Source: Desulfobacula sp. (GTDB lineage: Bacteria > Desulfobacterota > Desulfobacteria > Desulfobacterales > Desulfobacteraceae). Taken from it: a stretch of 32,717 nt of DNA. Where the stretch lies: positions 1-32,717 of the forward strand of contig NZ_JAUWQB010000036.1 of the NCBI RefSeq assembly GCF_030611305.1, given 5' to 3'. Each line of letters begins with the position of its first letter. The first letter of the stretch is position 1. Made by a program: the position numbers and the translations under genes. The notes beneath the pieces were generated by a model. That model was not told where the DNA came from and did not search any database. It worked only from the letters and a program-made list of their open reading frames with translations. This document shows, one piece after another, positions 1 through 32,717 of this stretch.

Positions 1-134
1 AACTTCCTTCGGACGGTCCCTCGCGGTTCCGCCCTTGTTTTCGGCTAATACTTGTGTTAACAAAACACATGTTAACAGGACTCACGTATAGGGGACTTTC
101 ACCCCATAAGTTCACGCCCGTGCCGGGCGTACAC
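1..134 (-). mobile_element. Group II intron, 5' end of domain I (cut by window edge)
   Basis: Read on the minus strand, this begins GTGTACGCCCGG and continues through a GGGGTGAAAGTCCCC stem-loop, TATTAGCCGAAAACAAGG and CCGTCCGAAGGAAG. These blocks, in this order, are the hallmarks of the 5' part of bacterial group II intron domain I (a GUGYG-like start, a GUGAAAGUCC hairpin, and a CUAGCCGA..CAAGG...CCGAAGGAAG region). The 5' splice point is near position 134/135, give or take one base. The rest of the intron, including any reverse-transcriptase gene and domains V and VI, lies outside the window, so activity cannot be judged. The base just upstream on the intron strand follows a stem-loop, as is usual for class C introns. 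The class assignment is inferred from the target site. Confidence 0.8.
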
Positions 135-175
135 AACAAAATGCACCGGTCGAGCCGGTGATTTAGGTGTTAAGC
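135..175 (+). repeat. attC-like integron recombination site interrupted by the group II intron
   Basis: The sequence AACAAAATG is followed by a perfect 6-bp stem, CACCGG (144-149) and CCGGTG (155-160), then ATTTAGGTGTTAAGC. It ends in GTTAAGC (169-175), which fits the attC core consensus GTTRRRY, and AAC at 135-137 is the complementary end of the opposite half-site. The outer AAC..AAAT also pairs with ATTT..GTT, giving the imperfect hairpin expected of attC. The intron begins exactly where the left half-site should continue. Group IIC-attC introns are known to enter the bottom strand of attC at TTGT/T, and the bottom strand here reads TTTTGTT before the intron. A plain terminator-like stem-loop is the alternative. 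Confidence 0.6.
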
Positions 176-208
176 CCTCAAGCCGCAACAGTGCAGAAAG
201 GACGAGAT

Positions 209-625
209 ATGAGCGAAACCAGTTATGAGATCAAGCCAATTGGGGTCATGCGGTCCGAACTGGCCAGTTGCGAGGCAGCACCTCGCCAGGGAAACGAAGG
301 TGCACCCGATGCATGGGTCGAAGTGAATTCGGCGGTTGCAGAGGGACTTGAAGGTATTGCAGTGGGGAGTGAAATTATTTTGATTACATGGTTTCACAAG
401 GCTCATCGTGACATATTGAAGTTACACCCCCGCAGGGACAAGAGCAAGCCTGTGACTGGTGTCTTTTCTACACGGTCTCCTGATAGACCAAATCCACTTG
501 GCCTACACCGAGTTGCGGTTTTGGAAATCACCGGGAATAGATTAAAAGTGGGACCGATAGAAGCGATTGATGGAACGCCGGTGGTCGATATAAAGCCTGT
601 GCTCCTGAAATCAGTGGACTCATAA
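209..625 (+). CDS. trmO: TsaA/TrmO-type tRNA (N6-threonylcarbamoyladenosine37-N6)-methyltransferase
   Basis: The protein has 138 residues and consists of the TsaA (VirR) beta-barrel domain of TrmO. That enzyme uses S-adenosylmethionine to methylate t6A37 of tRNA-Thr. The signature SPDRPNPLGLHRV and the preceding KPVTGVFSTR block are clear, as is the C-terminal IDGTPVVDIKP motif. The start at ATG 209 is chosen because AAAGGA lies 6-10 bases upstream; an upstream in-frame GTG at 167 falls inside the attC-like site. E. coli TrmO is about 235 residues, so this is the short, barrel-only form seen in many bacteria and archaea. The gene lies between two attC-like hairpins and is therefore probably a cassette gene. 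Family is secure; tRNA specificity is inferred. Confidence 0.85.
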   Translation: MSETSYEIKPIGVMRSELASCEAAPRQGNEGAPDAWVEVNSAVAEGLEGIAVGSEIILITWFHKAHRDILKLHPRRDKSKPVTGVFSTRSPDRPNPLGLHRVAVLEITGNRLKVGPIEAIDGTPVVDIKPVLLKSVDS

Positions 626-631
626 TGATGA

Positions 632-693
632 GCCCTAACCATGCTCTTGCGGCGGATACGCAAAAGCCGCCGCGCCTTATGCCGGTCATTAGC
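632..693 (+). repeat. Degenerate attC-like hairpin closing the trmO cassette
   Basis: Just after the trmO stop the sequence reads GCCCTAAC, then a perfect 7-bp stem GCGGCGG (649-655) and CCGCCGC (667-673) with an 11-nt loop, and ends near GGTCATTAGC. CTAA on the left can pair with TTAG on the right, as R'' and R' do in attC. The right core is ATTAGC rather than the expected GTTRRRY, so the site is probably impaired. There is no T-run after the stem, so it does not look like an intrinsic terminator. The call rests on layout (hairpin, gene, hairpin) more than on sequence. Confidence 0.35.
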
Positions 694-723
694 ATAGAAA
701 GGTAATAGAGATTAAATTTTAGA

Positions 724-1512
724 ATGAACAACAATCCTATAGGAATATTTGACTCGGGTGTAGGTGGACTGTCGGTTGCGCGAAGCATAAGGGAAAAACT
801 GCCTAATGAAGATATGGTTTATATAGCTGACTCATTAAATGCCCCTTATGGAAATAAATCTGACGAGTTTATTTCCATGCGATCATCTTATATTATTGAT
901 CACTTAATCGGCATGAAAGCCAAAGCAGTAGTTGTAGCATGTAATACCGCTACAGTTAGTGCCATTGATATGCTGCGTAACAATTACTCAATCCCAATTA
1001 TAGGTGTTGAGCCGGGAATCAAACCCGCAGTGGCTGCAAGTAAGAGCGGTACTATTGGAGTACTGGCTACAGAACAAACAGTAAACAGCGTATCATTTCA
1101 AAATTTAGTTAACCGGTTTTCTGATGAAGCTCACATTGAAACACAATCATGTCCAGGTCTGGTGGAACTAATGGAAACTCATAAATTTGAAGGGCACGAA
1201 ATTAGATATATGCTAGAGAGGTATGTGATGCCGCTGTTGGAAAAAGGGGCTGATACTATTGTTATGGGCTGTACACATTTTGCGTTTCTGACAAAAATAT
1301 TAAGAGAAATAATTGGGAGTGAGTTGAAGATAATAAATACGTATCAAGCAGTTGCAATAGAGACTTCACGACAACTCAATGTAAATAATTTATTGACATC
1401 TAACACTAAAGATGGAGATACAGAATTTTTAAGCAGCAATGTTCATGAAAAAACAGCGTTGTTGTTTGAAAAACTATGGGGAGAACCTGTCATTGTCAGT
1501 GGTTTCGCTTGA
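724..1512 (+). CDS. murI: Glutamate racemase
   Basis: This 262-residue protein is a full-length glutamate racemase, a cofactor-independent cytoplasmic enzyme that makes D-glutamate for peptidoglycan. Visible motifs are IFDSGVGGLSV (residues 8-18), ADSLNAPYGNKS (36-46), ACNTAT with catalytic Cys73, and MGCTHF with catalytic Cys183. The usual Pro after GCTHF is replaced by Ala. The ribosome site (AGGTAATAGAG) is poor and about 12-20 bases from ATG 724. The gene lies beside the trmO cassette and converges on the Asp/Glu racemase-family gene, with 7 bases between the stop codons. It may be the cell's only MurI or an accessory copy; this cannot be told from the window. Confidence 0.9.
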   Translation: MNNNPIGIFDSGVGGLSVARSIREKLPNEDMVYIADSLNAPYGNKSDEFISMRSSYIIDHLIGMKAKAVVVACNTATVSAIDMLRNNYSIPIIGVEPGIKPAVAASKSGTIGVLATEQTVNSVSFQNLVNRFSDEAHIETQSCPGLVELMETHKFEGHEIRYMLERYVMPLLEKGADTIVMGCTHFAFLTKILREIIGSELKIINTYQAVAIETSRQLNVNNLLTSNTKDGDTEFLSSNVHEKTALLFEKLWGEPVIVSGFA

Positions 1513-1519
1513 TCGGCTT

Positions 1520-2230
1520 TTAATGTTTTATCATTTTAGCAACATCAACTATTTCCCGGGCCAAAATTTCAGCGGAATCTATAATTTCAAAGGGAAGATC
1601 AGAACTAATTACGCTAAGTTCTGTGCAGGCGATGATGACAGAGTCAACCCCGGATGAATTAAGGTTTTCACAGATTTCTTTATATGTTTGAACTACTTCC
1701 ACAGATGTGTCCCCGGTTTTAATAGCCTTAATGACGTTAAAAAGTCTCTCCTGAAAAACAGGACCCGGATAGACAACCTCTATTCCAACCGCATGAAATC
1801 GTTTTTCATATAACCCTGTCATGAGCACAGCCGGGGAGGCAAGTATTCCTATTTTACTGCAATCCGGGCTGGTTTGTTTTAGGTGAGAAACAACAAGATC
1901 TATGAGGTTAATTACCGGTATTTTGACAGCATTTGAAACCGTCTCATAATAGTAATGGGCGGTATTACATGCAATCGCCAGGAAGTCTACCCCCCATGAT
2001 TCAAGCCGGCGGGCCATATCGGCCATACACAGGCCAGGGTCTTCTCCATCTCCCTCAATGATGGCTTTTATTCTGGATGGAATCTTGGGATTGTTATCCA
2101 CAATACACCGAATATGATCGATATCATCCAAAGCCGGCGTCAGTTGAATAATACGTTGCATAAGATCCACAGTGGCTTCCGGGCCCATTCCGCCTAAAAT
2201 TCCAACTATTTTTTCTTTTTTTCCTGTCAT
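1520..2230 (-). CDS. Aspartate/glutamate racemase family protein
   Basis: This 236-residue protein belongs to the PLP-independent Asp/Glu racemase (RacD/RacX) superfamily. It has VGILGGMGPEAT near the N-terminus (9-20) and the two-cysteine active site: ACNTAHYYY (Cys88) and ACTELS (Cys202). The ATG directly follows the TAG of the upstream desulfhydrase-family gene (0-base gap), so the two are translationally coupled and end the ridA-ABC-gntR cluster. Family members racemise aspartate, glutamate or other amino acids. The pairing suggests it interconverts the enantiomers of the lyase substrate, such as L- and D-cysteine or cysteate, but this is inference. No feature fixes the substrate. Confidence 0.85.
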   Translation of the reverse strand: MTGKKEKIVGILGGMGPEATVDLMQRIIQLTPALDDIDHIRCIVDNNPKIPSRIKAIIEGDGEDPGLCMADMARRLESWGVDFLAIACNTAHYYYETVSNAVKIPVINLIDLVVSHLKQTSPDCSKIGILASPAVLMTGLYEKRFHAVGIEVVYPGPVFQERLFNVIKAIKTGDTSVEVVQTYKEICENLNSSGVDSVIIACTELSVISSDLPFEIIDSAEILAREIVDVAKMIKH

Positions 2231-3235
2231 CTAACTCTGTCTGAATGTATTCATATAAGCATACAGAGCAGGAGAACCCCCGGTGTGGAGGAAAAGCACA
2301 TTTGAATCTTTTGGGAAATGGCCTTTGCGAACAAGATCAATAAGTCCTGCAGCAGCTTTACCGGAATATACAGGGTCAAGGAGAATAGCCTCAGTTTTGG
2401 CAAACAGTTTTACGGCTTCGACCATGGGGTCTGTTGGAAGGGAATAACCGGGTCCGACATACCGGTCAAAGCAGACAATATCTTCACGGACTAAGCCGCC
2501 TTTTACACCAAGTCTTTCAGCTGTTTCTACAGCCAGTTTGTAAACAATCTCTTCCTGAATATCTTTTGATCTGGAAACATTCATACCACTGATGGGAATC
2601 CCTCCGTTTACGCCTGTCATACCAGCCACCATTCCGGCATGAGTTCCGGCAGAACCTGAAGGGACAACGATGTGATCAATATCAAGACGCATCTCATTGA
2701 GTTGTCCCATGGTCTCTTCTGCGCAAACCGCATATCCCGTGGCACCAATTGAATTGGAAGCACCGCCGGGAATAATATATGGTTTTTTACCGGCTGCCAC
2801 AAGTTCACCGGCCTTTTTGTTCATCTCAACCATCATATCGGAACCGCCTTCAACAACACCAATACTTTTCACACCAAGAAGCTCAAAGAGAAAATTATTC
2901 CCGCTTGCGTCTTTCTTGTAAGATCCCTTTACCCGTTCTTCAAGGATAAGGTGACACTCCAATCCTTCTTTGGCAGACCATGAAGCAGTAAGACGGGCAT
3001 GGTTTGACTGAACAGCTCCGCAGGTAATGATTGTATCTGCACCCTGGTCAAGGGCATCACCAATACAAAACTCAAGCTTTCTTGTTTTATTACCGCCCCC
3101 GGCACCGGGAAGCAGGTCGTCTCGTTTGACATACAGGTTAACTTCTCCACCAAGCGCTTTGCTCAATGACGGCATGGATTCAATGGGGGTCGGGCCTTGA
3201 AGATAGTTTCTTCTGGGAAATTTGGTAAAATTCAT
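2231..3235 (-). CDS. D-cysteine desulfhydrase / L-cysteate sulfo-lyase family PLP enzyme
   Basis: This 334-residue fold-type II PLP enzyme belongs to the ACC deaminase / D-cysteine desulfhydrase family. The PLP lysine is Lys50 in GGGNKTRKLEF, the QSNHAR motif carries Ser77, and SGSAGTHAGM (193-202) is the phosphate-binding loop. ACC deaminases have Glu in DPVYEGK and Leu in HLGG; here these are Ser291 (DPVYSGK) and Thr318 (HTGG), which points to D-cysteine desulfhydrase (DcyD) or the related L-cysteate sulfo-lyase (CuyA) rather than ACC deaminase. Products would be pyruvate and ammonia plus sulfide or sulfite, via 2-aminoacrylate. AAAGGA precedes the ATG. The downstream racemase-family gene is directly abutted. 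The choice between DcyD and CuyA is open. Confidence 0.82.
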   Translation of the reverse strand: MNFTKFPRRNYLQGPTPIESMPSLSKALGGEVNLYVKRDDLLPGAGGGNKTRKLEFCIGDALDQGADTIITCGAVQSNHARLTASWSAKEGLECHLILEERVKGSYKKDASGNNFLFELLGVKSIGVVEGGSDMMVEMNKKAGELVAAGKKPYIIPGGASNSIGATGYAVCAEETMGQLNEMRLDIDHIVVPSGSAGTHAGMVAGMTGVNGGIPISGMNVSRSKDIQEEIVYKLAVETAERLGVKGGLVREDIVCFDRYVGPGYSLPTDPMVEAVKLFAKTEAILLDPVYSGKAAAGLIDLVRKGHFPKDSNVLFLHTGGSPALYAYMNTFRQS

Positions 3236-3331
3236 TTGTGTCCTTTTGCTTTGTATATATTTTGTGTTAAAAATTAAAAACTTGCTTCCAATTCGGAATC
3301 TGCGCCTGTAGATAATTACACTGATCCCAAT

Positions 3332-3359
3332 TTTATACTATGCGTTCTGCTTGATTCAA
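3332..3359 (-). promoter_or_regulatory. Putative sigma-70 promoter for the lyase-racemase pair, with overlapping inverted repeat
   Basis: On the minus strand TTGAAT (3354-3359) and TATAAA (3332-3337) are separated by 16 bases, about 100 nt upstream of the lyase ATG. A small inverted repeat, TGCTTG-ATT-CAAGCA (3348-3362), overlaps the -35 box and could be an operator. The pair may therefore be expressed separately from the transporter genes. The match is by eye only. Confidence 0.4.
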
Positions 3360-3400
3360 GCAAACTTCGACTGTAAGATTAGTATTTACTTTCGCGAGGA

Positions 3401-4069
3401 TTATTCTTCATAGATATCCACGCCAAAGGCAGACATTCGCTCACCCGATTCCATGTAGTGTTCTCTAATTACACGCTCGATAATCTGAAAATTTTTTGTT
3501 TTTAGCGCATCGACAATCTCCTTATGCCTTTCGTAAACCTTTTTTGCAGTAAATAATTTTACCCAATGCTTGTAAAGTAGGAATTTTGAAATGCCCTGGC
3601 AGGCACGACGGCAAAGTTCTACAAGTAGAGCGTTGTCGATGCGAGAGAAGAGAAGGTCATGGAAAGCCTTGTCTAAAGGCGCCTGGTCTGATACAGAGCC
3701 ATTATTGATTGCAATGTTATTCATTTTTGCAATGATATGTTCCAGCTCGGCAATATCCTTGTCTGTATAATTGTCCAGAACCTTTGCCACTGCAGCGGCT
3801 TCAAGTACCCCACCGGTAAAATAGCTATTTTTGATTTGTTTAGCAGTCAGCGCAGTAACATTTTTCCCTCTCTGGGGATGTGATTCGATAAGGCCTTCAC
3901 GAATTAATATCTGCATAGCTTCTCTTATTGGAGCACGGCTGATGGATAGCTCCGAAGCTATGGCCACTTCTGTGATAGGAGCACCTGGAACGAGGTCTCC
4001 GCTGAGAATGCTCTCTTTCACGTAATCGACAACTTGGTCACTATAGGTTTCTTTTTTGAAATTATTCAT
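3401..4069 (-). CDS. GntR-family transcriptional regulator, FCD (FadR/VanR) subfamily
   Basis: The 222-residue protein has a winged helix-turn-helix at residues 10-75 (YSDQVVDYVKESILSGDLVPG, then ELSISRAPIREAMQIL) and an all-helical FCD ligand domain at about 80-210. Metal/ligand-site residues are visible in DKAFHDLLF, YERHKEIVDAL and IREHYMESG. FCD regulators usually repress uptake and catabolic genes and release DNA on binding an acidic substrate, often with a metal ion. It sits between the ABC importer and the lyase gene on the same strand, so it is the obvious local regulator. Its likely target is the palindrome at 7848-7875. The start lacks a good Shine-Dalgarno sequence, suggesting low expression. 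Confidence 0.9.
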   Translation of the reverse strand: MNNFKKETYSDQVVDYVKESILSGDLVPGAPITEVAIASELSISRAPIREAMQILIREGLIESHPQRGKNVTALTAKQIKNSYFTGGVLEAAAVAKVLDNYTDKDIAELEHIIAKMNNIAINNGSVSDQAPLDKAFHDLLFSRIDNALLVELCRRACQGISKFLLYKHWVKLFTAKKVYERHKEIVDALKTKNFQIIERVIREHYMESGERMSAFGVDIYEE

Positions 4070-4090
4070 AGAGTATATATTTTTTTAAAA

Positions 4091-4105
4091 ACAATTCATA
4101 ATTGT
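4091..4105. promoter_or_regulatory. Inverted repeat in the gntR leader (possible autoregulatory site)
   Basis: ACAATT-CAT-AATTGT is a perfect 15-bp inverted repeat between the gntR -10 box and its start codon. It contains the pentamer ATTGT/ACAAT, as does the core of the ridA palindrome, but in everted order. A binding role is inferred from position only. Confidence 0.3.
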
Positions 4106-4131
4106 AATAAAGTCGATCAAAACACCAAGAT

Positions 4132-4160
4132 ATTATAGCATATAGATGTTGGTTTCTCAA
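4132..4160 (-). promoter_or_regulatory. Sigma-70 promoter for gntR
   Basis: On the minus strand TTGAGA (4155-4160, 5/6 match) and a consensus TATAAT (4132-4137) are separated by exactly 17 bases. The predicted start near 4125 leaves a leader of about 55 nt before the gntR ATG. It overlaps the gap after the ABC ATPase gene, so gntR can be made independently of the transporter message. Confidence 0.6.
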
Positions 4161-4166
4161 AGCCAG

Positions 4167-4892
4167 TTAAATTAAAATTTTTCTTAAAAATTCCTTTAAA
4201 CGTTCACTTTCAGGATTTTCAAAAAAAGATTTATCCGTGCCCCGCTCAATAATTCGGCCTTCATCCATGAAAATGATTTCATCGGCCACTTCTTTTGCAA
4301 AGCCCATTTCATGGGTTACAACTGCCATTGTCATACCTGATTGGGCAAGGTCCACCATAACATCTAAAACCTCTTTTATCATTTCAGGATCAAGGGCCGA
4401 TGTGGGTTCGTCAAAAAGCATGATATCCGGTTCCATGGCAAGTGCCCTGGCAATGGCAACACGTTGCTGCTGGCCTCCTGAAAGATTTCCGGGATATTTA
4501 TCAGCCTGTTCTGGAATTCCAACCCTTTCAAGAAGTTCCATGGCTTTTTTGCCTGCCTGTGATTTAGATTGATTTAAAACTTTGGTGGGTGCAATTGTTA
4601 TATTTTCTATTACTTTCATGTGAGGATAAAGTTCAAACCGCTGGAATACCATCCCCATTTTTTGACGAAGCTTTATAAAATTAGTTTTAGGATCATTAAG
4701 AGAAATCCCATCCACACGGATATCACCTTCCTGAAAAGGCTCCAATCCGTTAAGAGATTTTAAAAGCGTGCTCTTGCCGGAACCGGAAGGTCCGCAAATA
4801 ACCACGACCTGTCCCTTGTTAATGGTCTCCTTGACATTATCAAGGACCTTGAGTTCGCCAAACCATTTACTTACATTAATTATCTCAATCAT
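4167..4892 (-). CDS. Polar amino-acid ABC transporter, ATP-binding subunit
   Basis: The 241-residue ATPase is of the GlnQ/GltL (PAAT) type that powers amino-acid import at the cytoplasmic face of the membrane. Walker [10 protein letters not shown] is at 34-42, the Q-loop at [12 protein letters not shown] (81-92), the ABC signature LSGGQ at 137-141, Walker [14 protein letters not shown] at 157-169 and the switch His at 194. All catalytic residues are present. Its ATG directly follows the stop codon of the second permease, so it belongs to the same operon. Confidence 0.95.
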
Positions 4893-5549
4893 TTATGCAT
4901 ACCCTTTTTTAAGTTCCAGTTTTTTGCAAATCCGGCTCATGCTAAAGCAAACAATAAAATAAACCAGTCCTACAAACAGATATAGTTCAACACTTCTCAT
5001 TTCTCTTGCATCCACAATATTTGCAGATCTTAAAAATTCCCGTAGCCCGATAACATAGGCCAACGATGTGTCCTGAAAGACAACAACTGCCTGTGTAATA
5101 AGAGAGGGCATCATATTTTTCAAAGCCTGTGGAATAATAAAATATCTCATGGCCTGCCAATACGTAAATCCACTCGAATAGGCAGCCTCCATCTGACCCT
5201 TTGATATAGATTGTATTCCGGCTCTGATGATTTCTGCGAAATAAGATGCTTCAAAAATAGTAAAAGCAATGACCGCTGAAGTGAAACCACCAATGGGCCT
5301 GCCTATGATAAGCGGCACTAAAAAATAGAACCAGAATATAACCAGAATAAGGGGCTGAGTTCTCATTAGATTAACAAACAAAGTTGCCGGATAGTAAATA
5401 AATTTGAACTTGCTTAACCGACCCATACCCACCAGAATGCCAAGGGTAAGACCCCCTGCAATAGCTATCAATGCCAACTCAAAAGTGGTTACAAGACCAC
5501 CCATTAAAAAGAAAAAATTATTTGAGATAACTTGCCATTCAAAATTCAT
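4893..5549 (-). CDS. Polar amino-acid ABC transporter, permease subunit (GltK-like)
   Basis: This 218-residue inner-membrane protein is a His/Glu/Gln/Arg-type permease with about five membrane segments. The EAA loop, which docks on the ATPase, is EIIRAGIQSISKGQMEAAYSSGF, followed by YFIIPQALKNMMP. It overlaps the preceding permease gene by 4 bases (ATGA), indicating translational coupling. The two permeases presumably form a heterodimeric channel, as in GltJK. Confidence 0.93.
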   Translation of the reverse strand: MNFEWQVISNNFFFLMGGLVTTFELALIAIAGGLTLGILVGMGRLSKFKFIYYPATLFVNLMRTQPLILVIFWFYFLVPLIIGRPIGGFTSAVIAFTIFEASYFAEIIRAGIQSISKGQMEAAYSSGFTYWQAMRYFIIPQALKNMMPSLITQAVVVFQDTSLAYVIGLREFLRSANIVDAREMRSVELYLFVGLVYFIVCFSMSRICKKLELKKGYA

Positions 5550-6277
5550 GAGTTAGCTCCTTTTCTTATAATGAGACCTGGTACCGCTAATCTTTTTTCT
5601 ATCCTGCCCATTGCACCGACCACTATCAGTGTGATGATCATATAAATCAAACAAGCTGCAGTGGTGGCTTCAAGTCCGTGGAAGGTATATGCTTCCACCT
5701 GCTGACTCATAAACGTTGTTTCCAATACACCTACGGTCATGGCAAGAGCAGTATTTTTAAATATTGTTAATATTTCAGTGGTCAATGGAGGAATAACAAG
5801 CCTTATGGCAAGGGGTATAATGATATAACGATATGCCTGATAATGGCTGAAACCAGTACTCAGGGCAGCATTAAACTGATCAGGAGAGATTGAGTTAATA
5901 CCGGCTCTAATTTGCTCTGCCACTCTTGAGGATGAATACAGAGAAAGGCCCACAACAACAATCCAGAATTCAAAATCAGGAATTTCCTGATAGACCCAGG
6001 TTCGCATATTTTCAGGCAGAAGCGACGGTACTGCAAAATACCAGAAGAAAAGCTGCACCAGCAAAGGAATATCCCGGAAAAATTCAGTATAGGCTTCTGC
6101 AAAAATTCTGAGCGGTTTAAATTGGGTAATTCTCAAAGTACCGATGACGATACCGAGCAGCATAGAAAAGATACAACAAAGGACTCCTAATTTAATAGTT
6201 GTTGCTACGCCTTCAAGAATCCAGCCGCCATAGGGGTCTGTCCATAAAATTGACCATTTAAAATCATAGTTCAGCAT
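5546..6277 (-). CDS. Polar amino-acid ABC transporter, permease subunit (GltJ-like)
   Basis: This 243-residue membrane protein has a periplasmic N-terminal stretch typical of GltJ (WTDPYGGWILEGVATTIKLG), several membrane spans, and the EAA loop EQIRAGINSISPDQFNAALSTGF then IIIPLAIRLVIPP. The start at 6277 is preferred over the ATG at 6287-6289 because GGAGA lies just upstream of it, while the upstream ATG has no ribosome site and abuts the hairpin at 6293-6317. The gene order binding protein, J, K, ATPase matches the gltIJKL arrangement for glutamate/aspartate uptake, so an acidic substrate is plausible. Confidence 0.92.
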   Translation of the reverse strand: MLNYDFKWSILWTDPYGGWILEGVATTIKLGVLCCIFSMLLGIVIGTLRITQFKPLRIFAEAYTEFFRDIPLLVQLFFWYFAVPSLLPENMRTWVYQEIPDFEFWIVVVGLSLYSSSRVAEQIRAGINSISPDQFNAALSTGFSHYQAYRYIIIPLAIRLVIPPLTTEILTIFKNTALAMTVGVLETTFMSQQVEAYTFHGLEATTAACLIYMIITLIVVGAMGRIEKRLAVPGLIIRKGANS

Positions 6278-6292
6278 ATGTTTCTCCATCTA

Positions 6293-6317
6293 CGGGAGGT
6301 CCGTAAAAGACCTCCCG
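6293..6317 (-). other. Strong intercistronic hairpin after the binding-protein gene
   Basis: A perfect 9-bp GC-rich stem, CGGGAGGTC (6293-6301) and GACCTCCCG (6309-6317), closes a 7-nt loop between the binding-protein stop and the first permease start. On the transcript no U-run follows, so it is not a standard terminator. Hairpins in this position often protect the binding-protein message from 3' decay and lower expression of the membrane subunits. That role is inferred. Confidence 0.65.
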
Positions 6318-6345
6318 AATATATTTAAAAAGACTATCCTAAAGA

Positions 6346-7218
6346 TTACAACGGCCAGGACTGAAGTTTGATCAATGTTCTAAAGTCATCTGTCATTGGG
6401 AAAGGTACTACTCCGTTGGCACCAAACCATTTCTCATAATACTTCATGTATCTGCCGTCAACAAACATTCTGATAAGCTGTTCATTGATAAAATCTCTGA
6501 AGTTGGAATCATTTTCCGGAAGGATATAGGCATAGGGGTCATAGGAGAGCATTTCACCGAGAATCATATAATCATCAGAATTTTTAACTTTACTTTTCAT
6601 GCCTGCCAGAAGACTTCCGTCAGTGCAGTACGCATTGATTATACCATTATTAAGTGCTAACATTCCCTGGGTATGCTCTTGATAAACAACTAATCTAACT
6701 GCTGGATTAAAATACCCGGATTTATTGAGATTACGGATAGTTTTTTCATTTGTTGAACCTTGAGCAGCACCAATTTTTTTACCGGATAGATCCTTTACTG
6801 TGCTATAACCTTCGCTTTTTTTAACCAACAACTGGCTGCCTGTAAGAAAAAATGTTAATGAGAAGTCAACTGTGTCTTCACGAGGAACTGTATGGGTCGC
6901 AGAACCGGTAACCATATTTAAGTTTCCGTTTGCAACCAAAGGAATTCTCGTTTTCGGGTTAACAACGATGGTTTTAAAGTTAAGTTTTTTGCCAAGTTTT
7001 TCTTCAAGAGCTTTATGAAATTCCTTTGCAAGATCGATACTGAAACCTACATGTTCGTTTTTATCATTATGGAAACCAAAGGGGATTGAGCCATCTCTCA
7101 CTCCGGTAATGAAGTTTCCACTGTCTGAAATTTTTTTAAGCGTATCAGCTGCAATAGCACCTGTTGTAAAAACCAGCATTACCATCAAAATCGTACTGAA
7201 TAACAATTTTTTTTTCAT
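6346..7218 (-). CDS. Amino-acid ABC transporter, periplasmic substrate-binding protein (family 3)
   Basis: This 290-residue protein begins with a clear Sec signal peptide (MKKK, hydrophobic core at 5-20, AIA-A cleavage site near 23-24). The mature part is a family 3 binding protein: GVRDGSIPFGFHNDKNEHVGFSIDLAKEF, then GSATHTVPREDTVDFSLTF, VKDLSGKKIGAAQGST and INAYCTDGSLL. The overall pattern resembles GltI-type glutamate/aspartate receptors. AAGGAG sits 8-9 bases before the ATG, the best ribosome site of the cluster, which fits the excess of binding protein usually needed. The substrate cannot be read from sequence; an acidic amino acid or its sulfonate analogue cysteate is plausible. Confidence 0.93.
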   Translation of the reverse strand: MKKKLLFSTILMVMLVFTTGAIAADTLKKISDSGNFITGVRDGSIPFGFHNDKNEHVGFSIDLAKEFHKALEEKLGKKLNFKTIVVNPKTRIPLVANGNLNMVTGSATHTVPREDTVDFSLTFFLTGSQLLVKKSEGYSTVKDLSGKKIGAAQGSTNEKTIRNLNKSGYFNPAVRLVVYQEHTQGMLALNNGIINAYCTDGSLLAGMKSKVKNSDDYMILGEMLSYDPYAYILPENDSNFRDFINEQLIRMFVDGRYMKYYEKWFGANGVVPFPMTDDFRTLIKLQSWPL

Positions 7219-7323
7219 TTTAAGATCTCCTTTTTGTGTTGTCGGGCTTATACAGACTATGAAAATAGTTTTTTGCCCTTTTTTATTTAATGGGAAGACT
7301 CTTTTGTCTACCTCACTGTTAGA

Positions 7324-7345
7324 CAGTTTTCTTTTTAGAAAACTG
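7324..7345 (-). other. Intercistronic hairpin between ridA and the binding-protein gene
   Basis: CAGTTTTCT (7324-7332) and AGAAAACTG (7337-7345) form a perfect 9-bp stem with a TTTT/AAAA tetraloop in the 190-nt gap after ridA. It is AT-rich and has no long U-run after it on the minus-strand transcript. It may be a weak attenuator or an RNA-processing site separating ridA from the transporter genes. Confidence 0.45.
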
Positions 7346-7409
7346 CATTAGTATTTTAGAAAAATGATTTCCTGAAAGCGAAATACAATTTTCTTCGTGT
7401 TTGTTTGAG

Positions 7410-7796
7410 TCAGGTAATACACACAAATGCCTCTGCCTCAATATTCGATCCCAGGGGAAGCGCGGTGACCTGGACAGTGCTACGAGCCGGAAAGGGATCT
7501 TTAAAGTGTTTGCTGTATACTTCATTTACAGCTTTGAAGTCGTTCATATCGGTCAGAAATAAAGTAATTTTAACAACGTCTGACATGCTTGCTCCAGCCG
7601 CATCAATTATGGCTGCCATATTTTGGAAAACCTGTTCAGCACGAATTGAAATATTCTCTTCAACCAATCTACCAATCTCCGGATCTAATGGCAATTGGCC
7701 TGAAACGAAAAGGAATCCAGCCGCAGTAACTCCTTGCGAGTAGGGGCCTATTGCTTGCGGTGCCTTTTTTGTTGATATAGTACTTATATTGTTCAT
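7410..7796 (-). CDS. ridA: RidA family enamine/imine deaminase
   Basis: This 128-residue protein is a canonical RidA (YjgF/YER057c) trimer subunit that hydrolyses reactive 2-aminoacrylate and related imines to keto acids and ammonia. The key active-site residues are present at the canonical positions, Arg105 (PARSTVQV) and Glu120 (NIEAEAF), together with the AIGPYSQ segment near the N-terminus and VSGQLPLDP. The ATG at 7796 is preferred to the in-frame ATG at 7841 because it gives the normal family length, and AGG lies upstream. As first gene of the cluster it fits with a PLP lyase that releases 2-aminoacrylate. It lies directly behind the promoter and 28-bp palindrome. Confidence 0.93.
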   Translation of the reverse strand: MNNISTISTKKAPQAIGPYSQGVTAAGFLFVSGQLPLDPEIGRLVEENISIRAEQVFQNMAAIIDAAGASMSDVVKITLFLTDMNDFKAVNEVYSKHFKDPFPARSTVQVTALPLGSNIEAEAFVCIT

Positions 7797-7847
7797 AAGC
7801 TTAATTTTCCTATTTATCCTTGAGTTAGTTTTACAATTCATGTTGAC

Positions 7848-7875
7848 TTATGTCGATTGTCGACAATCGACATAA
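7848..7875. promoter_or_regulatory. Perfect 28-bp palindrome: likely GntR operator for the ridA cluster
   Basis: The half-site TTATGTCGATTGTC (7848-7861) is followed with no gap by its exact reverse complement (7862-7875). The core TTGTCGACAA matches the TNGTNNNACNA-type sites of FCD/VanR-subgroup GntR regulators (with one base less in the centre). It lies immediately downstream of the -10 box of the ridA promoter, over the expected transcription start, where a bound repressor would block initiation. The GntR protein encoded at 3401-4069 is the obvious candidate binder. The palindrome is direct observation; the partner is inferred. Confidence 0.75.
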
Positions 7876-7879
7876 ATTA

Positions 7880-7908
7880 TTCATATACTATGACCTTGAC
7901 TGTGTCAA
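7880..7908 (-). promoter_or_regulatory. Sigma-70 promoter of the ridA cluster
   Basis: On the minus strand a consensus TTGACA (7903-7908) is followed after exactly 17 bases by TATGAA (7880-7885, 4/6 match). The predicted start falls near 7873, inside the 28-bp palindrome, about 75 bases upstream of the ridA ATG. Confidence 0.6.
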
Positions 7909-7917
7909 TACTTTTTC

Positions 7918-8013
7918 CTACAAAACAAAATTTAATAATTTTAATATATCATTCAAGGATTTATCGGTTTCCAAGATAATTACGGCTCTGCTCATCCATT
8001 CTTTTATCAACAT
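7918..8013 (-). pseudogene. N-terminal stub of a CBS-domain protein
   Basis: A 31-codon frame reads MLIKEWMSRAVIILETDKSL then NDILKLLNFVL and stops. This matches the start of AcuB-like CBS-domain proteins (M-x-V-K-x-W-M-S-x-x-V-x-T-x-x-x-x-x-S-x-x-D-A-x-x-L-L), of which a normal copy would continue for 100 residues or more. It has a ribosome site (AAAGGAT, 8-14 bases before the ATG) and an apparent sigma-54 promoter upstream. The break falls a few bases before the ridA promoter, so it looks like a deletion junction. Too short to be sure of homology, but promoter, ribosome site and frame agree. Confidence 0.5.
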
Positions 8014-8077
8014 ATTTCAGATCCTTTATTTTGGTGGTCATAAACAACAGGAATTTCGCCTGCTATCTCCAAGTATC

Positions 8078-8093
8078 AGCAATTGCCGTGCCA
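8078..8093 (-). promoter_or_regulatory. Sigma-54 (-24/-12) promoter
   Basis: On the minus strand TGGCACG-GCAA-TTGCT matches the RpoN consensus TGGCACG-N4-TTGCW at every fixed position, with the GG and GC dinucleotides 12 bases apart. A start near 8067 would give a leader of about 54 nt to the CBS-domain stub at 8013, so spacing is right for that gene. Because the stub is broken and no terminator is seen before 7848, transcripts could continue into the ridA cluster. No clear enhancer-protein site was found upstream. Confidence 0.7.
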
Positions 8094-8201
8094 TTCTGTA
8101 AAAATGGTTAAAGCCTTTTGCCTATAAGCATTTGAAACTCTATGCTCATGAAAAAAGCAATCTGTCTTTCAAAAATTTTATTCGATATTCTTGCAACATG
8201 T

Positions 8202-8230
8202 AAAAAAAACTGACGCTGGTTATGGCGTCA
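8202..8230 (-). terminator. Intrinsic terminator after the ACR3 remnant
   Basis: On the minus strand TGACGC-CATAACCA-GCGTCA forms a 6-bp stem followed by G and a run of eight T. It lies about 90 bases downstream of the arsenite-transporter fragment and would stop transcription from the S1-protein gene before the sigma-54 promoter. Confidence 0.65.
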
Positions 8231-8317
8231 AATAGCCAGATACAAATGTGGGTGTCATGCTGTTTGAAATTGATTAAAGCGGTATAACGCTCAAGGAATT
8301 AAAGACTTTCGCCGGGT

Positions 8318-8506
8318 CTACTTGTCAAACCAGGAAGTGGTTCGCTTACAGATACTGACCAGCATCAGCATTACAGGAACTTCTATCAAAACCCCCACAA
8401 CTGTGACCAGTGCTGCTCCTGATGAAAGTCCGAAAATCATCACTGATGTTGCAATAGCAACCTCAAAGTGATTGGATGCCCCGATCATGGTGACCTCAGT
8501 CACCAT
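8318..8506 (-). pseudogene. C-terminal fragment of an ACR3-type arsenite efflux permease
   Basis: The 62-residue frame contains [15 protein letters not shown], then [20 protein letters not shown] and VMLMLV, followed by TSWFDK. This is the last fifth of ACR3-family arsenite transporters (about 340-350 residues, ten membrane spans), including the conserved SNHFEVAIA segment and the final helix. Everything upstream is missing: the frame runs straight into the end of the S1-domain gene, which stops at 8524. No arsR, arsC or other ars gene is nearby. The fragment is most likely a leftover from a deletion or rearrangement. Translation as a tiny membrane protein is possible but unlikely. Confidence 0.75.
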
Positions 8507-8523
8507 ACCACCGAATATTCCTG

Positions 8524-10005
8524 CTATTTTTTCTTTTTCATAGCTTCCAGAAACAGGCTTTCCATGGTTCCAGATGACTTTGATTTTGCATTACCTGTAA
8601 ATTGTTTCCAATTGTCTCCCTCTTTTTGATCAGGCGATGTCAGCGTGATTCTTCTTTTGTCCTCGTCAATCTCCTGGATCATCACCTGAACCGAACTCCC
8701 TGGTTTTAATTTTTCAAAAACCGAAGGGTTTGCTGCGCCGCTGATTTTCGAGGATGGCATCAACCCTGTCACACCCGGTTCAAGATTTATAAAAAGACCG
8801 AATTTTTCTCTTTTTTCCAGACGTCCTTCTACAATTGAATTGACTTCATATCTGACCGAAGCACCGATCCAGGGATCACCCAACGCATCTTTAATACTCA
8901 ATGAAATTCTCTTGCTGTCCATATCAATGGATTTAATCACCACCTGGATACTGTCTCCCACCTGAACCACATCATCGGGCCTGAGCACCCTTCTGGTATG
9001 ACTCATTTCACTGATATGAACCAGGCCGTCCACACCCGGTGCGATTTCCACAAATGCCCCGAACGACGTCAGCCTGACCACTTTTCCGGATACCTGATCC
9101 CCGGTGTTAAAGGCGCTTTCCATGCTGTCCCATGGATTGGATGATGTCTGTTTCATTGACAAAGAAATTTTAAAGGTATCTGATTCCTTTGAGGTTTCTA
9201 TCTTTAACACTTTCACATTCACTACATCGCCCGGTTGAACGATCTCTTCCGCCTTTTCGATACGGGACCAGGACAGTTCTGAAATATGTGCCATTCCCTC
9301 AACACCCGGAATAAGTTCAATAAATGCACCATAAGGCATCAACTTGATTACGGTACCCTGAACCATATCTCCTTCTTTTGTTTTTTCAAAGAAAACTTTT
9401 AGTTTTTCTTTTATCTCTTCATTCAGCAAATCCCGCCTTGATACAACAATATTTCTTCCGCCTTCTTCAAATCGGGTAATTAAAAAATGATGGGTCTGCC
9501 CAATATACTCTTCCTGGTTTTCCACATATTTAACATCTATCTGACTTACAGGACAAAAAGCTCTTTTTCCCATGATGTCCACAGTAAAGCCCCCTTTAAT
9601 CACACCGGTGACTCTGCCTTCAACAGGTGTTCCATTTTGGGACGCCTCTTTGAGCATGATTGCTTTTCCAGCACCGGAGAGTGCTTTAGACAATATAATT
9701 TCACTCTCACTTAATGAGACCACATAAAGTGTAATTTTATCGCCGACCTTATATGCAAATTCACCATTTTCATCCAAAAGCTCTGCTTTTCCCACTACAC
9801 CGTCACTTTTGGTTCCCGTATCAATATATACACTGTTACTGCCGATGGAGATAATCCGGCCCTCGACCTTATCCCCCTGGTTCAGTTCATGACTTATTTT
9901 CGTATCATATGATTCAAAAAGCTCGGCAAAGCTCAATTCTTCCGTATTATCACCTTTATTATCAGCGGTATTATCATCAGCCTTATCATCAATTTGGTCT
10001 GTCAT
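8524..10005 (-). CDS. S1 RNA-binding domain protein with five S1 repeats (ribosomal protein S1-like)
   Basis: This 493-residue cytoplasmic protein starts with an acidic, flexible tail (1-25) and carries five S1/OB-fold repeats at about 43-108, 125-192, 211-286, 300-373 and 388-458, ending in a lysine tail. Repeats 3 and 4 are the most canonical, with [21 protein letters not shown] and [21 protein letters not shown]. Full S1 proteins in Gram-negative bacteria usually have six repeats and about 560 residues, so this is either a short S1 or an accessory paralogue. AGGAGA lies 6 bases before the ATG. The C-terminus abuts the ACR3 remnant, so the last residues could have been altered by that junction, but all five repeats are complete. 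Confidence 0.88.
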
Positions 10006-10076
10006 TTTTATTCTCCTGAATACTTATGTTTCTTTTGCATCCTGTACTACCCTTTACCGGTCAAAGTGTAAAGTCA

Positions 10077-10105
10077 AAAAAAAACACTTGAAAAAATACA
10101 TCAAG
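10077..10105 (-). terminator. Weak intrinsic terminator after the dehydratase-activase gene
   Basis: On the minus strand CTTGA and TCAAG form a 5-bp stem with a 9-nt loop, followed by GTG and a run of eight or nine T. It lies 14-40 bases past the stop codon of the activase gene. The stem is short and AT-rich, so efficiency is doubtful. Confidence 0.4.
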
Positions 10106-10118
10106 ACAGCCGGGACCC

Positions 10119-13100
10119 TTACAGGTGTTCGATCATAAAATGCAGCCTGTTTCGGACATTTGCTTCACTCATCCCGGCATCAAAATCCAGATAATAAAGA
10201 TTCATATCAGGGTATACAGATTTAATTTTTATTTCCATACCCTTGGAAACAATATGATTTGCAATACAGCCAAAGGGTTGTAGGCTGAGGACATGATGAA
10301 TGCCCTGTTCTGAAAAAGTGGCGATTTCACCCGGAACAAGCCACCCTTCCCCAAATTGATTGGTCATGGTCAGTATGTTGGAGGCTTTTCGAGCAATCTG
10401 CTTTATGTCTTCAAATGGTGAATAATATTTAAATCTTGAAAACAGCGCGTTTATCTTTTTATGGTATCTGTTTAACAGCCATTCAATGGGAAAACCCAGA
10501 AGATCTGTAAGTTTTCTGTGACGTATTCCTGCCTTAATATTTTCTTTATAATTCACAAGATCCTGGATAAAATAATCGATAATGGGAGGCAGGACAGGTT
10601 CAATGCCTTGCTTGATCAACCAGTGAACCAGGTGCTGATTTGAAAAATAATTATATTTTACATATATCTCACCCACAATCCCCATTTTGGGCAATTGTCT
10701 TTTGTTAACAGGTATTTTATTAAACTCATTAATGGCTTTTTCCAGTATTCTGAAAATTTGGGGATAATTATGGGTCACAATACAATTGCCGACCTTTTCC
10801 ATATAGTGCTGCCGTAAGCTTTGACTCTGCCCGTTTATTTTCTCCCTGGGAGCTGTTGCATAATACATTTTTGCAATGCAATCTGCAAACATGGTGCTCA
10901 CAAACAGAATCTTGGTCTTCATCAACCAGTTGATTTGAAAACCGGGCTGATCAATCAATCCCTGGGAAGTGGTAACAGAAATAATGGGTATATCATCAAA
11001 CCCTGCTCCAATCATCGCTTTTCTGATCAGTGAAAGATAGTTGGATGCCCGGCACTGCCCTCCAGTCTGGGTAATACCAATGGCAATTTCATTGGTCTTA
11101 AACTGGCTGTATTTCAATGCTTTTATGATATCCCCGATCACAATAATCCCTGGATAACAAATATCATTATTGGCATATTGCAGACCCAATTCTACGGATT
11201 GTCTGTCCGGCTTAGGAAGAATTTTAAATTCATAGCCTGCGTTTTTAAATACTGCCGGCAAATAAGAAGAATAGTCTTCTGCAAAAAACGGAGCCCAAAT
11301 GGTTCTTTTTTTATCTTCCTTTCTAAAACTTAAGAATGGTTTTCTTAAGATAGGCCCGGATTTTTTTTGCGATCTTTTTACTTTTAATGACTCCACCATT
11401 GAACGCAGTCTTAACCGGACAGATCCCGGACTTGAGATTTCATCCACCTTTATCAGGGTATGATTTTTTTGACCGGTCCTTAAAATTTCCCTTGCCTCTT
11501 CTATGACGACGGCATCCGGGCCGCAGCCAAATGAATTGAATTGAACCATTTGAATGTTATCCGGTTTTCCGGCCACCCATTTTGCCGCATTATAAATTCT
11601 GTTGGGATAGGACCACTGGGTTACCACTTGAACATCCTTAAGGGATTCAAAATCAGGGGGAATCGCATCCTCCGTGATAATATCTGCGCCGAGACCTGTC
11701 AGTATATCAGGAATTTTGTGATTTATCAGCCCATCGGAATGATAGGGTCTTCCTGCCAGTACAATGAGCAGGGAATTGTTCTTCTCTGCCTGATCAACGA
11801 TTTTCAGGGCCTTGTTTCTGATCTGGTGTTTAACTTCTTTCTGGGCAACAAGAGCTGCGTCAAACGCTTTATAAATTTGCGGCTTGTTGATATTAAATAA
11901 TTTTAAATACGCAACACAGGTTTTCCTCAACAAGATTTCATCATTAAAGTTCACCACGGGTTTATCCAGAGGGATACCAAATCTTTTTTCAGGATTGATG
12001 GTACTGTCAATCACATCGGCATAGCTGGATACAATAGGACAATTGTAGGTATTTACGGCCTGTTCATATTCCTTTTTTTCAAACACCACAATGGGATAAA
12101 AAATCCTGTCCACTTTTTTTTGGGCCAGTTCATAAATATGTCCATGAGCCAGTTTGGCAGGAAAGCAGATATTATCAGACATCACTGTTCCTATGCCCTT
12201 TTCACTCAAACTGACGGTGGAACGCGGCGACAGATAGATATTGATCCCGCAACGGGTAAAAAGTGCATGCCAGAATACAAAATTCTCATAAAAATTAAGA
12301 CATCGCGGTATCCCGATGGTCATCACCGGGTGATCATGGGGGGAAAGGTCCCGGTTGAAAATCAGATCATTCTTATACCTTACAAAATTAAACCCCCTGT
12401 CTTGCTGGGTCTCCTTTAAGGTATAATATTTTTCACACTTATTGCCGGAAAAAAAGGATTTTCCATTGGAAAAAACAAATCGGGTTACTGCACAATTATT
12501 TTCGCACCCCTTGCAGGACATCTGGCTTGTTTGATAGCTGTCAATGTGTTCAAGCTTTGACAGCCCCGGAAAACCGGTTTGCGATGCAGGATCTGCCACA
12601 TAATCATTAAAGGCAACCAAAGCTGTGCCAAAGGCACCCATCAGTTCAGGAATTTTAGAATATGTCACTGCCTTGCCCGTCATCAGCTCCAGGACCCGAA
12701 CAATAGAAGGGTTTTTAAACGTCCCGCCCTGCAATACAATATGATCCCCCATCTCAGACATGTTACGAATTTTTAAGACTTTAAACAGACAATTTTTGAT
12801 CACAGAGTAGGACAATCCTGCGCTGATGTCTTCCACTGCTGCATTTTCCCGTAAAGACTGCTTAATCTTTGAATTCATGAATACCGTACACCGGGTACCC
12901 AGGTCACAGGGTTCCTTTGCGTGACAGGCAAGGCGTGCGAACTCCTCAATACGATAATTTAAAGAATTGGCAAGGGTTTCCAAAAAAGACCCGCATCCGG
13001 AAGAACAGGCCTCGTTCACTTCGATCCGGTTGATGACCCCGTGGTCAATAAAAATAGCTTTCATATCCTGCCCGCCGATATCCAGGATAAATGAAACCTC

Positions 13101-14366
13101 AGGATCGATAAACCGTGCCGCCGTATAATGGGCAATGGTTTCAACAATCCCTTTATCAATATTAAATGCTGCCCTGATTAAATCCTCACCATATCCTGCC
13201 ACAACACTTCTAACAATTTTCACCTTAGGATTGAGTTCAAAAACCTGTTTCCTGAATTCAACCAACCCTTTAATTACTGCCTTGATCGGGTTTCCGCCAT
13301 TATTTGTGTACCAGGAAAACAATATCTCCTTATTTTCTCCGATGATAACGATCTTTGTGGTGGTTGATCCCGAATCAATACCGATGAAACAGTCTTTTCC
13401 CTCATAAGTTTCAATGGTGCAGGTTTGAAGGGGGATCGTTTTAGACTGTTCTTTCCAGTGCAAAAAATGGTGTTGACTCTTAAACAGGGGATCAATTCGA
13501 TCCTTGACCGGTTCCGGATTTTCAAGTTCTTTTTCCAGAGCTTTGATTACCTGGCTGACAGATATGGAAAGGGGCGGATGTCTATCAAACATGGCTGCGC
13601 CGATTGCCGGTATAAGTTCTGATCTTTCGGGCATCACCATATCAGAATCAGAAAAGTTCAAAATCCTCAAAAACATGTTCACAAGCTCGGGAAGGAACGT
13701 GAACACACCGCCGCATAAAAGTATTTTGGGTTTTATATCCACTCCCCTTGCAAGGGAATTGATGCATTGAACCGCCACTGCATGGAATATGGATGCGGCT
13801 ATATCCTTGTGGGAAATATTACGGCTGAGCATATTTTGAACATCAGTTTTGGCAAACACACCGCACCTGGATGCCACAGGATAGATATGGTTATGGGATC
13901 CGGCCAGATCATTCAATTGAAAAGGGGTAATATCCAACAAGGTGGCCATTTGATCAATAAAGCTGCCTGTCCCGCCTGCGCAGCTTCCATTCATCCTTAT
14001 ATCAGGCGGTTTTCCCTTATTTAAAAAAATAATTTTTGAATCTTCTCCGCCAATATCCACGGCAGTTCTGACATCAGGATATTTTTTATTTATTGCAGCA
14101 TTGGTTGCGATCACTTCCTGAACAAAAGGAAAATCAAGTTTTTTTGAAGCCCCCAATGCTGCAGACCCGGTTAACTTCAGATCAAGAAAGCAATCACCTT
14201 TTTGATCAAGAACATCATGAAAAAATAACGTCACCGTCTCATAAATTTTTGCGTGGTGTCGCTGATAGTCTGAAAAAACAAGGGTTTTATTTTGATCCAG
14301 CAGGACAATTTTCGCAGTTGTGGAGCCGATATCCAGGCCTGCTTTATACAGTTTTGCCTGCTCCAT
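10119..14366 (-). CDS. Giant tandem acyl-CoA dehydratase activase-related protein (BcrA/BadF ATPase x2 + DUF2229 + C-terminal region)
   Basis: This 1415-residue protein joins two BcrA/BadF/HgdC ATPase modules to a long C-terminal part. Module 1 (1-265) has LDIGSTTAK (11-19), VDIGGEDSK (103-111), SCAGGTGSF with Cys129 and RCGVF with Cys168. Module 2 (326-600) has IDSGSTTTK (330-338), DIGGQDMK (429-436), ACSSGCGSF with Cys454 and Cys458, and RCTVF with Cys493. In single-domain activators the two cysteines bind a [4Fe-4S] cluster at a dimer interface; here one chain can supply both halves. A Cys-rich DUF2229 region follows near residue 650 (CKGCENNC) and the rest resembles 2-hydroxyacyl-CoA dehydratase D-component-like proteins. 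Such fusions occur in many anaerobes without a known substrate. No dehydratase genes adjoin it. Confidence 0.88.
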   Translation of the reverse strand: MEQAKLYKAGLDIGSTTAKIVLLDQNKTLVFSDYQRHHAKIYETVTLFFHDVLDQKGDCFLDLKLTGSAALGASKKLDFPFVQEVIATNAAINKKYPDVRTAVDIGGEDSKIIFLNKGKPPDIRMNGSCAGGTGSFIDQMATLLDITPFQLNDLAGSHNHIYPVASRCGVFAKTDVQNMLSRNISHKDIAASIFHAVAVQCINSLARGVDIKPKILLCGGVFTFLPELVNMFLRILNFSDSDMVMPERSELIPAIGAAMFDRHPPLSISVSQVIKALEKELENPEPVKDRIDPLFKSQHHFLHWKEQSKTIPLQTCTIETYEGKDCFIGIDSGSTTTKIVIIGENKEILFSWYTNNGGNPIKAVIKGLVEFRKQVFELNPKVKIVRSVVAGYGEDLIRAAFNIDKGIVETIAHYTAARFIDPEVSFILDIGGQDMKAIFIDHGVINRIEVNEACSSGCGSFLETLANSLNYRIEEFARLACHAKEPCDLGTRCTVFMNSKIKQSLRENAAVEDISAGLSYSVIKNCLFKVLKIRNMSEMGDHIVLQGGTFKNPSIVRVLELMTGKAVTYSKIPELMGAFGTALVAFNDYVADPASQTGFPGLSKLEHIDSYQTSQMSCKGCENNCAVTRFVFSNGKSFFSGNKCEKYYTLKETQQDRGFNFVRYKNDLIFNRDLSPHDHPVMTIGIPRCLNFYENFVFWHALFTRCGINIYLSPRSTVSLSEKGIGTVMSDNICFPAKLAHGHIYELAQKKVDRIFYPIVVFEKKEYEQAVNTYNCPIVSSYADVIDSTINPEKRFGIPLDKPVVNFNDEILLRKTCVAYLKLFNINKPQIYKAFDAALVAQKEVKHQIRNKALKIVDQAEKNNSLLIVLAGRPYHSDGLINHKIPDILTGLGADIITEDAIPPDFESLKDVQVVTQWSYPNRIYNAAKWVAGKPDNIQMVQFNSFGCGPDAVVIEEAREILRTGQKNHTLIKVDEISSPGSVRLRLRSMVESLKVKRSQKKSGPILRKPFLSFRKEDKKRTIWAPFFAEDYSSYLPAVFKNAGYEFKILPKPDRQSVELGLQYANNDICYPGIIVIGDIIKALKYSQFKTNEIAIGITQTGGQCRASNYLSLIRKAMIGAGFDDIPIISVTTSQGLIDQPGFQINWLMKTKILFVSTMFADCIAKMYYATAPREKINGQSQSLRQHYMEKVGNCIVTHNYPQIFRILEKAINEFNKIPVNKRQLPKMGIVGEIYVKYNYFSNQHLVHWLIKQGIEPVLPPIIDYFIQDLVNYKENIKAGIRHRKLTDLLGFPIEWLLNRYHKKINALFSRFKYYSPFEDIKQIARKASNILTMTNQFGEGWLVPGEIATFSEQGIHHVLSLQPFGCIANHIVSKGMEIKIKSVYPDMNLYYLDFDAGMSEANVRNRLHFMIEHL

Positions 14367-14462
14367 TTACGCACCCCCCGACTTCTAATCTTTCATCTTT
14401 ATCAATTTTATTAAAAATTCAACTTTTTTTAAAGAAAAAAAGGAACTGAGGTCATGAACACG

Positions 14463-16292
14463 TCAATCATTCCTGTTAAGCGTGTGGTTCAGTGCTTTAG
14501 CCAAAGTTTTATTCATTCCCGGAAGTAGTGCAATCTCTTTAATTGATGCTGCTTTCATTTTGGCAATGCCTTTAAAATGTTTCAATAAGACTTTCTTTTT
14601 CTTGGGTCCAATGCCGGGAATGGTATCAAGGACCGAAATTCCAGCCCGTTTTTCACGACGTTTTCTTTGAAATGTAATGGCAAACCTGTGGGCCTCATCC
14701 CTGACCTGCTGTAACAGGTACAATGCTTTTTTAGCCTGACCGGTATTTAACGGATTGGATCGCCCTGAAATATAAATTTTATCAAATTCCTCGCCTTTTG
14801 TCACATTCTTTTTTGCAAGACCTGCCACCATAAACCTGTCTTCAATATTCAGTTCTTTTATGACGGCTACAGCCATTGAAAGCTGCCCTTTACCCCCGTC
14901 AACCACCAGAAGATCCGGGTATTCCATTTCAGAAGGGTCTTTTGAAAAACGCCGTTCAAGGACCTGATACATGTATGCGTAATCATCCTGAAAATCAAGA
15001 TCCCGGATAATAAACTTGCGATAACCGTCTTTATAAGGTCTTCCGTCTTTGAACACCACCATGGAAGATACCGGGTCCTGTCCCGAAAGGTTGGAGTTAT
15101 CAAAACATTCGATTCTTGACGGCAGTCTTTCCATTTTTAACAATTCCTTTAACATCAGGATGGAGGCCCGTTCCTCTTCTTCCTTAAGCAAAGATTTTTC
15201 AAGTTCCCTTGACGCATTCACATGCGCCATTTCAACAAGTCGTTTTTTTTCACCCCGAACCGGAACACGGATGCTCACCTTTTTCCCTTTTCTTTTGGCA
15301 AATAAATGTTCCATCTCCTCGGTGTTCTCAATTTTCCGGCTCAACAGGATAATAGAAGGTAAAAATTCCGTGTTCTTATAATATTGTTCTATAAATGCAG
15401 ACAAAACCTCATCCGGTTCCTTAAATCCCAGGTCAAGGGGATAATGCGCCGTATCAATCAGATAGCCGGATCGAACGGCCATTACTATAATCACCACCCT
15501 GCCCTTTTTTGCAGCAAAGGCAATGACATCCCTGTCTTTCATGTCCGGGCTGACCACCACCTGTTTTTCCATGATATTTTCAATAGCAAATATAGTATCC
15601 CGAATCTGGGCTGCTTTCTCATATTCCCGGGATGAAGAATGATCCATCATCCGGGCTTTGAGTTTTTTTACGACCTGGTGTGATCTTCCCTTTAAAAAAA
15701 GAATAGCATCTTGAACCTGTTTTTTATATCCCACAACAGAGACATCATTGCAGCAAGGCCCGAGGCAGGCCTTGATCTGAAAATTAAGACAAGGCCTTGA
15801 CCGGTTTTTAAACTGGGTTTTTTTGCAACGGCGCAACTTAAATATTTTTTGAATCTGCTTTAAGGTTTTATTGACACTGTGGCTTGAAGAATAGGGGCCG
15901 AAATAATGGGCCTTGTCATTTTTTATTTTTCTGACTCTCTGAATGGCAGGATAGATCTCATTCATATCAATCCTGAGCAAGGGATAATTTTTCCCGTCTT
16001 TGAGAATCACATTATACTTGGGGTTGTATTCTTTGATCAGGTTTGATTCAAGGATAAAGGCTTCATGACCGGAAGATGTAATAATAATTTCAAAATCCTT
16101 TATCATTTCAAGAAGAGCGGCTGTCTTTGCATCATGATTGGTTTTTTTTATAAAATATGATGACAGCCTCTTTTTAAGATCTTTGGCCTTGCCAATATAA
16201 ATGGTTCTGCCTTTGGTATCCTTCATCATGTAAACCCCCGGTCGGTGAGGGGTTTGCCGGTACTTTTCAAGTATAGGACTGGTCATGGTCAT
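14463..16292 (-). CDS. uvrC: UvrABC excinuclease subunit C
   Basis: This 609-residue protein is full-length UvrC, the dual-incision nuclease of nucleotide excision repair. In order it has the GIY-YIG nuclease domain (GVYMM at 19-23, IYIGKAKDLKKRL at 31-43), a cysteine-containing segment, a UVR domain binding UvrB (around 205-240), the RNase H-like 5' nuclease domain (CFDNSNLSGQDPVSSMV, then LLVVDGGKGQL), and a C-terminal helix-hairpin-helix pair (TIPGIGPKKKKVLLKHF). The ATG overlaps the uvrB stop codon by one base (TAATG), so the two are translationally coupled, an arrangement that is not universal but fits one repair operon. An alternative start two codons later exists. Confidence 0.97.
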   Translation of the reverse strand: MTMTSPILEKYRQTPHRPGVYMMKDTKGRTIYIGKAKDLKKRLSSYFIKKTNHDAKTAALLEMIKDFEIIITSSGHEAFILESNLIKEYNPKYNVILKDGKNYPLLRIDMNEIYPAIQRVRKIKNDKAHYFGPYSSSHSVNKTLKQIQKIFKLRRCKKTQFKNRSRPCLNFQIKACLGPCCNDVSVVGYKKQVQDAILFLKGRSHQVVKKLKARMMDHSSSREYEKAAQIRDTIFAIENIMEKQVVVSPDMKDRDVIAFAAKKGRVVIIVMAVRSGYLIDTAHYPLDLGFKEPDEVLSAFIEQYYKNTEFLPSIILLSRKIENTEEMEHLFAKRKGKKVSIRVPVRGEKKRLVEMAHVNASRELEKSLLKEEEERASILMLKELLKMERLPSRIECFDNSNLSGQDPVSSMVVFKDGRPYKDGYRKFIIRDLDFQDDYAYMYQVLERRFSKDPSEMEYPDLLVVDGGKGQLSMAVAVIKELNIEDRFMVAGLAKKNVTKGEEFDKIYISGRSNPLNTGQAKKALYLLQQVRDEAHRFAITFQRKRREKRAGISVLDTIPGIGPKKKKVLLKHFKGIAKMKAASIKEIALLPGMNKTLAKALNHTLNRND

Positions 16293-18283
16293 TAAAACCG
16301 CTTAATATCCATTAATTCTTTAATTTTATCCCTGTATTCTGCCGCTTTTTCAAACTCAAGAGTTTCTGCTGCAAGTTTCATTTTATATTCCAGGTCTTTA
16401 ACAATATCTTCCAGATTCAACTCCTGATCTTCATAATTCTGTATATCTTCATCCACAGATCCTATTGCTACAGCCTGGCTGTCCCGGGCTGAATATTTAA
16501 ACAAATTAATGTTTTTTTGGATGGTGGTCGGCACAATCTTATGTTTCTCATTATATGCTTTCTGAATTTTTTGACGTCTTCTCGTCTCTGAAATGGCTTT
16601 CTTCATGGAGGCGGTCTCTTTTTCCGCATACATGATCACCCTGCCAAACACATTTCTGGAAGCCCGGCCAAAAATCTGTATAAAGGACCGGAAAGATCTT
16701 AAAAACCCCTCCTTATCTGCATCCAGTATGGCCACAAGGGAGACTTCGGGAATATCAAGGCCTTCCCGCAATAGATTGATCCCGATCAATACATCAAACA
16801 ACCCTCTTCGAAGATCCTGGATAATATCCATTCTTTCCATGGTAGGAATATCTGAGTGAAGATATTTAACCTTCACCCCCAGATCTGCATAATAATCCGT
16901 CAGATCTTCTGCCATCCTTTTAGTCAGGGTGGTGACAAGGACCCTTTCGCCCGCCTCTACCTGTTTCATGATTTCTTCATAAAGATCATCTACCTGGGCT
17001 TTGGCATCCCGGATCTCCACTTCAGGGTCAAGCAGTCCTGTGGGTCTGACGATCTGTTCCGCTACCTTATCTTTGGCCTTTTCCATTTCATAGTCTGCCG
17101 GTGTGGCAGAAACATAGACAACCTGGGGGACTTTTTGTTTAAATTCTTCAAATTGAAGGGGACGATTGTCAATGGCTGACGGCAGCCTGAACCCATGTTC
17201 TACAAGGGTTGTTTTTCTAGAACGGTCTGCCTTGTACATGGCCCCTAACTGGGAAACAGAGATATGGCTTTCATCAAAAAAAAGAAGGAAATCATCCCCT
17301 ATATAATCCAGGAGAGTTGGCGGCGGTTCTCCGGGTTTTCTCCCTGTCAGATGCCTGGAATAATTTTCAATCCCGTTGCAATAGCCGATTTCATTGAGCA
17401 TTTCTAAATCATACCGGGTTCTTTCGTCAAGGCGCTGGGCTTCGACAAGCTTGTTATTGGTATGAAGATATTCAAGACGTGTTTTTAATTCTTCAACAAT
17501 GGCTTCCATAGCCCTTTTTCGAGTCTTTTGCTTGGTGACATAATGGGAGGCTGGATAGATCACCGTCTGATCAAAACTTTTCAGGACATCACCCTTTAAA
17601 GGATCAATCTCTGAAATCCCCTCTATGGTATCTCCAAAAAAATCAATCCGAACAGCTTTATCTTCTTCATAGGCTGGAAAGATTTCAACCCTGTCCCCCC
17701 GGACCCTGAATACTCCGCGGTGAAAATCAGTATCATTCCGGGTATACTGGATATTGACAAACATCTCCAATACCTTTTCCCGGGAAATTTCCATATCCCT
17801 TGTCAGCGTCACCCTTAAATCAAGATAATCTTCAGGTGCTCCCAGGCCATAGATACAGGATACGCTGGCCACCACAATCACATCCTTTCGGGCAAGAACG
17901 GATCGTGTGGCAGAGTGCCGCATCTTGTCAATGACCTCATTAATGGATGAATCCTTTTGAATATATGTGTCACTTGCCGGGATATAGGCTTCGGGCTGAT
18001 AATAATCATAATAAGAGACAAAATACTCCACACAATTATCAGGAAAGAGAGCCTTGAATTCATTATAAAGCTGGGCTGCCAAAGTCTTGTTGGGAGCAAT
18101 AATCAGGCTTGGCTTTTCAACCCTTGCAATAATATTGGCCATGGTAAAGGTCTTGCCGGAACCTGTCACCCCTAAAAGGACCTGATGCTTTTCTTTATTT
18201 AAGACACCTGCTGAAAGATATTCAATGGCACCTGGCTGATCTCCTGTTGGAGAATAATCTGAAACTAAATTAAATAACCCCAT
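16292..18283 (-). CDS. uvrB: UvrABC excinuclease subunit B
   Basis: This 663-residue protein is full-length UvrB, the damage-verifying helicase-like subunit of excision repair. It shows the family opening [10 protein letters not shown], Walker A GVTGSGKT (38-45), the damage-probing beta-hairpin [12 protein letters not shown] (91-102), the DEAH-like FFDESH motif, helicase motifs V and VI ([26 protein letters not shown]), and a C-terminal UVR domain ([24 protein letters not shown]) that contacts UvrC. The start context lacks a good Shine-Dalgarno sequence, but the N-terminus matches the family. The REP-like repeat at 18308 lies upstream. Confidence 0.98.
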
Positions 18284-18307
18284 AATATAATGATGATACC
18301 TTATAGT

Positions 18308-18367
18308 GGGGTCAGGCTTGCGTATTTGCGCTTTTGATCAATAGCGCAAATACGCAAGCCTGCCCCC
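18308..18367. repeat. 60-nt REP-like long inverted repeat
   Basis: A perfect 19-bp stem (18313-18331 with 18344-18362) is extended, after one T/C mismatch, by GGGG and CCCC at its ends (18308-18311, 18364-18367). The 12-nt loop contains the palindrome TTGATCAA. A partial copy, TACGTATTTGC, follows at 18371. Hairpins beginning GGGGTCAGGCTTG are widespread intergenic repeats in bacteria and are associated with REP-type (RAYT) transposases. It lies between divergent uvrB and the CoA-binding protein gene, so it cannot serve as a terminator for either. Confidence 0.7.
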
Positions 18368-18479
18368 GTTTACGTATTTGCAATTTAATACCAGTTTTCA
18401 TGTTATCAAGTTGAAAGACCGTAAACAATATGTAATGATAAATTCCATTTAACTATAACCAGAAACAAGGAAGCCTGCC

Positions 18480-18842
18480 ATGGAAAATGTTGCCGTTATC
18501 GGTGCAAGCCCGAAACAGGAGAGATATTCTAACAAAGCCATCCGGCTGCTCGCCGAATACCATCATAACCCCATACCTGTTGCACCAAAGCATAAAGAGA
18601 TAGAAAACAAAAAAGTATATCAAACCCTTGAAGACATTCCTGAAAAAATTGATACTATAACAATGTATATAGGCCCGGCACGACAAGAAGCCATCATCAG
18701 TGATATTGTCAAATTAGCCCCCAAACGGGTGATTTTTAATCCAAACACAGAAAACAAAACAGCCTACAAACAATTAAAACAGGCCGGTATTGAGGTGGTT
18801 GAGGCCTGCACCCTTGTGCTGCTGAAAACCAACCAGTATTAA
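18480..18842 (+). CDS. CoA-binding domain protein (YccU-like)
   Basis: This 120-residue protein consists of one CoA_binding_2 Rossmann-like domain: VAVIGASPKQERYSNKAIRLL at 4-24, a central FNPNTEN loop, and the closing GIEVVEACTLVLL, with the conserved Glu-Ala-Cys. Family members bind CoA or a nucleotide, and a biochemical role is mostly unknown. AAGGAAG lies 7-13 bases before the ATG. It is followed after 132 bases by the OYE-family gene on the same strand. Confidence 0.85.
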   Translation: MENVAVIGASPKQERYSNKAIRLLAEYHHNPIPVAPKHKEIENKKVYQTLEDIPEKIDTITMYIGPARQEAIISDIVKLAPKRVIFNPNTENKTAYKQLKQAGIEVVEACTLVLLKTNQY

Positions 18843-18974
18843 AATACTTTGAAACAAAAGAAATACAAGGGTAATATACTTTCGTTTGGTGAAACAGAAA
18901 CCTGGAGGAAAAGAACAGGTTGAAAATAGATACCCTATTGAAACGCATGAATGATACCGGGAGGAAAAAGACAA

Positions 18975-20096
18975 ATGGCAAGACTCAACAGTGAACTTAA
19001 AATAAAAAACATGTCTATCAGAAACAGGCTTGTACTGCCCCCGATTACCACAAACTACGGTACTTCCAAAGGTCTGGTTACAGAAGATATCCTTGATTTT
19101 TACACCGAACGGTCCAGGGATGTGGGGCTTGTCATTGTTGAAGCAACAACGGTTCAATCCAGTGGGGGCATTGTTCCGGGCAGTCTCGGGCTCTGGAATG
19201 ATTCCCATATTCCGGGCATGGCCAGGCTTGCAAAAACCATACAGCAGCAGGGAGCCCTGGCGGTTGTACAATTAAACCATGCGGGGCCGAGGTGTACACC
19301 GCGTGAAAACGAAAGACACGGTTTTTCACCGTCCGGTGTGGCCTTCCGGCCGGATGTCAAGCCAATTGTCATGGATACCCGGGACATTGAACAATTGACC
19401 GATGATTTTTCCAAAGCGGCGATTCGAGCTGAAACCGCGGGATTTGACGGTATTGAGATTCACGGGGCCCATCTCTATTTATTGAGCCAATTCTTATCTC
19501 CATTGACCAATAAAAGAAAGGACCGCTATGGTGGTGATGCCAAAGGCCGTGCCACACTGGCGCTGGAAATAGTAAGGAGGGTCCGCGAAGAACTGGGACA
19601 AGAGTATCCGATTTTTTTCCGGATAAATGCCGAAGAAAGAATTGACGGGGGACAAACCCTTGAGGATGCACTTGTCATCGGCGGATTACTGGCAGATGAA
19701 GGTGTGGATGTTTTTGATATTACCTTGATTACCCAGGGCGGCTGGAAAGAAATTGATGATAAAAAAATCCTCGTGGGATCTTCGGCTTTACCCAAGGATC
19801 TCCCTTCAGGCGCAAATATTGCCCTTACGGAAAAATTCAGGGAAGAAATCAAGCGTCCCGTTATAGCGGTGGGCAAGTTCGGTATTGGCCGGGCAGCTAC
19901 TAACGCGGTGGAAAATGGAAAAATTGAACTGGTGGCTATCGGCCGGCAGATGATCTGCGATCCGAAATCCGCTCAAAAAATGCTTGAGGGAAATGATCAT
20001 GATATTATTCCATGCGATGAATGCTTAAAATGTTTTGCCACCATTGGAAAGGGTGTTCCCATGGCTTGCAAGGTCAATAAAAACCTGCCTTTTTAA
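18975..20096 (+). CDS. Old-yellow-enzyme family NADH:flavin oxidoreductase with retained Fe-S site but no C-terminal FAD domain
   Basis: The 373-residue protein is a TIM-barrel FMN oxidoreductase: RNRLVLPPITTNYGT (16-30), QLNHAGPR (99-106), the active-site GIEIHGAHLYLLSQFLSP (159-176, His163 and His166), and the FMN-phosphate segment VIAVGKFG..LVAIGRQMICDP. The C-terminus carries CDECLKC (Cys347, Cys350, Cys353) and Cys365, the [4Fe-4S] motif of 2,4-dienoyl-CoA reductase-type enzymes. Those are usually 640-680 residues with an FAD/NAD domain, which is absent here. Electrons must come from a partner or directly to FMN. The start at 18975 is set by GGAGG 11-15 bases upstream; the in-frame ATG at 18951 has none. 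Confidence 0.88.
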   Translation: MARLNSELKIKNMSIRNRLVLPPITTNYGTSKGLVTEDILDFYTERSRDVGLVIVEATTVQSSGGIVPGSLGLWNDSHIPGMARLAKTIQQQGALAVVQLNHAGPRCTPRENERHGFSPSGVAFRPDVKPIVMDTRDIEQLTDDFSKAAIRAETAGFDGIEIHGAHLYLLSQFLSPLTNKRKDRYGGDAKGRATLALEIVRRVREELGQEYPIFFRINAEERIDGGQTLEDALVIGGLLADEGVDVFDITLITQGGWKEIDDKKILVGSSALPKDLPSGANIALTEKFREEIKRPVIAVGKFGIGRAATNAVENGKIELVAIGRQMICDPKSAQKMLEGNDHDIIPCDECLKCFATIGKGVPMACKVNKNLPF

Positions 20097-20190
20097 AAAA
20101 AATGAATTGGGTTGATCCCAGGGTGGATTTTAGGGTAAAGAAGATTTGGGGTTTTAGGGCATTGGTTTAAATTTAAAATTTTGGATATCT

Positions 20191-21645
20191 ATGAATTATA
20201 AAACTATCGCAAATGTCCTGGGAAAATTATTGATCGTTACCGGCTGTTCTATGGCGTTTCCATTGATATGCTCGCTTTATTACAGAGAAAACGACCTGAA
20301 TGCAATTGCCATTACCGCGGTCATCGCTATTGGTCTGGGATATCCGTTGTGGCGGTTCTTTCGCAGATATAACGATTTAAACATAAAAGACGGCTTTTTC
20401 ATTGCTGTTTTTGGATGGATTCTGATTTCTGCAGTTTCCGGCCTGCCGTTTATGATCCATGGATCGATTCCTTCTTTCACCGACGCCTTCTTCGAGATGA
20501 TGTCCGGCTATACCACCAGTGGTGCGACCATACTGACAGATATCGAAGTGGTTCCGCACGGATTGCTATTCTGGCGCAGCCAGACCCATTTACTCGGGGG
20601 GATGGGTTTTTTAACATTGACCGTAATATTTTTGCCCCATGGAATGGGGGGGCTGCGTATATTCAGGGCTGAGTCAAGTCCTGGTCAGGTCATTACCAAA
20701 GAAAAATTTATACCCCGCAACCGTGATACAATGATCTGGCTCTGGGGAATCTATATAGCCCTGATCCTGGTGGAAATTCTTTTGTTGTGTCTGGGCGGCA
20801 TGTCAATTTTTGATTCCATGTGTCATTCCTTTGGAACGGTGTCAACATCGGGCTATTCGCCATGGAATGCCAGCATCGGGCATTACAACAATGCCTACTT
20901 TGACTGGGTCATCATACTTTTCATGTTCTTAGGTGGAATGACGTTCATGCTTTTCTACCACATGGCCCAGGGAAACTGGCACATTGTAAAAATCAATACT
21001 GAATTACGCTGGTATATAGGGGTTATGCTCTTTTTTTGCGGGATGGTGTCATGGATCTTGTGGAAGGAAAATACATACGACCTGATTAATTCGATCCGTT
21101 ATGCTACCTTTCAAGTCACCTCTATTCTTACAACCACTGGGTTCACCACGGCCGATTATGAGCAATGGCCCCAGGCAGCGCAGATGTTCCTCTATGCGGT
21201 GTGCTTTATCGGTGCCTGCGCCGGATCAACGACCAGTGGGATCAAAATCGTTCATTATATCCTGATATGGAAATTCGGAGTAGTGCTCATAAAGCGCATC
21301 TTCTTTAGACCAATGGCAGTGGTATCGGTCCGTTTGAATCAACGTCCGGTCGACCCCCAAATCATCCATCTGGCGGCCTGTTATTTTATCATTAATATTT
21401 TCCTGGTGCTGGGCGGCGGGTGTTTCATGACACTTTCAGATGAAATGGATTTTACAACTGCCATGAGTTCGGTGATTTCAACACTGATGAACATTGGGCC
21501 GGGATTCGGTGGGGTGGGCCCATCTAAAAATTATGCCTTTATCTCGGATGCGGGCAAATGGTTCTTATCCTGGAACATGCTCGTAGGCCGGCTGGAAATG
21601 TTTTCAGCCCTGGTCATATTCTACCCGTCTTTCTGGAGGAAATAA
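20191..21645 (+). CDS. trkH: Trk-type potassium uptake transporter membrane subunit
   Basis: This 484-residue inner-membrane protein is TrkH. The four pore loops with their selectivity-filter glycines are visible: GYTTSGATI (106-114), TVSTSGYSP (216-224), LTTTGFTTAD (313-322) and MNIGPGFGGVG (433-443). It also has the GSTTSGIK gate loop (345-352). Length is normal for the family. The start lacks a strong ribosome site. The partner gene trkA lies convergently downstream with 6 bases between the stop codons, so the two subunits of the uptake system are not in one operon. Confidence 0.95.
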   Translation: MNYKTIANVLGKLLIVTGCSMAFPLICSLYYRENDLNAIAITAVIAIGLGYPLWRFFRRYNDLNIKDGFFIAVFGWILISAVSGLPFMIHGSIPSFTDAFFEMMSGYTTSGATILTDIEVVPHGLLFWRSQTHLLGGMGFLTLTVIFLPHGMGGLRIFRAESSPGQVITKEKFIPRNRDTMIWLWGIYIALILVEILLLCLGGMSIFDSMCHSFGTVSTSGYSPWNASIGHYNNAYFDWVIILFMFLGGMTFMLFYHMAQGNWHIVKINTELRWYIGVMLFFCGMVSWILWKENTYDLINSIRYATFQVTSILTTTGFTTADYEQWPQAAQMFLYAVCFIGACAGSTTSGIKIVHYILIWKFGVVLIKRIFFRPMAVVSVRLNQRPVDPQIIHLAACYFIINIFLVLGGGCFMTLSDEMDFTTAMSSVISTLMNIGPGFGGVGPSKNYAFISDAGKWFLSWNMLVGRLEMFSALVIFYPSFWRK

Positions 21646-21651
21646 ACGGAT

Positions 21652-23070
21652 TCAGGTCAGAAATAATTTCTGGACATCTCTTAAATGCTGTGACATACAG
21701 ACCACGATCGCCCGTTCATTGTTTTGAATGTGTGTGTCCCCGATGGCAACCTGCCACACGCCATCTCTATGGATGCTCCCTATCATCATTTTCCCATTGT
21801 AATAAGAACCCAGTTTGGAAAGGGGCTTACGGGTAATCGGCGAATTTGGGGCGGCAACGATTTCTACCATTTCAGCATCAAAACCATGCAGGTGCGCCAC
21901 GGAAAGCAGCTCCCCCCGGCGAATGAATTTTAAAATCTTGTTGCCGGCCAGTATTTTTTTGTTCAAAGCGAGATCTGATCCCATTGTCGTCGCCAGTACC
22001 ACATAATCTTCTTTGTTAACCAGTGCAATACATTTACTCTGTTTGATGTGTTGTTTGCCGTGTTTGTGCCTACTTTGTGAAGTCATCAGATGTTTGGCCA
22101 GCACGCAGCTCATGATATTGGTTTCGTTTTCACCGGTGGCAGTGATAAAGGTGTCCATTTCCAGCAGTCCCGCTGAAATCAGCACATCTGAATCCGATCC
22201 GTCACCGTATAACACTTCTGCATTCTTCAGTGCAAAGGAGAGCTCTTGAGCTATGGTTTCGTCTTTCTCGATCAGTCTGACCTTGACTGTTTTGCCCAAC
22301 AGCTCAGCCAGGCGGGATCCCACAAGTCCCCCCCCTATGATCATCACCCGATGGCGTTTTTGCTGTGAAACACCTGTCAGGCCCATCAATCGGGTCAAGT
22401 TCTCGTTACTGGCCATAAAAAAGGCTTGATCCTGGGGCAATAGTTCATCCTCACCGCCGGGGATCAGCGTGGCGATCCCCCGTGCAATCGCAACTACCCG
22501 GAACGGAAATTCATTATACTCTTTAGAAATATCTTTCAGTTTCCTGTAAGCCAGCGGCGATTCCTCATGAATGCGGGTGGCCATGGCCTGTATTTGCCCT
22601 TTGGCTACAGCGATAATGTCGTTTCCGGCCCGAAGCTTAATCAATCTGAAAATTTCCTGGGCAACCAACTCTTCCGGGTGGATGATCAGATCGACTTTAA
22701 GATCCTTGGCATTCAAAATGGAATTTTCATTCCCGAACTCTCTGGAGCGCACCCGGGCTATTTTGAGTGGAATACCAAAGCGATCACCAATCAAGCAGCT
22801 CATCATATTCACGGCATCGTTGTTGGTAACCGAAATGAGATAATCCATCTTTTCGGCACCGGCTTCCCGCCAGCATTCGATACTCATGGCATTGCCCTGA
22901 ATCAGGCGGGCATCTATATTCCCATCGGCATGACGAATCGATCCGCTATCCTGCTCAATAACGGTGATTGCATACCCTTCATGAACAAGACGCTTGGCCA
23001 GGTAATAGCCTACACCCCCCAGCCCAAGAATCAGGATATTAGTCAATTTTGCCGGTTTATTTCCATTCAT
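21652..23070 (-). CDS. trkA: Trk potassium uptake regulatory NAD-binding protein
   Basis: This 472-residue cytoplasmic protein has two RCK units, each a Rossmann fold plus a TrkA-C domain. The first nucleotide loop is ILGLGGVGYYLA (14-25) with VIEQD, the second is VMIIGGGLVGSRLAEL around 243-258 with LIEKDE. It gates TrkH in response to NAD(H) and ATP/ADP. The two-unit layout and size match E. coli TrkA (458). A candidate promoter lies at 23119-23147. Confidence 0.95.
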   Translation of the reverse strand: MNGNKPAKLTNILILGLGGVGYYLAKRLVHEGYAITVIEQDSGSIRHADGNIDARLIQGNAMSIECWREAGAEKMDYLISVTNNDAVNMMSCLIGDRFGIPLKIARVRSREFGNENSILNAKDLKVDLIIHPEELVAQEIFRLIKLRAGNDIIAVAKGQIQAMATRIHEESPLAYRKLKDISKEYNEFPFRVVAIARGIATLIPGGEDELLPQDQAFFMASNENLTRLMGLTGVSQQKRHRVMIIGGGLVGSRLAELLGKTVKVRLIEKDETIAQELSFALKNAEVLYGDGSDSDVLISAGLLEMDTFITATGENETNIMSCVLAKHLMTSQSRHKHGKQHIKQSKCIALVNKEDYVVLATTMGSDLALNKKILAGNKILKFIRRGELLSVAHLHGFDAEMVEIVAAPNSPITRKPLSKLGSYYNGKMMIGSIHRDGVWQVAIGDTHIQNNERAIVVCMSQHLRDVQKLFLT

Positions 23071-23118
23071 ATATCAAACGGTTCCCACTACTCATCAATT
23101 GAAAGCTCAGTCCATAAT

Positions 23119-23147
23119 CAAATACTAAATACCATAGTTTTTGTCAA
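23119..23147 (-). promoter_or_regulatory. Possible trkA promoter
   Basis: On the minus strand a consensus TTGACA (23142-23147) is followed after 17 bases by TATTTG (23119-23124), only a 3/6 match to the -10 consensus. It lies about 50 bases upstream of the trkA ATG. Confidence 0.35.
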
Positions 23148-23256
23148 CTTCGTCGGCTGGACTATTCGGTGAGGCTGAAAACAGACAGCCATTGAATTTT
23201 GTTTCATTTATGGTATGAAAACCAGACAACAATTTAATAACAGGAAGATGAGTCAT

Positions 23257-23493
23257 ATGAAAAAAAAGCTGTTTTGTAATCAAAACCAAAAAGAGTTAAT
23301 GGATATTGCTGTTGGAATTAAAAAGGCTGCAAAATAACTCGGAATCGTTTTTGAAAATCCTATATTATCCCTGGTTACCATGACCAGTGCAGGCATTCCC
23401 TATTTAAGGATATGCTAAGAAGGGCTTGTCAACCTGAAAGGCGGGAAGACACTTGGACTTTTTGTTAGTACCAGAGGATTATTGTTTGCCTGA
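23257..23493 (+). pseudogene. Decayed fragment resembling the adenine deaminase C-terminus
   Basis: One frame runs through three stops (TAA 23335, TAA 23416, TGA 23491) and still reads as a coherent protein: KELMDIAVGIKKAAK, stop, LGIVFENPILSLVTM then TSAGIPYLRIC, stop, EGLVNLKGGKTLGLFV. The pattern LG...E[DN]P...L......IP.L[KR]....GLV[DN] is that of the C-terminal region of adenine deaminase (Ade, about 570 residues in total). Only the last 70 or so residues remain. It fills most of the 487-base gap between trkA and glnS. I matched the family from memory of its pattern, so the name is tentative; that it is a broken gene is more secure. Confidence 0.45.
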
Positions 23494-23557
23494 TAAATCC
23501 AATATGTGATAAATAAAACATTTATAGTTAACAATAACAGCAAGGATACAAAGATAA

Positions 23558-25231
23558 ATGGAAGCAAATATTATAAAAGGGCATTTTATCGAATCAATTA
23601 TCAAAGAAGATATAAAGAACAACAAAAATGACGGTAACGTCGTCACCCGTTTTCCTCCTGAGCCCAATGGTTATCTTCATATCGGGCATGCAAAATCCAT
23701 TTGTCTGAATTTCAATATGGCCAATAAGTTTAATGGCAAATGCAATTTAAGATTTGATGATTCCAACCCGGCAAAAGAAAAACAAACCTATATCGATTCC
23801 ATCAAATCGACAGTTAACTGGCTGGGATTTGAATTTGGAACCGCGCTTTTTGCGTCCGACTATTTTGACCGGCTCCATGACTTTGCCGTTGAGCTGATTA
23901 AAAAAGGCAAGGCCTATGTGTGCAGTCTTAGTGCAGATGATCTCAGAGAATACCGTGGCACCTTGACTGAGCCGGGAAAAGACAGTCCTTACAGGGAACG
24001 ATCGGTTGAGGAAAACCTGAGCCTGTTTGCACGGATGAAAACCGGTGAGTTTGATGAGGGTGAGCATACTCTCCGGGCAAAAATCGACATGACGTCGCCC
24101 AACATTAATCTTCGTGACCCCATCATTTACAGGGTAAAAAAGGCCTCCCATCCCAGAACCGGTAACCAGTGGTGCATCTATCCCATGTATGATTTTACCC
24201 ATTGTCTTTCAGATTCTCTGGAAGGGATTACCCATTCCCTGTGCAGCCTTGAATTTGAAGATCACAGACCCTTGTACGACTGGACCCTGGATGCGCTTGA
24301 AACCCCCTGCCATCCCCAGCAGATTGAATTTGCCCGAATGAACATCAATTATACCGTTTTAAGTAAAAGAAAGCTGCAACGACTTGTGGAGGAAAACCAT
24401 GTACAGGGGTGGGATGACCCAAGGCTTCCTACCTTGGAAGGCATGAAAAGAAGAGGGTATACCCCTGAATCCATCAGAAATTTCTGCAATATTATCGGTG
24501 TGTCCAAAAAAGACAGCCGCATTGATACGGGGCTTCTGGAAAGCTGCCTGAGAAATGACCTGAATGAAAAAGCCCCCCGGGTCATGGCAGTACTACGGCC
24601 CTTAAAAGTGACAATTGAAAATTATCCCGATGATCTGACAGAGGAGCTTGCCGCCAGAAACCATCCCCAAAAAGAAGAGATGGGTACAAGGATGATCACT
24701 TTTTCCAAAGAGATCTATGTGGAACAGGATGATTTTATGGAAAACCCGCCAAAAAAATTCTTCCGTCTGAGCCCTGGACGGGAAGTCAGGCTACGATATG
24801 CTTACCTTATTACCTGCAAGGATATTATCAAGGACGAATCCGGCAATGTAAAGGAACTGATCTGCACCTATGATTCGGCAACAAGGGGCGGGAATGCCCC
24901 GGACGGCAGGAAAGTCAAGGGTACCATTCACTGGGTTAATGCCAATGACTGCATTAATGCAAAAGTAAGGCTCTATGACCGGTTGTTTAAAGATGAGAAC
25001 CCGGAACAGGACAAACAGGATCTTATTGAAAATTTAAATCCCGGCTCCCTGGAAGAACTTGAGTCCTGCAAACTGGAAAAAAGTCTCACCAATGCTGAAC
25101 CGGAAAACGTATGCCAGTTTGAAAGGCTTGGATACTTTTGCCTGGATTCTAAAGATGCCGCCAAGGGCAATCCGATTTTTAACAGGACAGTGACGATGAG
25201 GGATGCCTGGGCAAAACTTAAAAAAAAATAA
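23558..25231 (+). CDS. glnS: Glutaminyl-tRNA synthetase
   Basis: This 557-residue class I synthetase charges tRNA-Gln. The HIGH motif is at 41-44 (GYLHIGHAKS), the KMSKS-like loop is VLSKRKL at 267-273, and MYDFTHCLSDSLEGITHSLCSLEFEDHRPLYDW is the GlnRS catalytic core. The C-terminal anticodon-binding beta-barrels are complete, with PDGRKVKGTIHWV and KGNPIFNRTVTMRDAW near the end. The start at 23558 has AAGGAT upstream. It converges on cysS with 8 bases between stops. Confidence 0.96.
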   Translation: MEANIIKGHFIESIIKEDIKNNKNDGNVVTRFPPEPNGYLHIGHAKSICLNFNMANKFNGKCNLRFDDSNPAKEKQTYIDSIKSTVNWLGFEFGTALFASDYFDRLHDFAVELIKKGKAYVCSLSADDLREYRGTLTEPGKDSPYRERSVEENLSLFARMKTGEFDEGEHTLRAKIDMTSPNINLRDPIIYRVKKASHPRTGNQWCIYPMYDFTHCLSDSLEGITHSLCSLEFEDHRPLYDWTLDALETPCHPQQIEFARMNINYTVLSKRKLQRLVEENHVQGWDDPRLPTLEGMKRRGYTPESIRNFCNIIGVSKKDSRIDTGLLESCLRNDLNEKAPRVMAVLRPLKVTIENYPDDLTEELAARNHPQKEEMGTRMITFSKEIYVEQDDFMENPPKKFFRLSPGREVRLRYAYLITCKDIIKDESGNVKELICTYDSATRGGNAPDGRKVKGTIHWVNANDCINAKVRLYDRLFKDENPEQDKQDLIENLNPGSLEELESCKLEKSLTNAEPENVCQFERLGYFCLDSKDAAKGNPIFNRTVTMRDAWAKLKKK

Positions 25232-25239
25232 AGCGGGCT

Positions 25240-26673
25240 TTATTCAAATCTCCAGGTCGTCCCTTCCGGGCCATCCTCAAGGATGATATTCCTGGCTTTA
25301 AGATGGTCTCTGATCTCATCTGATTTTGAAAAATCTTTGTTTTTCCGGGCTTCTGTCCTTTGTCGGATGAGATCTTCAATTTCATCAGGATCAATGGCCA
25401 TATCTGCCACGCCCTTGTCTTTTTTAGCCTTAAAATAGGATTGCGGGTCCAGCGAAAACATGCCAAGAATATTGGAGGTGGCCTTAATATCGTTATAGGA
25501 AAGACTCAATATTTTAAGAGTGCCTTCATCAGGGGCGTCGTTTGTATCGTCCAGAAGCTTGTTCCCTTTTTTAACCACTTCAAAAATAGATGCCAATGCC
25601 TTTGCAGAATTAAAATCATCATTCATGGCTTTGGAAAAATCATTCCACAGCTCTCCTTTTTTAGACTCGTCAACTTTTATACCTGCCTTTTCCAGTCTTT
25701 CAAGAAAGGCATAAATCCTGTCCAGTCCCAGAGAAACTTCTCTCATGGAGTCTTCAGTGTAATCAATGGGACTTCTATAATGTTTTGACAGAAGAAACAT
25801 GCGGATCACCTCAGAGGAATATATCGCAAGGACTTCCTTGATCATGGTGAAATTATCCAGGGATTTTGACATTTTTTCATTGTTAATGTCCACAAACCCG
25901 TTGTGAATCCAATATTTTACAAATTGACGGCCAAATGCCGCCTCGCTCTGGGCGATCTCGTTTTCATGGTGTGGAAATATCAGATCTTTTCCACCACCAT
26001 GGATATCAAACCCTTGTCCAAGGTATTCATAGCTCATGGCTGAACATTCAATGTGCCAGCCGGGTCTTCCGTTACCCCATGGACTTTCCCAGAAAGGTTC
26101 ACCCGGTTTGGCAGGCTTCCACAGGACAAAATCAAAAGGATTCTTCTTTTTCTCGTCCACTGCAATCCTCGCCCCTGCCTTCATGTCTTCAAGATTCCGG
26201 CCGGAAAGTTTTCCGTAATCCTTAAAGGAATTAATGGAAAAATAGACATCCCCTCCCTCAACATGATAGGCTTTGCCTTTTCCAATAAGCATCTGGATAA
26301 AATCAATAATGTGTTGGATATGTTCGGTGGCTTTGGGTTCAACACTCGGTCTTAATACATTGAGTGCATCCATTTCATTGTGAAATTCATCAATATATTT
26401 CTCTGTAATGGCGATGCAGTCTTCCCCGGTTTCATTGGATTTTTTAATGATCTTGTCATCCACATCCGTAAAGTTTCTGACATACCTGACTTCATACTTA
26501 AGCTCCATGAGCCATCTGAAAATCGTGTCAAAGACGATAACAGAACGGGCATGACCGATATGACTGGTATCATAGACGGTGGGTCCGCATACGTACATCC
26601 CGACCTTGCCTTCATTCAGGGGTACAAACTCTTCTTTTTTACCATGTAATGTATTATAAACTTTTAAACTCAT
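25240..26673 (-). CDS. cysS: Cysteinyl-tRNA synthetase
   Basis: This 477-residue class I synthetase charges tRNA-Cys. Zinc ligands that recognise cysteine are present: Cys29 (YVCGPTVYD), Cys209 (HIECSAM), His234 and Glu238 (FPHHENE). HIGH is at 38-41 and KMSKS at 266-270. The C-terminal DALR and tail domains ([41 protein letters not shown]) are complete. It lies 13 bases downstream of ispF, forming a two-gene operon, a pairing common in this bacterial group. Confidence 0.97.
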
Positions 26674-26686
26674 TATATTTTTCCCG

Positions 26687-27187
26687 TTATAATTTTTCCT
26701 GGATAAGCTTTACTAACAGTGTACACTGGGCCGCGATGCCCTGCTCTTTTCCAATAAGCCCCAATGTTTCAGTTGTGGTGGCTTTTACATTCACAAGATT
26801 TGAGGCCATATTCAAAATCCCGGCAATATTTTCTTCCATTTTTTTCTTATAAGGACTGATCTTTGGAACCTGAGCAAACACAATGCAATCCATATTGGAT
26901 ACTTCATATCCTTGTTCTCCCAACAGTGCTCCACATTTTTTAAGCAGGATCGTACTTGAAATCCCTTTATATTCGGGATCAGTATCAGAAAAATGCTCTC
27001 CAATGTCCCCAAGGCCCGCAGCACCTAAAATTGCATCACATACCGCATGGATTAACACGTCAGCATCAGAGTGGCCCAAAAGTCCCCGGTGAAAGTCTAT
27101 ATTTACACCGCCAATGATCAGCTTTCTGCCTGATACAAGCCGATGAACATCATATCCTGATCCTATTTTAACCTCAGGTTTTTCCAT
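26687..27187 (-). CDS. ispF: 2-C-methyl-D-erythritol 2,4-cyclodiphosphate synthase
   Basis: This 166-residue protein is IspF of the MEP isoprenoid pathway. It forms a trimer that converts CDP-methylerythritol 2-phosphate to the cyclodiphosphate. The metal ligands Asp13 and His15 (GYDVHRL) and His47 (LIHAVCD) are present, with the GHSDAD loop and GDIGEHFSDTD. TATTETLG near the C-terminus is the family's cytidine-site motif. IspD, often fused or adjacent, is absent. Transcribed with cysS from the promoter at 27241-27269. Confidence 0.96.
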   Translation of the reverse strand: MEKPEVKIGSGYDVHRLVSGRKLIIGGVNIDFHRGLLGHSDADVLIHAVCDAILGAAGLGDIGEHFSDTDPEYKGISSTILLKKCGALLGEQGYEVSNMDCIVFAQVPKISPYKKKMEENIAGILNMASNLVNVKATTTETLGLIGKEQGIAAQCTLLVKLIQEKL

Positions 27188-27240
27188 ATCTTAAAAATTA
27201 GTCTTTCCCTCAATCATTCAACTTAAAAAAATCAAAGGCT

Positions 27241-27269
27241 AATATATTTACTTTTCCTTGAAAAGTCAA
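27241..27269 (-). promoter_or_regulatory. Sigma-70 promoter of ispF-cysS
   Basis: On the minus strand TTGACT (27264-27269, 5/6) and TATATT (27241-27246, 5/6) are separated by exactly 17 bases. The predicted start leaves a leader of about 45-50 nt before the ispF ATG. Confidence 0.6.
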
Positions 27270-27462
27270 AATCTCACTCTTGTTATGACATCATGGAATA
27301 CAAAATTCCCCTTGTGATATTTATCACTGAACAGGTTTCGTGGTTTTAGTCATTCTCATTTCCGCCATCTTTATTTTTATCTGATGACCAATAAATTTCT
27401 TCTTTATTTTAGACGTAATGGCTTTTCTGGCCTTCTCTACCAACAAAGACTGCTATTAATTT

Positions 27463-27478
27463 AATTGATTAATCAATT
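27463..27478. promoter_or_regulatory. 16-bp perfect palindrome in the ispF-tag gap
   Basis: AATTGATT is followed by its exact complement AATCAATT. It lies in the 459-base divergent gap between ispF and tag (27188-27646), which otherwise holds the ispF promoter and AT-rich sequence with no gene I can recognise. The site resembles operators of TetR-type repressors, but no regulator gene is adjacent and AT-rich palindromes arise readily by chance. Confidence 0.3.
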
Positions 27479-27646
27479 TAAAACATACCGTCAAGAAAGA
27501 AAGCGATTATACTGAATTCATCTGGTTTCTTAAGCGTATAAATTTCTTATGATATTGATCTGTATATTTTTCAATAAAAAAAAGGTACCCTGTGCTTAAT
27601 ATAAATTTGGAATAAAAAACCAAGACACGGCTCGAGGATATTCAAA

Positions 27647-28213
27647 ATGGAACGATGCGGCTGGGCAACAAATGATCCGATTTATATAAAATACCATGAC
27701 GAGGAATGGGGCGTACCCGTTCATGATGATAAAAAACTTTTTGAATTTATCATATTGGAGGGTGCCCAGGCAGGGCTCTCCTGGCTGACGATTCTTAAAA
27801 GAAGACCGGGATATAAAAAAGCATTTGCCAATTTTGATGTTGAAAAAGTGGCAAGATTCACTCCTGAAAAAATTGAAAGACTGCTTTTGGACCCGGGCAT
27901 TATCCGTAACAGGCTCAAAGTCAATGCTGCTGTGTCAAATGCCACGGTCTTTATTAAAATCCAGGAAGAATTCGGATCTTTTGACAAATACTCATGGCGT
28001 TTTGTTGACGGGAAACAGAAAGTAAACGAATTTAAAACCCTTGACCAGGTGCCGGCTACAACCAGGGAATCTGATGCCTTTTCAAAAGATCTCAAGCAGC
28101 GGGGATTTAAATTTGTGGGGTCTACCATTATCTATGCCCATATGCAGGCAGTGGGCATGGTCAATGACCATCTTGTCTCCTGTTTCAGATATAAAGAATT
28201 GATGGTGGAATAA
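27647..28213 (+). CDS. tag: DNA-3-methyladenine glycosylase I
   Basis: This 188-residue enzyme removes 3-methyladenine from alkylated DNA. The zinc site is complete at the same residue numbers as in E. coli Tag: Cys4, His17, His175 and Cys179 (RCGWA, KYHDEEWG, NDHLVSC). The catalytic-pocket Glu38 is present in ILEGAQAGLSW. GAGGAT lies 10-15 bases before the ATG. Its stop overlaps the next gene's start by one base (TAATG). Confidence 0.96.
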   Translation: MERCGWATNDPIYIKYHDEEWGVPVHDDKKLFEFIILEGAQAGLSWLTILKRRPGYKKAFANFDVEKVARFTPEKIERLLLDPGIIRNRLKVNAAVSNATVFIKIQEEFGSFDKYSWRFVDGKQKVNEFKTLDQVPATTRESDAFSKDLKQRGFKFVGSTIIYAHMQAVGMVNDHLVSCFRYKELMVE

Positions 28214-29208
28214 TGTGCAAAAAAAACGGTTCTGAATGGTCCGGCGATTTTAATTATCCTGACACCAAAGGTCTATTGAATTTAAATGACCGTTTCTTTT
28301 CTTTTGAACGATTTAAAGAAAAACGCTGGTGTTATATGGGTATCATTCACCCGGATATTATTTTCGGGTGTGCAGTGGTGCATCTTGGATATATTTCAAG
28401 TGCGTTTGCCTTTGGCTTTGACCGCCAGCGACAAAAAATGATGAACCACTCTCTTGTATTTCCCCCTTTAGGACAAGTTCGATATGATCGAAACCCCGAA
28501 AACGGCATCTGCAGCTACAAAAGTCTCCGGGGCAGGTTGATCCTCACCCATGATAAAAAACATGACAAAAAGTCAATTGATGTCTCTTTTTATCTGCCGG
28601 GCAAATCTCTAACAGCCGATATTGAGGTCATTGAACCGGATGGCAGCATATCACCCATGCACTTTTTAATGCCAATGGGAAACGAAAGGCCTGCATTTAC
28701 AACTAAAACCGCCGGACTGAAAGCCCGGGGAAAAATCATTGTGAATAAAAAGATCTTTAACCTTGCATCTGAAAATACGTTTGCCATCTTTGACTGGACC
28801 AATGGATTTTACCCCAGACAAACATTTTGGAACTGGGCATGTGGTGCAGGATTTGCAGATGATGGAACTCAAATCGGACTTAATTTCTCATCCGGTGTAT
28901 ATGAAAACGGTTTGCTGGAAAATACGGTCTGGATTAATGGGACACCCATAAAACTGGGTGAAATCATATTTACCTATGACACAAAAAACCCTGAACATCC
29001 GTGGCAGATCAAAAGCAAAGATAATCTTATCAATCTTAGATTCAAGCCCGAAGGCATCCGAAAGGCAAATGACAATCTTGGCATTATTAAAAGTAAGTTC
29101 AACCAACCCTGTGGTTCATTTGAGGGTTCAATAAAAACTCAAGACAATCTTTGCATTCACCTTTCTTCTGTTGGCGGTGTGGTTGAAGAGCATTTTGCCA
29201 AATGGTAA
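28213..29208 (+). CDS. DUF2804 family protein
   Basis: This 331-residue protein matches the DUF2804 family, whose hallmark FDWTNGFYPRQTFWNWACGAG lies at 193-213. It also has the N-terminal KRWCYMGI segment and the C-terminal SFEGSI..DG-like strand region. No signal peptide or membrane segment is visible. It is predominantly beta-stranded in appearance, like lipocalin-type folds, but its function is not known. Its ATG overlaps the tag stop codon, so it is translationally coupled to the DNA glycosylase; nothing in the sequence otherwise links it to DNA repair. Confidence 0.85.
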   Translation: MCKKNGSEWSGDFNYPDTKGLLNLNDRFFSFERFKEKRWCYMGIIHPDIIFGCAVVHLGYISSAFAFGFDRQRQKMMNHSLVFPPLGQVRYDRNPENGICSYKSLRGRLILTHDKKHDKKSIDVSFYLPGKSLTADIEVIEPDGSISPMHFLMPMGNERPAFTTKTAGLKARGKIIVNKKIFNLASENTFAIFDWTNGFYPRQTFWNWACGAGFADDGTQIGLNFSSGVYENGLLENTVWINGTPIKLGEIIFTYDTKNPEHPWQIKSKDNLINLRFKPEGIRKANDNLGIIKSKFNQPCGSFEGSIKTQDNLCIHLSSVGGVVEEHFAKW

Positions 29209-29265
29209 AATGTCTTGAAATCCATGCCAATCTCATTTATAAAAACGATTTAAGGGAGGAATAAC

Positions 29266-30831
29266 ATGTTTCTTGTCACGGCTGGTCAAATGCAGGATAT
29301 GGATAAGCAGGCCATAGAATCTTTTGGTATCCCCGGACTCGTTTTAATGGAAAACGCCGGAAGGGGTGCATTTGAAATACTCCTTAAAAAATTTAAAGGT
29401 ATTAAAACAAAAAAAATTGCCGTGATAGCCGGTCGGGGCAACAATGGCGGAGATGGATTTGTCATTGCAAGGTATTTGATGGAAAAAGGGATCGTTGTTA
29501 ACACTTTTTTATTATCTTCAAAAGAAAAAGTGACAGGTGATGCAAAAGTCAATATGGCGCTTACCCAAAAATTATGTGACCGATCCCGCACCTGTTCCAT
29601 TATTGAAATCCCGGATGCAGATACATTTAAGGAGCAAAAAAGCCGCATTCTCCACCATGATCTCTTCATCGATGCCATTTTGGGAACCGGTCTTAATTCA
29701 GATGTCAGGGGATTTTTCAAGGATGCCATTGAATTAATCAATTCTTCCCAACGACCTGTTTTTTCAGTTGATATCCCTTCAGGGCTTCACTCGGATACGG
29801 GACAGCCGCTGGGAATCGCTGTAAAGGCGGATGCTACAGCCACCTTTGCTTTTGCCAAGGCCGGTCAACTTCTCTATCCGGGAAATAGTTACACCGGCGA
29901 TCTTGAAGTCATTGATATTGGCATTCCAAAATTTATTGCCCGGGAAAAAAACATTAAACTCTCCCTGGTTGAAAAAAATGAAATCGCTGCCTGTTTCAGT
30001 CCCAGGGAATTCCAAAGCCATAAAGGCAGCTTCGGACATTTACTGGTCATTGCGGGTTCAGCCGGAAAGACAGGGGCTGCTGCTCTTTGCGCCAATGCAG
30101 CCATGCGGTGCGGCACAGGTCTTGTGACATTAGGAGTTGCCAAAAGCCTCAATAAAAACATTGAACCCCAGGTCACAGAACCCATGACCCATCCTTTACC
30201 TGAAAAAGACAAAGGGTTCTTATCAGACAATTGTTTTGATGAAATCCAAACACTTTTAAAAGAAAAACAGGCCCTTGCTCTAGGCCCGGGTCTTGGCACC
30301 CGGAAACCCACAAAAAAGCTTGTCAGCAAACTCATTGAAAAAAGTGACGTGCCGCTCATTATTGATGCGGATGCAATCAATTGTATCGCCCAAAACCCCG
30401 AAATTCTAAAAAAGAAAAACTCTCCTGCCATATTAACCCCCCATCCCGGTGAAATGGCAAGGCTTTGTAATATGACAACCCGGGATATCCAGGCAGACAG
30501 GTTAGGCATTGCCTCACAATTTGCAAAAACCTATGATATCATTCTGGTCCTGAAAGGTGCCCAGACCGTTATCAGCTTCCCGGACGGAAGATCCGCTATT
30601 TGTCCCACCGGCAATCCCGGTATGGCTTCCGGCGGCATGGGGGATGTGCTCACCGGCATGATTGCAGGCTTTTGTGCCCAGGGATTTTCCACTGAAAATG
30701 CAAGTCTTACAGGCGTTTATATTCATGGTATGTGTGCTGATATCCTTGCCAAAGATATTGGTGCGTTTGGGTTTGTTGCTACAGACATGATTCAGATGAT
30801 CCCAAAAACCATTCATCACTATCTGTTATGA
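29266..30831 (+). CDS. nnr: Bifunctional NAD(P)H-hydrate epimerase / ADP-dependent dehydratase
   Basis: This 521-residue protein repairs damaged NAD(P)H hydrates. The N-terminal YjeF epimerase domain (1-215) has GRGNNGGDGFVIAR (57-69), ILGTGLNSDVRG and SVDIPSGLHSDTG. The C-terminal ADP-dependent dehydratase domain (235-515) has SHKGSFGHLLVIAGSAGKTGAA, ALGPGLG, IDADA, LTPHPGEMARL and the nucleotide loop GNPGMASGGMGDVLTG. Both halves look complete. GGGAGGA lies 7-13 bases before the ATG. It overlaps tsaE by 4 bases; nnr-tsaE neighbours are common in bacteria. Confidence 0.96.
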   Translation: MFLVTAGQMQDMDKQAIESFGIPGLVLMENAGRGAFEILLKKFKGIKTKKIAVIAGRGNNGGDGFVIARYLMEKGIVVNTFLLSSKEKVTGDAKVNMALTQKLCDRSRTCSIIEIPDADTFKEQKSRILHHDLFIDAILGTGLNSDVRGFFKDAIELINSSQRPVFSVDIPSGLHSDTGQPLGIAVKADATATFAFAKAGQLLYPGNSYTGDLEVIDIGIPKFIAREKNIKLSLVEKNEIAACFSPREFQSHKGSFGHLLVIAGSAGKTGAAALCANAAMRCGTGLVTLGVAKSLNKNIEPQVTEPMTHPLPEKDKGFLSDNCFDEIQTLLKEKQALALGPGLGTRKPTKKLVSKLIEKSDVPLIIDADAINCIAQNPEILKKKNSPAILTPHPGEMARLCNMTTRDIQADRLGIASQFAKTYDIILVLKGAQTVISFPDGRSAICPTGNPGMASGGMGDVLTGMIAGFCAQGFSTENASLTGVYIHGMCADILAKDIGAFGFVATDMIQMIPKTIHHYLL

Positions 30832-31292
30832 AGATCATAGAATCAAAGAGTTCAAAACAGACCCTCAAATTGGGGGAAGCGGTAGGCAAAGAAATTACCC
30901 AGAGGATCTGTATTGCCCTCAAAGGAGAACTGGGTGCAGGAAAGACAACCTTTGCCCAGGGGCTTGCCAAAGGACTTGGAGTGTCTGAAAAATATTATAT
31001 CACAAGCCCGACATTCAACATCATCAATGAGTACCCGGCTGGGTTATTTACCCTTTATCATCTTGATCTTTACAGGCTTGAGTCTGCGGACGAACTTGAA
31101 GGTATCGGGTTTGATGATCTTGTTAATGACAACCATATTATTGTTGTTGAATGGCCTGAAATTCTTAAGCGTATTTCTTTTAAATTTGATATTGAAATCA
31201 ATTTTAAATTTGATGCGCAGTATAACAGAATAATATCTGTTATTGCCTCTGGACAACCAGGATCAAATCTGTTAAGCAACTTATTTTTATAA
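30828..31292 (+). CDS. tsaE: tRNA threonylcarbamoyladenosine biosynthesis ATPase
   Basis: This 154-residue P-loop ATPase works with TsaB and TsaD to form t6A37 on ANN-decoding tRNAs. Walker A is GELGAGKTT (33-41); TSPTFNIINEY, the switch HLDLYRLE and VVEWPE near 105-115 are the family motifs. It overlaps nnr by ATGA. The t6A it helps make is the substrate of the TrmO-type enzyme at the other end of this window, although they are unlinked. Confidence 0.95.
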   Translation: MKIIESKSSKQTLKLGEAVGKEITQRICIALKGELGAGKTTFAQGLAKGLGVSEKYYITSPTFNIINEYPAGLFTLYHLDLYRLESADELEGIGFDDLVNDNHIIVVEWPEILKRISFKFDIEINFKFDAQYNRIISVIASGQPGSNLLSNLFL

Positions 31293-31322
31293 ATTATAAT
31301 ATTTACCAATACCGGAGTTAGT

Positions 31323-32543
31323 ATGGCTTTAAGAGTACAAAAATATGGGGGAACCTCTGTTGCAGACATTGAACATATCAACCATGTTGCAGACAGGGTC
31401 CAGAAAGCACACGATAAAGGTGACAAGCTTGTCGTTGTACTCTCTGCCATGTCAGGCGTAACCGACAGTCTTATTTCTCTTGCCAAACAGGCCTCAAAAA
31501 GGCCTGACAAAAGGGAGCTTGACGCACTTCTTGCCACGGGTGAACAGACAACTGCAGCCCTTCTTGCCATGATCCTCAAATCAAGAGGATACAAGGCAAA
31601 ATCGTTTCTTGGTTTTCAGGCAGGCATTCATACGGATAAAACATCCGGCAAGGCAAGAATACTTGATATTAACGGTCAAAATATACAATCGGCCCTTAAC
31701 GAAGGAAATATTGCCGTAGTTGCAGGATTTCAGGGTGCAGATGAAGATGGTACCATCACTACTCTCGGCCGGGGAGGGTCCGACACATCAGCCGTTGCCA
31801 TTGCATCGTCCCTGAAAGCCGATGTCTGTGAAATCTTCACAGATGTGGATGGAGTATATACCACAGACCCAAGAATTTGCAGCAGTGCGAGAAAAATTAA
31901 CAAAATATCCTATGAAGAAATGCTTGAAATGGCCATATTGGGTGCCAAGGTTCTTCAGATCCGTTCGGTTGAATTTGCAAAAAAATATAATGTGCCCATA
32001 CATGTAAGGTCAGCATTCAGTGAGGAGGAAGGAACAATGGTTGTCAACGAGAGTTCTGATATGGAAAGTGTCATTGTATCAGGTATTACCTGTGATATGA
32101 ACGAAGCAAGAATAACCTTAAAGAAGGTTCCTGACCAGCCCGGTGTTTCGGCAAAAATATTCACCCCCCTTGCCGAAGCGGAAATATGCGTGGACATGAT
32201 TATTCAGAATACCCGCTCCGGTGGTGAGACAGACCTGACCTTTACTGTGCCCAAGGATGACTTTGAACGGGCAAAAGAAATTTCCCACAAAGTTGCCAAG
32301 AACTTGGGTGCTGTTGAAATTCTCACAGCTGAAGAAATTGCCAAGGTTTCAGTTATCGGACTGGGAATGAAAAGTCATTCCGGTGTGGCAGCCACCATGT
32401 TCCAGGCCCTGGCATCTGAAAATATCAATATCCGGCTGATCAGCACTTCCGAAATCAGGATTTCCTGCATCATCCTGGCAAAATATGCGGAACTTGCGGT
32501 AAGAACGCTTCACACAGCATTCGGGCTTGATCCGGAAAAATAA
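31323..32543 (+). CDS. lysC: Aspartate kinase (monofunctional)
   Basis: This 406-residue protein phosphorylates aspartate, the first step to lysine, threonine and methionine. The kinase domain has KYGGTS (7-12), [12 protein letters not shown], and [16 protein letters not shown] followed by [14 protein letters not shown]. Two ACT regulatory domains occupy about 265-406 ([42 protein letters not shown]), which implies feedback control, probably by lysine and/or threonine. GGAGTT lies 6-11 bases before the ATG. It follows tsaE after 30 bases. Confidence 0.96.
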
Positions 32544-32717
32544 CCCTGACATGGTGTCAAAACGTAACTCTGAAAATTTTGTCAGCCTTGACCTGAAAAT
32601 GAAATAATCTTCCCGGATTGAAAGTGCGTATTCTTCCTTTCTTTTTCTTCCCTTAAAAAAAATATTAAATCAATTTTCTTCATATTCTTCTCTTCTTCTT
32701 GTAATCATATTCTTCCA
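32544..32717. other. Intergenic tail with a pyrimidine-rich ATTCTTC-repeat stretch
   Basis: After lysC there is a weak 5-bp hairpin (TGACA-TGG-TGTCA) without a T-run. From about 32627 to the edge the plus strand is strongly pyrimidine-rich, with ATTCTTC recurring at irregular spacing. No gene is visible here; the window ends before the context is clear. Confidence 0.4.

Follow-up and report, generated by a model that had tools for sequence, protein, structure and literature searches.

The block of eight co-directional genes on the minus strand (7841 to 1520) of the window analysed here, i.e. the whole 32,717-nucleotide stretch of a Desulfobacula sp. contig, probably serves a Desulfobacula-like sulfate reducer as an operon for cysteate catabolism, combining uptake, racemisation, cleavage and sulfite respiration under GntR control. 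Cysteate is a sulfonate, and some sulfate reducers respire it. In the proposed pathway, the ABC importer would take up L-cysteate, CuyB would interconvert L- and D-cysteate, and CuyA would eliminate sulfite from D-cysteate to give 2-aminoacrylate, which RidA (or water) would convert to pyruvate and ammonia. The sulfite would be an electron acceptor for respiration through dissimilatory sulfite reductase, sparing the ATP cost of sulfate activation, with pyruvate acting as the source of carbon and electrons. The GntR protein most likely represses the promoter preceding ridA by binding a TGTCGACA palindrome just after the -10 element, and would be released by cysteate or one of its products.

The ORF listing of the window bears out the eight co-directional genes described in a first-pass annotation, and profile searches (Pfam, NCBIfam) confirm the families of all eight (Table 1). 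The span given there, 1410-7908, is mostly right, save that 1410-1512 is the end of murI and 7842-7908 holds the presumed promoter and operator. The start codon of ridA is uncertain and may lie at about 7796. An ACR3-type transporter was suspected to end in the 67 residues encoded at ~8321-8521, but Pfam gave no support and the guess was dropped. Profile searches of the same assembly found dsrA (600.6 bits, cut-off 392.85) and aprA (953.7 bits, cut-off 641.75), in agreement with the earlier view of the host as a sulfate reducer, and because of these genes sulfite released by the lyase could be respired. The path previously envisaged, from import through racemisation, cleavage and clearance of 2-aminoacrylate to respiration of sulfite, fits the evidence.

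Table 1. Features of the candidate cysteate block and its surroundings in the window
Feature	Position	Strand	Basis
ridA, 2-aminoacrylate/imine deaminase	7410..7841	-	TIGR00004 162.4 bits, cut-off 106.25
Periplasmic binding protein, glutamate/aspartate-like ABC importer	6346..7218	-	PRK10797 best NCBIfam model, below cut-off; PDB 2ia4/2vha
ABC importer permease A	5546..6289	-	PF00528; HEQRo_perm_3TM 65.7 bits, cut-off 42.2
ABC importer permease B	4893..5549	-	GltK model closest, 195.4 bits, below cut-off 318
ABC importer ATPase	4167..4892	-	GlnQ model closest, 328.9 bits, below cut-off 379
gntR, GntR/FCD (FadR-type) transcription regulator	3401..4069	-	PF00392 and PF07729; tree
cuyA, predicted PLP-dependent D-cysteate sulfo-lyase	2231..3235	-	NF052482 520.9 bits, cut-off 450
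cuyB, predicted cofactor-independent cysteate racemase	1520..2230	-	NF052483 277.9 bits, cut-off 190; Cys88/Cys202
Presumed promoter -35 element of the block, TTGACA	7903..7908	-	Read from sequence
Presumed -10 element, TATGAA; 17-base spacing from the -35 element	7880..7885	-	Weak; absent from promoter-scan list
Candidate GntR operator, TTATGTCGATTGTCGACAATCGACATAA; a perfect palindrome of 28 bases in which half-sites flank the core TGTCGACA	7848..7875	.	
murI, convergent with the block	724..1512	+	

The lyase scores above the cut-off of the NCBIfam CuyA equivalog model, on which a lyase of the Ruegeria pomeroyi DSS-3 megaplasmid, judged by gene order to be the CuyA of that organism, scores 553 bits; the two are 50% identical. 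In the alignment, Ser291 and Thr318 of the window lyase stand where ACC deaminase has Glu and Leu, which we take to be the two residues that separate the activities. The replacement of both, which the first-pass annotation had also read, indicates that the enzyme is not an ACC deaminase, and it scores below the cut-offs of the ACC deaminase equivalog models listed. That the lyase is a D-cysteine desulfhydrase, in a block handling D-/L-cysteine or cystine with release of sulfide, appears very unlikely: such enzymes belong to the same PLP family and the best PDB match, 7ysk, bears that name, but the lyase falls below the cut-offs of the D-cysteine desulfhydrase equivalog models (288.6 versus 429, 276.3 versus 469 and 274.3 versus 610 bits), the racemase passes that for CuyB, and the binding protein reaches 74.3 of the 312 bits required by the cystine model. 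D-cysteine as main substrate was rejected on these curated cut-offs. Moreover, the only other full-length gene of the lyase family in the genome (locus L116; 344.7 bits, below the CuyA cut-off) accompanies a different ABC importer. The E. coli-type D-cysteine desulfhydrase system (DcyD/FliY) likewise has a lyase of this family beside an amino-acid ABC importer, but its importer is of the cystine type and it lacks a racemase, and L116 is closer to it than is the window block. The earlier leaning towards cysteate over D-cysteine is thus supported by the equivalog cut-offs, and cysteate is, as far as sequence can predict, a well-supported substrate of the enzyme pair. D-Cysteate is given as the preferred substrate of CuyA in the available text of PMC11382572; according to that of PMC10507020, Taurinivorans muris has CuyA, yet does not grow with cysteate.

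The racemase exceeds the NCBIfam CuyB equivalog cut-off, and its Cys88 and Cys202 align with both cysteines of aspartate racemase 1jfl, as in the Asp/Glu racemase family with its two catalytic cysteines; together with the abutting 2231/2230 junction, this confirms the cofactor-independent racemase that had been placed next to the lyase. The arrangement resembles the CuyA/CuyB cysteate pathway, which reportedly was described by Liu et al. in 2024 (J. Biol. Chem. 300:107371) and comprises a racemase and a D-cysteate sulfo-lyase, in that both enzymes pass their equivalog cut-offs and are adjacent and co-directional; compared by the enzyme pair alone, the window adds RidA, an amino-acid-type ABC importer and GntR. 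Interconversion of L- and D-cysteate by CuyB is recorded in the available text of PMC11382572, where the racemase-lyase pair is already named. Plasmids of Deinococcus, Sulfitobacter and Mesorhizobium also carry the pair, which is thus not a new combination; it is the importer and the conserved operator before the block that are the newer parts.

The 87 non-redundant loci, among them the window, gave 71 CuyA hits. Where 1.2 kb or more of downstream sequence is available (62 hits), CuyB lies directly 3' of CuyA in 47; where 0.9 kb or more is available upstream (69 hits), RidA lies directly 5' in 36. Since these adjacencies recur, the block represents more than chance neighbours. The importer is found together with CuyA in only three of the genomes compared (the window's, L089 and L097), and RidA-importer-CuyA was accordingly rejected as a generally conserved unit. 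The expectation that racemase, lyase and importer would be kept together in relatives therefore holds for the first two, and for the importer weakly by position and better by shared operator. A sister genome (G025) retains cuyAB between S1 and murI and lacks window bases 3253-8527, i.e. ridA, importer, gntR and operator. Four loci were searched for a ridA remnant before the importer; one has been found, in L123 (28 of 33 bases gap-free to the stop codon, a score reached by 1 of 500 shuffles), with none in L089, L121 or L122.

The layout of the importer is GltIJKL-like, as had been noted. Membership is not claimed, in that the binding protein (152.4 bits on the GltI model PRK10797, cut-off 375) and permease B both score below the respective cut-offs. 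L-Cysteate is an aspartate analogue. Seven of the 11 binding-protein positions compared on 2ia4 are presumably ligand contacts, and at these positions the window protein and three general paralogues are identical; the binding-protein pocket, so defined, does not appear to separate cysteate from glutamate/aspartate, and was rejected as a signature for cysteate. Positions 142 and 146 (2ia4 numbering) are Glu and Arg in the four cuy-linked proteins and Ile and Asp in the paralogues; at position 90, Ser is replaced by Ala in the cuy-linked protein of G042. The identity of the presumed contacts is what would be expected were the importer a general glutamate/aspartate system beside cuyAB, with cysteate entering by chance or by another route, e.g. 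a TRAP system, as is the distribution of importers: among 39 CuyA hits with long flanks, a TRAP system occurs within 9 kb in 20 and the window-type importer in four (three genomes). We nevertheless consider this unlikely, because the importer recurs with cuyA in L089 and L097, and three loci with an importer orthologue in which no cuyA was seen (L121, L122 and L123) all carry the operator core, once with one change. Gene context, operator and pocket similarity together point to cysteate as the probable substrate of the importer. There is precedent in R. pomeroyi for ABC importers of cysteate, SPO2658-2661 and cuyTUVW (SPO3040-3043); the available text of PMC9038784 assigns the former to cysteate, and by locus number it adjoins SPO2657, which is cuyA2 in that of PMC9870897.

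The palindrome lies between the presumed promoter and ridA; in the 3.57 Mb assembly, with up to three mismatches allowed, no second copy of its 22-base centre is found. Eleven loci encode a GntR sharing at least 50% identity with that of the window, and in 10 of them the core TGTCGACA stands before ridA, cuyA or importer genes (L050, the contig of which begins inside gntR, being scored as a miss), compared with 2 of 51 other cuyA loci. From the 87 loci, 11 of 62 other-cuyA loci were dropped as lacking leader sequence; the 11 loci with neither cuyA nor importer were also excluded. When the window is omitted, TGTCGACA ranks top of all 8-mers (11 of 13 versus 2 of 51 leaders; Fisher p 7.6e-9, a value that overstates independence, the loci being related), and in L156, added after that count, it lies 67 bases before ridA. 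Of 16 leaders compared, 13 have an exact TTGACA at a distance of 29-46 bases on the upstream side of the core, taking the script's best match. The T-GTC-GAC-A core is near the promoter, is common to the loci of the orthologues and fits the FadR-subfamily consensus NyGTM-N0-1-KACNy, for which extra half-sites at 7-12 nt are known (available text of PMC4494728), so that binding by the window GntR is predicted. The 12-base centre was discarded as stand-alone evidence (one match in the window versus 2.05 in shuffles at up to two mismatches); the case for the operator is made by the 28-base symmetry and by conservation.

It is improbable that the palindrome serves a different regulator or terminates transcription, even though a plus-strand scan lists it as terminator-like, the core is present in the leaders of L111 and L061, which have no GntR at least 50% identical in the locus, and L059 has it between cuyA and cuyB. 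In addition to the fit of the core to FadR-type regulators, the core is found, across the five genomes that have a pair of cuyA loci, in five of five leaders with the window-type GntR and one of five without, albeit with unequal leader lengths (351-461 and 164-331 bases, respectively). The palindrome thus appears from sequence to follow the window-type GntR, not the CuyA tree. A GntR at least 50% identical is present in 10 of 389 sampled genomes of the class, in nine of them with CuyA; no site was seen near the orthologue without CuyA (G051) or near the GntR fragment of G042.

Sharing of the core across cuyA and importer loci ties the regulator, the importer and the lyase together in a single regulon. 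We tentatively propose, as a possibility that falls somewhat short of probable, that sulfate reducers use this GntR as a dedicated sensor of cysteate, with one operator, TGTCGACA flanked by half-sites, controlling ridA and cuyA plus, depending on the genome, either the ABC importer or a TRAP system accompanied by a ~420-residue protein that belongs to no known family. That protein (F14) comes nowhere near a cut-off in Pfam or NCBIfam (best 17.6 and 13.8 bits) and matches no PDB sequence at an E-value better than 0.04; its structure model (mean pLDDT 74.7) has no PDB fold match at E <=0.001. If the proposal is correct, cysteate would be a switchable electron acceptor, handled separately from the DHPS-type cuyAB clusters of the same genomes.

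The block is set apart from such DHPS-linked clusters in relatives. The TRAP-HpsN-DegT-RidA-CuyA-CuyB-GntR clusters of other Desulfobacterota share with it CuyA (up to 89% identical), CuyB, RidA and a GntR; they differ in having a TRAP importer, a DHPS dehydrogenase and a DegT aminotransferase, and their GntR is 25-33% identical to that of the window. The cuyARZ locus of R. pomeroyi DSS-3 has CuyA of the same equivalog, but with a LysR regulator and a sulfate-exporter-family gene beside it and TRAP genes upstream. In the literature searched, partly as the best 12-20 of many matches, no paper was found on a sulfate reducer's GntR or ABC importer for cysteate. The block offers a complete candidate set in one organism, i.e. 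importer, racemase, lyase, imine hydrolase, regulator and operator, and opens uptake and regulation to direct test.

In 9 of the 11 loci with the window-type GntR there is no CuyB after CuyA on the side of GntR, one has a 76-residue CuyB piece, the window alone has a whole CuyB, and neither importer type is seen in six; hence racemase and importer may lie outside the regulon core, which would then be ridA and cuyA. Within the window, gaps of 97 bases before gntR and 165 before cuyA, along with an 11-of-12 promoter-like site before gntR (such sites being no commoner in the region than in shuffles), mean that cuyAB may depend on more than the operator alone.

The eight-gene block in the window probably serves the import and catabolism of cysteate. 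The gene cluster proposed in the first-pass annotation is real: ORF and NCBIfam/Pfam analysis found eight genes, which encode RidA, the importer (a family-3 binding protein, an ATPase and two permeases of the amino-acid type), a GntR/FCD regulator and the enzyme pair of PLP lyase and Asp/Glu-type racemase. The racemase gene abuts that of the lyase, and the permease B gene shares 4 bases with that of permease A and directly adjoins the ATPase gene. The host assembly (3.57 Mb, 159 contigs, completeness 97.4%) has dsrA and aprA, both above cut-offs, and the closest rows to its CuyA in the CuyA tree are Desulfobacula MAGs; it is thus a sulfate reducer of the Desulfobacula kind.

Features in the window and in related loci (L and G numbers, loci and genomes searched; G000, the window's assembly; F14, a family described in the text)
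Feature	Location	Strand	Remark
Eight-gene block	window, 1520-7841	minus	ridA (7841) through racemase (1520)
Candidate operator	window, 7848-7875		perfect 28-base palindrome between a presumed TTGACA promoter and ridA
murI	window, 724-1512	plus	convergent to the racemase gene; outside the block
Part missing from sister genome G025	window, 3253-8527		importer, ridA, gntR and operator
1415-residue protein	window, 10119-14366
Second ABC importer and lyase	L116 (G000:C123), 5055-9043
HpsN-DegT set, example	L093:3965-6481
Cluster with no CuyA seen	L124 (G042:C1:352500-371500)		TRAP-HpsN-DegT-RidA-CuyB-GntR
F14	L077:6020-7282
F14	L072:12090-13319
F14	L090:4199-5503
F14	L096, L097, L054, L153, L156

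The earlier interpretation, a route for uptake and breakdown of a sulfur amino acid, holds for the most part. Against NF052482 (D-cysteate sulfo-lyase CuyA; cut-off 450) the lyase reaches 520.9 bits; it falls below the listed equivalog cut-offs for D-cysteine desulfhydrase and ACC deaminase, and carries Ser291 and Thr318, as had been stated; the racemase scores 277.9 bits against NF052483 (cysteate racemase CuyB; cut-off 190). As a positive control for the CuyA model, the Ruegeria pomeroyi DSS-3 megaplasmid lyase scored 553; its gene is adjoined by LysR and sulfate-exporter genes, a gene order that identifies it as the annotated cuyA SPOA0158 (PMC4334477). Pairs encoded on plasmids of Deinococcus deserti, Sulfitobacter and Mesorhizobium gave 535-552 (CuyA) and 271-280 (CuyB). 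The negative control, a second full-length lyase of the same family in the host genome, scored 344.7; this D-cysteine desulfhydrase-family protein is 41-42% identical to the window's and has an ABC importer of its own, the binding protein of which most resembles models for basic amino acids and for cystine. According to PMC11382572, CuyB interconverts L- and D-cysteate, and CuyA favors conversion of D-cysteate to pyruvate, ammonia and sulfite. From the model scores, the controls and that source, the CuyA-CuyB pair, and so the enzymes of the block, are already known. Among the papers listed by a literature search, with the central CuyB paper outside its reach, none was seen that describes a cysteate importer, or a GntR or operator for this substrate, in sulfate reducers.

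In the proposed pathway, the importer would take up L-cysteate, CuyB would racemize it, CuyA would eliminate sulfite, the 2-aminoacrylate would be hydrolyzed with assistance from RidA, and the sulfite would pass to Dsr. The R. pomeroyi and Polaromonas loci include an exporter gene, whereas the block has none, which would suit sulfite respiration; this argument is weak, because the Deinococcus, Sulfitobacter and Mesorhizobium loci, for which gene tables are incomplete, show no exporter gene either. Two further points count against this reading: Taurinivorans muris has CuyA but does not grow on cysteate (PMC10507020), and the window's cuyAB genes may be served by their own promoters.

That one substrate links the regulator, the importer and the lyase is best supported by their apparent sharing of a candidate operator. 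The 22-base center of the palindrome before ridA occurs once in the genome, allowing up to 3 mismatches, and its exact 12-base center is found in 2 of 136 loci (L122 and L123), each time before the importer binding-protein gene. The 8-base core, TGTCGACA, which matches the FadR-subfamily consensus and extra half-sites published in PMC4494728, lies in the leader before ridA, cuyA or the binding-protein gene at 10/11 loci whose GntR shares at least 50% identity with the window's, and in leaders of 2/51 other cuyA loci (Fisher p 6.5e-9, which overstates independence as the loci are related). With the window excluded, TGTCGACA ranks top of all 8-mers (11/13 vs 2/51; p 7.6e-9, with independence again overstated by relatedness). 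At three importer-orthologue loci, with no cuyA seen, the core is exact in two and has one change in the third. Ten of these GntR regulators form one group in the GntR tree with moderate support (88/93, not starred); in the CuyA tree, loci with the window-type GntR are intermixed with others. Five genomes carry a pair of cuyA loci each (L057/L073, L063/L070, L066/L076, L065/L059, L060/L061); in these, the site is present at 5/5 loci with the window-type GntR and 1/5 without; at L059 it stands elsewhere, between cuyA and cuyB. Such a GntR occurs in 10 of 389 sampled genomes of the class, alongside CuyA in nine, one of which (L156), obtained after the idea arose, has the site 67 bases upstream of ridA. 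In the tenth (G051, locus L153), GntR adjoins F14 and a TRAP fragment amid transposases, and the locus has neither cuyA nor the site. Against a single substrate, 9/11 GntR loci lack CuyB after CuyA on the GntR side (a 76-residue CuyB piece follows CuyA in 1/11), and neither importer type was seen in 6/11.

Sister genome G025 has the S1 ribosomal protein gene, cuyA, cuyB and murI in the window's order. Its gap, corresponding to window 3253-8527, looks like a deletion within G025; therefore the importer-ridA-gntR part would be dispensable or replaceable. The G025 S1 gene extends into the cuyA leader, overlapping the cuyA start, and its product ends KKKKDTK; the S1 terminus is KKK or KKKK in the window and three other distinct genes (five rows, two duplicates). 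At L123, a remnant of 33 bases from the end of ridA survives between the operator and the importer genes.

The window's binding protein is best matched by a glutamate/aspartate-type model and, in the PDB, by 2ia4/2vha, a Glu/Asp-binding protein. Seven polar or charged positions, presumed to contact the ligand, are shared with 2ia4 (window Arg41, Arg91, Ser106, Thr108, Arg113, His182 and Asp200) and unchanged in three general paralogues; Ser72 of 2ia4 is Pro88 in the window. An acidic amino acid thus fits as ligand, with cysteate not singled out. A search of 145 genomes, counting the window's own, placed binding proteins of at least 79% identity in G000, G061 (L089), G042 (L121; importer complete and away from cuyA), G079 (L122) and G038 (L123), the last two matches covering only about the first third; that of G110 (L097) is 61% identical. 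Like the window, R. pomeroyi has an ABC system beside a cuyA gene, giving a precedent: SPO2658-2661 is linked to cysteate (PMC9038784) and, by locus number, adjoins SPO2657, cuyA2 (PMC9870897). Its second system, cuyTUVW (SPO3040-3043), is tied to cysteate by mutant growth and was missed by a pooled mutant screen (PMC10130141).

The 87 non-redundant loci, window included, gave 71 CuyA hits. CuyB immediately follows CuyA in 47/62 with sufficient downstream sequence, and RidA immediately precedes it in 36/69 with sufficient upstream sequence. Within 9 kb, 20/39 long-flank hits have a TRAP system and 18/39 an HpsN-like gene; the window's type of ABC importer is near 4/39, from three genomes (window, L089 with two CuyA, and L097).

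HpsN-like dehydrogenase occurs together with a DegT-type aminotransferase in 28/87 loci (L062, L051, L093 and others), and cuyA is present in 28/29 HpsN loci. One HpsN representative matches sulfopropanediol 3-dehydrogenase 8v35 at 510 bits, compared with about 213 for histidinol dehydrogenases; the set, similar genes to which lie on a Mesorhizobium plasmid, could convert DHPS or cysteinolate to cysteate. The above-cut-off CuyA of G042 lies elsewhere than its L124 cluster. F14 (about 420 residues; conserved His, Asp, Glu and Asn) accompanies cuyA and, mostly, a TRAP system; no family model matched it close to a cut-off, and its predicted structure (moderate confidence) had no good PDB match. 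The window's 1415-residue protein is a relative of CoA-enzyme activase; it carries a DUF2229 domain as well as two ATPase stretches of the BadF/BadG type.
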